From contig NZ_CP063458.1 in the NCBI RefSeq assembly GCF_015169395.1, positions 6,965,954 to 7,029,953 of the forward strand: a stretch of 64,000 nt of DNA, in the 5' to 3' direction. Within the stretch, counting starts at the first letter, position 1; each line of letters starts with the position of its first letter. This document shows positions 1 through 64,000 of this stretch, piece after piece. Under the pieces are notes generated by a model, which was given only the letters and a program-made list of their open reading frames with translations, had not been told where the DNA came from and did no database searches. The stretch is from Humisphaera borealis. GTDB taxonomy: Bacteria > Planctomycetota > Phycisphaerae > Tepidisphaerales > Tepidisphaeraceae. A program made the translations under genes and the position numbers.

Positions 1-461
1 ATGTAATGGAGGGACGAGATGCCCGCTGTGATCGATCACTTGGGTTCGTTCGGCAACTGCAGAGCCGCGGCACTGCAGTTCTGCGGGGCCGGCCCGATCT
101 CGGGTTCGTTTGGCCAACAAGGCTCGCGCAGCGTACTCGCGGAGCCCCGGGCGTGTGGCCTGGATCGCAGAGCCCCGGAGTGGTCGATCTCGGGTTCGTT
201 CGGCAATCCGCGCTCGGTGATTCGGCGTTCGATTTCGGGCGTTCGATGTTCGGTCTTCGCCTTGATCCTTGGGTTCGTTCGGCCAACAAGCCGCGGGCGC
301 AGCGTACTCGCGAAGCCCCGGGTATTCCGACCCGATCTCGGGTTCGTTCGGCAGGCGAGGACGGCGACCGTAGACGGCTGAACTGGGATTGCTCCCTAAG
401 GTTAAGGTGCAGGTTCGGGTGGTTTGCCGCCTTCGGGCGGTCTCTTTAGACTGTCGCAACC
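1..461. repeat. Gene-free stretch with degenerate direct repeats
   Basis: No convincing gene is seen in this stretch. A core GGGTTCGTTCGGC occurs five times with small changes, beginning near 42, 102, 192, 271 and 340, so the spacing is irregular (60 to 90 bases). Two copies sit in a longer duplicated unit, about 112-150 and 281-321, which share GGCCAACAAG and later GCAGCGTACTCGCG followed by AGCCCCGGG. The units look like decayed tandem duplications of one non-coding segment. Open frames across it are short and lack ribosome binding sites. Confidence 0.6.
426..448 (+). terminator. Small hairpin before phosphohexomutase gene
   Basis: A six-pair stem GCCGCC / GGCGGT closes a TTCG tetraloop and is followed by TCTCTTTA. 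It could end transcription arriving from upstream or act as a leader hairpin for the gene starting at 462. The T-tract is poor, so this is a weak call. Confidence 0.3.
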
Positions 462-1856
462 ATGATCGAAAAGATATTCAAAGCCTATGACGTCCGCGCG
501 ATTTACCCCAACCCGCTCAACGAAGAGGCGGCCTGGAAGGTGGGGCATGCCACGGCCCAGTTCCTGAAGCGCAGTCGGCAGAATGTTGCCGCCGACGCCA
601 AGGTGAAGATGGAAGACACGATGTGTGTCGGCCGGGACATGCGGCCGCACTCGCCGGACCTGGCGGCCGCCCTGATCGACGGCATCCGCTCGACGGGCAT
701 GAACGTGATCGACGTCGGCATGGTCGATACGTCGTTCATCTACTTCGCGATCAACCACCTCGACTGCGTCGGCGGGATCATGACGACCGCCTCGCATAAC
801 CCGATCCAGTACAACGGGTTCAAGATCAGCGGTCCCAAGGCCAAGCCGATCGGGTCGGCGAGCGGATTGGACGACATCAAGCGCATCAGCGGCACGCTGA
901 ACCGCGTCGCCGACACCGGCTTGTCGGGCAAGGTGCAGGAGCAGGACCTGTGGAAGGCCTACCGCCAGCACGTGCTGCAGTTCCTGGACCTCAAGCGGCC
1001 GCTGAAGGTGGCGATCGACGCCAGCAACGGCATGGCGGGCAAGATGGTACCGGCCGTCTTCGGCGGCATTCCGGGTTTGGAGATCGTCCCGATCCTGTTC
1101 GAGATCACCGGTAGCTTCACCCACGACCCCAACCCGCTGGTCGAAGCAAACCTGGCGATGCTGCAGGCGAAGATGAAGGAAGTGCCGGTGGACATGGGCG
1201 CCTGTTTCGACGGCGACGCCGACCGGTGCATGTTCGTCGACGAAACCGGCAAGACGATCGGTTCGGACATGGTGACGGCGTTGATGGCCCGCGACCTGCT
1301 CGGAAAGCCGCACAACAAGGGCGCGACCATCGTTTACGACCTGCGGTCGAGCCATGTGGTGCCGGACACGATCAAGGCGTTCGGCGGAGTGCCGAAGCGC
1401 GACCGCGTCGGCCATGCGTTCATCAAGAAGACGATGGCCGAGACCAAGGCGGTTTTCGGCGGGGAGCTGTCGGGGCACATTTACTATCGCGACAACTTCT
1501 TCGCCGACTCGGCCGCGATCGCGTTTGCGCACATGTTGTCGATCGTCAGCGCCCAGCCCGAGAAGCTGAGCACGCTGATGAAGCCGTTCCATAAGTATTC
1601 GCAGAGCGGCGAGATCAACTTCCATGTCGAAGACAAGGACGGAAAAATCCGCGAGCTGGCCGAGGCGTACAAGAAAGCGCAGATCGATTACCTCGACGGC
1701 GTGACGATCGATTTCGGCGACTGGTGGTTCAACGTCCGCAAGAGCAACACCGAACCGATGCTGCGGCTGAACCTGGAATGCCCCACGGCCGCGATGATGC
1801 AGGAGAAGTTCAAGGAGCTGAAGAAGTTCCTGGGAGAGCCGGTGGAAGGGCACTGA
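462..1856 (+). CDS. Phosphomannomutase/phosphoglucomutase
   Basis: This 464-residue protein belongs to the alpha-D-phosphohexomutase superfamily, which moves phosphate between C6 and C1 of mannose or glucose phosphates in the cytoplasm and supplies sugar nucleotides for polysaccharide and lipid glycosylation. The four family signatures are visible in order: the phosphoserine loop TTASHNP with Ser111, the magnesium loop DGDADR at about 250-255, the sugar-specificity loop GGELSGH at about 333-339, and the phosphate-binding loop RKSNTEPMLR near 428. Length is normal for the ManB/AlgC group. The start MIEKIF aligns with family N-termini. It is followed by a palindromic repeat and stands alone. 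Which hexose is preferred cannot be told from the sequence. Confidence 0.93.
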   Translation: MIEKIFKAYDVRAIYPNPLNEEAAWKVGHATAQFLKRSRQNVAADAKVKMEDTMCVGRDMRPHSPDLAAALIDGIRSTGMNVIDVGMVDTSFIYFAINHLDCVGGIMTTASHNPIQYNGFKISGPKAKPIGSASGLDDIKRISGTLNRVADTGLSGKVQEQDLWKAYRQHVLQFLDLKRPLKVAIDASNGMAGKMVPAVFGGIPGLEIVPILFEITGSFTHDPNPLVEANLAMLQAKMKEVPVDMGACFDGDADRCMFVDETGKTIGSDMVTALMARDLLGKPHNKGATIVYDLRSSHVVPDTIKAFGGVPKRDRVGHAFIKKTMAETKAVFGGELSGHIYYRDNFFADSAAIAFAHMLSIVSAQPEKLSTLMKPFHKYSQSGEINFHVEDKDGKIRELAEAYKKAQIDYLDGVTIDFGDWWFNVRKSNTEPMLRLNLECPTAAMMQEKFKELKKFLGEPVEGH

Positions 1857-1882
1857 TTACTGCTGAGTGCCGAGTACTGAGT

Positions 1883-2069
1883 CTTGCTCCCTCTCCCCTG
1901 TACCGGGGGAGAGGGCTGGGGTGAGGGGCCGAACGTCCGGGGTCGTTGTCGGCGGGAGATGCTGCCTCGGTTTGCCTTGCCGCGGGGTGCCTCTATGGTT
2001 AGTCACGACGCCTGATGTCCGGCCCCTCACCCCGACCCTCTCCCCCGAGTACAGGGGAGAGGGAGCAAG
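1883..2069. repeat. Long palindromic repeat (family A, copy 1)
   Basis: Two arms of about 58 bases, 1883-1943 and 2011-2069, are near-perfect reverse complements. Each contains CTTGCTCCCTCTCCCC and GGGGTGAGGGGCC. The right arm ends directly at the ATG at 2070, so its GGGAG lies where a ribosome binding site for that codon would be. A similar C/G-rich element lies at 38661-38846. The element looks like a MITE-like or REP-like palindrome. Confidence 0.8.
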
Positions 2070-2960
2070 ATGGAGATTGCTATGAAGGTTCACCCGCGCC
2101 TGTTTGCTGCGTTGTTGTCCGCTCTGCTGCTGGTGCCATTGGCTCGCGCGGAGGAGGCCAAATCCGCGCCGCCGGCGGGAGTGCGGGTGTTTTCGGCCGG
2201 GCACAGCTTCCACATGCCGATCGTCAATCCGCTGGCGGAGATGGCCAAGGCGGCGGGGATCGACCACAAGATCGCCGGTTCGCAGAGCATTGGCGGGTCA
2301 ACCGTCACCAAGCACTGGGAACTGCCGGATGACAAAAACAAAGCCAAGAAGGCGTTACTGGCCGGCGAGGTCGACGTGCTGACGCTGTCGCCGTACATCT
2401 CGATTCCCGACCCGGCGATCGACAAGTTCACGGCGTTGCTGTTGGAGCACAACCCGGCGGGGCGGGTGCTGCTGCAGGCGTCGTGGATGCCCCGCGACGG
2501 CTCGATCATGCTCAGTTTCAAGAACGCCGCCCGCGACGCGACCCAGCCAGACATGCTCCGCGGGATGTTCAAGTCCTACGACCAGAAACTTCACGAGCAG
2601 GCGACGGCGATCAACGCCCTGTACGCCGAGAAGGCCAAGCGGCAGATCGCCTTCATCGTGCCGGTCAACGAGGCGGTGACGATCCTGCGCGAGAAGGTGG
2701 TCAAGGGAGAGGTGCCGGGGATCAGCAGGCAGTCGGAACTGTTCCGAGACGACCTGGGGCACGGCAAGGAAGCGATCTATCTTCTGAACGCCTACTGCCA
2801 CTACGCAGTGATCTACGGCAAGAGCCCCGTCGGCCTGCCGACGCCGACGGCGTTCCAGAAGGCCAACCTGGGAGACAACACCGACAAGGTGAACAAGCTG
2901 TTACAGGAGATCGCGTGGCAGGCGGTCATCGCCGAGCCGATGAGTGGCGTGAAGAAATAG
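2070..2960 (+). CDS. Secreted protein, possible SGNH-hydrolase-like fold
   Basis: The product has 296 residues from the first ATG, or 292 from the ATG at 2082. The second start has GGAG six bases ahead and gives a cleaner signal peptide, MKVHPRLFAALLSALLLVPL, with likely cleavage after ALARA-type residues. The mature protein begins with VRVFSAGHSFH, where the serine in a small-residue context resembles block I of SGNH/GDSL hydrolases, and NAYCHYAVIYG further on is compatible with such a fold. No complete catalytic triad can be assigned by eye, so no reaction is claimed. A palindromic repeat abuts its 5' end, so its native promoter may lie in or beyond that repeat. Confidence 0.65.
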   Translation: MEIAMKVHPRLFAALLSALLLVPLARAEEAKSAPPAGVRVFSAGHSFHMPIVNPLAEMAKAAGIDHKIAGSQSIGGSTVTKHWELPDDKNKAKKALLAGEVDVLTLSPYISIPDPAIDKFTALLLEHNPAGRVLLQASWMPRDGSIMLSFKNAARDATQPDMLRGMFKSYDQKLHEQATAINALYAEKAKRQIAFIVPVNEAVTILREKVVKGEVPGISRQSELFRDDLGHGKEAIYLLNAYCHYAVIYGKSPVGLPTPTAFQKANLGDNTDKVNKLLQEIAWQAVIAEPMSGVKK

Positions 2961-2978
2961 TCCCGGTGGCCCCGGATG

Positions 2979-3118
2979 TCATCCCGAGGTACGCCAAAGG
3001 ACCTTGTGTCCCAACCGTAAAGCCATCGAATGTGGTAACCCGGTCGATGGATCGACGGCGTTCGATTCACTTACGCTTCGGATACCAGGTCCTTCGGAGT
3101 ACCTAAGTATGACAATAT
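2979..3118. repeat. Imperfect long palindrome (family G)
   Basis: The left arm (about 2979-3012) carries TCATCCCGAGGTACGCC and AAGGACC. The right arm (about 3084-3118) reads the same on the other strand with AGGTACTCCGAAGGACCTGG. The centre also shows self-complementarity around ATCGAACGCCGTCGATCCATCGACC. It sits between two convergent genes and may fold into a long hairpin in either transcript. Confidence 0.65.
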
Positions 3119-3160
3119 TCCGTACCCGGTGCTGTTCAGTAATCAGCGCTTTGGAAGCGT

Positions 3161-3490
3161 TCACCCGATTTGAACCAGCGTCAACCCCATGGTGACGTTG
3201 TCGGCGAACTTGAAGACCTTATCGAGGCCGGTGACGAGGAACGCGCCCCAGATCTGGGTGTTGACCGAGCACAGGACCAAGCGCTGCTCCTTGGTGACAC
3301 AGGCCTTACGGACTTGCAGAAGCTTGGCGATGTTCGAGCTGTTGATGTAGTGGACGCCGGCGAAGTCGAGAACGACGTCGACGTCATTGGTTTCCAGCTG
3401 CGTGAGCAGGGCGTCCAGATCTTCGCTGAACTGCGGGTCGTCGCCGAGACGGACCACGACGACGGTCTCTGACCAGTTCTCCACCGGCAT
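3161..3490 (-). CDS. STAS-domain protein (anti-sigma factor antagonist type)
   Basis: The 109-residue product is one STAS domain. The start at 3490 is chosen because GAGGGAG lies just upstream and MPVENWSETVVVVRLG matches the first strand of the fold; longer frames upstream are not STAS-like. The core VVLDFAGVHYINSSNIAKLL carries the serine pair (NSS) at the site that is reversibly phosphorylated in SpoIIAA/RsbV proteins, which release sigma factors by binding their anti-sigma kinase. The partner kinase is not adjacent. Three other STAS proteins occur in this window (45421, 54189, 54779), which suggests a sizeable partner-switching network. Confidence 0.82.
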   Translation of the reverse strand: MPVENWSETVVVVRLGDDPQFSEDLDALLTQLETNDVDVVLDFAGVHYINSSNIAKLLQVRKACVTKEQRLVLCSVNTQIWGAFLVTGLDKVFKFADNVTMGLTLVQIG

Positions 3491-3691
3491 GGGCACTCCC
3501 TCTGTCGGGCAGGTCTGGGTCGCGAACGGCGACGAAGACGGCCGGACTTGTTGCGCCTGATAACCGTAACGGCTTGCGTCCCAGATGGCAACGGTTGGAA
3601 GCGGTGTACGGGTAGATATGAGCGGATGGGCAAGGCGAACGCATGTTGCGAGCCGCGACCGCAAGGGGGTGCGACCGCTAATCAGGGACCG

Positions 3692-4711
3692 TCACTTGGT
3701 CCGGATCAGGTCGTCGTCCCGGATGCGCAGCCGTTGGCGAGCGGCGGCGACGTCGTCCAGGAAACGCAGGCCGTCGTTGTAGTAGCCGGCGGTCGGCTCG
3801 ACGGAAGGCTCGTGCTGACGCCACCAGGCATTGAACCGCCGCATGAGGGCTTCGCGGAAGTACTTGCTGACCATCGACGCCATCGCCACGGGCAGGCACT
3901 GGGCCTCGGCCTTCTCGGCGAAGAGGATGGTCGCGGTGTGGCCGTTGCGATGCAGCCGGTATTCGCTGCGGCCGTCGACTTCTTCGACGATCTCCAGCGA
4001 CCAGTCCTCGAAGCTGGTGCGGAGGAGATGTCCGTAGCTCGATCGGCCGCCCTGGCGGTCGCAGAAGACGTAGAGGTTCTGCTCGCCGTAGGTGCGGAGG
4101 AGGAAATCGAGATGCGTCGCCGCCTGGGTGAAAAGGACCGACGCCTTGTTGCGGGTCGCCGCGAGCATGCGGTTGTAGGGCCGCTCGCTGACGATTCGCG
4201 CCGCCAGGTGCACGCACCGCGACTGCTTGGCGGCCATCTCGGCGGTGAGCGACTTGGCGAACAGGCGGATCGGCAAGCCGTCCTGCTCGCAGGGGAAGGG
4301 CTCATCGGCGGCAGGGGTGTACCAGGGGTGCTCGGCGAGTTCACGGGTGGCGTGCGGTGCCAGCCGGGCGACCAGGCCGTCGAGTGTGTCGGGCATCTGG
4401 CCCATCGCCGCGACGGTGGCCAGCACGGAACGTTCGAGTTCCTTGAGCCCGACCGACGGCGAGTAGACCTGTTTGCTGTCGTTGATGTGAAGCTTTTTGC
4501 CGGTCTTGGAGCGGTGCCGGCTGACGTACTTCTTGAGACGCGTCCAGACGCAGGGAAGCGTCGTCACGACATCGGCAACGGCGATGCCGCCGTCGGCGGC
4601 GTCGGTGGTCGGGGCGGTGTCCGACTCGCCGATGTCGAAGGCGCAGCATCCGACGACCAACGGGCCCAGGAGCGGGCCGTACCCAGCTTCATCGATACCG
4701 GCGACGATCAT
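3692..4711 (-). CDS. Divergent ribonuclease HII-like protein
   Basis: The N-terminus MIVAGIDEAGYGPLLGPLVV resembles the RNase HII signature AGxDEAGRGPLxGPVV, including the aspartate and glutamate of the active site. Later, LPVAMASMVSKYFREALM matches the family's AAASIxAKxxRD block. At 339 residues it is longer than usual RNase HII (about 200-230) because of inserts in the middle. The arginine of the GRG motif, which reads the RNA-DNA junction in RNase HII, is tyrosine here. It may cleave a different hybrid or have another role. The ATG at 4711 was preferred over a TTG six codons earlier. It is transcribed divergently from the LOG-family gene. Confidence 0.7.
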   Translation of the reverse strand: MIVAGIDEAGYGPLLGPLVVGCCAFDIGESDTAPTTDAADGGIAVADVVTTLPCVWTRLKKYVSRHRSKTGKKLHINDSKQVYSPSVGLKELERSVLATVAAMGQMPDTLDGLVARLAPHATRELAEHPWYTPAADEPFPCEQDGLPIRLFAKSLTAEMAAKQSRCVHLAARIVSERPYNRMLAATRNKASVLFTQAATHLDFLLRTYGEQNLYVFCDRQGGRSSYGHLLRTSFEDWSLEIVEEVDGRSEYRLHRNGHTATILFAEKAEAQCLPVAMASMVSKYFREALMRRFNAWWRQHEPSVEPTAGYYNDGLRFLDDVAAARQRLRIRDDDLIRTK

Positions 4712-4869
4712 CGCCGCAGGGTAACCCAAGGGCGATTCCGAGTCGCGAAGAGCGCGGATTGGCGACAGTCGGGATCGGCGTGACGGAGCGATGCCTGCGT
4801 CATTGACTTACCGCTGTTGCGGACGCGGCCGCTTGCAGTGTGTACAATCCCGCCCCACGGATACAACGC

Positions 4870-5967
4870 ATGAAAGAAACCGACATCATCGACAACAACC
4901 TGGAACAGTCCCAGGAAAGTACGCAGGCGCCGAACGTCTGTTCCCTCGACCAGCTGACAGAGATTCACGAAGCCGGCAACGCTCTGGTGTCTGTTCTGCG
5001 CAACGTCGCCGACGGCGACCTCGTCGGGGAGATCGTCGCCAACGCACTCAAACTGCTGCGCGACCAGACCAACCGCGGCGACCTGAAGCTGATCGACAAG
5101 GCGTTCAAGGAACTCCGTTACGGGTTGAAGATCTTCGCGCCATACCGCGACGTGCGGAAGGTGAGCATCTTCGGCTCGGCCCGCACGCCTGAGACGGCGC
5201 CGGACTATCAGTCGGCCGTCGAGTTCGGCCGGAAGATGGCCGACGCCGGCTGGATGGTCATCACCGGTGCCGGCGGGGGCATCATGGCGGCGGGGCACGG
5301 CGGGGCGGGGCCCGATCCGTCCTTCGGACTGGCGATCCGCCTGCCGTTCGAGCAGAAGACCAACGAGTTCATCGAAGGCAACCCCAAGCTCATCACGTTC
5401 AAGTACTTCTTCACTCGCAAGCTGATGTTCGTGCGGTCGAGCCATGCGATCGTCTGTTACCCCGGCGGATTTGGGACGATGGACGAAGGGTTCGAAGTGC
5501 TCACGCTGGTGCAGACCGGCAAGAGCGTGCCGATTCCGATCGTTTTTGTGGACGCCCCCGGCCACGATTTCTGGCAGGGCTGGCAGCACTACGTGACGAA
5601 CCACCTGCTGGCGCGAAAGCTCATCAGCCCGGCCGACCTGAGCCTGTACAAGATTACCGATGATGTAGACACCGCCGTCGCCGAGGTTCGGCACTTCTAC
5701 AGCAACTATCACAGCCTGCGGTACCACCGAGACGACGTGATCTTCCGCCTGCATCGAAAGCCGACCGCCGCCCAACTGGCGGAGATCAACGAGAAGTTCG
5801 GCGAGATCAAGGTCAAGGGCGAGTTCCGGGCGACGGATTCGGCGTTGCCGGTCGAGGTGGACGAGCCGGCGCTGGAGGCGATGCCCCGGCTTGTGTTCGC
5901 GTTCAACCGCCGCGACCACGGCCGGCTGCGGCAGTTGATCGATTTCCTGAATGATTTGCCGGCGTAG
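4870..5967 (+). CDS. LOG-family Rossmann-fold protein (TIGR00730-like)
   Basis: The 365-residue protein contains the LOG/lysine-decarboxylase-like Rossmann domain in its central part: VSIFGSARTPE, then GWMVITGAGGGIMAAGH, and the hallmark CYPGGFGTMDEGFEV. Members of this family hydrolyse nucleoside monophosphates such as cytokinin ribotides (LOG) or AMP-type nucleotides. The N-terminal 80 residues and C-terminal 120 residues are extra to the minimal fold. The C-terminal part (LRYHRDDVIFRLHR) is typical of the longer bacterial versions. The start MKETDI is taken; an ATG 30 bases upstream is possible, but TACAAT at 4843 may be a -10 box, which favours the later start. The substrate is not known. 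Confidence 0.82.
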   Translation: MKETDIIDNNLEQSQESTQAPNVCSLDQLTEIHEAGNALVSVLRNVADGDLVGEIVANALKLLRDQTNRGDLKLIDKAFKELRYGLKIFAPYRDVRKVSIFGSARTPETAPDYQSAVEFGRKMADAGWMVITGAGGGIMAAGHGGAGPDPSFGLAIRLPFEQKTNEFIEGNPKLITFKYFFTRKLMFVRSSHAIVCYPGGFGTMDEGFEVLTLVQTGKSVPIPIVFVDAPGHDFWQGWQHYVTNHLLARKLISPADLSLYKITDDVDTAVAEVRHFYSNYHSLRYHRDDVIFRLHRKPTAAQLAEINEKFGEIKVKGEFRATDSALPVEVDEPALEAMPRLVFAFNRRDHGRLRQLIDFLNDLPA

Positions 5968-5991
5968 CCGACCCGTTCAGGATGACCCTGG

Positions 5992-7506
5992 CTAGCTCAT
6001 GGCCCTGGCTTCTTCGAAGAAGAGGCGGACGGCCTTGAGGGCGTCGTCGTAGTAGATCAGGTTGATGTGGTCGGCACTCGGGCCGGAGGGTGCCAGTGGG
6101 CGTTGGACGCCGGTCTCGTCGACGGTGTACTTCGCGTTGCTTCGGATGACGTAGCGGTTTTCGGCGTCGAGTTCGCCGACCCACAGCCGAACCTTGGGCA
6201 GTTGCGCCCGTTCGAATAGCCGCACTCCGGTCTCGAACGGAATGAGATGGTCGCCTCGTCCGTGGACGACCATGATGGGCCTGGGTGCCAGGCGGTCCGT
6301 TGCGCGCGAGGGCGAGAAGGCCTGAAGGTCGGTGCCCACATGGGCGCTGGCGAGCGGGACACCAATGTTCCGGGCCAGCCATCCGAGTGGCGAGATGAGG
6401 TAGTTGTCGGTGATGTCGTCGGCGAGAGACGCGAAGTCTGCGTAGGTGCTGAAGACGGAAACGGCGTCGATGGCGCGGCCTTCGGCAGAGTCGTCGCCGG
6501 CGGCGGCGAGAAGGGCCGCACCGCCCATGCTGACGCCGAGGCCGACGATCCGTTGGGCTTCGTCCGGCCGGTGAAGCCTGAGCCATCGGACGGCGCCGAG
6601 CACGTCGAACCGCTCGCGGTCGCCGAAGCTGCAGAGCTGTCCGCCGCTGCTGCCATGAGCGCGGAAGTCGAACGCGAGCACGTTGTAGCCGTTGACGACC
6701 AGATCGCGGGCCAGGGCCAGCTGGTTGCTCTTGCTGGAGCCCAGCCCGTGGCAGATGACGACCGTCTTTCGGCCCCAGTCATCGGGCCTCGAAGTTGCCC
6801 TGGCGGTTGCCGGCGGCGTGGAGCGACGCGAGGCGGGGTTCGGCCCGGTCGGAGGCGGTGGAAGTGCGGGAATCCACCAGCCGGCCAGTGTGGTGCCGTC
6901 GGTGGCTTCAAAGGAGACGTCGACGAAAGGCGTACCGAGCTGCTGCAGGGGCGTTTGGCCGCCGACCACTTTCGGCCGGTAGATCATGCCGAGCGACATG
7001 ACGTAGGGCAGGCCGATCGCGAACAGGAGCACCACGCGCGTGAGCGTCGCCCCCGCCAGCCGGGCCGCCCAGCCGATTCCCCTGGCTGGCGGAGCCGGTC
7101 GCCGGGGGTGCTGGTAGTCGATGTGGGCCTCGGTGCCGGCGGCGTCGACAGGCGGTCCATTGCGGTGTCGTAAAGTGGGTCGCCCGGCGGACTGACTGAT
7201 GTGGACGAAGAAGGCGCGTTCGGCAGCCTCCTTCAGGAACCAACTCAGCGCCTTGAGCAGAACCAGCACGCCCGTTAGCAGATACGCGGTGAGCAGAATT
7301 TGCCCGGCGGTCGCCTCGGCGCTCAGGCCGCGGGCGTAGAACAGGCAGATCGCCAGCGAGATGAGCAACGCCGAAACCAGGCTGAGGCCGAATGCTACGA
7401 CCGGTTTAAAGTTCCGCCGCCTTCGGGCGAATACAACCGCGACCACCCCACCGACCAGCGGGAGCGCGACGTAGAGGCCGGCGAGCAGGTGATCTTGAGT
7501 GGGCAT
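5992..7506 (-). CDS. Membrane-anchored alpha/beta hydrolase
   Basis: This 504-residue protein starts with MPTQDHLLAG and has three or four N-terminal membrane segments (about residues 8-25, 37-55, 68-86 and 135-153). The soluble hydrolase domain follows. The oxyanion region VVICHGLGSSKSN, the nucleophile elbow GLGVSMGGAALL, the acid VHGRGDHLIPF and the terminal SADHINLIYY give a complete Ser-Asp-His set. This is the layout of membrane-bound serine hydrolases related to YqkD/BAAT-type proteins. The substrate is unknown. A proline-rich linker near residue 225 is likely unstructured. The coding region is divergent from ispG, with 413 bases between them. Confidence 0.8.
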   Translation of the reverse strand: MPTQDHLLAGLYVALPLVGGVVAVVFARRRRNFKPVVAFGLSLVSALLISLAICLFYARGLSAEATAGQILLTAYLLTGVLVLLKALSWFLKEAAERAFFVHISQSAGRPTLRHRNGPPVDAAGTEAHIDYQHPRRPAPPARGIGWAARLAGATLTRVVLLFAIGLPYVMSLGMIYRPKVVGGQTPLQQLGTPFVDVSFEATDGTTLAGWWIPALPPPPTGPNPASRRSTPPATARATSRPDDWGRKTVVICHGLGSSKSNQLALARDLVVNGYNVLAFDFRAHGSSGGQLCSFGDRERFDVLGAVRWLRLHRPDEAQRIVGLGVSMGGAALLAAAGDDSAEGRAIDAVSVFSTYADFASLADDITDNYLISPLGWLARNIGVPLASAHVGTDLQAFSPSRATDRLAPRPIMVVHGRGDHLIPFETGVRLFERAQLPKVRLWVGELDAENRYVIRSNAKYTVDETGVQRPLAPSGPSADHINLIYYDDALKAVRLFFEEARAMS

Positions 7507-7641
7507 GAAAAGACACGGAGAGTGGCCTGGCGAGATGTCGCCTCGGGAATTGTAACGTCGGGCATCCGATGTTGCGCGACAAACCACTGCCGCAGGATCG
7601 CAAAAAGCGGTCGGACTGAGGGGCAAAACGACCTGAGCGCA

Positions 7642-7681
7642 GAAAAAAGGTGGCGTGGACCTCTCGGGATTCCACGCCACC
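7642..7681 (-). terminator. Intrinsic terminator on minus strand without a matching gene
   Basis: Read on the minus strand, GGTGGCGTGGA and TCCACGCCACC form an eleven-pair stem with a ten-base loop, followed directly by TTTTTTCTGC. This is a strong rho-independent terminator shape. No minus-strand protein gene ends just upstream of it. It would stop RNA starting between ispG and this point, so a small RNA is possible. Confidence 0.6.
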
Positions 7682-7797
7682 CAGGGAAGGAGGCTCGTTA
7701 ACGCTCAATGATACGCCTGCCAAACCCTTCAAGTTCTACGTTCGATCGAATTTTTGGCACCCCAAGTGTCAAAGGCGGAAGGGGAGAATGGTGGGAT

Positions 7798-7827
7798 TTG
7801 TCGACTGTGAAGGGGCTAACGTTATAG
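7798..7827 (+). promoter_or_regulatory. Possible ispG promoter
   Basis: TTGTCG at 7798-7803 and TTATAG at 7822-7827 are 18 bases apart and resemble -35 and -10 boxes. The start codon of ispG follows 93 bases later. Only a sequence match; weak. Confidence 0.35.
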
Positions 7828-7919
7828 CCCTCACCGTTTGCTTCCCCCGTGCCACCTACTTACGATCCATTCATGTCGGTGGCACCATGGTTTCACTGCC
7901 GACGACAAGGAAACACCGC

Positions 7920-9176
7920 ATGATCCTGCGCCGCAAGACGCGACAAGTTGTTCTCGGAGATGACGCCCACGGCTTCGTCCGCATTGGCGGCGACGCGCCG
8001 GTCTCCGTTCAGTCCATGACCGCCGGCTATACGCACGACATCGACGCCTGCGTGGCCGAGATCCACAAGCTCGCCGCGGCGGGGGCCGACGTGGTTCGGG
8101 TGGCTGTTCCCGAGAAGAAGGACACGGCCGCTCTCAAGGAGATCCTGCCGCAGGTCAGCGTACCCATTGTCGCCGACGTGCACTTCCACTTTCAGCGGGC
8201 TCTGGAGGCGATCGAGGCAGGCGTTCACAAGATCCGCCTGAACCCCGGCAACATCAGCGACCGGGCTCAGGTGAAGGACGTCATTCAGGCCTGCAAGGCC
8301 CGCAAGCTGCCGATCCGTATTGGCGTCAATGAAGGCTCGATCATCGAACGGAAGGATAAACAGAAGCGCCTCAAGGAGTTGGGCGGCGTCTTCTCCGACA
8401 ACAAGCACGGCCACTTCCTGGCGATCATGATCACCAAGCTCGAGGAGTACCTCGACGTCTTCCGGGAAGAGGACTTCCACGACATCGTCATCAGCGCCAA
8501 GAGCATCGACCCGCTGCTGGTCATCGATGCCTATAAGGCGATCAGCGAGCGGTTCGACTACCCCCTGCACCTGGGCGTGACGCACGCCGGCCCGAAAGAA
8601 ACGGGCACGATCCGCTCCGTTGTCCCGCTCGGCCATCTGCTGGCCAGCGGTATCGGCGATACGGTCCGCATCAGCTATGCCAACGACCCCGTGTATGAAG
8701 TTCAGGACGGCCTGGAGCTGATGTACATCCTGGGTTTGCGCGTGCGTAAAGGTGCCGAACTGATCGCCTGCCCGAGCTGCGGCCGCATCCAGGTCGATCT
8801 GTTCAAGCTCGTTCAGGACGTCCGCAAGCAGTTGGAGAAGGAGATCACGCTGCCGATCAAGGTGGCGGTGATGGGCTGCGTGGTGAACGGCCCCGGCGAA
8901 GCCGAGGGAGCGGACGTCGCGATCTTCGCCGGCGATCGCAAGGGCATCATCTACGTGCAGGGCGAGCGCGTCGCGAACGTCCCCGAAGCCGACATCCTGC
9001 CGACGCTGCTGGCCGAGTGCCGCAAGTTCCAGGACCGCGTGGCCCGCGGCGAGGCGAAGCTGGGCGAGAAAAAGGTCGACATCCTTCCCCCCGACCCGAT
9101 CGGAGAGATCGGCAGCGGATGGGAGAAGATTCAGCGGGAAAAGAAGGGCATGGGATTGCCGGTGGTGAAGGTGTAG
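7920..9176 (+). CDS. ispG: 4-hydroxy-3-methylbut-2-enyl diphosphate synthase
   Basis: IspG (GcpE) reductively opens methylerythritol cyclodiphosphate in the penultimate step of the MEP isoprenoid pathway. The 418-residue protein has the N-terminal TIM-barrel start RKTRQVVLGD...VSVQSMT and the C-terminal iron-sulfur module. The cluster cysteines are in ACPSCGR (Cys284 and Cys287) and VMGCVVNGPGE (Cys320); the following glutamate is also conserved as a ligand region. The start at 7920 has AAGGAA eight bases ahead; upstream frame is rejected because it is not family-like. It stands as a single gene with a leader hairpin. The short bacterial form without the large insert of plant IspG is present. 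Confidence 0.95.
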   Translation: MILRRKTRQVVLGDDAHGFVRIGGDAPVSVQSMTAGYTHDIDACVAEIHKLAAAGADVVRVAVPEKKDTAALKEILPQVSVPIVADVHFHFQRALEAIEAGVHKIRLNPGNISDRAQVKDVIQACKARKLPIRIGVNEGSIIERKDKQKRLKELGGVFSDNKHGHFLAIMITKLEEYLDVFREEDFHDIVISAKSIDPLLVIDAYKAISERFDYPLHLGVTHAGPKETGTIRSVVPLGHLLASGIGDTVRISYANDPVYEVQDGLELMYILGLRVRKGAELIACPSCGRIQVDLFKLVQDVRKQLEKEITLPIKVAVMGCVVNGPGEAEGADVAIFAGDRKGIIYVQGERVANVPEADILPTLLAECRKFQDRVARGEAKLGEKKVDILPPDPIGEIGSGWEKIQREKKGMGLPVVKV

Positions 9177-9300
9177 GTCGCGTTTCCTGCTGATGTCGCA
9201 TCCGAGATACACCGTTTGGAATGGCCACTAGATGATCTTGCGATAAACTTTCGCTGGATCGAGTTTCCCCGGCCCTGTTAAACGCGAGCGGAGGTTGTCC

Positions 9301-9636
9301 ATGTTCAAGCTCATCATCCTGGCGTTCGGCTTCGTCCTCGGCGGCGGCACGGGCCTTTGGCTCAGTGTCAATCAGCCGGAACTGGCCGCCAAGTTGTTCC
9401 AGAAGCAGAACGAGCTGATCGAAGAAGGCAAGCGGCAGGCGATCGAAGAGATCAAGACGCGGCTCGACCAGATCGTTGCCAAGGAAGAGGCCAAGCCCAA
9501 GCCCCCGGGGAATACGATCATGGGCGTAGTCGCTGGCATGTCCGGGGCGTCGCCGGAGGGGAAGACGGAGATCAAGTCTCTCCAGGCCGACCTGGGCAAG
9601 CAGTTGACCGACCTGGGCGGTCCGAGCAAGAAGTGA
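9301..9636 (+). CDS. Small membrane-anchored coiled-coil protein, unknown function
   Basis: The 111-residue product begins MFKLIILAFGFVLGGGTGLW, one membrane-spanning or signal-anchor helix, followed by a charged heptad-rich helix (about residues 30-65, KQNELIEEGKRQAIEEIKTR) and a Pro/Gly-containing tail. GGAGG at 9289-9293 lies at ideal distance from this ATG, which decides the start over a TTG two codons earlier. No family was recognised. It lies between ispG and holA, co-directional but with separate gaps of about 120 bases. Confidence 0.65.
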   Translation: MFKLIILAFGFVLGGGTGLWLSVNQPELAAKLFQKQNELIEEGKRQAIEEIKTRLDQIVAKEEAKPKPPGNTIMGVVAGMSGASPEGKTEIKSLQADLGKQLTDLGGPSKK

Positions 9637-9639
9637 TCG

Positions 9640-9735
9640 CGCCAGTCGTGTAGCCGTCGCGCTTGCCCGCCGTGCCGGGTTGTGTCGGCTCGCCGGGTTG
9701 ACGCGCGGCATGTGCCCTTTTGCCCGGCGGGCCCT
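9640..9735. repeat. GC-rich element with TAGCCG...CTTGCCCGCCG (family I, copy 1)
   Basis: Downstream of the small coiled-coil gene, TAGCCGTCGCGCTTGCCCGCCG appears and is followed by TTGCCCGGCGGGCCC, which is partly its reverse complement. Related units occur at 11090-11190 and on the other strand at 33872-33897. It is probably an interspersed palindromic repeat. Confidence 0.45.
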
Positions 9736-9756
9736 CGTCCGCTACAACACACTGCT

Positions 9757-10713
9757 ATGCCATCGGTTGGCGCGAAGCCCGTTTATGCCCTCGTCGGCAC
9801 CGATTCGTTTCTGCAACTGCTGAAGCTGCGCGAAATCCTGGCGATCCTCCCGCCCGATGTTCAGCGGACCGACCTCGATGGCGAAAAAGCCGACCTCGCC
9901 GAAGTGCTGGACGAATGTCGCAGCTTTGCGATGTTCGGCGGCGGCAAGCTCGTTGTCGTCCGCAATGCCGACGACTTCATCACCCGGTTTCGCGAGCAGC
10001 TCGAAGACTACTGTGCCAAGCCGTCCGACAGCGCCACGCTGATCCTTCGCTGCGAATCGCTCCCTAAGAACCAGCGCATCTACAAAGCGATTGCCAAGAC
10101 CGGGCAGGTGGAAGAATGCACGCCACCCGGCGAGCGGATGCTGGGCAAATGGATCACCGACCACGCCAGGGCCGGGCATCGGGTCCAGATCGCCCCGCAG
10201 GCGGCCGAGCAATTGGCGCAGCTTATCGGTGCGGACCTGGGAAAGCTCGATACCGAGATCGCCAAGCTCGCACTGCTGGCCGACGGCAAGACGATTCAGC
10301 CGCAACACGTTGCCGAGATTGTCACGTTCCAGCGCGAGCAGAAGATGTGGGACATGACCAACGCCCTGGCGGCGGGCGACACCACCGAGGCGCTCCGCCG
10401 CTGGCGGCACCTGCTGGCGACCGAGCCGTCGAGTGAGTTTCGCGCCGTCACCTGGATGGGCATGTGGCTGGAAAACGTCCGCAAGGCTCTGGCGCTTAAG
10501 CGGCAGGGGATGAATCCGTTTACGATCGCGCAGCAACTCAAGATCTGGCCGCGGGAGAACGTCCAGCCGTTCTTCAAAACCGCCGAGGAACTTGGCGAAG
10601 CCGGTGTCGCCCGGGCGCTGGACCTGCTGGCAACCGTCGACCGCCAGAGCAAAAGCGGCGTCGGCGAGGCTTCGACGAACGTCGAACGGTTTATCCTGGA
10701 GCTGGCGGTGTGA
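9757..10713 (+). CDS. holA: DNA polymerase III subunit delta
   Basis: HolA is the clamp-loader subunit that opens the beta sliding clamp. The 318-residue protein has the HolA layout: an N-terminal AAA-like domain (YALVGTDSFLQLLKLREI, with FGGGKLVVVRNAD), a middle lid region (LPKNQRIYKAIAK), and the C-terminal collar helices (WLENVRKALALKRQGMNPF). As in other HolA proteins there is no functional Walker A. The start MPSVGAKPVYAL was chosen since the strand YALVGTD should lie near the N-terminus. The gene ends 26 bases before nuoK, an unusual neighbour, so it may share the transcript with complex I genes by chance. Confidence 0.85.
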   Translation: MPSVGAKPVYALVGTDSFLQLLKLREILAILPPDVQRTDLDGEKADLAEVLDECRSFAMFGGGKLVVVRNADDFITRFREQLEDYCAKPSDSATLILRCESLPKNQRIYKAIAKTGQVEECTPPGERMLGKWITDHARAGHRVQIAPQAAEQLAQLIGADLGKLDTEIAKLALLADGKTIQPQHVAEIVTFQREQKMWDMTNALAAGDTTEALRRWRHLLATEPSSEFRAVTWMGMWLENVRKALALKRQGMNPFTIAQQLKIWPRENVQPFFKTAEELGEAGVARALDLLATVDRQSKSGVGEASTNVERFILELAV

Positions 10714-10739
10714 ATTCTGGCAGTCTGACGTGAATCCTG

Positions 10740-11075
10740 ATGGTCATTGGCCTGTCCCATTTCCTGGTTCTCTCGGCGATCGTGTTCGCCTGCGGGTTGC
10801 TCACGATCCTTCTCAAGCGGAACGCGATCGGGATTCTCATGGGGATCGAGTTGGTGCTGAACTCGGCCAACATCAATCTGGTGGCGCTGAACCGCTACTG
10901 GCACGCCGGCCCCGGCGCGGTCGCCGGCAAGCCGTTGCTCGACGGCCAGGTATTCGCACTGTTTGTGATTGTGATCGCCGCCGCCGAAGCCGCGGTGGCA
11001 TTGGCGATCTTCCTTAACTTTTACAACAACTTCGCGTCGGTCGACGTGGAGAAGGCGAAGATGCTGAAAGGCTGA
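10740..11075 (+). CDS. nuoK: NADH-quinone oxidoreductase subunit K
   Basis: NuoK is a three-helix membrane subunit of complex I. The 111 residues show three hydrophobic helices, with the conserved glutamate in GIELVLNSANINLV on helix 2 and the second in AAAEAAVALAIF on helix 3, both needed for proton transfer in characterised NuoK. Length is normal for the family. MrpC/MnhC antiporter subunits are homologous, but the SANINLV wording and the following nuoL and nuoM favour complex I. No good ribosome binding site precedes the ATG. nuoJ, normally just upstream, is absent; holA is there instead. Confidence 0.9.
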   Translation: MVIGLSHFLVLSAIVFACGLLTILLKRNAIGILMGIELVLNSANINLVALNRYWHAGPGAVAGKPLLDGQVFALFVIVIAAAEAAVALAIFLNFYNNFASVDVEKAKMLKG

Positions 11076-11084
11076 GATCTCGGG

Positions 11085-11195
11085 TTTAGCCGTCGGGCTT
11101 GCCCGCCGAGTCGTGTCCGATCGCGTCGGTACGGGCAGGGGGCGTACGCTCCAACTTCGAATGTTTTCCCCGGCGGGCGGTGCCCGCCTCAAAAG
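11085..11195. repeat. GC-rich palindromic element (family I, copy 2)
   Basis: TTTAGCCGTCGGGCTTGCCCGCCG at about 11086-11109 pairs in part with CCCCGGCGGGCGGTGCCCGCC near 11168-11189. The element fills the gap between nuoK and nuoL and obscures the nuoL start. Confidence 0.5.
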
Positions 11196-11197
11196 AC

Positions 11198-13537
11198 TTG
11201 CCCACTCCAGCAACCATCCTCCTGATCGCCGCGCTGCTTCCGCTGGCGTCGTTCGTGCTGCTGCTGTTTGTCGGCAACCGCATGGGTACGCCGGTGTTGC
11301 GGATGGGAACCGCGCTGGCCGGCTGGGTCGCGACGGTCGCGATCGGCGGCAGTTTCGTTTGCAGCCTGGTCGCGCTCTATCACTGGTACGGCGGCGGCAG
11401 TCAGCCGGCGATCAGCTGGGGTTACGGCAAGCGGGCGATCAATATCTCGACCGGTTGGCTTCCGACCGGCCCACAGGACGTCGCCGCCACGGCCGCCGTC
11501 GATCACCCCGGTTGGCTCGACGTCGGCATCTACATTGACGGCCTGACCATCTCCATGTTCCTGATGGTCACGCTCGTCGCGCTGATGGTGCACATCTTCA
11601 GCATCGGCTACATGCGCGGCGACATCCGATTCCCAAGGTTCTTTACCTATCTGTCACTGTTCTGCGCGTCGATGCTCGGATTGCTCCTCTCCAGCACGCT
11701 GCTGCAGCTGTTCATGTTCTGGGAGCTCGTCGGGCTTTGCTCGTATCTGCTGATCGGGTTCTGGTTCGAGCGCAAGTCCGCCGCACGCGCGGCACTGAAG
11801 GCGTTCGTCGTCAATCGCATTGGCGACTTCGCGTTTCTGGTCGGTTTCGGACTGCTGTTCTATTGGGTTGGCAATGCGTCGCTTCCGTACCTTTGGGCCA
11901 ACTTCGGTTCCGCCGGGCAGGGGGGCGACGTCACCTTGCTCGCAGGTGGGGTCGTGCCCGCGTCGGCGATGACGGTCATCGGCGTCTGTCTGTTCTTCGG
12001 TGCCGTCGGCAAGAGCGCGCAGTTTCCGCTGCACACGTGGCTTCCCGACGCCATGGAAGGCCCGACACCGGTCAGCGCGCTGATCCACGCGGCCACCATG
12101 GTCGCCGCCGGGGTCTATCTCATGGGGCGGATGTTTCCGCTCCTGACGCCCGACGCCAGGCTGTTCATCGCGATCATTGGTTGCATCACGCTCCTGATCG
12201 GCGGGCTCGTCGCGATCGTCCAGACCGATATCAAGCGAATCCTCGCCTATTCGACCATCTCGCAACTCGGCTACATGATGCTGGCGATCGGGGTTGGGTC
12301 GTGGGTAGGCGGGTTGTTTCACCTGATCACGCACGCGTTCTTCAAGGCACTGCTGTTCCTGGGCGCCGGCAGCGTCATTCACGCCGCCCATCACGAGCAG
12401 GATATCCGGCAATATGGCGGACTCTGGCACCGTATTCCGGTGACCGCCGCGGCGTTGCTGATTGGCGTGTTCGCGATTGCCGGTGCCGGTGTGCATCTCG
12501 GCGGATTTGAGGCCGGACTGTCCGGCTACTACAGCAAGACCAACATCCTGACCGACGCCGCCGGCTTTGCGATCCTGGCCGGCGATGCCGGGCGGTCTTC
12601 GGGGTACTGGCTGCTGTTCGGAGTTCCGGCCGCGATGGCGTTTGTGACGCCGTTCTACATGACCCGCCTCTGGGTGCTCACGTTCCTTGGCAAGCCGCGG
12701 AATGAACTGCTGCACGAGAAGGCCCATGAGTCTCCGATGATGTACGTGCCGCTGCTCGGCCTGGCGGCGATGAGCTGCATTGCTGGAAGCGAGCTCGGAG
12801 TGCCGGACCTGCTTCAGAAGTCCATCGGTGAATCGTCGGCGGAAGTGAACCGCCTGACCGATCGGGTAGCGATCGCCCGCCATGCCCCGGCCGATACCCG
12901 GCCAACCGATACCCGGGCACCGAACTTCGGCGGCTGGTCCACGGCCTGGCGTCCGATGCAGGCAGTCGCATCGCCTCGGCGATCGACCGAATCGGTCGAA
13001 CTCTCGACCGACATCGCGCCCTCGCCCACGACGATGTCCGTCGCCGAGTCGGCGCGCGACAGGGCCAGAGGACTCGAGAGCAGGGCGGCCGGGTGGGCCT
13101 GGGCTATCGGCATCATCGTTGCCCTGGTGCTCTACCGCCTTTGCCCGCACTGGGCATCCCGCCTCAGTCGCATTCCGCCGGTTTCATGGATTCATGCGTG
13201 GCTGAAGCACGCGATGTACTTCGACGAACTGTACGACATCCTGTTTGTCCGGCCGATACGGTTCATGGCGAGCTTTGCGGGCTGGCTCGACCGTACGCTG
13301 GTTGACGGGACCGTTAACCTGGTGGCTTCATCGACCATTCGACTGAGCCGTGTCGTCGGCTGGCATGACCGCAGGATCGTGGACGGCGCGGTTTCCGGCG
13401 TGGCGCAGGCCGCATGGGAGATTGGCGTTGCGGCCCGAATGCCGCAGACCGGGCGCATTCGCTTTTACGTCTCGGCTCTAATGCTCGTGATCGTGATTGG
13501 ACTTGCGGTCACGGTTGCCGTGATGATGCTTCGTTGA
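11198..13537 (+). CDS. nuoL: NADH-quinone oxidoreductase subunit L
   Basis: NuoL is the largest antiporter-like membrane subunit of complex I and carries one of the proton channels. The protein is about 779 residues from the TTG at 11198 (LPTPATILLI...), which fits family N-termini; there is no strong ribosome binding site, and an ATG at 11282 would cut into helix 1. Conserved blocks are SMLGLLLSSTLLQLFMFWELVG (glutamate of helix 5), FPLHTWLPDAMEGPTPVSAL and TDIKRILAYSTISQLGYMM. The C-terminal part has a linker of about 100 residues rich in Thr, Ser and Pro (near 555-655), then the lateral-helix/last-helix region. The linker looks poorly conserved and unstructured. Confidence 0.88.
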   Translation: MPTPATILLIAALLPLASFVLLLFVGNRMGTPVLRMGTALAGWVATVAIGGSFVCSLVALYHWYGGGSQPAISWGYGKRAINISTGWLPTGPQDVAATAAVDHPGWLDVGIYIDGLTISMFLMVTLVALMVHIFSIGYMRGDIRFPRFFTYLSLFCASMLGLLLSSTLLQLFMFWELVGLCSYLLIGFWFERKSAARAALKAFVVNRIGDFAFLVGFGLLFYWVGNASLPYLWANFGSAGQGGDVTLLAGGVVPASAMTVIGVCLFFGAVGKSAQFPLHTWLPDAMEGPTPVSALIHAATMVAAGVYLMGRMFPLLTPDARLFIAIIGCITLLIGGLVAIVQTDIKRILAYSTISQLGYMMLAIGVGSWVGGLFHLITHAFFKALLFLGAGSVIHAAHHEQDIRQYGGLWHRIPVTAAALLIGVFAIAGAGVHLGGFEAGLSGYYSKTNILTDAAGFAILAGDAGRSSGYWLLFGVPAAMAFVTPFYMTRLWVLTFLGKPRNELLHEKAHESPMMYVPLLGLAAMSCIAGSELGVPDLLQKSIGESSAEVNRLTDRVAIARHAPADTRPTDTRAPNFGGWSTAWRPMQAVASPRRSTESVELSTDIAPSPTTMSVAESARDRARGLESRAAGWAWAIGIIVALVLYRLCPHWASRLSRIPPVSWIHAWLKHAMYFDELYDILFVRPIRFMASFAGWLDRTLVDGTVNLVASSTIRLSRVVGWHDRRIVDGAVSGVAQAAWEIGVAARMPQTGRIRFYVSALMLVIVIGLAVTVAVMMLR

Positions 13538-13593
13538 CCAGCGCGACCCTTGTCGAATGGCTGTTACAGCCGTTCCCAACAACTGAATATCGA

Positions 13594-15192
13594 ATGTTTC
13601 TCCGCGATAACCTACTGACGCTGCTGATCTTCTTCCCAGCCATCGGTGCCGCGCTGGTTCTGCTGACCCGTACGCGCAATGCCGCACGCTGGCTAACACT
13701 CTGCTTTGCGGTGTCGACCCTGGTATTGTCACTTCTGGTCCTTGCGTTCTTCGACTGGGGCCGGGGAGACGTCTACGGCTACCTCAGTGGCGACGCGGTC
13801 GGCACGGTGCAGTTGGTCCAGCAGGTGGACTGGATTCCGTCATTCGGCATTCGCTACAAGGTGGGCATTGACGGGCTGTCGTTTCCGCTCGTGGTGCTTA
13901 CGACGTTCATTTTCGTCGTCTCGTGTGTTGCGTCGTGGAACGTCCGCCGCATGTCGCGAGGCTATATGGCGCTGTTCCTGTTGCTGGAATGCGGCGTACT
14001 GGGCACCTTCCTCGCGCTCGATTTCTTCCTGTTCTACGTTTTCTTCGAAGTCAGCCTTCTGCCGATGTACTTTCTGATCGGCATCTGGGGCGGGCCTCGC
14101 AAGGAATATGCGGCGATCAAGTTTTTCCTATACACGCTGATCGGCTCCATCGGACTCCTGGTCGTACTGATCGGCGTCCACCTCTGCAGCCGAGACGTGT
14201 TTACTGGTGGCGGAGGTGCCGCCGGCACATTCGATCTTGTACGTCTTGCCGGGCCGGAGATGCGGGCGTTCTTCGCCCGGCCGGAGAACGTCAACACCGG
14301 CCGCGCCTTTTTCCTGCTCGCGATGCTGGCGTTCCTGGTGAAGGTGCCGGCAGTGCCGTTCCATACCTGGCTTCCCGATGCCCATGTCGAAGCCCCAACG
14401 CCCATGAGCATGATCCTGGCCGCGGTCCTGCTCAAGATGGGCGGGTACGGCATTTTTCGAGTGGCCTACCCGCTGTTCCCGGCAGCGGCCAAGACGCTCT
14501 GGATGCTGATCGCGATCATCGGCGTGGTCAGCATCATTTATGGTGCGCTATGCGCCATGAGCCAGATCGACTTCAAACGGCTCGTCGCCTATTCATCGGT
14601 GTCGCACATGGGTTTCGTCGTGCTGGGCGCGGCGATGATGACACCCATGAGCGTCAATGGCGCGATCTTCATGATGGTCGCCCATGGCATTACCAGCGCG
14701 ATGCTCTTCTTCATCGTGGGGGTTATTTATGAACGGGTGCATCACCGTGAGATGAACCGCATGGGTGGCCTCGCCGGCACCATGCCCATTTACGCCGGTT
14801 TCAGCACCGTTGCGGCGTTCGCCAACCTGGGCCTGCCCGGGCTTTGTGGGTTCGTGGGGGAGTTCATGGTTCTACTGGGCAGTTTCCAGGCCGCGCGCGG
14901 AGGATCGATCATCATGGTCGGGGGCGCGTCGGCGACGGCCGTCTATGTACTGTCGATAGCCGCCGCGTTCGGTGTTGTGCTGGCGGCAGCGTACATGCTC
15001 TGGACGATACAGCGGGTGTTTCTCGGGCGGGTGCGGCCGGAACATTCTAAACTGCCGGAAATCACCGGCCGCGAGGCTGCGGTGCTCACCCCGCTGGCGG
15101 CGATGTGCGTCCTGCTGGGCGTGCTGCCTGCGTTCTTCGTGCTCGTGTTTACAGATCGCTCTGTGGCCGTATTGATTGATATCCTCAGGTAG
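13594..15192 (+). CDS. nuoM: NADH-quinone oxidoreductase subunit M
   Basis: NuoM is the second antiporter-like subunit of complex I. The 532-residue protein has about 14 membrane helices. VPAVPFHTWLPDAHVEAPT, SQIDFKRLVAYSSVSHMGF and the glutamate in VFFEVSLLPMYFLIGIWGG are diagnostic and distinguish it from NuoN and NuoL. It begins 57 bases after nuoL with MFLRDNLLTLL. The next gene is a histidine kinase, not nuoN, so the usual nuoKLMN order is broken after M. Confidence 0.92.
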   Translation: MFLRDNLLTLLIFFPAIGAALVLLTRTRNAARWLTLCFAVSTLVLSLLVLAFFDWGRGDVYGYLSGDAVGTVQLVQQVDWIPSFGIRYKVGIDGLSFPLVVLTTFIFVVSCVASWNVRRMSRGYMALFLLLECGVLGTFLALDFFLFYVFFEVSLLPMYFLIGIWGGPRKEYAAIKFFLYTLIGSIGLLVVLIGVHLCSRDVFTGGGGAAGTFDLVRLAGPEMRAFFARPENVNTGRAFFLLAMLAFLVKVPAVPFHTWLPDAHVEAPTPMSMILAAVLLKMGGYGIFRVAYPLFPAAAKTLWMLIAIIGVVSIIYGALCAMSQIDFKRLVAYSSVSHMGFVVLGAAMMTPMSVNGAIFMMVAHGITSAMLFFIVGVIYERVHHREMNRMGGLAGTMPIYAGFSTVAAFANLGLPGLCGFVGEFMVLLGSFQAARGGSIIMVGGASATAVYVLSIAAAFGVVLAAAYMLWTIQRVFLGRVRPEHSKLPEITGREAAVLTPLAAMCVLLGVLPAFFVLVFTDRSVAVLIDILR

Positions 15193-15226
15193 ACCGTCTC
15201 CTGTCGCTTGTCGGCGGCAGCCCGGC

Positions 15227-18200
15227 ATGTACGAAGTACCGCACCCAATCCCGCAGACGTCTCCCGCCGTTACCGCCACGGGCGTTCTGGTTTCGCGGTT
15301 CGAGAAACCGATCGCCGACTGGCGACGGGCGGAGTGGTTGACGGTTCTGTCCGGGTGCCTCATTGTCGGGCTAGGCTATTACGGCATTGCCCGCATTTCG
15401 CTTCTGTTCGTTTCGGCGTCGAAGGGCTTTGCCGTCATCTGGCCGGCGAACGGACTGGTGCTTGCGTCGTTGCTGTTGGTCCCCAGGCGAGTCGGCCTCT
15501 TCTTCGTGCTTGGGGCGGCGACGAGCAACACGCTCGCGAGCATGGCGAGCCGTGACGTTCCGATCGCGCTGCTGTTTACCTTCGCCAATATGTTCGAGGT
15601 CGTGTTCGCCGCCGCCATGACCGCACTGATGTTGCGGCGGCGCATCCGATTTACAGCCATCCGGGAAGTTGTCGCGTTCTCCACCGCCTGTCTGATGGCC
15701 GGAATGCTTTCGGGACTCATCGGTGCCGGCATCGCCGTGAACCTTGGCGCCCACTCCTTCTGGGAAGCGTGGGAGCTCTGGGCGACGGTCGACGCGCTTG
15801 GGCTCATGGTTGTCACACCGTTTCTGGTAACCATGTGCACGGTCAGGCCGTGCTGGCCCGGACTTTTGAAGCTTCTCGAGGCAGTCGCCTGTCTGCTGAG
15901 CTATGCGGTAGTCCTCAACTTTGCCTATGGCTACAAAGACCCTCACCGGGCGCTGCTGCTTTACTTCCCGCACGCGACAGTTCTTCCGTTTCTCATCTGG
16001 GGCTGTGTCCGGTTCGATCCCCGAATGGCGGCCACGCTGGTCGTGGTGATGACGTTGGTCAGCGCGTCCAACACGGTGGACGGCCGCGGCCCGATGATCC
16101 GCGCCGGGTATGGCATCGAAGAATCGATTGTTACGCTTCAGATGTCCACCATGCTTTGGTCGCTCTGCGCCCTCACGCTGGCGGCGGTAACGGCGGACCG
16201 CAAAACCGCCGCCGATGCACTGGCCGAAAGCGGACAACGCGCCCGTTCCGCCGAGCGCAGCGCGATTGAAAGCCATCAGCGCCTGCAGGCGGTGTTCGAC
16301 AACTCCGATGCCGTTATCTTCATGAAGGATCTGGCGGGGCGATACGTCGAAGTGAATCGGGAGTTCGAGCGGGTAACCCGGCTGTTGCGGAAGGATATTG
16401 TCGGTCGGACCGACCATGAGCTGTTCCCCAAGGCGATCGCCGATGATTTCCTTGACCGCGACAGAGAGGTGATTCGCACCAGGCTGCCGGTGCGGTTCGA
16501 TTCAAACTGGTACATCGACGGAATCACGCGAACCTACGCATCAAGCAAGTTCCCTCTGATCGATGCCGACGACAAGGTCTGGGCGGTCTGCGGAATGGTG
16601 ACAGACATCACCGGCCGCATCCAGCAGGAGCTCGAACTCCGCTGCGCTAAGGAGCAGGCGGAACTGGCCAACCGAGCCAAGAGCGAGTTCCTGGCCAACA
16701 TCAGCCACGAGATTCGCACCCCGCTGACCAGCATCTTCGGATACGCCGATCTCCTGCTGGCACCCGACTTGTCTCCCGAGGAGCGGGTCGACCACATCCA
16801 GACGATCAGGCGAAACGGCGAGCATCTTCTGGCGATCCTCAACGACGTGCTCGACATGTCGAAGATCGAAGCCGGCCGCATGACGGTCGAGAAGATGCCC
16901 ACGTCGTTGCCGGAAACGGTGGCCCGCGTCATGTCGCTCATGCGGCACCGCGCCTTGGCCAAGTCGCTTGAACTGGAGGTCGTCTGTCGGCGGCCGGTGC
17001 CCGTGGTCATCGAGTCCGACCCCATGCGGCTGCGCCAGTTGCTGCTCAACATCGTCGGCAATGCGATCAAGTTCACGGAAACCGGAGGGGTTCGTGTTGC
17101 ATTCTGGACCGAGGACGCGGTCCCGGACGCGCCCGGCGAAGCGGCGATCGTGATCGAGATATCGGATTCCGGAATCGGCATGTCGCCGGCGCAGGTCGCG
17201 GCGCTCGGCGAGGCTTTTCGACAGGCCGATCCGTCGCACGCGCGGCGTTTCGGAGGCTCGGGTCTGGGGATGTCGATCTGTTATCGCCTCGTCGCGTTGA
17301 TGGGAGGCACCATTCGGTGCACCAGCGAACTGAATCGCGGCACACATTTTACCATCCGCCTTCCGGCCGGGGATCTCACCGGCGTTCCGCGGATCGGCGA
17401 GTTCCGGGATGTAGACCCGGAAGTCGCGCGTCCGGTTCCCGAGACGCTGCCCATTCGTGCCGGCCGTGTTCTGCTGGCCGAGGATTCTCCCGACACGCAA
17501 CGACTGCTGAAGCTCTATCTGGACAAGGCCGGCGTCCAAACCGAAGTCGCCGAGAATGGGAGGATCGCCGTCGCGCGTGCGTTGGAAGCATGGCGGGAGG
17601 GCCGTCCCTACGACCTGATCCTGATGGACATGCAGATGCCGGAGATGGACGGGGCGTCAGCGGTGTCGGTCCTGAGATCCAACGGATACGCCGGGCGGAT
17701 TGTCGCAGTCACCGCCAATGCGATGGACAACGAGCGAAGGCAGTACATGGCCGTCGGCTGCGACGACTTCCTGGCCAAGCCCGTGCAGGGTGCGGTATTC
17801 ATGGACATGGTCCGCCGTCATCTGCATGAGGTCGGCGTGTCGTCGTCGGTTCCCGCAGCTACCACAGCAGCGGCACCTTACGTCGGTGGAGCGCCGCTGG
17901 AACGCGCCAAGCCCGACGCCCTGTACAGCGAGCTTGCCGGCGACCCGGACGTCGGCCCGCTTCTGCCGGAGTATCTCCAGGACCTGGACGAACTGGCCGT
18001 AGCGCTGCGAACTGCGTTGGATTCCGGTGACTGGCGTGCTGTCGAGCGTGTTTCGCACAAGATCAAGGGATCGGCCGGGGCGTACGGCTATCCGTCGCTC
18101 ACGCGCGCCGCGGCCACCGTTGAAGACGCGGCGAAGGGAGCCAACCCGTCGGTTGATATTCCGACGGCGTGTCCGGAACTGCTCGCGCTATGCGAAAGAG

Positions 18201-18241
18201 CCGGGATTGCCGTGCGTGCCGTCAGTGTTGTAGACCGGTGA
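15227..18241 (+). CDS. Hybrid sensor histidine kinase (MASE1-PAS-HisKA-HATPase-REC-HPt)
   Basis: The 1004-residue membrane protein is a multistep phosphorelay kinase. Residues about 35-310 form an eight-helix MASE1-type sensor (GFAVIWPANGLVLASLLLVPRR). A PAS domain follows (about 350-470, VFDNSDAVIFMKDLAGRYVEVN), then HisKA with His494 (NISHEIRTPL), HATPase with N-box NIVGNAIKF, G1 DSGIGM and G2 GGSGLGMSI, a receiver with Asp801 (LILMDMQMPEMDG) and conserved lysine in FLAKPV, and a C-terminal HPt with His944 (VSHKIKGSAGAYG). All phosphotransfer sites are intact. It starts 34 bases after nuoM and could be co-transcribed, which would link it to energy metabolism, but this is inference. No partner regulator is adjacent. 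Confidence 0.9.
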   Translation: MYEVPHPIPQTSPAVTATGVLVSRFEKPIADWRRAEWLTVLSGCLIVGLGYYGIARISLLFVSASKGFAVIWPANGLVLASLLLVPRRVGLFFVLGAATSNTLASMASRDVPIALLFTFANMFEVVFAAAMTALMLRRRIRFTAIREVVAFSTACLMAGMLSGLIGAGIAVNLGAHSFWEAWELWATVDALGLMVVTPFLVTMCTVRPCWPGLLKLLEAVACLLSYAVVLNFAYGYKDPHRALLLYFPHATVLPFLIWGCVRFDPRMAATLVVVMTLVSASNTVDGRGPMIRAGYGIEESIVTLQMSTMLWSLCALTLAAVTADRKTAADALAESGQRARSAERSAIESHQRLQAVFDNSDAVIFMKDLAGRYVEVNREFERVTRLLRKDIVGRTDHELFPKAIADDFLDRDREVIRTRLPVRFDSNWYIDGITRTYASSKFPLIDADDKVWAVCGMVTDITGRIQQELELRCAKEQAELANRAKSEFLANISHEIRTPLTSIFGYADLLLAPDLSPEERVDHIQTIRRNGEHLLAILNDVLDMSKIEAGRMTVEKMPTSLPETVARVMSLMRHRALAKSLELEVVCRRPVPVVIESDPMRLRQLLLNIVGNAIKFTETGGVRVAFWTEDAVPDAPGEAAIVIEISDSGIGMSPAQVAALGEAFRQADPSHARRFGGSGLGMSICYRLVALMGGTIRCTSELNRGTHFTIRLPAGDLTGVPRIGEFRDVDPEVARPVPETLPIRAGRVLLAEDSPDTQRLLKLYLDKAGVQTEVAENGRIAVARALEAWREGRPYDLILMDMQMPEMDGASAVSVLRSNGYAGRIVAVTANAMDNERRQYMAVGCDDFLAKPVQGAVFMDMVRRHLHEVGVSSSVPAATTAAAPYVGGAPLERAKPDALYSELAGDPDVGPLLPEYLQDLDELAVALRTALDSGDWRAVERVSHKIKGSAGAYGYPSLTRAAATVEDAAKGANPSVDIPTACPELLALCERAGIAVRAVSVVDR

Positions 18242-18294
18242 CGCCGCAGCAGACGTGCTTGACCCGCGCCTGTCCGCAAGTAGGCTCTGCCGCC

Positions 18295-19434
18295 TTGAGT
18301 GACTCCATCCAGATTACCGAACTTCGCCGGTCCGGCCGGGATCTGTCTCGATTCCTTCGCATGCCCTATGCGGTCTACGACGGTGACCCCAACTGGGTCG
18401 CGCCGTTGATGGCGGACTTGAAGAAGGTCTTCTTCGATTCCAATCCGCTGTTCGAGCATGCCGAGATGTCGATCTGGGTCGCCACTCAAGGCGGTCGCGA
18501 TGTCGGACGAATCGCCGGCATTCTCGATCGCAACCACGTCGCCAAGCACGAAGACGCCACCGCGTTCTGGGGCTTCTTCGAATGCATCAATGATCAGGCT
18601 GTTGCCGACAAGCTTTTTGCCGCGGTCGGCGACTGGGCGAAGGCAAAGTCCTGTCGTCGGCTGCTGGGGCCGATGAACCCCACCACCAATGACGAGTGCG
18701 GCTTGTTGATCAAGGGCTTCGACAGTCCTCCGGTGATCATGATGACGTATAATCCGCCGTACTACGTCGACCTTGTCGAGCGGGGAGGATTCTCCAAGGC
18801 GAAGGACCTGCTGGCATATAAGTTTGGCGTCAATCCCAAACCGCTCGAGCGCATGCGCAAGATCGCCGACGGCCTGGCCCGCAGAAATCCTGACCTCAAG
18901 ATCATCAGCATTCGAAAGAAGCACCTCCTGGCCGACCTGGAGAAAGTGAAGGCGGTCTACAATGCCGCCTGGGAAGACAACTGGGGGTTCGTCCCGATGA
19001 CCGACGGCGAACTGACATTCATGGCGGCACGGCTGAAACCGCTGCTGGTCGAAGACTTCGCATTGATCGCCGAAGACAAAGGCGTCCCCGTCGGATTCAT
19101 GCTCTGCCTGCCCGACTACAACCAGGCCATCGGCCCGATGAAGGGCAAACTGCTGACGCCCAGGATCTGGGGCCTGCTGCAGATGCTCATGGGCTGGAAA
19201 ACGCCGAAGATGGCGCGCGTGCTTACGCTCGGCCTGGTCAAGTCGCACCGGCAGCGGGGAATCGACGCGATGTTCTTCGCTCATTGCGTCGCGAAGGGCA
19301 TTGAAATGGGCATTGAAGAGTGCGAAGTGTCCTGGATGCTCGAAGACAACGTAATGGTCTTGCGGCCGATCGAAGTCTTCGGGGGCGTCAATTACAAGAC
19401 CTACCGGCTCTACGACAAGCCACTGGCCGGTTAA
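18295..19434 (+). CDS. GNAT-like N-acetyltransferase family protein
   Basis: About 379 residues from the TTG at 18295 (LSDSIQITEL); a GTG at 18238 that overlaps the kinase stop is also possible. The protein resembles the long GNAT-like proteins of Bacteroidetes and planctomycetes: FLRMPYAVYDGDPNWVAPL near the N-terminus, ILDRNHVAKHEDATAFWGFF, LGPMNPTTNDECGLLIKGF and a C-terminal acetyl-CoA-type fold (VLTLGLVKSHRQRGIDAMFF, where RQRGID is like the Q/RxxGxG/A loop). The substrate is unknown. Its stop codon overlaps that of the convergent PAP2 gene (TTAA). Confidence 0.7.
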   Translation: MSDSIQITELRRSGRDLSRFLRMPYAVYDGDPNWVAPLMADLKKVFFDSNPLFEHAEMSIWVATQGGRDVGRIAGILDRNHVAKHEDATAFWGFFECINDQAVADKLFAAVGDWAKAKSCRRLLGPMNPTTNDECGLLIKGFDSPPVIMMTYNPPYYVDLVERGGFSKAKDLLAYKFGVNPKPLERMRKIADGLARRNPDLKIISIRKKHLLADLEKVKAVYNAAWEDNWGFVPMTDGELTFMAARLKPLLVEDFALIAEDKGVPVGFMLCLPDYNQAIGPMKGKLLTPRIWGLLQMLMGWKTPKMARVLTLGLVKSHRQRGIDAMFFAHCVAKGIEMGIEECEVSWMLEDNVMVLRPIEVFGGVNYKTYRLYDKPLAG

Positions 19435-20435
19435 GCCTGCCCACCCGATGTCGCGTCCGGTGAAGAGCCCGTACCGCGGGTCGCGCGGTCGTACATGCGG
19501 TATCCCGCCGGCAGCGTCAGGAACGCCAGTATGATCCCGGCGATCACGTCGATGACATAGTGAAATCGGCAATACACGGTCGAGATCGCGAGCATGACAG
19601 CGACCGGCAGCAGCCACCAGAATATCCTGCGGTTAAACCGCCAGGCCGCGATCAGGCACACGGCCGTAATCATGTTGTGGCCCGAGGGGAAGACGTCGTC
19701 CTTGGTTTTCTCGGCGCCGTCGAGGAAATCGTAGATGCCCGTGCTGATCGGCGTGGTGCGGGTGCTGAGCGTGTAGAGCTGCGCCTGTGCCGTTCGCGGT
19801 CCGCGTGCCGGAACCAGGAAGTAGCCGATGTAGGAAACGTAGAAAGCCAACGCGGCGGTGAAGATAAACCGCCGGGCTATCTCCGGCGATCGCCGCCACA
19901 TCGCGACGCCGACGACGAGGGGGAAGATGTAGTAGGTGCAATACGACAGGTGCATCACGTCATTGAGCCAGGGTGTGACGAATCGTTCGAGCCAGACGGT
20001 GGCGTGATGTCCGCCAAGCATCGCCTGGTCGATCGCGATCAGCGTCCCGTCCTGATTGGGCAGGCCGATGCCGGTGATGAGCGGCTGAAGACTGTTGAAC
20101 ACCTGCGGAACAATCACCAGCGGGTAGAAACTCGTGATGACATCCGCGAAGCGGCCGCGCCAGCCTCGGCGGACCGCCTGGGCAACACAGAACACGATTG
20201 CCAGCATGAGGACGTAGTGGGCCGCGCTGGCCTGCCAGCGTTCGAGCCGGCCGAGAGCGGCTAACGCCAGCGTGATCAGCAGCAATAGTCCCAGCACCAG
20301 AGCGTGTAAGATGTCGATCGGTCGGCGAGGCATGCGCTGGATGCTATAGGCAACGGCGATGCCGGCCAAAACCCGGCCCGCGATTGTGAAAGCGGAGTTA
20401 ATCGTTCCCGCATATTGCTCGCCAAACGGTGCCAT
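19431..20435 (-). CDS. PAP2-superfamily membrane phosphatase
   Basis: The 334-residue protein has about eight membrane segments and a C-terminal PAP2 domain. PSGHNMITAV provides the central SGH motif and YCRFHYVIDVIAGI the SRxxxxxHxxxD-like motif (here R, H and D are visible). An Aur1/Ipt1-like inositol-phosphotransfer class is suggested by the similar spacing, but the substrate may be any lipid pyrophosphate or phosphatidic acid. The start MAPFGEQYAG at 20435 lies 55 bases from the divergent PQQ-propeller gene. The 3' end overlaps the convergent acetyltransferase-like gene by four bases. Confidence 0.8.
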   Translation of the reverse strand: MAPFGEQYAGTINSAFTIAGRVLAGIAVAYSIQRMPRRPIDILHALVLGLLLLITLALAALGRLERWQASAAHYVLMLAIVFCVAQAVRRGWRGRFADVITSFYPLVIVPQVFNSLQPLITGIGLPNQDGTLIAIDQAMLGGHHATVWLERFVTPWLNDVMHLSYCTYYIFPLVVGVAMWRRSPEIARRFIFTAALAFYVSYIGYFLVPARGPRTAQAQLYTLSTRTTPISTGIYDFLDGAEKTKDDVFPSGHNMITAVCLIAAWRFNRRIFWWLLPVAVMLAISTVYCRFHYVIDVIAGIILAFLTLPAGYRMYDRATRGTGSSPDATSGGQA

Positions 20436-20490
20436 TGCGATGCAACCTTCATCCTGTTCGGGACTGTTCTGTTGTAAGGAGACGATACAA

Positions 20491-21801
20491 ATGAACATCT
20501 CACGCGTCGGCATGATGGCGACCATCGTGGCGGTTCTGTTTACGAACGCCGGCGCAGCGGACTGGCCGCAGTTCCGAGGGCCGGACCGCAACGGTGTCTC
20601 GGCCGAGAAGGGGCTGGCGCGGCAGTGGCCCAAGGGCGGCCCGCCCCTGGCGTGGACGTTCGACAAGCTCGGCACCGGGTATTCGGGGCCGGCGGTTATC
20701 GGCGACCGGCTCTACGTTTCCTGTGGACGCGGAGACTCTGAATATCTCGTCGCGCTGGATCTCAAAGCCGCCGGCAGCCCCAGGGAACTCTGGGCGACCC
20801 GGATCGGACCGATCTTTACCTGGCGCGGCAATGACTGGAACAATGGTCCCAACGCCTCGCCCACCGCTGACGGCGACGCCATCTACGCCCTGGGTGGCTT
20901 CGGCGATCTGGTTTGTGTCGAAGCCGCGACAGGCAAGGAACGCTGGCGCAAAAACATTCCCAAGACGATGGGTGGGGAAGTCGATCCGATCGGCGGCGGC
21001 GCCGAAGATCCGACACCGCTCGGCTGGGGATACGCCTGGTCGCCGCTCGTCGACGGCGACCATCTGATCTGCGTGCCCGGCGGCAAAAAGGGACTGCTTG
21101 CGGCGCTCGACAAGAAAACCGGCGAGGTCGTCTGGCAAAGCAAGTCGGTCACTGACCAGGCGAGTTACTCCTCGCCGATCGTCGCCGAAGTGGGGGGCGT
21201 GCGGCAGTACATCCAGGTCACCAACGCGGGCATGGTCGGCGTATCAGCAAAGGACGGCAGCAAGCTCTGGTCCTACCGTCGCGAACCCGCTTACGCGGAT
21301 GTCGTCATTGCGTCGCCGATCTTCGCCGACAATCACGTCTTTGCCAGTGTCGGCTTCGGGCAGGGGTGTGACCTGATCAAGCTTGTTCCGGGGGCCGCCG
21401 GCATTACGGTTGAAACGGTCTATTCGAAGAACACGATTCAGAACCGCGACGGAGGTGTCGTGCTGATCGACGGCCGGCTGTACGGTCATTCCGAGGGGCG
21501 TGGCTGGTTCTGCGTCGAACTTCAAACCGGCAAGGTGGCGTGGAACGACCGTAACAGCCTGGCCCGCGGTTCCGTCACCGCCGTCGATGGTCTGCTCATC
21601 TGCTGTGCCGAGAAGGGCGGCACCGTCGCGCTCGTGGAAGCAACGCCCGCGGCGCGAAATGAAAAGGGCCGGTTTCAGCTTCCGAAGGAATCAACCTTTC
21701 GACAGCGCAGCGGCGGCCTCTGGACGCATCCGGTGGTCGCCAACGGCAAGCTGTACATCCGCGACCAGGACCTGCTCTTCTGCTACGACCTGAAGCCGTG
21801 A
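20491..21801 (+). CDS. Secreted PQQ-binding-like beta-propeller protein
   Basis: The 436-residue product has a signal peptide (MNISRVGMMATIVAVLFTNA, cleavage after AGA-A) and then WPQFRGPDRNGVS, the planctomycete signature that opens this family. Propeller strands recur as AVIGDRLYVSCG, IYALGGFGDLVCVEAATGKERWR, LLAALDKKTGEVVWQ and LYGHSEGRGWFCVELQTGKVAW, which match PQQ-like/BamB repeats with tryptophan docking. No dehydrogenase active-site residues are evident, so PQQ binding is not proved; an extracellular scaffolding or polysaccharide-related role is equally likely. AAGGAG eight bases upstream supports the start. Confidence 0.87.
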   Translation: MNISRVGMMATIVAVLFTNAGAADWPQFRGPDRNGVSAEKGLARQWPKGGPPLAWTFDKLGTGYSGPAVIGDRLYVSCGRGDSEYLVALDLKAAGSPRELWATRIGPIFTWRGNDWNNGPNASPTADGDAIYALGGFGDLVCVEAATGKERWRKNIPKTMGGEVDPIGGGAEDPTPLGWGYAWSPLVDGDHLICVPGGKKGLLAALDKKTGEVVWQSKSVTDQASYSSPIVAEVGGVRQYIQVTNAGMVGVSAKDGSKLWSYRREPAYADVVIASPIFADNHVFASVGFGQGCDLIKLVPGAAGITVETVYSKNTIQNRDGGVVLIDGRLYGHSEGRGWFCVELQTGKVAWNDRNSLARGSVTAVDGLLICCAEKGGTVALVEATPAARNEKGRFQLPKESTFRQRSGGLWTHPVVANGKLYIRDQDLLFCYDLKP

Positions 21802-21859
21802 ACGCCGAGCCGGACAGGTGCGCAGGCGCGGTGTAGAAGCTGACTGCCCGTGCCTGAAC

Positions 21860-23173
21860 TCAGGCGAAGAGTCCTCGAGCCCGCATGACGCGGTCGACAC
21901 GCTTGATCCCCAGGCACAGCGCGGCGACGCGTGTCGAGGTGCCGCTGGTCTTCATCTCCTCCAGCATCCGCGCGAACGCCGTAGTGAGAATGCTCCGCAG
22001 CCGCTGGTCGATCTCGTCGGCGCTCCAGAAGAAGTGCATGCCGCCCTGGACCCATTCGAAGTAACTCACGGTCACGCCGCCGGCGTTACAGAGTACGTCC
22101 GGGATGATGAACACGCCGCGGTTCTGAAGTTCGGTGTCGGCGGCAACCATCGTCGGGGCGTTGGCGCCTTCTGCGAGGATGCGACAGTCGATCTTATGAG
22201 CGTTCTCCCCGGTGATGACGTTCCCGGTCGCCGCGGGAATGAGGACGTCGCACTTCGCGTAAAGCGCCTGAAGCGGATCGGCGACGCGGGAGCCGTCGGC
22301 AAAGCCGTCGAGGGTGCCGTTGTGCGTTTCGGCGTACTTCACGATCGCGGCTACGTCCAGGCCGCGCGGGTCGATCAGTGCACCGCCGACGTCAGCCACT
22401 GCCACGCACTTCGCGCCGCGTGCGGCCATTTCGAGTGCGGCGACGGAACCGACGTTTCCGAAGCCGTGAACGGCGAAGGTTGTCTTGGAAACATCAATGC
22501 CAAGGTGTTTTGCGGCTTCGTCGATGCAATAGACGACGCCTTTGCCGGTCGCCTCACGCCGCAGAAGGCTGCCGCCGACGTCCACCGGCTTACCGGTGAC
22601 CACGCCCTGGCTCAGCTTTCCCTGCCTGGCCGAGTAGGTGTCCATGATCCACGCCATGTGGCGTTCGCTGGTGCCCATGTCGGGGGCAGGGATGTCGGTT
22701 TCCGGGCCGATGATCGGCGAGATTTCAGAGGTGTACCTGCGCGTCAGGTCCTGGACCTCGCGATAGCTGAGCATGCGCGGGTCCACCGATACGCCGCCCT
22801 TGGCACCGCCGAGCGGAAGGCCGACCAGCGCCGTTTTCCAGGTCATCTGCATCGCCAGCGAGCAGACTTCGCCGAGGTCGACATCCACGGAGTAGCGAAT
22901 GCCTCCCTTGTAGGGCCCGCACGAGTCGTTGTGCTGCACGCGATAGCCGGTGAATACCTCCACGTGCCCGTCGTCCATGCGAACGGGCACCGACACCACG
23001 AGCACCCGCTCGGGCCGGCGGAGCCGGGCGGCGACGTTGGCGTCGAGCTTCAGCACTTCGACGGCCTTGTTGAAGTTCTCGACCGTTCGGCGGTAGATCG
23101 GCGAGGCGCCCCAAAGGTGTTCGCCGGGATCGGGCGCGCGGTAAGAACGGCGGGGTGCGGTGCTTTCGGTCAT
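21860..23173 (-). CDS. Glu/Leu/Phe/Val dehydrogenase (glutamate dehydrogenase type)
   Basis: The 437-residue enzyme interconverts glutamate and 2-oxoglutarate plus ammonium, linking carbon and nitrogen metabolism. The substrate-binding block SCGPYKGGIRY and the catalytic lysine region GLPLGGAKGGV are present near residues 75-110, followed by the NAD(P)-binding GFGNVGSVAAL near residue 215. Length matches hexameric GDH of the clostridial/archaeal type rather than the short leucine dehydrogenases. The start MTESTAPRRS is 54 bases inside a longer open frame that is not family-like. It converges with the PQQ-propeller gene. Confidence 0.9.
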   Translation of the reverse strand: MTESTAPRRSYRAPDPGEHLWGASPIYRRTVENFNKAVEVLKLDANVAARLRRPERVLVVSVPVRMDDGHVEVFTGYRVQHNDSCGPYKGGIRYSVDVDLGEVCSLAMQMTWKTALVGLPLGGAKGGVSVDPRMLSYREVQDLTRRYTSEISPIIGPETDIPAPDMGTSERHMAWIMDTYSARQGKLSQGVVTGKPVDVGGSLLRREATGKGVVYCIDEAAKHLGIDVSKTTFAVHGFGNVGSVAALEMAARGAKCVAVADVGGALIDPRGLDVAAIVKYAETHNGTLDGFADGSRVADPLQALYAKCDVLIPAATGNVITGENAHKIDCRILAEGANAPTMVAADTELQNRGVFIIPDVLCNAGGVTVSYFEWVQGGMHFFWSADEIDQRLRSILTTAFARMLEEMKTSGTSTRVAALCLGIKRVDRVMRARGLFA

Positions 23174-23392
23174 GGGCGAAATGGTGTGCGCGCGCCGCGA
23201 AGGCGTCAATGCCGCCCGGATCCACACTTGGCGAATCCCCGATATGCCGCTCAGCTTGACACCCTGGCAACTCTTCTGGCTGAACGGGTCGATAGAAGTT
23301 GCAATCGCGCCGATGGGCTGATATTGCTCTGGTAAAGCGACCTCACCTGTGGGCAGGCGAGTCGGTTTGGGGTGTCCCCTGGAAGACTTTCG

Positions 23393-24703
23393 ATGCGTTC
23401 ACGCTGGCGATTCCCACTCTTGTTCACCGCCGGGGTACTCGCCTACGTGTTCGTCTGCGACCTGATTCTCACGCCGATTCATGAAGAGCACGGCTGGGAG
23501 TGGACCGGTTGGCTCAACGGGCTGGCACGGATCCTGGCGCTGCCGGGTCTTTGCGTCGCCGAGTCGACCGGGGCCCGGTTCCGACACCGCACCGGCTGGG
23601 GTGCCTGGCTCGTGATGCTGCTCACCAGCGTGCCACTTTACACGTTGGTCGGATTCGTCCTCCGATGGATGTGGGCTCCCCGACCCCGCAAAAGTCGCGG
23701 CGGAACCCCGCTAAACCCCCATCAGCCCGACGTCCATCCACGATCAGACGCCGCCGCTGACCTGTCGCACGAACAGGTGCCGGCCGAGACACGCGACATC
23801 CCGTCGCCGGGCGACGACGCCCTGGTTTCGCGTCGCGGATTGCTGCTGGCGGCCCGACGGACGGCGGTGGTGGGCATTGCCGGTACCGCGGCCTACTCGT
23901 TTTTGGTCGAGCTGCGGAATGTCGAAGTCACTCGCCAGTCCATCCCCATCCGCGGCTTGCCGCAGACGCTGGCGGGACTTCGAATCGTCCAACTCACCGA
24001 TCTTCACCACGGCCCCTGGACAAGCTTGTCCTACATTCGCCGGGTGGTAGACCAGGCCAACGCGCTCAAGCCGGATCTGATCGTTCTGACCGGCGATTAC
24101 GTTCACCAGTCCGACCGGTATATCGCGCCGGTCGTCGAGGCCATGGCCGGGCTGAAAGGCCGCATCGGCGTCGTGGCCACGTTGGGCAATCATGACTGGT
24201 GGGAGAACGGCGAACTGATGATCCGCGAGCTGGACAAAACCAGCATTCGACGACTCGACAACAGCCGACTGTTCATCACTTCCGAACGGACACTGGAATC
24301 AGGTGTCGGTCGGACGGATCAGAAACATGTGCTATGCGTCGCAGGCCTGGGGGATCTGTGGGAGGGTTCGCCCGACTGTGGCGAGGCATTGGGCGGCGTT
24401 CCCGATTTCATGCCCCGCGTGCTGCTGTCTCACAACCCCGACACCGCCGAAGAACCCTGTGTTCGCAAGCACTCGCCGCGGATCGATCTGATGTTGAGTG
24501 GCCATACGCATGGCGGCCAGGTGTCGTTCCCGGGCATTGGTACGCCGATCACACCCTCGCGATACGGGCAGAAGTACGCCGCCGGCCTGGTGCAGTCGCC
24601 GTCGTGTCCGGTTTACGTGAACCGCGGGATCGGAACGACGATCATCCCCATGCGGTTTCGGGTACGACCGGAGATTGCGGTGATCGAGTTACAGGCTGGA
24701 TGA
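23393..24703 (+). CDS. Membrane metallophosphoesterase (YkuE/YaeI type)
   Basis: This 436-residue protein has two N-terminal membrane helices (about 7-24 and 75-95), then a Pro-rich linker and a third hydrophobic stretch preceded by SRRGLLLAARR, so the catalytic domain is probably outside. The calcineurin-like motifs are all present: QLTDLHHG, TGDYVH, LGNHDWW, LLSHNPD and LSGHTHGGQ. Close relatives cleave lipid A precursors or phospholipid pyrophosphates, but the substrate here is unknown. GGAAG upstream supports the start MRSRWRF. The gene lies alone between the divergent GDH gene and the convergent vWA gene. Confidence 0.85.
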   Translation: MRSRWRFPLLFTAGVLAYVFVCDLILTPIHEEHGWEWTGWLNGLARILALPGLCVAESTGARFRHRTGWGAWLVMLLTSVPLYTLVGFVLRWMWAPRPRKSRGGTPLNPHQPDVHPRSDAAADLSHEQVPAETRDIPSPGDDALVSRRGLLLAARRTAVVGIAGTAAYSFLVELRNVEVTRQSIPIRGLPQTLAGLRIVQLTDLHHGPWTSLSYIRRVVDQANALKPDLIVLTGDYVHQSDRYIAPVVEAMAGLKGRIGVVATLGNHDWWENGELMIRELDKTSIRRLDNSRLFITSERTLESGVGRTDQKHVLCVAGLGDLWEGSPDCGEALGGVPDFMPRVLLSHNPDTAEEPCVRKHSPRIDLMLSGHTHGGQVSFPGIGTPITPSRYGQKYAAGLVQSPSCPVYVNRGIGTTIIPMRFRVRPEIAVIELQAG

Positions 24704-24743
24704 ACTGAGTCGGGACGCTCTTCGGCGCGGGGATTCAGCGCCG

Positions 24744-27269
24744 TCATGCCAACTGCCATCGCCGCCTAAGGATCCATTCGACGGTCAGAAGGGCTATCAC
24801 GAACAGCGCTTGGATTGGCAGGTCATACGTCCGGGGCCAATCGGCCGGCTTGCCCGCCAGGGCCGACACGACGTGAGCGAAATTGCCGACACGGATCGCC
24901 ATCTGTTCCGGCCTTGTCGTCGTATCCGATCGGATCAGTTCATCGACCAACTCGGGGACCTGGTCCAATGCGTAGCTTCCTGCATTGGTTTCCGCGGCGA
25001 TGCGGCGCATCAATGGGTGGTTGGCGGCGAGCTTGTGCATCTCATCTGCGGGGGGAATCACCTTCAACCGAATCTCGGTCTGGCCGAGTGCGGCGCCGTC
25101 CTTCGTCGCGGCGATGCTGGCGACATAATCGCCTTTGCCGACCGGCGGGATCGATAGTTCGTACATGCCATTGCGGCTGTCGATGGGGTTCAACGCGTAC
25201 GACTTCTCGGAGAAGGACGCCGGCGAATTGGCGTCCACTCGCTTGAGTTTCAGCGACACCTGCGCGAAGCGTGTCGCATCGCCGTGGCTGTCGCGGACCC
25301 TGGCACGAATGCGAATGGGGTCGTCAGACGGATAGGCATCACGGTTCACGAGCGCGTCAACGCCGGCCCCGCGCTGGCGGCTGCGCACATCCGTCCCGGC
25401 GAGCCAGCGGATCAGTTGCCCCCAGAGCCGGTTGTGCGGGCTCTCCTGTCCCAGGCCATGCAGTGGCAGGGCCCACAGATAGGTGGAATGGACGGTCAGC
25501 GCCGCCGACCGGCCTTTGCCGTAGCGCTGGGTCGCGAGCACGATCATCGGCTTGCCATCAGGGCCGACCTTTCCCGGGTGAGTGAGCAGCACCTGAGCAC
25601 CGCCGGTCTCGCCGGCGACGACGACATTGCCGTTCAGCGGCGGCAGCGGAATGGTCGGGGGGTTGGCTTCGATCCCGAAGAACGGCGTCAGTCCCTCCAT
25701 CGCCGGATGCAGCGCGCTGTCGGCGGTCAGGCGGGGGACGAACCGGGCCGATTCCTGTGGGCTGGAAAGCGGGCCGACGATGACAGGCAGCGCATTCTCG
25801 ATCGGCGTACCGCTGTAGCCGCCGGGGCCAAACGCCTTCTCGCCGCCGATCATCAGCAGTGCCTTGCCATCGCTGACCGACTGCTGAATCGCCGCCTGGT
25901 CAGAGGTCGATAGAAAACTTGCGTCGAGATCGCCCAGCAGGATGACATCGAATGCCTTCCATTCCGTCGCCGTCGGCAGCCGGGCAGGCAGCTTTTGGCG
26001 GTTGACGGTGCCGCTGGCAACGAACTTATTCTCCTGGATCCGTAACAGTGTCGCCGCTTCGATGTTGGGATCGGTTTCCAGAAGCCGGCGCAGGTCGCGG
26101 AACTCCGGCCGAAGCCGACCTTCCACGTACAGCACGCGGATTGCCGGATCGACCGCCAGGGTTTGCAGGGTTTGGCGGTTGTCGATGGTTAGTCGCTCTC
26201 CTGCTGTCGGTTCAACCCATACCGCCAGCCGCTGCACGCCGATTTTTGTCGGCGTATAGGGTAGGGTCACCTGCTGCCCCCGCGCCGTCGGCTGCAGAAC
26301 GAGCTTGACCTGTCGGACCTGTCCGATCGTTTTGCCCAGGTCGTCCACTTCGGCGAAGTTCACATCGACCACACGATTGGGGAGTGCGGTCGAACGAATG
26401 GTGGCGACCAGTTTCGATTCCTGTCCGACGACCAAGTCGTCATCCGCCTGCACGTCCGCGACGGCAACGTTCGGGGGCGACGCCGAATCGCCGGCTTCTG
26501 ATCCGACCGTCACTGTGTAGACCCGCCGATTGATGCCGGCGATCGCTCCGGGGATGTCGGGGGTCGTGTTGTCGATCCCGTCGCTGAAGACGACCAGGGT
26601 CGCGTCGTCACGGACGACGTTTGAAAGCGATTGTCGGATACCGGCAACGATATCGGTCGATCCACCGTCGGCACGGACCGTTGCCAGTTCCTGAGGACCG
26701 GACAGCGCACTGGCGTTGGAGGCGAACCGGTAGACCTGCGGTACAAAGTGCTGACTGAGCCGCCCGAGTTGCGGTTCCAGACGCTGCCAAACGCTCTGCA
26801 GCCGGGTCGGTCCGTTGGGGACATCGGGGAATGACATCGAGCCGGATGTATCGACCAGCAGAATGAGGGGTCGCTGCGGCGGGGGGATGTGAACGTACCG
26901 AAGCACAGGCTCGAAGAGCATCGGCACCAACGCCGCCAGAGCAGCGATTCGCAGGGCGAGCAGGGTTGCGACCCGCTTGCCGGAAATGCGGTCGAGAAGA
27001 CGGAGACACGCGACCACCGACAGCAAGGTGAGAAGGACAAATGTCCAGGCGAAGCCTGTGCTGGCGTTGCCAAGTCCCGGCAGTCCCAGCACCGCCGCGG
27101 TTCCCGCCGCGCCGATTCCCGCGAGCAGGAGTCTTATCCAGCCGCCGGGCGCTGTCCATGCGCGGGTCGCCACGACGTGAGTGACAAGTGCTGCGGCGGC
27201 GAGCAGGCAGAGCCAGGACCAGATGTCCCAGTCGCTCTGTCGGGTGATGTCGAGGGACCAATTCGGCAC
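24744..27269 (-). CDS. Large vWA-domain membrane protein (BatA-related)
   Basis: The 841-residue protein has three N-terminal membrane helices (about 20-37, 47-63, 70-88) and one C-terminal helix (about 818-835, LFVIALLTVEWIL). A von Willebrand A domain starts near residue 130 with a complete MIDAS DTSGSMS (Asp140) and FSDGIDNT. A later block, LMIGGEKAFGPGGYSGT, is shared with glutamine-amidotransferase-like domains that occur in such planctomycete proteins. The build resembles the vWA proteins that accompany MoxR ATPases, but no MoxR gene is adjacent. It could be an envelope surveillance or assembly protein; this is inference. Confidence 0.8.
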   Translation of the reverse strand: MPNWSLDITRQSDWDIWSWLCLLAAAALVTHVVATRAWTAPGGWIRLLLAGIGAAGTAAVLGLPGLGNASTGFAWTFVLLTLLSVVACLRLLDRISGKRVATLLALRIAALAALVPMLFEPVLRYVHIPPPQRPLILLVDTSGSMSFPDVPNGPTRLQSVWQRLEPQLGRLSQHFVPQVYRFASNASALSGPQELATVRADGGSTDIVAGIRQSLSNVVRDDATLVVFSDGIDNTTPDIPGAIAGINRRVYTVTVGSEAGDSASPPNVAVADVQADDDLVVGQESKLVATIRSTALPNRVVDVNFAEVDDLGKTIGQVRQVKLVLQPTARGQQVTLPYTPTKIGVQRLAVWVEPTAGERLTIDNRQTLQTLAVDPAIRVLYVEGRLRPEFRDLRRLLETDPNIEAATLLRIQENKFVASGTVNRQKLPARLPTATEWKAFDVILLGDLDASFLSTSDQAAIQQSVSDGKALLMIGGEKAFGPGGYSGTPIENALPVIVGPLSSPQESARFVPRLTADSALHPAMEGLTPFFGIEANPPTIPLPPLNGNVVVAGETGGAQVLLTHPGKVGPDGKPMIVLATQRYGKGRSAALTVHSTYLWALPLHGLGQESPHNRLWGQLIRWLAGTDVRSRQRGAGVDALVNRDAYPSDDPIRIRARVRDSHGDATRFAQVSLKLKRVDANSPASFSEKSYALNPIDSRNGMYELSIPPVGKGDYVASIAATKDGAALGQTEIRLKVIPPADEMHKLAANHPLMRRIAAETNAGSYALDQVPELVDELIRSDTTTRPEQMAIRVGNFAHVVSALAGKPADWPRTYDLPIQALFVIALLTVEWILRRRWQLA

Positions 27270-27320
27270 GGTCTGGGCGTGTGTACCAGTAATGCCGGCG
27301 GGCGAAAAGCGGATAGCGCC

Positions 27321-30300
27321 TTAGTTCAAGACCTCGGCCGGCTGGTTCATGCGTCCGGCCAGCGCGGCGACAACCGTTATCAGTTCGGCCGACTCGAAAG
27401 GCTTGGCGATGTGATTCTGGTATCCGGCGATCAGAGCACGGCGGCGATCCTCGGTCCGGGCGAACGCGGTCAGTGCCGCTGCCGGGATGGCACCACCGTC
27501 GGCGGGGGACAACTGCCGCACGGCGCGAATGAACTCATACCCGTCCTGCCCGGGCATTCCGATGTCACTCAGAATGACATCGGGACGATCTCGCTCGAGA
27601 ATCTTCATCGCCTCGGGGCCGCCGGACGCGACGAAAACGGTTGCCCCCGATTCGGCGAGAACCCGGCTGATCAGGTCCCGCGCATCCGGTTCGTCATCGA
27701 CCAGCAACACGCGAACGCCCTTGAGCGAATCGCCGTTGTACATGGTGGCGTAATCGTTCGCGGCAGCGTGATCGGGCTCGCCTGGGGAATTGTCCAGGGA
27801 GACTGGTGTACCGACCAGGATTGGCAGCTCGACGTAGAAATGAGCGCCCTGCCCCGGTCCCGCGCTGGTCGCCCAGACCTTACCGCCGTGCAGCTCGACC
27901 AGGTTCTTGACGATCGCGAGTCCGAGGCCAAGGCCGCCGTGCCGACGTGTGATGGAGCCGTCGGCCTGTCGGAACCGTTCGAACAGAAACGGGAGGAAGT
28001 CCGGCTCGATTCCCTCGCCGCTGTCGGCCACGCCGAACACGACCTTATCGTCCACGCGCGCCAGGGACAGTTGAACCTGGCCGCCCTTGGGAGTGAACTT
28101 GATCGCATTGGACAGCAGATTCCAGATGACCTGCTGAAGCCGCGAGGGGTCCCCGTAAACCGGTCCGGCCTGCGGGTCGAAATCCGGAACCAGCGTGATT
28201 TCCTTCGCGTCGGCGGCGGGGCGGACCGATTCGACGGCGGCATGTACGACGGTCGACGGGTCGATGACCTGCACTTCCAGACGCAGTTTGCCGGAAATGA
28301 CGCGGCTCATGTCCAGAAGGTCGGAAACGAGCTGGGTTTGCACGCGGGCATTGCGTTCGATCACGCTCAGCCCGTCCACCAGATCCGCGTTGCCGGCGTG
28401 CTGCCGTCGAAGGATTTGAGACCAGCCGAGGATTGCATTGAGTGGAGTTCGAAGCTCGTGCGAGAGCGTCGCGAGGAACTCGTCTTTCATCCTGCTGGCG
28501 CGTTCGGCCATGCCGCGGGCGGCGCGCTCGCTTTCGAGCAGTCGTTCTCGCTCGTTGGAAAGTTTACGTTGTTCGCTGAGGTCGGTGTTGGTTCCGAACC
28601 AGAACAGCACGTTGCCGGCGGCATCCCGCAGCGGGACGACGCGGGTAAGGAACCAGCCGAACGTGCCGGAAGCGGCACGAATCGGGAATTCCAACTCCGC
28701 CGGCTCGCCAGTCGCAATCGCCCGCTGCCAGGTCTCCATGATGAGCGGGAGGTACTCGGGGTCTTGAACGGACTTCCAGCCCCATCCCTCCATGAGTGCC
28801 GGCGTCGTGCCGGTGTAGTCGTACCACCGCTGGTTGTACCAGAAGATCCATCCGTCCGGCCGGGCGATCCACGCGAGCTGCGGGATGGAGTTGGCCAACT
28901 GGCGGAACTTGGCCTCACTTTCGGCCAGGCTCTCCTGCCCCTGTTTAAGCGCCGTGACATCGATGGTCAGCACGTCGAAGCGGCTTGCCTCGCCATCGGC
29001 GTCGATGAAGGTTTGGCCGATCGAGCGAATCCAGTTCATTCGCGTCCCGTCGGGGCTGACAGTGCGGTACTCGACGTCGAACGGCGCGCCGTCGCGAATA
29101 GACCAGCCCATCGCGGCGCGAATGCGCTCGCGGTCATCCGGATGCACCCGCTCGAACGCCCCTTCGACGGTGATCTGCTTTTCTTCCGGCGGAAGGAAGA
29201 AATGGGCCTTCACCCGGTCGTCCCACTGAAGCGTTTCGAAGGGAAGGGTCGAGTACCAGAGGCCGACACGGGCCCCCTTGAGCACGAGTTCCAATCGCTC
29301 GGCGGCAGTGCGGGCTTCTTCGCGTGCGTCGTCGGCGGCGCGGCGATCGACTTCCGCGGCAAGCCGCGCCCGGGTCTGCAGGCGGGTGAGCAGTGTCATC
29401 AGAACCGAAAGGATGATCCCCGCTATCGCCGCCGGTGCCGCGAGCCCCGCCGGCCTTGAGGCGTTGAATGCCGGCGTGCTCTGCGCGGTGATCAGCCAGG
29501 TTCGGCCGGCGACCAACATGCGGTGGGAGGACTCAATTGCGGCGGCTTCCTCGTGGTGTCCCTCCGGTTCATTGTGATACAGGAGGGCCTGCTCGTTGGG
29601 CGTACTGCTGTCGTAAATCTTGAATGCCGCGTCCGCCTTAGCGCCCGGTGGAACGATGTTGTAAAACAACTCGCCGGCGCGGAACGGCGCGTAGGCAAAC
29701 CCCAGGAGCGCCGCCCGACGCTGGCCGATGTCGACCGGATCGGCCGGCCCTTCAAACACCGGTACGTAGACGAGAAAGCCGGGTGTCGGGTCATCGGCCT
29801 CATTCTGGATCAGCGTAACCCGGCCCGTCGCGGCGGCAGTACCACTGTCCCGGGCGCGATCCATCGCCTGTCGTCTGACGGGGTCGGATGCCATATCGAA
29901 CCCGATCGCGCGACGATTCTGCTGGTCTTGTGGAGACAGCAGGACGATCGCCTGGGCTTCGCCCCGGGGCGCATCGGGCGCGACTTTGAACGACGGATGC
30001 AGTGTCCGCCGGATGTGATCTTCGAAGCTCTTCAGGTCGCCAGGCGCTACCCTGCGGGAGAAGCCTATCCCGACTGCACCCTTGTAATAGTCCTTGAGCT
30101 TCATCCGCTCGATGAAGCCGTCGAACTCGTGAACGGATGTTTCCCCGCCGTCCCCACCGACCAGACCCGCCGTCGCCCGCAGCAGGGCGTAGTACCCTTC
30201 CATCCGCTGATTGATGGCGTCTTCGAGCCGATCGATCACGTTTCTGAATCGCTGGCGGTCTCTCTCGTTGGCCGCTTTCTGCAATTGGGCGACGACAATT

Positions 30301-30383
30301 GCCGTCGACAACAGGCCGGTTACCAGTACGGCCAATGGCGCCCATCGCGAGGAGAGAAATGATGAGATGGCGTGCCGCGACAT
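27321..30383 (-). CDS. Hybrid sensor histidine kinase (CHASE-PAS-PAS-HisKA-HATPase-REC)
   Basis: The 1020-residue kinase opens with a signal-anchor helix ([20 protein letters not shown]) and a periplasmic CHASE domain (about 45-270, with [26 protein letters not shown] and [15 protein letters not shown]), closed by a second helix near 300-320. Two PAS domains follow (about 360-480 and 490-610), then HisKA with His642 ([13 protein letters not shown]), HATPase with LLSNAIKF and GLGLGLAIV, and a C-terminal receiver with Asp940 (ILSDIGMPG). The architecture matches kinases sensing small periplasmic ligands. Start chosen at the ATG giving an immediate anchor helix; a far longer open frame upstream is not protein-like. 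Confidence 0.9.
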
Positions 30384-30520
30384 ACGACTCCGACGGCTGC
30401 TTGTTTGCAGTTCCGAGACAAGGGGTCGATCGCTGAAGGGCCCACAGAGGACCCGTACATAGCGTAGAGCGTGGCAGGAGAGTTTCAAAGAGCCAAGACC
30501 AATTTCGGCGGCCCTTACCC

Positions 30521-31018
30521 TTACGGCGATACCTGCTGGCCGACCCGGATTTGACGCAAGCCCTCGAAGAGCACGACGCCGGCGGCGGTCGACAGGTTCA
30601 GGCATCGCTCGCCGGGAGCTTGGGGAATACGAATCGTCCGGTCTGGATACCGGCTGAGAAGGCTGTCGGGAAGGCCGCTGGACTCGTTCCCCAGGACGAT
30701 CCAGTCGCCGTCGCTGACGGGCCATTCCCAGATCGAGGACTTCCCCTTGCTCGTCATCAGCCAGACTCGATCGTTACAGATTGCTGCCAAGAAGGCGGTC
30801 AGGTCGTCGTGCAGCGTCAGCTTCAGGCGGGGCCAGTAGTCCATCGCGCTGCGGCGGAGTTGCTTCTCGGAAAGGACGAATCCGAGGGGGCGTACCAGAT
30901 GCAGTTCGGTTCCCGTAGCCACACACAGTCGGGCGATGTTGCCCGTATTGGGCGCGATCTGCGGCGCGACCAGTACGATTTTCAGACGGTGGGGCGTGAG
31001 ATCAAGTGCGGTTGACAT
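30521..31018 (-). CDS. trmL: tRNA (cytidine(34)-2'-O)-methyltransferase
   Basis: The 165-residue SPOUT enzyme methylates the wobble nucleotide of certain leucine tRNAs. The knotted SpoU motifs are clear: PQIAPNTGNIARLCVA at residue 18, GNESSGLPDSLL near 103 and RCLNLSTAAGVVLFEGLRQ near 133. The short length without an N-terminal L30-like extension separates it from rRNA methylases of the same family. The start MSTALDL was chosen because the fold begins shortly after. The gene is followed after 137 bases by the CHASE kinase on the same strand. Confidence 0.88.
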   Translation of the reverse strand: MSTALDLTPHRLKIVLVAPQIAPNTGNIARLCVATGTELHLVRPLGFVLSEKQLRRSAMDYWPRLKLTLHDDLTAFLAAICNDRVWLMTSKGKSSIWEWPVSDGDWIVLGNESSGLPDSLLSRYPDRTIRIPQAPGERCLNLSTAAGVVLFEGLRQIRVGQQVSP

Positions 31019-31138
31019 GGGCGGGTGGAAGGATTGTACGTTGATCGTCTGCGATCGGCCCGGACCCCTTGCATCGATCTTTGTCGGCCGCGGACAGAAA
31101 TCGAAAGGGTGAAACGTTACACGAGCCGTCAGTTGGCG

Positions 31139-31167
31139 TTGCATCCGGCGGGGTCGTCCTCTATCAT
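31139..31167 (+). promoter_or_regulatory. fba promoter
   Basis: TTGCAT at 31139-31144 and TATCAT at 31162-31167 are spaced 17 bases apart and are close to sigma-70 consensus. The start of fba is 70 bases downstream. Supported by sequence match only. Confidence 0.55.
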
Positions 31168-31236
31168 TTTCCGGCTCAGCAAGACCCGGCTTACCGCGCC
31201 GATTCCGCTTAGTAGACCCCTGAAAGGACGATTCCC

Positions 31237-32262
31237 ATGCCGTTGATGACGACCAAGCCCATGTTCGATCTCGCCTATGACGGAGGCTTTGCCGTCGGTG
31301 CCTTCAACGTCAACAATATGGAGCTCGCGCAGTCGATCATCGACGCGTGCGTGAAGGAGAGCTCGCCGTGTATCCTGCAGATCTCCAAGGGCGCGCGTAA
31401 GTACGCCAATATCCGTTACTTGAAGGCGATCATCGACGCCGGCGTTGCCGAGAACCCCGGCCTGCCGATCGCCGTCCACTGCGATCACGGCGACACCGTC
31501 GAGCTGATCGACACCTGCATCAACGACGGCTACACCAGCGTCATGATCGACGGCAGCCACTACGACTTCGACAAGAACATCAAGCTGACCGCCGAAGCCG
31601 TGAAGCACGCTCATGCGGCCGGTGTGGTTGTGGAAGCCGAGCTGGGCATGCTCGGCGGTATCGAAGAAGACGTGGTCGGCATGGACGCCCACGAGTACGA
31701 AAAGAACGTCGAGAAGTTCCTGACCGACCCGAACGATGCGAAGAAGTTCTGGGACGCCACCAAGTGCGACAGCCTGGCCGTCGCGATCGGCACCAGCCAC
31801 GGGGCGTTCAAGTTCAAGCACGAAGCGAAGCTCGCGTTCGACCGCATCGAGCAGATCATGAAGACCTGCCCCGGCCTTCCGCTGGTCATGCACGGTTCGT
31901 CGAGCGTCCCGCAGGAATTCATCGACCTGGTCAACAAGTACGGCGGCGCAATGCCCAACGCCAAGGGCGTGCCCGAAGACCAGATCGCGATGGCGGTCCA
32001 GAAGTACGGCGTGTGCAAGGTGAACATCGACACCGATCTGCGCCTGGCGATGACCGCGAAGATCCGCGAAGTGTTTGCCACCAAGGCCGCCGAGTTCGAC
32101 CCCCGCAACTATCTCGGACCTGCCCGCGAGGCGATCACCAAGATGGTGCAGCGCAAGCTGCACGTGCTGAACTCGGCCGGTAAGGCCGAGGCGATCATCA
32201 AGCACTGGGAAAAGCAGGGCAAACCGCTGCCGGGCTACTACAGCAAGGTGAAGGCGGCCTGA
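31237..32262 (+). CDS. fba: Class II fructose-bisphosphate aldolase
   Basis: The 341-residue enzyme reversibly splits fructose 1,6-bisphosphate into the two triose phosphates of glycolysis. The zinc-dependent class II hallmarks are visible: FNVNNMELAQSIIDACV at residue 22, the zinc-binding AVHCDHGDTVELI near 80, YTSVMIDGSHYDFDKNI near 100, VEAELGMLGGIEEDVVG near 130, and a second histidine in HGSSSVPQEFIDLVN near 212. The AAAGGA site sits seven bases before the start. A clear terminator follows the gene. Confidence 0.95.
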   Translation: MPLMTTKPMFDLAYDGGFAVGAFNVNNMELAQSIIDACVKESSPCILQISKGARKYANIRYLKAIIDAGVAENPGLPIAVHCDHGDTVELIDTCINDGYTSVMIDGSHYDFDKNIKLTAEAVKHAHAAGVVVEAELGMLGGIEEDVVGMDAHEYEKNVEKFLTDPNDAKKFWDATKCDSLAVAIGTSHGAFKFKHEAKLAFDRIEQIMKTCPGLPLVMHGSSSVPQEFIDLVNKYGGAMPNAKGVPEDQIAMAVQKYGVCKVNIDTDLRLAMTAKIREVFATKAAEFDPRNYLGPAREAITKMVQRKLHVLNSAGKAEAIIKHWEKQGKPLPGYYSKVKAA

Positions 32263-32297
32263 GCGAAGTCTTTTGCGGTTCGAACATGAACAATGAG

Positions 32298-32330
32298 ACG
32301 GCCGTGGCGAGCGATCGCCTCGGCCGTTTT
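32298..32330 (+). terminator. fba terminator
   Basis: ACGGCCGTGGCGA and TCGCCTCGGCCGT form a 13-position stem with one mismatch around a GCGA loop, followed by TTT. It lies 36 bases past the fba stop. Confidence 0.7.
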
Positions 32331-32401
32331 CAAATTTGCGCAAGAGGCAAAATGGACCACGCATGGCGGTAAACACTTCGCGTTTCCAACGCCCGGGCTG
32401 C

Positions 32402-32484
32402 TATAATCCCAAGAGATGAAATGGGAAGAACTTGCGACCGACTCGCACTACAAGATGGCACTGGCCGTCCTTGGGATTGGGTGA
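32402..32484 (+). other. TATAAT box and 22-codon reading frame, possible gene remnant
   Basis: TATAAT at 32402-32407 is followed by an ATG at 32416 opening a frame of 22 codons (MKWEELATDSHYKMALAV...) that ends at a TGA. The wording looks like a normal protein N-terminus, and a second frame just after reads DAIRDDEVG, so this may be a decayed gene with frameshifts. No ribosome binding site is strong. Not recognised. Confidence 0.3.
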
Positions 32485-32561
32485 TGACGGATGCTTACTC
32501 ACTTTGAGACGCTATCCGCGACGACGAGGTCGGGGTGCCCGATCGATTCAGAGGAGGCCTG

Positions 32562-32780
32562 ATGCACACGGAACGCCGACGATTGGTTCCCGTGAAGTGG
32601 TCGGGAACCATGGTCGATGGGGATAAGCACGACCGTGAACAGTCGTTTCAGAAGACGCCGCAGCAACGGCTGGCAGCGTTAGAGTACATTCGTGCGGTGC
32701 GGCACGGATATGCCGATGGATCTAAACCTCGACCCCAATTTCAAAGACTTTATCAGGTTGCTCAACTCGGCGGGAGTTAG
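32562..32780 (+). CDS. Small protein upstream of nucleotidyltransferase
   Basis: The 72-residue product (MHTERRRLVPVKWSG...) ends with a helix TPQQRLAALEYIRAVRHGYADG and a basic tail. Small proteins with the TPxxRLAALExxR wording commonly precede genes for MNT-like nucleotidyltransferases. GAGGAGG lies about ten bases before the ATG at 32562, which supports this start over one at 32535. The 3' end overlaps the next gene by about 71 bases in another frame, so the two are probably translationally coupled. An antitoxin or partner role is inferred only. Confidence 0.6.
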   Translation: MHTERRRLVPVKWSGTMVDGDKHDREQSFQKTPQQRLAALEYIRAVRHGYADGSKPRPQFQRLYQVAQLGGS

Positions 32781-33168
32781 GTACCTGCTGGTCGGGGGTT
32801 ATGCGGTCGGCCATTACGGGTACGAGCGGTACACGGCTGACATCGATTTCTGGATCGGCATGGATCGCGCCAGTGCCGAGGGCGTTTCCAAGACACTGAT
32901 AGAGTTCGGGTTCGACCCAGATGAGGTTCGCCCCGAACAGTTCATGGCACCGGGAAGCCTCCATATGTTCGGCCGCGCTCCGATCCGAATCGATTTGCTC
33001 ACGAGCCCGAGCGGGGTGGACTTTGAAGAATGCTACGCGCGTCGAGTGATGACTCTGTTTGAAGATGTCCTTGTGCCTGTGATCAGCTTGGCGGACTTGC
33101 GGGTCAATAAGTCGCACAGCGGGCGCGACAAAGACTTGATCGATCTGAAGCACTTGCCCGACGCTTGA
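32710..33168 (+). CDS. MNT-like nucleotidyltransferase
   Basis: About 152 residues from MPMDLNLDPN; the second ATG at 32716 is equally possible. The polymerase-beta-type nucleotidyltransferase core is clear: LLVGGYAVGHYG followed by RYTADIDFWIG, giving the GG and DxD motif, with the third acidic residue in PIRIDLLTSPSG. It lacks an attached HEPN domain. Members of this superfamily include toxin-neutralising AMP transferases and self-standing resistance-like enzymes. The overlap with the preceding small gene suggests a two-gene module of toxin-antitoxin type, but the partner and target are not known. Confidence 0.75.
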   Translation: MPMDLNLDPNFKDFIRLLNSAGVRYLLVGGYAVGHYGYERYTADIDFWIGMDRASAEGVSKTLIEFGFDPDEVRPEQFMAPGSLHMFGRAPIRIDLLTSPSGVDFEECYARRVMTLFEDVLVPVISLADLRVNKSHSGRDKDLIDLKHLPDA

Positions 33169-33213
33169 GCATCCGAAATCCCTGTTCAACTCCTTTAGCG
33201 CCTAGTAGCAACC

Positions 33214-33858
33214 ATGCCCCTCATCCCCCAGGATCTTCGCGTCGACTATGGCCGCGGCCAGTTTTCTGAGACTGACGCCGCCGCCGACCCCATCACCCAG
33301 TTCGAGCGGTGGTTCGCCGACGCCAATGCCGCCGGCGTGCCGGAAGCCAACGCGATGACGCTGGCGACGGCCGACAGTTCTGGCGTGGTGTCGGCGCGGA
33401 TCGTGCTGCTGAAGGGGATCGACGCGCGCGGGTTTGCTTTCTTCACGAACTACGACAGCCGTAAGGCGCACGACATCGAAGCCAATCCACACGCGGCGTT
33501 GTGCTTCTTCTGGCAGCCGTTGGAACGGCAGGTACGGGTGGAAGGCGCGGTCGAGACCGTCGGCCGGGCCGAGAGCGAATCTTACTTTCGCACGCGGCCG
33601 GTATCGGCCCAGGTGGGGGCTTGGGCGTCGGCACAAAGCACCGTCATCCAATCGCGTCAGGAGATCGAAAACAAAGAGCGGGAGCTGACGGAGCAATTCG
33701 CTGGCGGTCCTGTGCCGCTGCCCGAGTTCTGGGGCGGGTATCGTGTCGTCCCCAACGCCGTTGAGTTCTGGCAGGGCCGACCGAGCCGGCTTCATGACCG
33801 GATTCGGTATCGGAAGCAGAAGGACGGGACTTGGATCAAGGACCGGCTGTCGCCCTGA
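33214..33858 (+). CDS. pdxH: Pyridoxamine 5'-phosphate oxidase
   Basis: PdxH uses FMN and oxygen to oxidise pyridoxine or pyridoxamine phosphate to pyridoxal phosphate. The 214-residue protein is full length. AMTLATADSSGVVSARIVLLKGID, FAFFTNYDSRKAHDIEANPHAALCFFW and QVRVEGAVE are the FMN-binding blocks, and the C-terminus carries WGGYRVVPNAVEFWQGRPSRLHDR with the substrate arginine and histidine and ends in WIKDRLSP, as in the E. coli enzyme. Confidence 0.95.
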   Translation: MPLIPQDLRVDYGRGQFSETDAAADPITQFERWFADANAAGVPEANAMTLATADSSGVVSARIVLLKGIDARGFAFFTNYDSRKAHDIEANPHAALCFFWQPLERQVRVEGAVETVGRAESESYFRTRPVSAQVGAWASAQSTVIQSRQEIENKERELTEQFAGGPVPLPEFWGGYRVVPNAVEFWQGRPSRLHDRIRYRKQKDGTWIKDRLSP

Positions 33859-33871
33859 GGAATGGGCCGAA

Positions 33872-33897
33872 TGCGGCGGGCAAGCCGGCCGGCTAAA
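33872..33897. repeat. GC-rich element (family I, copy 3, inverted)
   Basis: GCGGCGGGCAAGCCGGCCGGCTAAACG is close to the reverse complement of the unit at 11086-11109. It lies between pdxH and the convergent queD. Confidence 0.5.
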
Positions 33898-33917
33898 CGA
33901 AGCGTACGTTCCGTGTT

Positions 33918-34277
33918 TTACCCACGATACTCGCAGCTCGACGAACAGGTCTCGTGCACTACGATCGACGCGAGCAGTGGCAGTCCCGGCTTAATGTGGT
34001 CCCACAGCCAGCGGGAAATCACCTCGGCCGTGGGGTTGGCGAGGCCTTCGATCTCATTCAGGTAGTAGTGGTCCAGCCGTTTAACAATCGGGTCTACCGC
34101 CCGCTTGATGTCGCCGTAGTCGATCAAGAAGCCCCTGGCAGGGTCGACATCGCCTTCGACGAACACGTCGAAACGAAAAGAGTGCCCGTGCAGCCGGCGG
34201 CACTTATGGCCGTCGGGGAATGTCGGGAGAGAGTGGGCCGCTTCGAAGCGGAACGTCTTGGAAAGCCGAACACGCAT
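33918..34277 (-). CDS. queD: 6-carboxy-5,6,7,8-tetrahydropterin synthase / PTPS family
   Basis: The 119-residue protein converts dihydroneopterin triphosphate derivatives in queuosine (QueD) or biopterin synthesis. Zinc ligands are seen in FEAAHSLP and LHGHSF, and the catalytic cysteine in GHKCRRLHGHS. YLNEIEGLANPTAEVISRWLWD with the later HETCSSSCEYRG fits the bacterial T-fold family. QueD versus PTPS is not settled by sequence alone. No other queuosine genes are near. A low-complexity GAGGAT-type repeat lies upstream. Confidence 0.85.
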   Translation of the reverse strand: MRVRLSKTFRFEAAHSLPTFPDGHKCRRLHGHSFRFDVFVEGDVDPARGFLIDYGDIKRAVDPIVKRLDHYYLNEIEGLANPTAEVISRWLWDHIKPGLPLLASIVVHETCSSSCEYRG

Positions 34278-34299
34278 GGGGAACGAGTGATTGTAGGGG

Positions 34300-34415
34300 C
34301 GGGGGGCGTACGAGGATAGAGGATGGACGATCGAGGATCGAACATAGCAGAATCAGGTGTTCGTCAATCCTCAATCCTCAAGCGTCGATCCTCACAGTCC
34401 TCGATCTTCAATCTT
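34300..34415. repeat. GAGGAT-rich inverted repeat (family H)
   Basis: Copies of GAGGAT and GATCGAGGATCG around 34311-34345 are mirrored by AATCCTCAATCCTC and GTCGATCCTC around 34370-34395. The block lies between queD and the tetR gene and overlaps the end of the latter. It is a low-complexity interspersed element. Confidence 0.5.
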
Positions 34416-35037
34416 CCGACCTGCCCCGCGCCTGTACCTGCACCAGCAGCGCGTCCATCTCCGGCGGAAGCAGGGCGTCGAGCAGCCATCGGCCGGTCGT
34501 GGTCAGCCGGCTGGGGTCGTCGAAGGCGTGGGCCGACAGCATCGCGCCGTGCAACGCCGAGTAGACGCACCGGGCGGCGGCGGCGGACGAGCCTTCGAAC
34601 TCCAGCACCTTGGCTTTGCGGCCTTCCCCGAGCACCCGGGCTAGCCACGCCTCATTATCGTTGAAGAACGCCCGAACGTCTTCCTGGAGCGGGCTTGGCA
34701 AAACGGTGAGTTCGGTCGCCAGCATGCCGCACAGGCACATGCAGTTGTTCGGCCGAAGGGTCGCTTGGAACAGTTGGATGAATCGCTCCAGCGCGTGCCG
34801 TGGTGACAGGGCCTGTTCGTCGATCTTCGCCAGCGACAGGTGCAGGCGTTCGCGGTAGCGTGACATCAGGCTGCGGACGAGGTCGGTCTTGGTGGGAAAG
34901 TGGTAGTGGATCGCAGCCGATTTCACGCCGATTGCCTCGGCGAGGTCTCCGAAACTGAACCCGTTGTAGCCGCGCATCTGTACCAGGCGCTGGGCGACAT
35001 CAAGGATTTCGGTCTGCCTGGGGCTACGCAGTTCCAT
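34408..35037 (-). CDS. TetR/AcrR-family transcriptional regulator
   Basis: The 209-residue protein has a TetR N-terminal helix-turn-helix (about residues 9-55): TEILDVAQRLVQMRGYNGFS, then DLAEAIGVKSAAIHYHFPTKTDLV, which is the recognition part. The C-terminal ligand-binding domain is all-helical, with a cluster CMCLCGML near residue 99. Two palindromic sites lie just upstream of the start (35048-35063 and 35123-35138), so it probably represses itself. The nearest other genes under those sites are the nitrilase-cluster genes on the opposite strand. The ligand is unknown. The start at 35037 was chosen because MELRSPRQTEIL fits family N-termini. Confidence 0.88.
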   Translation of the reverse strand: MELRSPRQTEILDVAQRLVQMRGYNGFSFGDLAEAIGVKSAAIHYHFPTKTDLVRSLMSRYRERLHLSLAKIDEQALSPRHALERFIQLFQATLRPNNCMCLCGMLATELTVLPSPLQEDVRAFFNDNEAWLARVLGEGRKAKVLEFEGSSAAAARCVYSALHGAMLSAHAFDDPSRLTTTGRWLLDALLPPEMDALLVQVQARGRSED

Positions 35038-35047
35038 AGGGCGTGAA

Positions 35048-35063
35048 CTTATCGATTGGTAAG
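35048..35063. promoter_or_regulatory. TetR operator candidate 1
   Basis: CTTATCGATTGGTAAG is an imperfect 16-base palindrome eleven bases upstream of the tetR start. Its right half TTGGTAAG matches the left half of the second site read on the other strand. Confidence 0.65.
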
Positions 35064-35122
35064 CGCAACGGCAAAGAGAAATCCAGTTTCCATGCGGTTT
35101 CACGCGATTTTCGTGGCGATTG

Positions 35123-35138
35123 CTTACCAACTGGTAAG
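35123..35138. promoter_or_regulatory. TetR operator candidate 2
   Basis: CTTACCAACTGGTAAG is a near-perfect 16-base palindrome (half-site CTTACCA). Its centre lies 75 bases, about seven helical turns, from the first site. Confidence 0.7.
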
Positions 35139-35315
35139 TAAGGGGCGCGAATCGCGCTGCCGCATTAAGCGGCGAAAAACAGGCGTTCGACGCGCCGCGC
35201 GGCACGCCCGCCGCACCCGGTTCGAACGGTCGAAAATGTTCTTCGCCGCCGTTGCCCAATACTCCACTGGGAATTGTGGCCAAATCACCAACGTGCTGAA
35301 CTCCCAATTTCAGTG

Positions 35316-35332
35316 CTGGCATCAGGATTGCC
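35316..35332 (+). promoter_or_regulatory. Candidate sigma-54 promoter of the nitrilase cluster
   Basis: TGGCA (35317-35321) and TTGC (35328-35331) are separated by six bases, which is the -24/-12 spacing of sigma-54 promoters. GG and GC, the two invariant pairs, are present. The first cluster gene begins 108 bases downstream. Such promoters commonly serve nitrogen-starvation genes. This is a sequence match only. Confidence 0.55.
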
Positions 35333-35439
35333 TTCGCTCCTTTGTTCTCAAGCGCTACTCCGCGGGCTTCCGAACGGCGATTCTGCCTTCAAGGTGAAGG
35401 CTTTTCGTCTCTGCCATACCGCGTACTCGGAGAGACTCC

Positions 35440-35922
35440 ATGCCTGTCGTCGAAAAACCAGCCAACAAAAAGGGCGATTTCCTGGTCGATTACGAAGAGA
35501 AGGTGTTCGAAGACGTCAAGGCCGAGAAGGGTGAGAAGGCGCTCGTTACCTTCCACACCGTCGCGTTCGAAGGCTCGATCGGGCTGGTGAACCTTCTGCA
35601 GGCCACCCGCCTGAAGCGTAAGGGTTTCGAGACTTCGGTCCTACTGTACGGCCCCGGCGTGACGCTCGGCGTGCAGCGCGGGTTCCCCACGCTCGGCGAC
35701 GAAGCCTTCCCCGGCCACCAGAACATGAACAAGCAGATCGTGAAGTTCATGGAAGAAGGCGGCAAGGTCTACGCCTGCCGGTTCGCGCTGCAGGCCCTCT
35801 ACGGCCACGGCGAAGGCGCGCTGATCCCCGGCATCCGCCCGATCAGCCCGCTGGACGTGCTCGACCTCATCCTCCTGCACCGCCGCGACAACGCGTTCAT
35901 CCTCGATACGTGGACGGTGTAG
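35440..35922 (+). CDS. Nit1C cluster protein, MSMEG_0572/Sll0783 family
   Basis: The 160-residue soluble protein matches the nitrogen-starvation family typified by Synechocystis Sll0783 and Mycobacterium MSMEG_0572. The body is DsrE-like: [31 protein letters not shown] and [30 protein letters not shown], and it has a cysteine in [17 protein letters not shown]. Its biochemical role is unknown; in Synechocystis its homologue is tied to polyhydroxybutyrate build-up in nitrogen starvation. It is the first of eight co-directional genes. GGAGA lies just ahead of the start. Confidence 0.85.
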
Positions 35923-35950
35923 TCGCTCTTCGTAACCCGGAAGAAGAGAT

Positions 35951-36090
35951 CGACCACAGATGCACACAGATGAACACAGATGAGAAAGAAGTCGGACATG
36001 AAAGGACGCTTGCTCGCACGCCGTTCGGCAATGGCGACGACTCGTTTCGCCTCTTCTGATCTGTGCATATCTGTGTGCATCTGTGGTTCC
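35951..36090. repeat. CACAGATG palindrome (family B)
   Basis: The left arm CGACCACAGATGCACACAGATG (35951 on) and right arm CATCTGTGGTTCC (to 36090) are reverse complements over about 40 bases, with CACAGATG repeated three times per arm. It fills the gap between the first two cluster genes. Confidence 0.75.
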
Positions 36091-36141
36091 CCCTCGGTTC
36101 TGCGGTTCCCCTTCCGGTCTTGAGATGTGAAGGACTTACCC

Positions 36142-37161
36142 ATGCCGTCGAAGACGATTCGAGCCGCCGCCGTTCAGATCGCTCCGGTCCTGCACAGCCG
36201 TGAAGGGACGATGGAGAAGGTGCTGTCGGCGATCAGCGACGCCGCGGACGAGGGGGCGGAGATCGTCGTTTTTCCCGAGACGTTTGTTCCCTACTACCCG
36301 TACTTTTCGTTCGTGCTGCCGCCGGTGCTGATGGGCGGCGAGCACATGAAGCTTTACGAAGAGGCAGTGACGATCCCCAGCCCCGCGGTGGACGCCGTCG
36401 CGTCGGCGGCGCGGGAGCATGAGATCGTCGTCGTACTCGGCGTCAACGAGCGAGACCACGGCTCGCTCTACAACGCGCAGCTCGTATTCGATGCCGACGG
36501 AACGATCGCCCTTCGACGGCGGAAGATCACGCCGACCTATCACGAGCGGATGGTTTGGGGCCAGGGTGATGGCTCAGGGCTGAAGGTCGTGCAGACGGCG
36601 GTCGGCCGGGTCGGGGCATTGGCCTGCTGGGAGCACTACAACCCGCTGGCCCGCTACGCCCTCATGGCGCAGCACGAAGAGATTCATGTCAGCCAGTTTC
36701 CCGGATCGATGGTCGGCCAGATCTTCGCCGACCAGATGGAAGTGACGATCCGGCACCATGCCCTGGAGTCGGGATGCTTCGTCATCAACGCGACCGGCTG
36801 GCTGACGGACGAACAGATTGTGTCGATCACGCCGGACGCCAAACTGCAGAAGGCCCTGCGGGGCGGGTGCTGCACGGCGATTATCTCACCGGAAGGATCG
36901 CACCTGTGCCCCAAGCTGACCGAAGGCGAAGGCATCGCGATCGCCGATCTGGACTTCAGCCTGATCACCAAACGCAAACGCATGATGGACAGCGTCGGCC
37001 ATTACGCCCGGCCCGAGTTGCTGAGCCTGGTCGCCAACGTCAAGCCGGCAATGCCGATGGTCATCGACGGCCCGTCGCCCATCCCTGCGATGACGGAAGC
37101 CGTAGAGCCGACGGAGATCCCCAACCCGTGGCAGGAACTCGCGCAGGCGGCGAGCGCGTGA
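36142..37161 (+). CDS. Nit1C cluster nitrilase (Sll0784 family)
   Basis: The 339-residue enzyme is a carbon-nitrogen hydrolase of the nitrilase-1 branch. The catalytic triad is complete: Glu46 ([13 protein letters not shown]), Lys128 ([12 protein letters not shown]) and Cys162 ([15 protein letters not shown]). The WEHYNPL wording and PYYPYFSF are typical of true nitrilases rather than amidases. Nitrilases turn nitriles into acids plus ammonium. The natural substrate of the Nit1C enzyme is not settled; the cluster is reported to be tied to cyanide assimilation. The start [12 protein letters not shown] at 36142 follows GAAGGA; an upstream GTG is less likely. Confidence 0.92.
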
Positions 37162-37174
37162 CATCGGATGGCGC

Positions 37175-37324
37175 ATCTGTGACACGGGCTTCCAGCCCGT
37201 GCTGGTTGCGCTGGACTTCTGAAATCGCCAACAGCGCGTGCTTGAAACGTCTTTCTGGCGGATCGCGATGAACGACAACCGGTGCTCCAGTGCACCACGC
37301 ACGGGCTGTAAGCCCGTGTCGCTG
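37175..37324. repeat. CACGGGCT palindrome pair (family C)
   Basis: GACACGGGCTTCCAGCCCGTGC near 37180-37203 and GCACGGGCTGTAAGCCCGTGTC near 37299-37320 are each palindromic and are reverse complements of each other. They fill the gap between nitrilase and flavin oxidoreductase. Confidence 0.75.
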
Positions 37325-37348
37325 ATTGGCCTTCGTATCTGGTGAATC

Positions 37349-38662
37349 ATGACACAAACGCATTACCCGGTGATCGTGATTGGCGGCGGCCAGGCGGGGC
37401 TTTCGATCAGCCATCAACTGACGCAGCGCGGCATCGACCACCTCGTCTTTGAGAAGCACCGGATCGGCCACGCCTGGCGTGAATACCGGTGGGATTCGTT
37501 CTGCCTCGTGACGCCGAACTGGCAATGCAAGCTGCCGGACTTTCCCTACACGGGCAAAGACCCCGAAGGCTTCATGGGGAAGCACGCGATTGTCGAGTAC
37601 ATCGAGCAATTCGCCGCGTCATTCGGGGCACCGGTACGGGAAGGCGTCAGCGTGACGCGCCTCCGCCGGGTGACGAGTGATGCCGCGACCATGTTCGAAC
37701 TCGAGACCTCCGCCGGCGTATTCACCGCCGACCAGGTCGTTGTCGCGGTAGGGGGATATCACCTGCCCGTCGTTCCGCGGATGGCCGAGCGGCTGCCGAA
37801 AGACCTCGCGCAGATTCACTCGCGCGAATACAAGAACCCGCAGTCGATGCCCGACGGCGACGTGCTGGTCATCGGCAGCGGCCAGTCCGGCTGCCAGATC
37901 GCCGAGGACCTCCATATAGCCGGCCGTAAGGTCCACCTTTGCGTCGGCGGTGCCCCGCGTGTCGCAAGGCGATATCGCGGTAAGGACGTCGTCGAGTGGC
38001 TCGACCTGATGGGGTTCTACGACCTGCCCGTCCACAAGCACCCGCTGAAGGAGCAGGTCCGCGGCCGCGCCAACCATTACGTCACCGGCCGCGACGGCGG
38101 CCGCGACATCGACCTGCGGCTACGCGCCAGCGAAGGCATGAATCTCTATGGCCGGCTTCTCGCGATCGAAGACGGCGTGATGCACTTTGGCCAAGACCTC
38201 AAACAGAACCTCGACAAGGCGGATGAGACGTCAGAGAGCATCAAGACCAGCATCGACAAGTTCATCGGCGAACGTGGCATATCCGCCCCGACCGAACCGC
38301 GGTACACGCCACTATGGCACCCGCCCGAGCCTGCGGTGACGACGCTGGACCTGAAGGCGTCGAACATCCGCTCGGTCATCTGGTCGATCGGCTATCGGGC
38401 GGACTTCAGTTGGATTGAGATTCCCGTCTTCGATGGCCGCGGCTACCCCGGACACCAGCGCGGCGTGACGACGTGCGAAGGCTTGTACTTCCTCGGATTG
38501 CCCTGGCTGTACACGTGGGGTTCCGGGCGGTTTTCCGGTGTGGCACGAGATGCGGCGTACGTCGCCGACCGTATCGAACTGTGCCGAAGTGAGGACGCCG
38601 ACGATGAAGTTGCCGTTCCGTACGACGGTGCACACATGATCGAGGCGTTGATCGGGTCGTGA
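37349..38662 (+). CDS. Nit1C cluster flavin-dependent oxidoreductase (MSMEG_0569 family)
   Basis: The 437-residue protein is a two-dinucleotide-domain flavoenzyme. FAD binds at [17 protein letters not shown] (residues 8-24) and NAD(P)H at [17 protein letters not shown] near 171. Early sequence [20 protein letters not shown] matches the MSMEG_0569-type family, which resembles FMO/Baeyer-Villiger-like monooxygenases. Reaction unknown; an oxidation of a nitrogen-containing intermediate is conceivable. It is the third gene of the cluster and has no overlapping neighbour. Confidence 0.87.
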
Positions 38663-38846
38663 GTCTGATCCCCTCCTCCGGTACTCCGGGGGAGGGTTAG
38701 GGTGGGGGTCGTGTAGATGTACGTTCATCCGCCTGAAGCAGGCTTTCGCGCTATTGAGGTTCGTCGAAGACAGCCGTCCGAACGTAACTCGAAGCAACCC
38801 CCTCCCTAGCCCTCCCCCGGAGTACCGGAGGAGGGGACTAAGACCT
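38661..38846. repeat. Long palindrome (family A, copy 2)
   Basis: CCCCTCCTCCGGTACTCCGG at 38670 on is mirrored by CCGGAGTACCGGAGGAGGGG ending near 38836, inside arms of about 50 bases. Base pattern resembles the 1883-2069 element but the sequence differs. It fills the gap before the radical SAM gene. Confidence 0.75.
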
Positions 38847-38881
38847 GAGGAAGGGACTTGGTGCTGCCGGAGTGATTCGCT

Positions 38882-40102
38882 ATGCAACTCAACGTCGTCG
38901 GTCCGACATCGTCATCCTCGATCTCTTCGCAGGATCTCATCACCGAACTGCAATGGCTTGGATTGCGCCTCGATGACCCCTCCGCCGGTGCTGCCGGACG
39001 CAAAGGTGGCGCGGGGCCGTCGGACCATAAGGCGGTGACCGTACAGGGTCGCACCGTCATGGTGCCGATCCACACGCACGCAGCACACCAGTCTCCGTAC
39101 GTCGCCCGTAAGCCCGGCGAGGACGGTCTTTCAACGCTCGAGCGCGATGGCGTCGTTGTCGGTTCGATCGGCTTTCCCAGGCAACCTCGCTTCTACGGCC
39201 TGCAAACCTTCGACGGCATTCCCTATTGGAAAATCGCCGTGCTGCACTCCAGCGATGTGCTGGCGACGACCGTCCTGCAGAACTGCATCCGGTATCAGAA
39301 CCAGGCGACCACCTGTCAGTTCTGCGCGATCGGGCAGTCGCTCAAAGCCGGCAAGACGGTCGCCCGCAAGACGCCGCAGCAACTGGCCGAGGTGGCCCGG
39401 GCGGCGGTTCTGCTGGACGGGGTCAAGCACATGGTGATGACGACCGGCACGCCGAACCTGACCGATCGCGGCGCGCGGGTATTGTGCGAGAGCGCGTTCG
39501 AGATCAAGGGCGCGGTCGACCTGCCGATCCAGGGCCAGTGCGAACCACCCGACGACAACGCCTGGTTCCGCCGGATGCGCGAAGCGGGCATCGATACCCT
39601 CGGCATGCACCTGGAGGCGGTCGAACCGGCGGTGCGGGCGCGCATTATGCCGGGCAAGGCAAGCGTCTCGCTCGATCAGTATTTCGACGCGTTCGAGGTC
39701 GCCGTCGATGTCTTCGGTCGCGGGCAAGTGAGCACGTACATCCTTGCCGGCCTCGGCGACACGCCTGAAGCCATCATCCGCATGTGCGAGCGACTGATCG
39801 CCGTCGGCGTGTATCCGTTCGTCGTGCCGTTCGTGCCGATTTCGGGGACGGCGCTCGAAGCCCACCCCGCGCCGCGGGCTGACTTCATGCGGCCGCTGCT
39901 TCGCGAACTGGGCGGCATGCTGCACCGAGCAGGCATGACCTCCGCCGACATCAAGGCCGGCTGCGGCAAGTGCGGGGCGTGTTCGTCGCTGTCGGCATAC
40001 GAGCAGGAACATGCCGGTTGTGCGACGGCCCCATCGACCCAATCCGTAACGCCGGTCGCGGCCGCGATGACGAAGGCGGCGGGGAGCGTGTCGACATGCT
40101 GA
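38882..40102 (+). CDS. Nit1C cluster radical SAM protein (MSMEG_0568 family, Sll0785)
   Basis: The 406-residue protein carries a cysteine motif CIRYQNQATTCQFC (Cys135, Cys145, Cys148), a long-spaced version of the iron-sulfur motif of radical SAM enzymes (C-x9-C-x2-C rather than C-x3-C-x2-C). MTTGTPNLTDRGARVL and QCEPPDDNAW follow the TIM-barrel pattern, and a C-terminal cysteine-rich tail (AGCGKCGACSS) may hold another site. The reaction is unknown. Its stop overlaps the next gene start (ATGCTGATG), so the pair is translationally coupled. Confidence 0.85.
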   Translation: MQLNVVGPTSSSSISSQDLITELQWLGLRLDDPSAGAAGRKGGAGPSDHKAVTVQGRTVMVPIHTHAAHQSPYVARKPGEDGLSTLERDGVVVGSIGFPRQPRFYGLQTFDGIPYWKIAVLHSSDVLATTVLQNCIRYQNQATTCQFCAIGQSLKAGKTVARKTPQQLAEVARAAVLLDGVKHMVMTTGTPNLTDRGARVLCESAFEIKGAVDLPIQGQCEPPDDNAWFRRMREAGIDTLGMHLEAVEPAVRARIMPGKASVSLDQYFDAFEVAVDVFGRGQVSTYILAGLGDTPEAIIRMCERLIAVGVYPFVVPFVPISGTALEAHPAPRADFMRPLLRELGGMLHRAGMTSADIKAGCGKCGACSSLSAYEQEHAGCATAPSTQSVTPVAAAMTKAAGSVSTC

Positions 40103-40776
40103 TGACCAGTTGCCTGCTCGATCCTCCCGACGCCGTCGCCGCACAGGCGATGTCGTTCCACACCGGCACGGCGGCTTCGGCCTGGGCCGTGCCGTCGGGC
40201 GTTTACCGGGTGAAGCTGGCGACCGACGATTGGGAACTGCGTCGGTACTGGCAGTTGCGGCAGGACGTCTTTTGCCGCGAGCAGCGACTTTTCACCAACA
40301 CCGATCTCGACGAGAACGACAGCCACGCACAGCCGATCGTCGCCGTCTCGTACAACGCGGTGATGGACGACGATGTCGTCGGCGCGGTGCGAATCTATGA
40401 ACAATCGCCGGGCGTCTGGTGGGGATCGCGACTCGCCGTCGCGGCCGAATGGCGCGGCGTGCGCAGCCTGGCGGCGGGGCTCATCCGTTGCGCCGTTTGC
40501 ACCGCCCATGGCTACGGCTGCCGCACGTTCCTGGCGACGGTGCAGTTGCAGAACGTACCGCTGTTCCGGCGACTGCACTGGAGCACGCTGAGCGAGGTCG
40601 AAGTCTGCGGCAAGCCGCACCATCTGATGCAGGCGGACTTGGCACACTATCCCGCGGAGCGACGTCGCGAAGGTCATTCCGGCGTCGTCGTAACGAACCT
40701 CAGCGCCACAACTCGCGCGATCTCTCCCGCCTCAATCGGACACTCGACGATCTGTCCCTTCCTGGAGGTGTCGTGA
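40096..40776 (+). CDS. Nit1C cluster N-acetyltransferase (MSMEG_0567/Sll0786 family)
   Basis: The roughly 226-residue protein has the GNAT-like wording of the cluster family: RVKLATDDWELRRYWQLRQDVFCREQRLF, then VVGAVRIYEQSPGVWWGSRLAV and RSLAAGLIRCAVCTAHGYGC, with a C-terminal acyl-binding part. An acetyl or other acyl group is probably transferred to a small molecule made by the cluster. It overlaps the radical SAM stop by seven bases (or by one base if the ATG at 40102 is used), and the following gene starts inside its stop codon (GTGA). Confidence 0.83.
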   Translation: MLMTSCLLDPPDAVAAQAMSFHTGTAASAWAVPSGVYRVKLATDDWELRRYWQLRQDVFCREQRLFTNTDLDENDSHAQPIVAVSYNAVMDDDVVGAVRIYEQSPGVWWGSRLAVAAEWRGVRSLAAGLIRCAVCTAHGYGCRTFLATVQLQNVPLFRRLHWSTLSEVEVCGKPHHLMQADLAHYPAERRREGHSGVVVTNLSATTRAISPASIGHSTICPFLEVS

Positions 40777-41726
40777 ACCTCCCGCAACTCAACGCCTATT
40801 TGCAAGGTCTGCGCGGCGTTGGACACAAGCTCGACATTCAGAAGGTCGCGCCCGCGATTGGTACATCTGCCGTTCCTGTCGGCGACGATTGCGCCGCCAT
40901 CCCTGACGGCGACGGGTACTTGTTGTTTGCGATCGAAGGCCTGCTCGATGAGTTCGTCGCCGCCGAACCCTGGTTCGCCGGGTATTGCTCGGTGATGGTC
41001 AACGTCAGCGACATCTGCGCGATGGGCGGCCGGCCGACGGCGGTCGTCGACGCGATCTGGGCGGCATCGGCCGAAAAGGCCGGGCCGATCTGGGATGGCA
41101 TGCACACCGCCGCTACGAAGTACGGTGTGCCCATCGTCGGCGGGCACACGAATCATCGGTCGGCAGGGGACCACTTAGCCGTCGCGATCGTAGGTCGGGC
41201 CAGGAAACTGCTCACCAGCTTCGACGCCCGCCCCGGCGATGCGTTGGTCGTAGCGATCGACCTGCGCGGCGAATGGTACGGGCCGTACCCGTACTGGAAC
41301 GCCAGCACGACAGTCCCCGGCGATCGCCTGCGCGGCGACCTGGAACTATTGCCCATGATCGCCGAGGCCGGGCTGGCCGTTGCCGCGAAGGACATCAGCA
41401 TGGGCGGCGTTGTCGGCACGACGACGATGCTTGCCGAGTGTTCTGGCGTCGGGGTGACGATTGACGTGTCGCGTATACCGATGGCTGAGGGTGCCCTGCG
41501 TGAAAAGTGGCTGTCGGCGTTTCCGAGCTTTGGGTTTGTCCTCGCCGTGCCGCAGGCCAGTGTTGCCGCCGTGGTCGATCGATTCTCGGGTCGCGGCATC
41601 GCCGCGGCGGCCGTGGGAACGTTTGACGATAGCCGAACGGTTCGGCTCGCCGACGGCGCGGGGCCCAGCGAGTTGTTCTGGGACCTCCGGCGTAAGCCGT
41701 TTATTGGATTCGGGCCTGCCGCTTAG
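40773..41726 (+). CDS. Nit1C cluster AIR-synthase-like protein (Sll0787 family)
   Basis: The 317-residue protein starts with GTG (VNLPQLNAYL), preceded by GGAGG, and overlaps the upstream stop by four bases. It belongs to the PurM/ThiL/SelD-like ATP-binding fold: VPVGDDCAAIPDGDGYLLFA, VNVSDICAMGGRPTAVVDAIW and VPIVGGHTNHRS carry the two aspartates and the glycine-rich parts of the fold. These proteins phosphorylate or amidate small molecules with ATP. The exact reaction is unknown. Confidence 0.86.
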   Translation: MNLPQLNAYLQGLRGVGHKLDIQKVAPAIGTSAVPVGDDCAAIPDGDGYLLFAIEGLLDEFVAAEPWFAGYCSVMVNVSDICAMGGRPTAVVDAIWAASAEKAGPIWDGMHTAATKYGVPIVGGHTNHRSAGDHLAVAIVGRARKLLTSFDARPGDALVVAIDLRGEWYGPYPYWNASTTVPGDRLRGDLELLPMIAEAGLAVAAKDISMGGVVGTTTMLAECSGVGVTIDVSRIPMAEGALREKWLSAFPSFGFVLAVPQASVAAVVDRFSGRGIAAAAVGTFDDSRTVRLADGAGPSELFWDLRRKPFIGFGPAA

Positions 41727-41744
41727 GCAAAAGACTCGGATCGC

Positions 41745-41824
41745 ATGGGCAACGGTACCCCGTTGCCCGTGTCGAACGTCGGACGGCGATCGCCACGGGC
41801 AAGCGAGTACGCTTGCCCATGCCA
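41745..41824. repeat. Palindrome pair GGGCAA...TTGCCC (family D)
   Basis: CATGGGCAACGGTACCCCGTTGCCC (from 41745) and CACGGGCAAGCGAGTACGCTTGCCCATG (to 41822) are each palindromic and are also related to each other. They lie between the AIR-synthase-like gene and the glycosyltransferase gene, whose start is at 41876. Confidence 0.65.
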
Positions 41825-41875
41825 CCCGGAAATGAAGCCGTCTTCGATTCGCAGCTTCAGCAAGTGATTTGTTCC

Positions 41876-43102
41876 ATGAGTCGTCCACTCCGTATCGGCC
41901 TCTTCACCCACTCCACCAATCCTCGTGGCGGCGTGGTGCATTGCCTTGAGCTGGGCGAAGCGCTTGCACAACTCGGTCATGATGTCACTGTTCACGCCCC
42001 GGCCGAAGCCGGCCGCCGATTCTTCCGGCCGCCTGTCCTCGCGCGGCACGTGCTGGTGCCGGCGCGGGCGGTGAAGGCCGCCTTGCCGGTCGTTGTCCGG
42101 CAGCGCATCCAGGAGTACGTCGACTACGTCGCCAACGGGAACGCCAGTTTCGACATCTTCCACGCCCACGACGGCATCAGTGGTGGCGCACTGGCGGACC
42201 TCACGGAAGCGGGTCTTATCGAAGGTTTCGTGCGAACCGTTCATCATCTGGACCAGTTCGAAGATCCCTACCTCGACGCCACTCAATCGAGATCGGTTCA
42301 GGCGGCCAGGCAATGTCTCTGTGTCAGCTCCCATTGGCGGGGGGCGCTCTTTTCACGCTACGGAGTTGATGCGACGACCGTTCCCAACGGCGTGAACCTG
42401 AGCCGGTTCGACCCGACGCCGACCGACTCGGACGGGCCGTTGCGCGATAAGCTGATGGAAGGGGGCCGTGCCGGGCCGTTCTTTCTTGCCGTCGGCGGAA
42501 TCGAACGGCGGAAGAACACGGTCAACATCCTGCGGGCGTTTCTGGAAGTTCGTCAGTCACTCTCCCGCGCGGTGCTGGTGATCGCGGGCGGGGCGAGCCT
42601 GCTTGACCACTCCGACTATCGGCGCGAGTTCGACGCCGTCGTCGCCGCTGCCGGACCCGACGCGGCAAACTCGGTGGTCATCACGGGCGCCATGTCGGAC
42701 GACCAGATGGCGTCGGCGTATCGGATCGCCGACGCGCTGGTGTTCCCTTCGACGGTCGAAGGGTTTGGGCTGGCGGTCCTTGAAGCGATGGCCAGCGGCA
42801 CGCCGGTCATCACGTCGCGCATGCCGCCGTTCACCGAATACCTCGACGACAGCAAGGCGATCCTGGTCGACCCGCACGATCCCGGGCAGATCGCCGCGGC
42901 GATGCTGCGGGTGTTCGATCCGTCGTTGCGCCACGATCTGCGGTCCGCGGGATTGCAGGTCAGCGTGCATTATTCGTGGCAGGCGTCGGCCGCGGCACAC
43001 ATGAGGGCCTACGGCGGCGTGGCGGTCACACCGTCGCCGACTGACCTTAAAGGAGAACCCAACCATGCCGGAAATGCGGTTTCGAGTTCGCTGGCCGGAT
43101 GA
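41876..43102 (+). CDS. Nit1C cluster glycosyltransferase (MSMEG_0565 family)
   Basis: The 408-residue GT4-type enzyme opens with RIGLFTHSTNPRGGVVHCLELGEAL, the Rossmann donor/acceptor start, and has the C-terminal donor-binding EGFGLAVLEAMASGTPVI near residue 296, where the two glutamates of the E-x7-E motif are visible. It most likely glycosylates a small molecule produced by the cluster. The start MSRPLRIG is supported by family-like wording and an upstream palindrome that would separate it from an earlier in-frame ATG. Its end overlaps the next gene by 38 bases. Confidence 0.86.
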   Translation: MSRPLRIGLFTHSTNPRGGVVHCLELGEALAQLGHDVTVHAPAEAGRRFFRPPVLARHVLVPARAVKAALPVVVRQRIQEYVDYVANGNASFDIFHAHDGISGGALADLTEAGLIEGFVRTVHHLDQFEDPYLDATQSRSVQAARQCLCVSSHWRGALFSRYGVDATTVPNGVNLSRFDPTPTDSDGPLRDKLMEGGRAGPFFLAVGGIERRKNTVNILRAFLEVRQSLSRAVLVIAGGASLLDHSDYRREFDAVVAAAGPDAANSVVITGAMSDDQMASAYRIADALVFPSTVEGFGLAVLEAMASGTPVITSRMPPFTEYLDDSKAILVDPHDPGQIAAAMLRVFDPSLRHDLRSAGLQVSVHYSWQASAAAHMRAYGGVAVTPSPTDLKGEPNHAGNAVSSSLAG

Positions 43103-43352
43103 ATCGGTCAGTTCATGCTATTCCCCGTCGCTGGTGATCAAGGACTTCTTCGAGGTCGGCCAGTCGTACACGGTCGCCGATTTCGTGGGCCGCAGCCGCG
43201 AGGCGCTGACGATTGCCTCGAACCGCGTCAAACAGAAGTACGGGTTTGCCTGTTCGTCGGCGGCCGATCAGCTGCAAAGCATCGAGAGCACCGCCGCGCG
43301 GTTCAAGAATGCTTCGGAGCAGAAGGTGCTGGTGCTGGGGTTTGACGAATGA
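43065..43352 (+). CDS. Nit1C cluster small protein (MSMEG_0570 family)
   Basis: The 95-residue product starts MPEMRFRVRWPDESVSSCYSP and continues LVIKDFFEVGQSYTVADFVGRSREAL, which matches the short nitrogen-starvation family found at the end or start of Nit1C clusters. The strong AAAGGAG lies eight bases before the start. It overlaps the glycosyltransferase gene by 38 bases. Its role is unknown; it could be a cofactor or assembly protein. Confidence 0.85.
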   Translation: MPEMRFRVRWPDESVSSCYSPSLVIKDFFEVGQSYTVADFVGRSREALTIASNRVKQKYGFACSSAADQLQSIESTAARFKNASEQKVLVLGFDE

Positions 43353-43384
43353 AGATTGATTCGCGGCCGCTTGTTTAGCGCGTG

Positions 43385-45243
43385 ATGCCGGCTCGCGGTA
43401 TAGTCGAGCCCACCTTGCTCTTCGCCGCGCCCATCTGGTTGTTCGGCCTCATCCCCTGGGGGATCGTGGCGGTCGTGCTGCTGATGAGCCGGCGTCCGCG
43501 GACGGATGTCCCTTACCTCGATCTATGGACGATCAACGCGCCGCAGGAATCCATCCGGCGGAGTTTCTCCACGCCGCCGGCAGGCGTCATCCTCGTGTTG
43601 CTCGCAGTTTTGCTGGTCATCCTGGCGGCGGCGTCGCCGTCGCTGCGACGGCCGGGCATTGCGGCGATCAATGTCGTCGTCGATACCTGCGTGGAGATGT
43701 CTTCGCGGTCGGACGTCAGCCCTGGCGCACCGACGGCACCGCCACGGTATGTTGAAGCTGGTGATCGATTGGCGGCGTTGCTGGAGCAAGCCGGTGCCGG
43801 CTCGGTGCCCGTCGATCTGATCGTCATCCCAGGCAGGTCCGACCGCCCCGGCCGCGAGCCAGTGGCACTACGGACCGATGCCGCCTCGCTCCGGTCGGTG
43901 CTCGCCACAGCACCGCCGACGGCAGTCGCGACGGCGGCGACGGTCGATCGCGTGGTGTCCCGTCTACTGGCAGACCCGCAGGCTCGCGTGATTGTGCTGA
44001 GTGATCGTCGGCCGATCGTGTCGGTGTCGACTGCGGCGACCGATACGACCGAGACAACCGCGCGATGGGCCGTCCTGTCTCCGTCCCGACCCGTCGCCGA
44101 CAACATCGGCATCCGGCAATTCAGCGTTCGACGGACCCCGGCTGGCCAGGCGATGGTTGCCCTCGAGCGGAGTTTTGGCAACGGGCCCGAGTTGCCGACG
44201 ATGGGCCGGGTGGCGCTGCGAATCTCGTCCGGCGGCCAGCAGGCGGAGCGATCGGTCGATCTGCCCCGCGGGGCGCGCCAGGATCTGTTCGTTGACCTGC
44301 CGGCGGTCGGTGACGTCATCACGGCGGAGTTGGTGTACACCGGACCGGCCGGTGCCGGCGGGGAGGCGGTTCGATACGCCGATGCATTCCCCGGTGACGA
44401 TCGTGCCGATCTCATCGCCGAAGCAAACGGGCCCGTGATCGAGCCTTCGGTCAGTGTCGGCGAACTTGATCGACTGATCGGACTCTATTCGCGAGCCCGG
44501 CCCGCCGGAGACCGCTCGGTTCACGTACGGCTGACGTCGACACCTGCCGAACTCGGGACGTCACCCGGTGTCATTCTGCCAGCCATTACAGGCCTTTCGC
44601 GCACGACCCGGGCGACGCGCGTGGTCGATCACCCCGTTCTTGGCGGGGCCGACCTGGCGTCGATCGATCTTCCTGCCACCGTCGACCGCGCTCTGCCTGC
44701 GGGGCGTTGGGATGTCGTGCTGGCCGATGCTTTCGGTCCCCTGGTTGCGGTGCGCGCGACGGAGAGTCCCGCGGCCGTTCGGCAGGTCAGGCAGGCCTGG
44801 TGTGCGATCGATCCGCGAGGCTGGGGGCAGCAGGTCGCGTATGTCGTCTTCTGGTCGGCGATGCTGGACTGGCTGGGAGAGGCCGACGGGCGCGATCAGT
44901 TTGTGTCGCACCCACTGAATGAGTTGACGCCGGCCTGGATACCTTTCGAACCTGCATCCGGAGGTGATGGGCGACGGTACTGGCCGGGGATCTATCAGCG
45001 TGACGACGGGGTTCGCCGGGCGTTCGGCCCAACGCAGGCGGTGGCTACCGCCGAAGTTGGAAGGGAGATTCAGACGAAGCCATCGTCGCGTTGCTGCGGA
45101 AGGGAAGCCGGCTGTTGCCCCTGGCACCCTGGCTATTGCTGTTGGCGGGGGGGCTAATGGCGTTTGCGGCGACCGTTTGGCGAAGAAAGTCGCGTGCCTC
45201 GACCGGACCCGCCGTGACCAACGAAGACCCGGCGACCAGGTGA
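43385..45243 (+). CDS. BatA-like aerotolerance-type membrane protein with a frameshift
   Basis: The first frame runs to 45157; the proper C-terminus lies in another frame. The N-terminus (LLFAAPIWLFGLIPWGIVAV, two helices, then PYLDLW) is that of BatA-family proteins. The vWA-like part has VVDTCVEMSS, so the MIDAS motif DxSxS is lost. Near 45062-45075 the frame goes wrong: read one base shifted, the sequence becomes DSDEAIVALLRKGSRLLPLAPWLLLLAGGLM, the membrane helix and tail typical of the family, ending at TGA 45241-45243. One missing base would restore one frame. The start could be the ATG at 43385 or a TTG at 43415. Confidence 0.72.
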
Positions 45244-45420
45244 CTTTCGGCCCCGAGCTTTGTTCTCGCGGCGTCTTGACACGATTTTCCACTCTCTTTA
45301 GTGTCTGTGACATCGATACAGCGGTGGCGCATCGTCGCGTTAACGCTCGTGGTCGCGGGCACCATCCGCTCCTTTCCCCGCCGACCGGCGTGGACGCCGT
45401 CATCTGAGGAAACTCTGGCC

Positions 45421-45780
45421 ATGGCCGATTCCATTCCTGCACTCGCGGTGTCGGACCAAAAAGACGTCCGCGTTGTCGAGTTTACGAACAATAAAATTCT
45501 CGACGAGGCGAACATCAAGGAGATCGGCGACGGCCTCAATTCGCTGGTCGACGAGCGCACACACCCCAAGCTGCTGCTCGATTTTGCCACCGTCGATCAC
45601 CTGTCGTCGGCCGCGCTTGGCATGTTGATCAACGTCAACAAGCGAGTGAAAGAGCGTAACGGACAGTTGCGACTGGCGAACATCAAGCCGCAGATTCTCG
45701 AAGTGTTCGTGATTACCAAGTTGAACAAGCTGTTTCGCATTACACCCACCCGTGCCGAAGGCTTGTCCAGTTTCACCTGA
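45421..45780 (+). CDS. STAS-domain anti-anti-sigma factor
   Basis: The 119-residue SpoIIAA-like protein has the core KLLLDFATVDHLSSAALGMLINVNKRV, with serines at the regulatory phosphorylation site. The start MADSIPALAV is set by GAGGAAA eleven bases upstream, although the frame stays open farther upstream. It is followed, after a hairpin, by an ATP-binding anti-sigma kinase gene (45850), the usual partner arrangement. It probably switches that kinase between sigma factor and STAS partner. Confidence 0.87.
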   Translation: MADSIPALAVSDQKDVRVVEFTNNKILDEANIKEIGDGLNSLVDERTHPKLLLDFATVDHLSSAALGMLINVNKRVKERNGQLRLANIKPQILEVFVITKLNKLFRITPTRAEGLSSFT

Positions 45781-45794
45781 CCGGACCGACCGCG

Positions 45795-45822
45795 GCGGGA
45801 TGCCCTGTTCCGGGCATCCCGC
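45795..45822. other. Hairpin between STAS and anti-sigma kinase genes
   Basis: GCGGGATGCCC and GGGCATCCCGC form a perfect eleven-pair stem with a TGTTCC loop. There is no T-tract, so it may be a transcript-processing or stability hairpin that separates the two gene products in level. Confidence 0.5.
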
Positions 45823-45849
45823 GAACGCTCACGGAGTGTTATCCGTAGC

Positions 45850-46431
45850 ATGTCTGTGGAACACGACAACTGGCCGACGAAACTCATGGGTGCCACCGGT
45901 CCTCAACGACTTCCGGAAGCAGCGATTGCCTCGCCAGGAGACAACGGCCGCCACGGGGGAAATTCTGGCGGAGGACAACCAGGTTTCAACGGTCGGGCGG
46001 CGGGCACGGCCCGCCAGGGCGAAAGTCAGATGGTCAAGCGCGTCTTCGACATCCCTTCCGACTTCAGCGCAAGTCGTGACGTGCAAACGCACATCATGGA
46101 TGATGTCGTCGCCGCCGGCTTCGACGAAGAGCGCATCTTCGCGATTCGCATTTCGCTGGAAGAGGCGATCGTTAATGCCATCCGACACGGCAACCGCATG
46201 GACGCCTCCAAGCGGGTCAAGATCGAGGCGGCGACGGGACCGGGATATCTCGAAGTCACCGTCGAAGACGAAGGCCCCGGATTCGACCGCAAGAATGTTC
46301 CCGACCCCACCGCTGCCGAAAATCTCTGCCGTCCGAGCGGTCGCGGCATCCTGCTGATTGAAAGCTACATGACGTCGGTCGGCTGGGAGGCGGGCGGCCG
46401 ACGGATGCGGATGATCCTTCAGGGTGCCTGA
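45850..46431 (+). CDS. RsbW-like anti-sigma ATPase/kinase
   Basis: The 193-residue protein has a GHKL ATP-binding domain in its last 130 residues: IRISLEEAIVNAIRHGNRMD (N-box with the catalytic glutamate and asparagine), VEDEGPGFDRKNVPDP (G1) and SGRGILLIESYM (G2). The first 60 residues are Gly/Pro-rich and could be translated only if the first ATG is used; a start at 46030 (MVKRVFDIPSDF) would give the usual-length protein. The linked STAS gene at 45421 makes partner switching likely. The target sigma factor is not in the window. Confidence 0.85.
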   Translation: MSVEHDNWPTKLMGATGPQRLPEAAIASPGDNGRHGGNSGGGQPGFNGRAAGTARQGESQMVKRVFDIPSDFSASRDVQTHIMDDVVAAGFDEERIFAIRISLEEAIVNAIRHGNRMDASKRVKIEAATGPGYLEVTVEDEGPGFDRKNVPDPTAAENLCRPSGRGILLIESYMTSVGWEAGGRRMRMILQGA

Positions 46432-46516
46432 TCCCTTCCACAGGGCGGTTTAGCTGGTCCTTCCGGTGTTTGCGGTAGACATTCCTGCCGCCGCGCTCAA
46501 CAATCGCTGACGCGAC

Positions 46517-47752
46517 ATGTTTCTCCCCATCCGCACCGATAGTCCGCTCCGCAGTTCGCCCTACATGAACTGGGCGATGATCGTCATTAACGTGTTCGTT
46601 TTCGTCGCGCAGAACGTCATCAGCTCCGGGCATTCCCGTGGCCAGTGGTGGGACCCCTGGGCGCTTTCGGCTTCCGAACCCAGTCTCCTGCAATTCATCA
46701 CCTCCGGCTTTTTACACGCCGACGGTATGCATCTGGCCGGGAACATGCTGTTCCTGTACATCTTCGGCAACAACGTCAACGACAAGATGGGGCATCTGGG
46801 GTATCTCGCGTTCTACCTCGCGTCGATCATCTTTGCCGGGCTTTTCTACGTGCTCTGGGACAAGCAGGGCAGCGTCATCGGTGCCAGCGGCGGCACGTCG
46901 GCGGTCGTCGGCGCTTACCTCATTCTCTTTCCACGCGCACGGGTGACCATTTTCGTTCTGTTCTTCCTAGGGGTTGTGGAGATTCCCAGCCTCTGGTTCG
47001 TCGCGGCATTCTTCATCAAGGATGTCATTGGGTTGTCGGGACAATCACAGGTCGCGCATTCGGCCCACGTCGGCGGGACGCTGTTCGGGGTGCTGGTCTG
47101 CGTGGCTTTGCTTGCGGTCAACCTGCTTCCTCGCGATCAGTTTGACGTCGTTGCCCTCATCAAGCAGTGGAACCGGCGTCGGCAGTACCGTGACGCGGTC
47201 AGCAGCGGCTGGAACCCTTACGGCACTGCCGGCCCTGCCGCCGCTCAGCCACCCGGCCGTGGATGGGTGGCCCCCGAACCGGTGCCCGCCCAGCCGATGA
47301 ACCCCCGGCAGGCCGAGATACTGAACTTACGCGCACGGATCATCGACGCGGTGGCCAATCATGATCTGCCGGCTGCGGCGCGCGGTTACATCGAACTCAA
47401 ACTCCTCGATCCCCAGCAGGTGTTGTCGCGACAGGCGCAGCTTGATGTCGCCAATCAGCTCGCCCAGCAGCAGAATTTCGAGCACGCCGCCGAGGCTTAT
47501 GAGGCGTTCCTCCGCTCGTACCCCAAGTATGAACAGGTGGAGCAGGTCGAACTGATGCTCGGCGTCGTCCTCAACCGGTTCCTGAACAAGCCTGCCCGGG
47601 CCAAGGAAATGCTCATCCGCGCGATGGCCAAGTTGATGGACCCCAATTCGGTCCAGCTTGCCCGATCCGAACTCCAGAAGGCCGAGGCGGCTCTGGCGGC
47701 AAGTGGTTCGGGCGGTCTTTCGAGCACGCCTACGATGGGTGGGGCGGTGTAA
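46517..47752 (+). CDS. Rhomboid-family intramembrane serine protease with TPR-like tail
   Basis: The 411-residue protein has six or seven membrane helices, then a soluble C-terminal half. The catalytic serine is in IGASGGTSAVVGAYL (Ser124, in GxSG form) and the histidine in AHSAHVGGTLFG (His184). GNMLFLYIFGNNVND is the conserved helix 2 region with its HxxxN-like asparagine. Residues about 265-400 hold helical pairs (LNLRARIIDAVANHDLPAAARGYIEL, AEAYEAFLRSYPKY) that resemble TPR repeats, which probably bind partners at the cytoplasmic face. Confidence 0.87.
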   Translation: MFLPIRTDSPLRSSPYMNWAMIVINVFVFVAQNVISSGHSRGQWWDPWALSASEPSLLQFITSGFLHADGMHLAGNMLFLYIFGNNVNDKMGHLGYLAFYLASIIFAGLFYVLWDKQGSVIGASGGTSAVVGAYLILFPRARVTIFVLFFLGVVEIPSLWFVAAFFIKDVIGLSGQSQVAHSAHVGGTLFGVLVCVALLAVNLLPRDQFDVVALIKQWNRRRQYRDAVSSGWNPYGTAGPAAAQPPGRGWVAPEPVPAQPMNPRQAEILNLRARIIDAVANHDLPAAARGYIELKLLDPQQVLSRQAQLDVANQLAQQQNFEHAAEAYEAFLRSYPKYEQVEQVELMLGVVLNRFLNKPARAKEMLIRAMAKLMDPNSVQLARSELQKAEAALAASGSGGLSSTPTMGGAV

Positions 47753-47842
47753 GCCACTCCCTGCTACGCCGGCCGACGTGCCGATTTTCGTCATTCCCGG
47801 TCGGAAGTGCAGCGACGTCGCGACCTGCTGATTCACGTTCTC

Positions 47843-48049
47843 TTACTGCTCGGCCGCGGCAAATCGCTGCGGAGTCTGCGGTGTCTGATTCGCCAGGGCC
47901 GAGTCGAGTTTTGCCTGGTCTGCCCGGAGGGTGCCGATGGTCATGGATTCGGGCATGGCCATCTTGTAGGTCATGCCGCGCACGCACCCGACGCTGTTGA
48001 AGGCGCAGGCGGTACAGACAATCAGGGTGAGGACACGAAACGACTTCAT
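47843..48049 (-). CDS. Small putative lipoprotein
   Basis: The 68-residue product begins MKSFRVLTLIVCTACAFNSVGC, a signal peptide with a cysteine at residue 22 in a lipobox-like SVGC context. The mature part of about 46 residues is not recognised (VRGMTYKMAMPESMTIGTLRADQ). It lies between convergent rhomboid and divergent OmpA-type genes. Longer frames upstream were rejected because they would bury the signal peptide. Confidence 0.6.
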   Translation of the reverse strand: MKSFRVLTLIVCTACAFNSVGCVRGMTYKMAMPESMTIGTLRADQAKLDSALANQTPQTPQRFAAAEQ

Positions 48050-48223
48050 GGTCGCACTCCAGAGACGACGCAACCGAACGTTCAAACCAACCCGCACAAC
48101 CGTTACCATCGACCAGCGGCCCGGCCGAGAGAGAGCCGGGTTAGGTGTCGATAAAAACACTACTTCTTGCGGTTCTCCCGCTGCCGTACCACAACTAGGC
48201 CCAATATTTGCAGCCACCACCAC

Positions 48224-48251
48224 TTGACGTGGTTGCGGCGGCCTTTAGCAT
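48224..48251 (+). promoter_or_regulatory. Possible promoter of OmpA-type lipoprotein gene
   Basis: TTGACG at 48224-48229 and TAGCAT at 48246-48251 lie 16 bases apart. The first in-frame ATG of the lipoprotein gene follows 56 bases later. Weak to moderate match. Confidence 0.4.
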
Positions 48252-48321
48252 TTGAGTGGCCGCTGGGCGATTGATCCGCCGCGGAGCTCAAAAAACCTCG
48301 GGCAGAATGAAAGGATTCATC

Positions 48322-49020
48322 ATGGGCCTGTTTTCTATCGGACGTTGGGGCGGCTCTCTTAAGACACTTGGGTTCGCTTCAGGTTTGTCGCTGCTGGCCG
48401 TGGGCAGTGGCTGCCAGAACGCGATGCTCGACGAGAACAAGGCGCTCCACCAGGAAAACCGGGAACTGCGGGCTCGCCTTGAGGAGCGCGACTCGATGAA
48501 GTCGCAGGAAGCGCCGCTCACGCCACCTGAAACACCCAAGCCGGCCCCGGTGGAAGTCGTCACGCCCGCTCCGAAGCCGGCACCGGCTCCCAAGCCGGCG
48601 GCAGCGGCCGCACCGAGCCCCGTGACCGACCTTGGCGGCGACGTCACCGTCGACAACGTCGCTGGTACGACCACCGTCAACTTCCTCGGCGACGCGCTGT
48701 TTGACAGCGGCCAGGCCACGTTGAAGTCGTCGGCGAAGGTAAGCCTCGACAAGATGGTCGCCGGCCTCAAGAAGCAGTACGCCGGTAAGACCGTCAAGGT
48801 GCAGGGCCACTCCGACAGCGATCCGATCAAGGTCAGCAAGTGGAAGAGCAATCAGGAACTGAGCGAAGCCCGTGCCAAGGCGGTCCGCGATTACCTGGTG
48901 CAGAAGGGCGTTGAAGTCTCGCGCATCAGCTCCGAAGGCTTCGGCAGCGCCAAGCCCAAGAGCGCCACCGACAAGGCGTCCAACCGCCGGGTGGAAATCG
49001 TCGTGATGACGAGAGACTAA
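48322..49020 (+). CDS. OmpA/Pal-family peptidoglycan-binding lipoprotein
   Basis: The product has about 232 residues. AAAGGA ahead of the ATG at 48322 decides the start. The N-terminus [18 protein letters not shown] runs into LLAVGSGCQ, a signal peptide with a lipobox cysteine. A short coiled coil ([18 protein letters not shown]) and a Pro/Ala-rich linker lead to the OmpA domain (about 110-230) with [49 protein letters not shown] and SNRRVEIVV, the peptidoglycan-binding pattern. It probably anchors the outer layer to the cell wall. A good terminator follows. Confidence 0.9.
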
Positions 49021-49043
49021 GCTCCAGTAGACTGTGGTCGGTA

Positions 49044-49092
49044 GCAAGAAGGGCGAAAGATCGACATTGCGTCGGCCTTTCGCCCTTCTTGC
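49044..49092 (+). terminator. Terminator after OmpA-type gene
   Basis: GCAAGAAGGGCGAAAG (49044-49059) and CTTTCGCCCTTCTTGC (49077-49092) form a perfect 16-pair stem around a 17-base loop. The T-tract behind it is short (ATTTG), so it may act mainly as a stem that blocks exonuclease. Confidence 0.7.
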
Positions 49093-49160
49093 ATTTGCCG
49101 CTACTATCATCGGTTCGTGTATCTTTCGGACCAACGGCTAGTAACTACCGACTACTCTCC

Positions 49161-49772
49161 ATGATTGCGATTCTCGACTACGGCATGGCCAACCTTCGCT
49201 CCGTCCAAAAAGGATTCGAGCACGTGGGCCACCGCGCCGAGATCGTGACCGAACCGGAACAGATCGACCGTGCCGAGCGTTTTGTGCTTCCGGGTGTCGG
49301 CGCGTTCCAGGACGCGGTCGCCGCACTACGCGAGCGCAGCTTCGTCGAACCGATTATTCGGCACATTCAGAAGGGGAAGCCTTTCCTGGGCATCTGCCTG
49401 GGCCTGCAGATGCTGTTCGACGTCGGCTACGAAGACGGCGAGCACTGCGGCATGGGCGTTCTGCCCGGCAAATGTGTGCGATTTGATGTCGATGACGCGT
49501 TCGGCCTGAAGGTGCCGCACATGGGCTGGAACCAGCTGAATGTCGTGCGCCCGTCGCCGCTGATGCGCGACCTGCCGGCCGATTCGAGCGTCTATTTCGT
49601 CCACTCGTACCACATCGTCCCCGGCAACGAGGCCGTCGTCGCCACGACGACAGACTATGGCCGGCCGTTCGTCAGCAGCATCTGGCGGGACAATGTCGTC
49701 GCGACGCAGTTCCACCCCGAGAAGAGCCAGAAGGTCGGCCTGCAGATCCTGTCCAACTTCGCGGCAATGTGA
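49161..49772 (+). CDS. hisH: Imidazole glycerol phosphate synthase subunit HisH
   Basis: HisH is the glutamine amidotransferase that supplies ammonia to HisF in histidine synthesis. The 203-residue protein begins [21 protein letters not shown], has the nucleophile in [12 protein letters not shown] near residue 80, and the partner histidine and glutamate in QFHPEKS near 190. Length and sequence are standard. HisF is not adjacent, so the his genes are scattered. Confidence 0.93.
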
Positions 49773-49813
49773 ACGGAAGCAGGAAGGGGCCTGCGTAAGC
49801 GATGGGGGATGAA

Positions 49814-50116
49814 TCAGTGCGAATCGAGCCGATTGGGTTTCTCGACATCGAACCCGCGGGGCGCGGGCCCGCCGCGCACTCCCCGGTACAGCGTGAATCC
49901 TACAAACCCCAGCACCCCCACGAACGCCGACAGCATCACGTAAATGCTCGTATTGAACCCGCTGGAGAGTCCGGCGCTGGAATCTCCGCTGCCGGTGTCT
50001 TGCGAGGCGCCCATCGGGATGGACTCTTTGCAGTTGGGGCAGGCGGACGCGACGTTCGCGAACGAATGGATCGCGAGCACTGCCAGCATTGCAAAAGCGA
50101 TTGATGTCCGTCGCAT
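49814..50116 (-). CDS. Secreted/membrane protein with CPNC motif
   Basis: The 100-residue product has a signal peptide (MRRTSIAFAMLAVLAIHSF), then ACPNCKESIPMG, a CxxC pair just after the likely cleavage site, and a C-terminal membrane helix (IYVMLSAFVGVLGFVGFTL) near residues 58-78. This pattern is seen in planctomycetes near cytochrome oxidase assembly genes. The CxxC may bind metal. The gene is the last of the DUF420/SCO set and lies 110 bases behind it. Confidence 0.65.
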   Translation of the reverse strand: MRRTSIAFAMLAVLAIHSFANVASACPNCKESIPMGASQDTGSGDSSAGLSSGFNTSIYVMLSAFVGVLGFVGFTLYRGVRGGPAPRGFDVEKPNRLDSH

Positions 50117-50226
50117 CGTAGTCACCTTGTTGCGTCCAATACTATACGCGAGGTGCCGGAGACCTGTTGCACGCATCCGCGGTGGCAGTCGCCGGTCGCT
50201 TCGCGGCTTCGCGCCGCATCAGCCCG

Positions 50227-50661
50227 TCACGCCTTCATCGACGGGAACAGATGATACAGCATCCAGTAAACCACCACACCCGTTACCGAAACGTAAAACC
50301 AGATGAAGAACGCCGGCGAGGCGATCTTATGGTGTCTTGCCCACTGGCGGTTATACGCGCGAACCAGGGCCATGATAATCATTGGAAGCATCACGACCGC
50401 CAACACGACGTGCGACAACAGCAGCAGAAGGTAGAAGGTCTTCACGGGGCCCGATTGCACGCCGCTGCTGCGCTCGCCGAACACGACATAGCTGGTGATG
50501 TAGAAGACCAGGAAAGTCGCGCTGGTGGTCAGCGCGGCGATCATCGTCCAGGCGTGTGCCTTGACCTGCTTCCGCTTGATGAACACGAATGCCAGTAGCA
50601 GCAGCACCGTGCTGGTGGCGTTCAGAGTGGCGTTAATGGCCGCCAGCGATTCCTTCGTCAC
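50227..50661 (-). CDS. DUF420 membrane protein (CtaM/YozB type)
   Basis: The 144-residue protein has four membrane helices (about residues 10-27, 40-60, 77-97 and 121-138). FLVFYITSYVVFGERS and SHVVLAVVMLPMIIMALVRAYN are typical of DUF420 proteins, which in Bacillus (CtaM) are needed for cytochrome oxidase. It starts with GTG, overlaps the SCO stop by four bases, and is preceded by GGAGG. This supports translational coupling with SCO. Confidence 0.87.
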   Translation of the reverse strand: MTKESLAAINATLNATSTVLLLLAFVFIKRKQVKAHAWTMIAALTTSATFLVFYITSYVVFGERSSGVQSGPVKTFYLLLLLSHVVLAVVMLPMIIMALVRAYNRQWARHHKIASPAFFIWFYVSVTGVVVYWMLYHLFPSMKA

Positions 50662-51269
50662 GACTTGCCTCCGGGATGGCCTGCAATGTACTTCGCGTCT
50701 TCGACCAGCTTTTTTAAATCTTCCGGCATCTGGCTGTTGTAGGTGCCGCGAATCTGATTTTTGTCGTCGACCAACAGAATTCGCGGGCTATGCAGGATCG
50801 GATGGTCGGCACTGCCATCCTGGAAGACCAGCTTCATGTCACGTGCGACGGCGGTGATCGCATCGCGGTCGCCGGTGAGAAAATGCCAGCGGGCCTCATC
50901 GGCTTTGTGTGTCGCGGCGTACTGCTTCAGGACGGCCGGGGTGTCGCGCTGCGGATCGACCGAGAATGAGATCAACTGCACTTCCTTCGGCAGTTCCCCC
51001 TGCAACCGCGACATCTCGGCCGTCATCTTCGGGCAGATGCTGGCACACTGGGTGAACACGAACGCGGCAATGTACGGCTTGCCGGAGAGCCTATCGTTGC
51101 CGAAAGCCTGGCCGTTCTGATCCGTCAGCGCAAAATTGGCGGCGGGGAAGAGCACCTCGGGCACATTCTGCGATTTCGGCCAGAACAGCTTGCCGGCGAC
51201 CACACCGACCATTGCCAGCAGAAGGATCGCCCAGAGGCCGGTGGTGAGGATCTTTTGCTTGTTGGCCAT
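50658..51269 (-). CDS. SCO1/SenC family copper chaperone
   Basis: The 203-residue protein inserts the copper of the CuA centre of cytochrome oxidase. One N-terminal anchor helix precedes the thioredoxin-like domain. Metal ligands are visible: the CASIC pair (C-x3-C) in FVFTQCASICPKMTAE and the histidine in DHPILHSPRILLVDD. SFSVDPQRDTPAVL is the family's conserved strand. It is coupled to the downstream DUF420 gene and preceded by an ABC-2 permease gene. Confidence 0.92.
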   Translation of the reverse strand: MANKQKILTTGLWAILLLAMVGVVAGKLFWPKSQNVPEVLFPAANFALTDQNGQAFGNDRLSGKPYIAAFVFTQCASICPKMTAEMSRLQGELPKEVQLISFSVDPQRDTPAVLKQYAATHKADEARWHFLTGDRDAITAVARDMKLVFQDGSADHPILHSPRILLVDDKNQIRGTYNSQMPEDLKKLVEDAKYIAGHPGGKS

Positions 51270-51317
51270 TGAATCGGTCGGGCTGTAGGGAAGAAGTCGT
51301 CGGTCGAGGCCGTTTGC

Positions 51318-52175
51318 TTACGCCTGCCAGTCGGCCTGGGTGCGAATACCGGCAAGGTAGCTCGCCAGAAGGAACATTACCGCTGCGAAGGCGAGTGTCA
51401 CGCCGACGCAGAGCGGCCACCCGGGCAGGGCGGAAGCATCAACGCCGGTGTATAACGCCCGTCGCAAGCCTGCAAGGCCGTAAGTCAGGGGGTTGAGTTC
51501 CATCACCCACCGGAGCGGCGCAAAGGTGTCCGCCCTTGGCGGAAACAGCGCGCCCGACAGGAACCACATGGGCATCAGGAACAGGTTCATGATGGCGTGG
51601 AAGCCCTGCGTGGAACTCATCCGCCAGGCGATGCAGAAGCCCAGCGCCGTCAGCGCGAACGAGACCAGGAGCATCATGCCCATCGCGGCGAGCAATCCAC
51701 CGGCAGTCAGTTGCAGGCCGGCAAGCGGCCCGAGGGCGAGAAACAGCACGCCCTGGCCGAACGCCAGCGCCGTCCCACCCAGCACTTTCCCCAGGACGAT
51801 CGCCATCCGGCTGACCGGTGCCACCAGAACACTCTGCAGAAATCCTTCCCGGCGGTCTTCGATGATCGAAATCGTGCTGAAAATCGACGTAAACAGCAGG
51901 ATCATCAGCACGGTGCCGGGAAAGAAAAACTCCAGATAATTGCCGCCGCCGGGAAGACCTTCGCCTCGAAAGCTCCGCCCCATGCCCAGTCCGATGAGAA
52001 GCCAGAAGACGATGGGTGTCGCCAAAGCGCCGATCACCCGGTGTGGCTGACGCAGAAAACGAACGAGTTCCCGCTTGGCCAGCGACAGTGACGGCAACCA
52101 GAGCCCGGGTGCCGGAAGGGCGCCAGTGGTGTCTGATTCGAGAATAGCCGGGCTCGCGCCCGTGGCGGTCGACAT
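51318..52175 (-). CDS. ABC-2 type transporter permease
   Basis: The 285-residue protein has six membrane helices: about 52-70, 83-105, 126-150, 158-180, 190-207 and 253-275. ELVRFLRQPHRVIGALATP and FFFPGTVLMILLFTSIFS, with EDRREGFLQSVLVAPVSR, match NodJ/DrrB-like ABC-2 permeases, and NLFLMPMWFLSGALFPP and LNPLTYGLAGLRRAL near the end are diagnostic. No ATP-binding subunit is adjacent. The start MSTATGASPAIL was chosen as the ATG nearest the hydrophobic part; the open frame extends far upstream. It starts the minus-strand set with SCO. Confidence 0.82.
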   Translation of the reverse strand: MSTATGASPAILESDTTGALPAPGLWLPSLSLAKRELVRFLRQPHRVIGALATPIVFWLLIGLGMGRSFRGEGLPGGGNYLEFFFPGTVLMILLFTSIFSTISIIEDRREGFLQSVLVAPVSRMAIVLGKVLGGTALAFGQGVLFLALGPLAGLQLTAGGLLAAMGMMLLVSFALTALGFCIAWRMSSTQGFHAIMNLFLMPMWFLSGALFPPRADTFAPLRWVMELNPLTYGLAGLRRALYTGVDASALPGWPLCVGVTLAFAAVMFLLASYLAGIRTQADWQA

Positions 52176-52277
52176 CGGCAAGATAGTAGGGATTTGCGCG
52201 ACGATTATCGACAGCGTGTCGGAGTTGGCACCCATGCCACGAGCGAACGGGCACTTCGCGTGTAGAATTGTTCGACA

Positions 52278-52964
52278 ATGTCCGAAGACGACAAGCCGAT
52301 CCAACGCCGACACTTCTTTCGCGAGGGATTGCGCAGTCTGCTGGACAACTTCGGCAAGGTCGCCGACCCGTTGCAAAAGGCACTGAACGAGTTCGACCCG
52401 AAATCGCGAGCGGAGGCGCGAGCACCAGCGCCGGGCGATACGGGCAGTAACACGCGCAGCGATCCTGCGGAGAAGCCTTCCAGGTTCGTCAACAAGCTCC
52501 GCATCCTGCGGCCCCCGGGTGCCAAAGAGGTTGAAGACGATTTCGTCGGCACCTGCAGCCGATGCCAGAACTGTGTCTCGGCCTGCCCGGTGCATGCGAT
52601 TCAGATCGACGACAATCAAGCCGACGGCGTGCCGTTCATCATCGCAGAAGAGCAGCCCTGCGTGATGTGCGACGGACTGCTCTGCATGTACAACTGCCCG
52701 AGCGGGGCGATCACAGCGTTGCCGATCGGCCTGATCGACATGGGAACTGCCGAGTGGCGGGAAGGGCGGTGCATTCGGTCCGAAGGCACCGACTGCACGA
52801 TGTGCGTCGACCGCTGTCCGATCGGCCCGCGGGCGATCGAACTACGCGACGGCCGAATTGTCGTTCATGAAGAGGGCTGCACCGGGTGTGGCGTCTGCGA
52901 GCACGACTGCCCGACGTCGCCGAAGAGCATTGTGGTGATTCCGGCGGCGCACCGGGATGCGTAG
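52278..52964 (+). CDS. 4Fe-4S ferredoxin, NapG/MauM type
   Basis: The 228-residue protein starts with MSEDDKPIQRRHFFREGLRS, which has a twin-arginine-like RR motif but no hydrophobic stretch, as in NapG-like proteins with a lost signal. Four iron-sulfur motifs follow: CSRCQNCVSACP, CVMCDGLLCMYNCP, CTMCVDRCP and CTGCGVCEHDCP. This suits a multi-cluster electron carrier to a membrane quinol enzyme. It is divergent from the ABC-2 gene, 102 bases away, and may serve the same respiratory setting. Confidence 0.82.
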   Translation: MSEDDKPIQRRHFFREGLRSLLDNFGKVADPLQKALNEFDPKSRAEARAPAPGDTGSNTRSDPAEKPSRFVNKLRILRPPGAKEVEDDFVGTCSRCQNCVSACPVHAIQIDDNQADGVPFIIAEEQPCVMCDGLLCMYNCPSGAITALPIGLIDMGTAEWREGRCIRSEGTDCTMCVDRCPIGPRAIELRDGRIVVHEEGCTGCGVCEHDCPTSPKSIVVIPAAHRDA

Positions 52965-52967
52965 GGT

Positions 52968-53050
52968 TGGGAGGCACGAAGGCACGGAGGCACGAAGAGC
53001 CGTTGCGCGCCCCTTCGTGCCTGCGTGCCTCACTGCCTTCGTGCCTTCCC
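52968..53050. repeat. GGCACGAAG palindrome (family F)
   Basis: GGAGGCACGAAGGCACGGAG (from 52970) and the mirrored CACTGCCTTCGTGCCTTCCC (to 53050) form a long inverted repeat with GGCACGAAG repeated. It lies between the ferredoxin gene and the convergent MazG-like gene. Confidence 0.75.
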
Positions 53051-53052
53051 AC

Positions 53053-53406
53053 CTACAATTCGTCGTACTTCACCGCACGCCCTTTCGATTTCTCCACGGG
53101 GTACTTCAACGCGTCTTTTGCCAGCTTCTGCTTCAGGGCCTCGGCAAGATCGATCTTCAGGTCGGCTGCCAGCAGCAGTGTGGAGTGCAGCACGTCCGCC
53201 AGTTCGTCGACGATCTTATCGCGTTTGTTCGTCACGGCGCGGGTGAGCGCTTCGCCCGTCTGCCACTGCATCAACGCCAGCAATTCTGACGCTTCGACGG
53301 CGAGCGAGATGGCGAGTTCCTTGGGGGTGTGGAACTGCGCCCAGTCGCGTTCGTCGCGGTGGCGCAGGACTCGGGCCGTCAGTTCGGCAAGGGGGGTATC
53401 GCTCAT
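53053..53406 (-). CDS. MazG-like nucleotide pyrophosphohydrolase
   Basis: The 117-residue protein cleaves nucleoside triphosphates to monophosphates in the house-cleaning role of the RS21-C6/MazG family. KELAISLAVEASELLALMQWQ contains the metal-binding ExxE block, and VDELADVLHSTLLLAADL the ExxD block. The short single-domain form fits dCTPase-type proteins. The start MSDTPLAELT was chosen at 53406; upstream frame continues but is not family-like. Confidence 0.85.
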   Translation of the reverse strand: MSDTPLAELTARVLRHRDERDWAQFHTPKELAISLAVEASELLALMQWQTGEALTRAVTNKRDKIVDELADVLHSTLLLAADLKIDLAEALKQKLAKDALKYPVEKSKGRAVKYDEL

Positions 53407-53491
53407 GTCCGGCGTGATACGCGGACAACCGGCGGTGTGGCAAGCGATGCAGGTCCAAAGGGCCGAAGGCTCGAAGCAGTGCCCGGCGGCG

Positions 53492-54100
53492 TTACCCGGC
53501 CACTCGCGCCCCCGTGCCGTTCGCCGTGCCGTTCGCCGTGCTGTTCGTTGCGCGAAGTTTCGCGGGGATGTGTCCCCAGATCCGGTGGAACCCGTAGGTG
53601 TGCAGCTCCGCGACGGCCGATTCGGCGTCCCAGCCCTGTTCGGTGATGCGGTAACCGCCGACGACAAACCCCGTGCGGTCCGAGCCGTGCTGGCAATGGA
53701 CGAAGACGGGCTGGTTCGCCGGGTCGTTGATGATTGCCATGAACTGCCGGAACTGTGCCCGGTCCACATCCCAGGCCGAGCAGGGGATGCGGAAGTACCG
53801 CAGGTTGGTGCCGGCGAGCAGGTCGGCGTCGTCGTGCATCGATCGAAGGTTGATGACCGCCTTGATTCCCATTCGCTCCAACTCGCGGAAACCTTCGGCC
53901 GTGGGCTGCGCGCCGCGATAGAGCAACGGCGAGACCCTGGCAAAGTTTGTAAGGCCCGGTCGTATCGCCGGTCGTTCCTCGGCGACGATTGCCGGCGGGG
54001 CGGCGATGTTCTCCTGGTGATATACGCACCCGCCAATGACTGGCGCGATGGTCACCCAGGCGGCTGTAGCGAGTCTGAGATGGACGATGCGGTGAATCAC
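53492..54100 (-). CDS. Secreted dual-specificity tyrosine phosphatase
   Basis: The 202-residue product begins with a signal peptide ending in VIGGC, a lipobox-like cysteine, then a dual-specificity phosphatase domain with VFVHCQHGSDRTGFVVGGYR (Cys136 in HCxxGxxR form) and ISLRSMHDD-type acid region, here VINLRSMHDDADL. It resembles planctomycete exported phosphatases acting on lipids or proteins at the envelope. The start is a GTG at 54100; no strong ribosome binding site is seen. The tail NSTANGTANGTGA comes from a 12-base microrepeat near 53515-53550. Confidence 0.75.
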   Translation of the reverse strand: MIHRIVHLRLATAAWVTIAPVIGGCVYHQENIAAPPAIVAEERPAIRPGLTNFARVSPLLYRGAQPTAEGFRELERMGIKAVINLRSMHDDADLLAGTNLRYFRIPCSAWDVDRAQFRQFMAIINDPANQPVFVHCQHGSDRTGFVVGGYRITEQGWDAESAVAELHTYGFHRIWGHIPAKLRATNSTANGTANGTGARVAG

Positions 54101-54188
54101 GCCGCGGAGTGTACCGGCGGATCGCGATCTATTCACGCGGGAAGTCGTAGCTCCATGCGTTCGGGCGGCGCGACGCCACGGAGACTCG

Positions 54189-54527
54189 TCAGGCAGCCGT
54201 CGCCAGCGGGGGATCGTTGTCGGCCAGATCCTCGATGTGTCGCGGCAGCACCTGTTCGAGGCGTGAAATCGTATACACCCATTGCGCCCTGTCGCGAAGC
54301 CCCACCACACGAAGATCGCGGCCATGCTTGAGAAGACGCCGGCGAAGCACCACCAGTGTGGCGAAGGCGGCGGTGGTCGCGTCGTCGGCCTGGCTGAGGT
54401 CGACGACCACGACGGAGCGAGACCTGTCGCGGCCCAGCACCCACTTGGATATCGCGTGCGCGTCCTCGTGCGAAAACCGTTTCGCTTTCAGCACCACCGA
54501 TGTTGCACTCTGGGGATTGCCCCGCAT
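54189..54527 (-). CDS. STAS-domain protein (first of two paralogues)
   Basis: The 112-residue protein is one STAS domain, with VVVVDLSQADDATTAAFATLVVLRRRLL around the usual phosphorylation site. Threonines stand where serine is normal (DATTAAF). The C-terminal DLRVVGLRDRAQWVYTISRLEQVLP is shared with the next gene on the same strand (54779-55174). The start MRGNPQSATS has GGAGAG upstream. No partner kinase is adjacent. Confidence 0.8.
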   Translation of the reverse strand: MRGNPQSATSVVLKAKRFSHEDAHAISKWVLGRDRSRSVVVVDLSQADDATTAAFATLVVLRRRLLKHGRDLRVVGLRDRAQWVYTISRLEQVLPRHIEDLADNDPPLATAA

Positions 54528-54778
54528 CACGCACTCTCCGGCTTCCGACCCTGGAACGTCTGAAACACCGGCCACATCTCGCGGCCGCCGAAACTCTTCA
54601 CAGCCCTGCATCGGCGGCTAAGTCCGGCAAGTTCTGCGGTATCAGTGTGATCAACGCGTCTGGTAACCGCAGGCGGGTCGGAATTCCGGGATCGCCCGAG
54701 AAGATGTGATGATTATGCGGGTGCCGACGGGGCGGTTCCCGGTACGGCTGCGGTGTTGCGGGTCAGGTGGAGTCTTTC

Positions 54779-55174
54779 CTACTGAAGCGGAAGCACCATG
54801 CTCAGCCGGCTGATGCGCCAGATGCTGGCGGCCCGGCTGCGCAGGCCTTTGAGGCGAAGGTCACGGCCTTCACGTAGCAGCTCGCGGCGTAACAAAACCA
54901 GTTGGGCGAACGCAGCCGTTGTCGCGTCTTCGGTCTCGCGGAAGTCGACGATGACCGTAGGTGCCCGGGAGGCACGAATCTGACCGCAAAGCGCCTCTGC
55001 GTCGCGGTGTGAGAAACGGCCCGGTTTGGCCACCAAGGACAGCGTTCCGACCGACATCGCGGTCGTTTCGCCTCTCGCTGATCGAGGCATGGCAGCCCAG
55101 GAAGAAACAGGCCCGCCGGCCGTCGCGGCGTACGGTTGTCCGCACAGGAGCTTGAATAGTGTGTTGATGATCAT
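54779..55174 (-). CDS. STAS-domain protein (second paralogue)
   Basis: The product of about 131 residues (from the ATG at 55174, preceded by GAGG) holds a STAS domain from about residue 40 (MSVGTLSLVAKPG). Core VIVDFRETEDATTAAFAQLVLLRRELLREGRD is near identical in pattern to the downstream paralogue, with the same threonine pair. The first 40 residues (MIINTLFKLLCGQPY...) are not like the family, so the start could be internal at 55057. The 168-base gap to the next STAS gene holds no gene. A tandem duplication is likely. Confidence 0.75.
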   Translation of the reverse strand: MIINTLFKLLCGQPYAATAGGPVSSWAAMPRSARGETTAMSVGTLSLVAKPGRFSHRDAEALCGQIRASRAPTVIVDFRETEDATTAAFAQLVLLRRELLREGRDLRLKGLRSRAASIWRISRLSMVLPLQ

Positions 55175-55425
55175 CCTGTGCCTCGTCTTACTGATATGCA
55201 GGATACAACAGATTCCGGCGACGGCCCTCAAATGGGCTTGAAAGCGTAGGCGTTTGGCGTCGTTACGAGGCAATGAGGGGGATTTAAGTGTGGCGTAACG
55301 TCACGACGCAGACACCCGCCAAAGCTGGGATGCCGTATACCGCGACAACGTGACAAAAGGTACGTTTTCGGACGCGTGGAAGTTACAAGCCGAAACCCCG
55401 AATCATCCGCTATTCTCACGCCAGG

Positions 55426-55454
55426 TTGACAATGCCCGGATGCTGACGAATAAT
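55426..55454 (+). promoter_or_regulatory. rRNA promoter P1
   Basis: TTGACA at 55426-55431 and AATAAT at 55449-55454 are spaced exactly 17 bases. Close to sigma-70 consensus. Confidence 0.7.
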
Positions 55455-55568
55455 GCCTCCGGTCGCTGAGGTCTGAGTACTAACACTCCACTCGGCATTT
55501 GTCGGTCGTGGTGCCCGAAACCACGACATCCTGACGACGGAATGTCGAAAACCGCGAACGCGGTACCC

Positions 55569-55597
55569 TTGACGAACACTTTCGGCCGCAGTATAAA
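55569..55597 (+). promoter_or_regulatory. rRNA promoter P2
   Basis: TTGACG at 55569-55574 and TATAAA at 55592-55597 are spaced exactly 17 bases. Close to consensus and co-oriented with P1 and P3. Confidence 0.72.
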
Positions 55598-55705
55598 CCC
55601 CGCCCCTCAATCGGAACCCGGTTGTTGGACGAGGCGGTGTCATCGGTTGCGAAAGCAGTTTGATGATCCGTGCGGAGTGGCGAAGACGCCAATCAGCGAG
55701 CCCTG

Positions 55706-55753
55706 AAGAAAAATAAAAAGGGCCGTTGACAGGGGGCTGCAGATCGATAGTAT
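55706..55753 (+). promoter_or_regulatory. rRNA promoter P3 with A-rich UP element
   Basis: TTGACA at 55726-55731 and TAGTAT at 55748-55753 have a 16-base spacer. GAAGAAAAATAAAAAG lies just upstream (about 55705-55720), a typical UP-element position. This is the promoter nearest the 16S gene. Confidence 0.72.
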
Positions 55754-56431
55754 CTGCGACCCCGCTGAGGGAAGTCGACGACGGTAACGAGAGAAGCCGG
55801 CGGCGTTTACGACAAACTGATGTCTGCGAAAGCGGGTGTCATAAGTTGTTCGTTCTTTGACAAGTGAAGAGTCGGATAGCCGCGAGGATGTGAGTCCGAA
55901 GCTGCCGGTGTACGGTGGTGTTCGGACGCCAAGATCCAAGTCGTCGGTCTGAGTTGATACGTCGGCCGCTGGTGTAAATCAGTGGTTGATGGTTTGACGA
56001 GGGTCGGCGCAAGCTTGAGTAAAATCAAGCTGCTTGAATCTCAAGCATTCTTTGCGGTGCGCTTAAGAAGTGATCCTTTGATTCAGTCTGATTGCCCGCA
56101 AGGGTGGTCGGGATGGATCAAGTTCAATTTCAAGAGAGCCGGTCCCCCGGTGCTTAGCCGTGTCGGGGGCCGAAAGCCAGAAGAGAGTGTTTGAGCCTTG
56201 CAAATCCGAGTTGAAGTTGCTGCCGCGAGAGTGGTGGTGATGGAAGCTCGGCGGGCCGATCGTCCTAGCCGACGGTTGGTTCGTAAAGACGCCTTCGAGT
56301 TGTCTTAACTCGGAGGTGTTGGACAAACTCGTTTCGAGGATAAACGCTTCTACTGAAACTGTTAGTCGCCGTCTATGAGGGCCGAGAGGTTCTTACGCGG
56401 TGCATGAGGATGGAGAAGTGCCAAGAAATTC

Positions 56432-57940
<1,509 letters not shown>

Positions 57941-58076
57941 GATACTTAGAACGTCGATCAGAGCAATCTGTCGACTGAATGTCAGCACAGCCTCGTATCA
58001 CAACTAAGCATTGTGATAGACAACCGCGGTAACGCAGTTGAATGGCATCCGACTCAACGCTTATCAAAACACAAGA

Positions 58077-58107
58077 AGCCCGTGATCTAACGATCATGGG
58101 CTTTTTT
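58077..58107 (+). terminator. Intrinsic terminator of the 16S transcript
   Basis: AGCCCGTGATC (58077-58087) and GATCATGGGCT (58092-58102) form an eleven-pair stem with a TAAC loop, with one G-T pair, followed by TTTTTT. This is a textbook rho-independent terminator. Confidence 0.9.
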
Positions 58108-58273
58108 GTTGCGCCCTGAAACCTTCTGCCGAACCTGAAGGCTCACCATCTATTCACGGAGGGACGACGCGGAAGGCACTCTGCACTCCGAAGGACTGGG
58201 AGCTGGCACACTTTCGCTTTCTGTCCTGAATCTCTCGGTGTTCTCTGTGTCCTGCCGCGATCAGTCGAAGCAA

Positions 58274-58350
58274 TGAACGCCAAGACGCCAAAGGGCGAAG
58301 GCAAAGGCAACGCAACTCTTGGCGTCTTGGCGTTCAATCCTGGTACCGTT
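58274..58350. repeat. AACGCCAAGACGCCAA palindrome (family E, copy 1)
   Basis: TGAACGCCAAGACGCCAA (58274-58291) and TTGGCGTCTTGGCGTTCA (58319-58336) are perfect 18-base inverted repeats. The flank ATCCTGGTACCGTTCGG is repeated, on the other strand, at the left edge of the second copy near 61280-61296, so the unit is longer than the stem. Confidence 0.8.
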
Positions 58351-58523
58351 CGGCGTTCTCACCCGTGGAGAGTCTTTCGCCTTTGGAATGGCTTTCACCC
58401 GGAACTTTGACCAATTCCGCGCTCCCCCTTCCCAATTCCTCATCCTTGTAGATAATGCACGGCCCGGACGCGCCAGCGTGGTTCGGGCATTGCCCCAGTT
58501 CTCTCAGGAAGGAAACGCCGCCC

Positions 58524-59792
58524 ATGGGTCCGACGAACGTCGCCTTGGTGAAGCTGTTCGAGGCCGACCGCAAGCTCCGTGATGCCCAGTCCCGCCTCGA
58601 CTCCGCCGCTCACAACGTGCGAATCCAGGAGCGCCGCGTCAGCGACTTGACTGAGAAACTCCGTACGACGCAGCACAATCTCAAGGAAAACCAGGCGAAA
58701 CATGCCAACCTCGAGATGGACCTCAAGAGCCGCGATCAGCACATCGAAAAACTCCGAACTCAGCAGCAGGGTGCCAAGAACAACAAGGAGTACCAGGCGC
58801 TGCTCGTTGAAATTAACACCCGCAAGCTGGATCGCGGCAAGGTCGAAGAGCAGGTCCTGGTTCTGATCGACCTCATCGAAAAGCAGAAGACCGAAGTCGG
58901 CAATCTCTCGACCCATCTCGATGCGGAAAAGACGAAGCTCGACAGCATGCGGGCCGAGATCAACGACCGGCTGTCGCAGCTGCAGTCCGAAGTGAACGCG
59001 ATTCGCCCTGAGCGAGAGGCCGCCGAGATCCTCGTGCCGGTAAAGATTCGCGACCTCTTCAATCGGCTGGCCGACCGGTACGACGGCGAAGCGATGGCCG
59101 GCATCGATCGGCCCGACCGCCGCAAGGAAGAATACCTCTGCACCGCCTGCAACATGGACTTGGTGCGGGACATCTACAACAAGCTCAACAGCCGCGACGA
59201 CGTGGTCTTCTGCCCGAACTGTCAGCGGATGCTGTTCATCCCCGATCACTTCACGGCCGAGCACGCGATCGGCCCTGCCAGCCGCGCCAAGCCCAAGACG
59301 ACGGTCAAGCGGGTCAAGACGACGACGGAAAAGGCTGCCAAGGCTGAGAAGGCCAAGAAGGAGAAGGCAGCCACGGCGGGTACCGAAGGCGTCGCCGAAT
59401 TCGTCTCCGAGACCGTGGTGCTGATCGAAGCCCGCGCCAGTGGCGAACTGGGCAAGGCGCTGGCCAAGGCACAGGGCGAGTCCGTCAGCCGGGCCGTCAA
59501 GTCCGATACCACCCCCGTCGATTGTGAAATCCACGTCGACGGCAAATTGGCCGGCATCTACAAGGGGATCTCGGTCGAGAACCTCGAGCGCGCCGCCAAG
59601 TTCTTCCTCGGCGAATCAAAGGTCACCTATTCGACAATCGAGGTGAAGCCGATCGCACCGGACGTCGCCGAGCCGGCAGAGGCACCCGAATCGGCATCGG
59701 TACCGGAATCCTCCGCCGCAGAGACGCCTGCCGAGGCCACTGCATCGGTGGAAGAAACGGCCGCCACCGCAGAGACCAGCGAAGCGCGATAA
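58524..59792 (+). CDS. Coiled-coil zinc-ribbon protein (CT398-like)
   Basis: The 422-residue protein starts MGPTNVALVKLFEADRKL after AGGAAA. Residues about 8-175 form a long coiled coil (ADRKLRDAQSRLDSAAHNVR), followed by a C4 zinc ribbon with CTAC near 211 and CPNC near 234. This is the plan of the CT398/YbgF-zinc-ribbon family, which in Chlamydia and other PVC bacteria binds sigma-54 and type III parts. The middle is Lys/Thr-rich and the tail Ala/Glu-rich. The exact job is unknown. Confidence 0.8.
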   Translation: MGPTNVALVKLFEADRKLRDAQSRLDSAAHNVRIQERRVSDLTEKLRTTQHNLKENQAKHANLEMDLKSRDQHIEKLRTQQQGAKNNKEYQALLVEINTRKLDRGKVEEQVLVLIDLIEKQKTEVGNLSTHLDAEKTKLDSMRAEINDRLSQLQSEVNAIRPEREAAEILVPVKIRDLFNRLADRYDGEAMAGIDRPDRRKEEYLCTACNMDLVRDIYNKLNSRDDVVFCPNCQRMLFIPDHFTAEHAIGPASRAKPKTTVKRVKTTTEKAAKAEKAKKEKAATAGTEGVAEFVSETVVLIEARASGELGKALAKAQGESVSRAVKSDTTPVDCEIHVDGKLAGIYKGISVENLERAAKFFLGESKVTYSTIEVKPIAPDVAEPAEAPESASVPESSAAETPAEATASVEETAATAETSEAR

Positions 59793-59826
59793 CCGCAATC
59801 ACGCGATATCCCACAGCCAAAACTTG

Positions 59827-59865
59827 ATCGGCGGACAGCAACCCTGTCCGCCGATTATTTTTTTT
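59827..59865 (+). terminator. Terminator after zinc-ribbon gene
   Basis: ATCGGCGGACAG and CTGTCCGCCGAT form a perfect twelve-pair stem with a CAACC loop, followed by TTATTTTTTTT. It overlaps the stop codon of the convergent cca gene, so it serves the plus strand well and the minus strand less so. Confidence 0.88.
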
Positions 59866-61195
59866 GTCGCGGTAGGACGACCGCCGTTCGTTCCAATTCC
59901 TTCGCCAGTCGCAACGCTTCATCCCGCGAGGCCAGCCGTCCTTCAAGCTGCGCGTCGTAGGCGGCATCCAGAATCTGACGGAACACCGGTCCCGGTCGCA
60001 TGCCGGTTGCCGTCAAGTCGTCGCCGGTGATGAACGGCTGTGGCGCGAAATCCGTCCGCTCCATCTCAGCCAGTGATTGCTGGAGCATCGAATATCGCGA
60101 CTCGTCAATCAGGTTCGCCTCGTTCAGCGCGGCCAGCAATGTCCGCGACAAGCCGGCGGTCGGTCGCGCGAGAAATCGCTTCAGGATTGCAACGGTCGGC
60201 GGATCATCTGCAAGCAACGGATGCAGGCCTTCGAGCGTCTGGCCGGCAGAGTCGCATTCGTCGTTGCTCAACTTGAGCGACTTGCGAACTGCGCCGACCA
60301 GCATCGCAATCACGGGCTTTTCAAAACTTCGGCGAATGTCCGAGCCTGCCGGCGATGCCCACCAGAGCCATTGCGCCGCGGCGGTGGCAATGACCAGCGA
60401 AAACGGCAGCGGCTCGGCCGGCAGCTTTTCGAATAGCCTGTCGATGGTCCGGTCGTCGTCCGGCTCTCCTGCCGGCACCTCGACGAATCGAAAGATCGGC
60501 GTCAACAGGCCCAGAACGTGCATCAGCCTCCACGCCGCGACGCGCGTCGGCGGTGCCAGCATCACGCGCAGTTCGTCGGCGATCCGCTCCGGGCTGATAC
60601 GGGTGAGCAGCGCCGAATGAACCTGAATCGCGGTCGCGGTCGCCGGCTCGATCTCAAAGTTCAGTCGGGCAGCGAACCGCACTGCGCGAAGCATTCGCAA
60701 GTAGTCCTCGTCGAAGCGATGCCGGGGATCCCCGATTGCACGGATCACCTTCGCCGCCAGGTCCGCCTGACCGCCGACATAGTCGATGACCAGGTCGTTG
60801 ACAGGATCAAGGAACAGGCCGTTGATCGTGAAGTCGCGGCGCTTTGCGTCTTCTTCCGGGTTGCTGAAGGTCACGCCCTGCGGATGTCGCCCGTCGATGT
60901 ACCGGCCGTCCGTGCGAAAGGTGGCGACTTCGACCTGGCTCTTGCCCTGGCGAACGAGGATGACCCCAAACGCCGCCCCGACGGCCTGCGTCCGCGGAAA
61001 GATCTCCCGCACCCGGGCCGGCGGGGCGTCGGTGGCGATATCCCAGTCCTTCGGCTCTCGTCCGAGCAGCAAGTCCCGCACGCAGCCGCCGGCGAAGTAG
61101 GCGATGTGCCCCATATCGCGGAGGCGCAGAAGGACTGCTGTAGCGTCGGCGCGATCGCTGGACTTGGGGTCATTCTGTGGGGCCGCTTCGGACAT
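59855..61195 (-). CDS. cca: CCA tRNA nucleotidyltransferase
   Basis: The 446-residue enzyme adds or repairs the 3' CCA of tRNAs. Class II NTase motifs are near the N-terminus: AYFAGGCVRDLLLGREPKDWDIAT (GG and the DxD aspartates), FGVILV..VEVATFRTD, then RRDFTINGLFLDP near residue 115 and DEDYLRMLRAVRFAARLNFEI near 160. The C-terminal half is the RNA-binding, less conserved part, with no HD domain motif evident. Poly(A) polymerase is the main alternative, but the length favours CCA. Confidence 0.88.
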   Translation of the reverse strand: MSEAAPQNDPKSSDRADATAVLLRLRDMGHIAYFAGGCVRDLLLGREPKDWDIATDAPPARVREIFPRTQAVGAAFGVILVRQGKSQVEVATFRTDGRYIDGRHPQGVTFSNPEEDAKRRDFTINGLFLDPVNDLVIDYVGGQADLAAKVIRAIGDPRHRFDEDYLRMLRAVRFAARLNFEIEPATATAIQVHSALLTRISPERIADELRVMLAPPTRVAAWRLMHVLGLLTPIFRFVEVPAGEPDDDRTIDRLFEKLPAEPLPFSLVIATAAAQWLWWASPAGSDIRRSFEKPVIAMLVGAVRKSLKLSNDECDSAGQTLEGLHPLLADDPPTVAILKRFLARPTAGLSRTLLAALNEANLIDESRYSMLQQSLAEMERTDFAPQPFITGDDLTATGMRPGPVFRQILDAAYDAQLEGRLASRDEALRLAKELERTAVVLPRQKK

Positions 61196-61279
61196 CGTGA
61201 CGCAATCTTAGCAATTGGATGCGTCGAAGTCTGAATCGAGAGTTGGTTGCCGCGCCGGCTACCCCGGATGATTCACTTC

Positions 61280-61363
61280 CGTACGGCACCAGGATTGAAC
61301 GCCAAGACGCCAAGAGCTGCATCCTTGCTCTTCGTCCTTGGGAACTCGGCGTCTTGGCGTTCA
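61280..61363. repeat. AACGCCAAGACGCCAA palindrome (family E, copy 2)
   Basis: TGAACGCCAAGACGCCAAG (61296-61314) and CGGCGTCTTGGCGTTCA (61347-61363) are the same family as the copy at 58274-58336. The shared flank ACCAGGATTGAACGCC shows the repeat extends past the stem. Confidence 0.8.
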
Positions 61364-61459
61364 TCTCTTCCATCTTGGGAGGAGAAAAGGCATAGCAGCG
61401 ATCGGAGCGATTCGATTGACTGGCAGGTTGTCCTCCGTGGTTGTTCTGTATCAATCTGG

Positions 61460-63601
61460 CTATCCCCGCGGTGCTGATCCGACGAACGCTTCGACACACA
61501 GCAGCGCCATCACGATCGCCAGGGGAAGCTGCCACTGTGGGACCGGCTGGCTGAGGGCGGAAAACTTGTCCGCCAGTTCCCCCAACGATCGGACGACGAC
61601 CGCCGAGCTTCCCGTGGCGAGGAGTTTGCCGGCCGGCGTGTAGGACAGGTCGGCCTCGGCGGCAGGGTACTGAACGTTTGCCATCGCCACCGCGCGATCG
61701 TCGGCCGGGTTTCGCCAGGTGTAGAGCCCGGCGATATCGGAGGGATCGGCGCGGAAGACTTTTCGCCCGTCCTGGGTCGTCGGTCGGACGTTCGTTGTCG
61801 TGCCGCCGGGTCCTTCGAGGCGAAGCTCCGGGTACTTCAAATACCTGGCATCAGAGAGGGTCAGCGGGGTACCCAGCTCGACATTCGTTGCATCGCTTTG
61901 CGTCGGGGGCCGCAGCGCCATCTGTACGAGCATGGGCGGGAATGTCGGGTGCAGGTGCAGGGTGCTGTACCGCTTGTCGGGCAGCGTGGCGAACGTGAAG
62001 ACCGTGCCGGCCTGCGAGGCGTTGCCGGAGATCGACCGTCGGAACAGCAGTCCTGCCGGCCGGGCACCGGCCCCGCCTGTGGCTGCGTCGGCGACATTCA
62101 GGATCGGCTGCGCGCCGGGCGAAAGCACGTCGAACGGCAGCAGTCGCCGTGCGGTGATTCCGCCGATCTGGAAACGTTCGTCCGTCAGCCCGTCGAGCAC
62201 CGGGTCGGCCGGCGAGGCGATCGCTGCGGTGTAAGTTGACGACCGCAGAAGCGCGGCCGTCGGTACGCCGGGCAGGATTGCCGAAAGCGCATCGCGCTGC
62301 GGTTGCGGCAGATCGGCCCACGATGCTTCGAGGCCCGGGCGGAGAAAGAGAATGACCGTGTTCCCCGCCGCGGCGAAGTCGCGAAGCTGTCGGGCTCGCT
62401 CGACCGACGGCCAGTCGCTGATCACGGCGACGGCGACGTTCGCATCGGCCGGCAGGCCGGACGCACGCCGAACGGACAGTGGCCAGGCGTCGGCCCGTCC
62501 GCCGCCGGGGTCCATCGCAAGTTCGATCCGCCGGGTAACGTCGTCCATTCCCGGCGAGTCGAGGATGGCGGTGTTCTGTCGCGGCGGTACCTGAAGCAGC
62601 AGTCGCCGCGACCGGGCCCAGGGCAGCGGTTGTTCGCTGGTCAGCGACGCCTCGACCGCGACAAAGCCAGCGGGTGGGATCGCCAAAGGAATTCGCAACC
62701 GCGCACGGCCACCGTCGTCAAGATTCGCCGGCGCAGGCGGATGGGTTGCGCCGCCTTCCAGATCAAGCGAACGTGAGACTACGTTGACCTGCCGCGCGTC
62801 ACGTGGTCGGCCGGCGACATCAATGACGGCTTCGCTTATCAGGCCGGGTGTCGGCTGCTCCGGGTTCAGTCGCACGCTGGCGATCGACGCCGACCGGACG
62901 TCGTCGGGGTGTAGATCGATCAACACCATCCGGACGCCGTTCGGTTCGGGAATGGCGCGGGGGAACTCGCGATTCTGGAAGTCACTGACCACGATCAGCC
63001 AGCGGTCGTCCACCGGCTGTTGGGCCAGCAGCCGGGCCGCGAGTTCCACGCGGTCGGCCAGTGGCGTTACCGCCGGTTGCGGCGGCGGGGCCGACCATTG
63101 GATAGTCGCGGCGTCGCGGAAGGTTTCCTGGGATTGCAACTCAGTCGTATCGGCGAGATCCGCGGGCGCGGCCTGCGATCGAAGGATCGCGACCTTCATC
63201 CCGCGAAGCTGGCCGGCGAGCAGTTCCCGCACCGTGCGATCGGCCCGCCCTGCAAGGGTGGAACCGTCGGCGGCGAGCTGCATTGAGTAGCTGGTATCAA
63301 CGACGATTACAGCGGCCGCGGAGTTTCCGCCCCGACTTGCCCAGACATCGGACGGCATAAGCGCCGGCTGGGCGACGGCCCAGATGAGTGCCAGCAGCGC
63401 CACCGCACGCAGCAGCAGGAGCAGCCAACGGCGGATCTTCTTCCGTGCGGCGGTCTGCTGCATGCTTGCGCGAACGAAGCGCAGCGTCGGGAATGGCACC
63501 ACCTGGCTCTTGCGCCGAAACAGCAGATGCAGCAGCACCGGCAACCCCGCCAACGGCAGGGCCCAGAGGGCGGCGGAGAAGAGGAAGGTCAGGCCGGACA
63601 T
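61460..63601 (-). CDS. BatA-like vWA membrane protein
   Basis: The 713-residue protein opens with FLFSAALWALPLAGLPVLLHLLFRRK and RRWLLLLLRAVALLALIWAV, the two BatA membrane helices, then VIVVDTSYSMQLAADG, a vWA domain with intact MIDAS DxSxS. SDWPSVERARQLRDFAAAGN is part of a central domain, and a long extracellular-type tail is followed by a last helix (LAIVMALLCVEAFVGSAP). It resembles planctomycete proteins that accompany MoxR and DUF58 genes, which may lie outside the window. Confidence 0.85.
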   Translation of the reverse strand: MSGLTFLFSAALWALPLAGLPVLLHLLFRRKSQVVPFPTLRFVRASMQQTAARKKIRRWLLLLLRAVALLALIWAVAQPALMPSDVWASRGGNSAAAVIVVDTSYSMQLAADGSTLAGRADRTVRELLAGQLRGMKVAILRSQAAPADLADTTELQSQETFRDAATIQWSAPPPQPAVTPLADRVELAARLLAQQPVDDRWLIVVSDFQNREFPRAIPEPNGVRMVLIDLHPDDVRSASIASVRLNPEQPTPGLISEAVIDVAGRPRDARQVNVVSRSLDLEGGATHPPAPANLDDGGRARLRIPLAIPPAGFVAVEASLTSEQPLPWARSRRLLLQVPPRQNTAILDSPGMDDVTRRIELAMDPGGGRADAWPLSVRRASGLPADANVAVAVISDWPSVERARQLRDFAAAGNTVILFLRPGLEASWADLPQPQRDALSAILPGVPTAALLRSSTYTAAIASPADPVLDGLTDERFQIGGITARRLLPFDVLSPGAQPILNVADAATGGAGARPAGLLFRRSISGNASQAGTVFTFATLPDKRYSTLHLHPTFPPMLVQMALRPPTQSDATNVELGTPLTLSDARYLKYPELRLEGPGGTTTNVRPTTQDGRKVFRADPSDIAGLYTWRNPADDRAVAMANVQYPAAEADLSYTPAGKLLATGSSAVVVRSLGELADKFSALSQPVPQWQLPLAIVMALLCVEAFVGSAPRG

Positions 63602-63740
63602 CGATATCAGTTCAGTGTCGCGTCGCGGAATGTTTTACGGAGCGTTTCAACGCGCAGTCGCTCTTGGCAGTGGCGACGGTGTCTGCAGTCCCGGGCTGCA
63701 CTGCTCGGCGTTACCATTGCTCGTTCGGTATCCGCATACG

Positions 63741-64000
63741 TCACTCGAGATCAGTAAAGTTCCATTTCTCCGGCAGGGCTTCGCCGCATACGTCGCAATA
63801 GAACCATCCGTCCTTCACAATGTTTCGTTCTCCACACGATCCGCACTTACGAAAGGTGCATATCGTCGTAAAGTCGCGCGGGTGGGATAATCCGATCCGA
63901 TCGAGCGCCAGCGCTACGGCTTCCCAGCAGTCCGACCTGGGACAATAGCCAGTCGATTGGTTGCTGATTTCATCGATGTGAACACTCGATGGGCTTTCGA
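63741..64000 (-). CDS. Partial zinc-ribbon protein at the window edge
   Basis: The reading frame enters from the right edge without a start codon and runs to a TGA at 63741-63743, about 85 residues. The part seen has GYCPRSDCWEAVALALDRIG and then CGSCGERNIVKDGWFYCDVCGEAL ended by PEKWNFTDLE. The two CxxC pairs fit a zinc ribbon. Function is unknown. The gene ends 139 bases before the BatA-like start on the same strand, so the two could share a transcript. Confidence 0.65.
   Translation of the reverse strand, partial: ESPSSVHIDEISNQSTGYCPRSDCWEAVALALDRIGLSHPRDFTTICTFRKCGSCGERNIVKDGWFYCDVCGEALPEKWNFTDLE

Follow-up and report, generated by a model that had tools for sequence, protein, structure and literature searches.

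A putative sigma-54 promoter ahead of the nit1C cluster of the planctomycete Humisphaera borealis

Which promoter starts nit1C, the nitrogen-scavenging nitrilase gene cluster, in a planctomycete, and to what signal would it answer? The product and role of nit1C are unsettled, and a link to nitrogen would suggest a growth condition in which to find the product. When the cluster was described in 2005, no conserved upstream regulatory sites were reported (PMC1199592), and no paper in the literature collection that we searched names nit1C alongside NtrC. Here, we analysed a stretch of 64,000 nucleotides of the Humisphaera borealis genome (the window), in which eight nit1C gene families, all over their NCBIfam cut-offs, make up the conserved gene set downstream of a -24/-12-like motif (Table 1). 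Taken as a whole, the reading that we propose with good confidence is that 35317-35332 would be the -24/-12 promoter of nit1C, fired by an activator, that the cluster would derive from Pseudomonadota and that the neighbouring TetR would repress itself.

Table 1. Features of the nit1C locus, in window coordinates.
Feature	Position	Strand	Remarks
TetR-family regulator, divergent neighbour	34408..35037	-	PF00440, 4e-12; start 35037
Putative TetR operator 1, CTTATCGATTGGTAAG	35048..35063		11 bp from tetR start
Putative TetR operator 2, CTTACCAACTGGTAAG	35123..35138		75 bp from operator 1
Candidate upstream element, CGTTCGACGC	35184..35193		lead only
Putative sigma-54 (-24/-12) promoter, TGGCATCAGGATTGCC	35317..35332	+	counterpart in congener; 75/80 clusters of rpoN-bearing bacteria
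NitB, MSMEG_0572/Sll0783 family nitrogen starvation response protein (first gene)	35440..35922	+	TIGR04044, 1.8e-86
NitC, Nit6803 family nitrilase	36127..37161	+	TIGR04048, 1e-174
NitH, MSMEG_0569 family flavin-dependent oxidoreductase	37349..38662	+	TIGR04046
NitD, MSMEG_0568 family radical SAM protein	38882..40102	+	TIGR04043
NitE open frame, MSMEG_0567/Sll0786 family N-acetyltransferase	39970..40776	+	TIGR04045; domain from residue 79
NitF open frame, sll0787 family AIR synthase-like protein	40419..41726	+	TIGR04049; domain from residue 123
MSMEG_0565 family glycosyltransferase	41813..43102	+	TIGR04047
NitG, MSMEG_0570 family protein	43065..43352	+	TIGR04042

The candidate site and its conservation

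Within TGGCATCAGGATTGCC, TGGCA occupies 35317-35321 and TTGC 35328-35331, with the GG (35318) and the GC (35330) exactly 12 bases apart inside a TGGCAY-N5-TTGC pattern (35317-35331). The initial annotation had placed this motif correctly within a base, and both the exact -24/-12 spacing and the 108 bases that it gave from TTGC to the ATG of the first gene (35440) were reproduced. The site matches 9 of the 12 positions of the consensus, which spans 16 bases; the mismatches fall at positions 6 (T instead of C), 7 (C instead of G) and 16 (C instead of A/T). Transcription would be expected to start at about 35343. The leader contains a terminator-like hairpin, GCCTTCAAGGTGAAGGC, at 35385-35401 followed by TTTT, which was not seen in the congener. 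An Rfam search revealed no riboswitch in the leader upstream of nit1C, the sole match in the window being a 16S rRNA gene (56431-57934) near which no 23S or 5S gene was found.

By count alone, the case for TGGCATCAGGATTGCC is weak. TGGCAYN5TTGC occurs once in the window against 0.28 expected, and 25 of 100 shuffles also contain one. Our genome-wide survey (7.19 Mb), which consisted of pattern searches, gave 21 matches versus 16 for the reversed pattern, which is no clear enrichment. Ten of the 20 other genome matches fall outside good open frames, compared to 3 of the 16 reversed-pattern matches (Fisher p 0.054), a borderline intergenic excess that hints that some of them may be real. Using a matrix built from 77 related promoters, we obtained a score of 6.3 bits for TGGCATCAGGATTGCC (rank 29 in the window), which is low mainly because of the C at position 7. 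What raises the site above chance is its conservation in a congener and in wider relatives.

Among 26 genomes of the order, the first gene of the cluster was found in this genome and one congener only, and a phylum-wide draw of 392 genomes yielded just one further genome. The congener carries TGGCACAACGGTTGCG, an exact TGGCAYN5TTGC, 98 bases before the ATG of the same gene; it matches 10 of 12 consensus positions and, at 17.9 bits, is by far the top matrix match on its contig. If the pattern occurred in the congener gap at its genome-wide rate, the chance of such a match would be ~6e-4. From the second palindrome to the ATG the two species are mostly unalignable (alignment score ~2 standard deviations above shuffles), and in the first gene they differ at half of the four-fold sites (41 of 82). 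The absence of the site from the congener, which a MAFFT alignment had seemed to show, was rejected, as the counterpart was displaced by ~20 columns. The congener encodes rpoN too.

We then considered the top 80 relatives of the first gene together with five annotated plasmid loci. Of the 80 loci that come from rpoN-bearing lineages, 75 have TGGCAYN6TGC within 180 bases upstream, a figure that does not count independent events because the loci are related and were picked by similarity to the window's protein. Their intergenic sequences nevertheless vary widely, and shuffled upstream regions gave a mean of 0.34 loci with the motif (maximum 2) and the reverse strand none. Cyanobacteria and Rhodococcus are lineages without rpoN, as control genomes agree, and none of their four loci carries the motif. 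Among the rpoN-bearing loci, the motif is missing from L064 and L078, where near matches occur, and from the plasmid loci L143-L145, which were a later choice; the nit1C clusters without the motif, L013 and L143-L145 among them, were counted against the promoter reading.

Could the match nevertheless be a chance resemblance, the cluster being driven by a housekeeping (sigma-70-type) promoter under TetR? Roughly a quarter of the 64-kb shuffles hold a match, the matrix score is weak, and a TetR with dedicated operators adjoins the cluster, all of which would suit this explanation. We nevertheless judge it unlikely, given the counterpart in the congener and the motif in most relatives. Moreover, the putative operators, ~205-295 bases ahead of the expected start, are too distant from a polymerase there to block it. 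The initial annotation had named a better sigma-70 promoter as an outcome that would speak against its proposal; in 34900-35500 no sigma-70-like site was found, though the consensus used for the scan may not fit planctomycete promoters. Its proposal that a sigma-54 promoter precedes the cluster is supported by the conservation of the motif and by the presence of rpoN and activator genes, and nit1C very probably starts from this promoter.

The divergent TetR gene and its palindromes

The TetR gene that diverges from the cluster has an ortholog in the congener (79% identical). The initial annotation had correctly located two palindromes, at 35048 and 35123, and left open whether they serve TetR or an activator. 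In the congener, CTTATCGATTGGTAAG corresponds to CTTACTAGGTAGTAAG and CTTACCAACTGGTAAG to CTTACTTGTTAGTAAG; in both, the differences between the species are symmetric, as expected of operators. The distances from the tetR start to palindrome 1 (11) and from palindrome 1 to palindrome 2 (75) are identical in both species, whereas that from palindrome 2 to the -24 element shifts from 194 in the window to 217 in the congener. Moreover, the two palindromes are the sole occurrences of CTTAYCN4GGTAAG in the genome. TetR homologs in other genera adjoin AhpD-like genes and lack the palindromes.

Because their distances to tetR are fixed and they are private to the locus, the palindromes are best read as putative operators through which the neighbouring TetR would act on its own promoter. 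Of the two roles proposed for them, it is the TetR one that is favoured, while the shifting spacing to the promoter argues against the activator one. It might still be supposed that they serve as enhancer for an activator of the sigma-54 promoter, with TetR a bystander: at ~205-295 bases ahead of the expected start, they lie at a permissible enhancer distance, and NtrC-type dyads of proteobacterial loci lie 138-216 bases before the -24 element. We consider this very improbable, as it accounts neither for the fixed tetR distances beside the moving distance to -24, nor for the symmetric, operator-like changes in both sites, nor for the position of operator 1 at the tetR start. With the palindromes read as operators, TetR would repress its own gene through two private sites; an effect on the nit1C cluster is possible, in that TetR may also damp it or report its substrate. 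The binding of TetR, as well as its ligand and target, we infer.

Sigma-54 machinery and the activating signal

The genome encodes one copy of rpoN (genome position 6265844) and seven strong PF00158 proteins, of which six have an intact activator loop (GSFTGA/GAFTGA) and one has GAFTDA. One of these activators is RtcR (815 bits), and a Ro/TROVE-type gene divergent from it is preceded by TGGCACGCCTAATGCT ~40 bases before its likely start. Given that this RtcR-linked Ro operon carries TGGCACGCCTAATGCT, the organism appears to use the canonical -24/-12 consensus. In the reading proposed here, sigma-54 RNA polymerase would bind 35317-35332 in a closed state, and only an AAA+ activator bound upstream would open the DNA for a start near 35343.

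The initial annotation had linked the promoter to a nitrogen-responsive activator, for which support was sought in this genome and not found. No protein exceeds the cut-off of the NtrC equivalog (best TIGR01818 score 444.2 versus 558.6), and the protein that comes closest to a named nitrogen regulator, an activator of GAF type, reaches 525.3 against a NifA cut-off of 528.85. The genome's glnB has no strict -24/-12 site, just the imperfect TGGCATGTGGTTTGTG. The NtrC-type dyad of the relatives is likewise absent: GCAC-N7-GTGC was observed in 18 proteobacterial loci, 148-216 bases ahead of the -24 element (gap controls: one locus with N6 and none with N8), and many proteobacterial loci have direct TTGATCGCA repeats upstream of -24, adjoining a divergent MocR-type gene, while neither dyad nor MocR repeats were found in the window or the congener. 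The idea that these proteobacterial loci include an activator gene was rejected, their divergent gene being the MocR-type regulator; the exceptions are L078, which has one activator gene upstream, and Loktanella, which has one downstream. The pairing of a MocR regulator with a sigma-54 promoter in the L015-L093 upstream regions merits study in its own right.

A search for an activator site shared by the window, the congener and the biuret cluster described below found none. As a candidate activator site, CGTTCGACGC is a lead, no more: it lies 133 bp upstream of -24 in the window and 134 bp in the congener, and the best 20-base identity is 15 (P ~0.008).

Other sites of this type were observed in the genome. 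Exact -24/-12-like sequences precede dnaK (TGGCACAGAGGTTGCA, 246 bp; L109:1500-1763, genome 1748119) and clpB (TGGCACCCGTTTTGCA, 131 bp; L102:1500-1648, genome 794204), which makes a sigma-54 link to these chaperones possible in a planctomycete. Two biuret amidohydrolase-like genes lie near a sigma-54 activator gene (L099:2331-6063, genome about 6808330-6812063), and one of them has a strong TGGCACGACGCGTGCA 235 bp upstream. This makes it the second locus for nitrogen scavenging that carries a sigma-54-like site.

The activator of nit1C probably answers to nitrogen supply, as suggested by analogy with other phyla, where nitrogen shortage induces the cluster. For example, it is a GlnR target in M. 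smegmatis, with >500-fold induction without nitrogen (PMC3662644, PMC6039565), and Sll0783 is up in nitrogen starvation in Synechocystis (PMC3901256). A different signal, such as nitriles, cyanide or redox stress, acting through a specific activator, would compete with the nitrogen part of this explanation and not with the promoter. In Pseudomonas, the sigma-54-dependent NitA adjoins the cluster as a dedicated activator (PMC11049912), and a cyanide-containing residue or medium induces the cluster relative to ammonium (PMC6368324). The missing NtrC equivalog and the sites ahead of dnaK and clpB point in the same direction. However, the control of nit1C by nitrogen in other lineages, the dyads of the proteobacterial loci and the strong site ahead of the biuret hydrolase-like gene argue against such a signal, which we regard as possible but rather doubtful.

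Origin of the cluster and comparison with known systems

In the tree of the first two proteins, the window and the congener group together among Pseudomonadota, and the branches that enclose them are starred; these also take in cyanobacterial rows, and the exact sister is not separated. This placement and the rarity of the cluster in planctomycetes argue for horizontal transfer, and nit1C was probably acquired from Pseudomonadota. After the transfer, the sigma-54 promoter would have been kept or re-made and the NtrC-type and MocR sites lost. One version, which we offer tentatively and place just short of even, is that the operon crossed together with its sigma-54 promoter, that a host activator now fires it, and that the MocR and NtrC sites of the donor were exchanged for a private TetR switch.

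The first nit1C gene was counted on 515 records of a plasmid collection, 374 of them Klebsiella. The Klebsiella plasmid loci, some of which may lie on virulence plasmids, entered the analysis as counts. Between the first two genes of the cluster (35950-36105), short ACAGATG repeats face each other (CCACAGATGCACACAGATGAACACAGATG ... CATATCTGTGTGCATCTGTGG) in a REP-like or MITE-like insert that does not align in the congener.

A sigma-54 promoter in most related clusters examined, together with many NtrC-type dyads, would tie nit1C to nitrogen supply in rpoN-bearing bacteria, in parallel with GlnR in mycobacteria. For a planctomycete, the locus also offers one sigma-54 target that can be tested.

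The same cluster as in the window is known from P. oleovorans (pseudoalcaligenes) CECT 5344 (PMC11049912, PMC6368324), where the gene of the sigma-54-dependent (Fis-family) regulator NitA is divergent to nitBCDEFGH. In contrast, the window has no adjacent activator gene, a TetR gene stands in its place, the flavin gene lies between the nitrilase and radical SAM genes, and a glycosyltransferase is included. The nit1C clusters of Burkholderiales, Rhizobiales, Azospirillum and Methyloversatilis resemble the window in having a -24/-12 element upstream of the MSMEG_0572 gene, but they have a divergent MocR-type gene and TTGATCGCA repeats beside -24, frequently along with an NtrC-type dyad, and none of these was seen in the window. 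Finally, the gpr/MSMEG_0565-0572 operon of M. smegmatis comprises the same gene families and is likewise induced by nitrogen starvation (PMC3662644, PMC6039565), yet it relies on GlnR instead of sigma-54, and the sampled actinobacterial locus (Rhodococcus) is without the -24/-12 motif.
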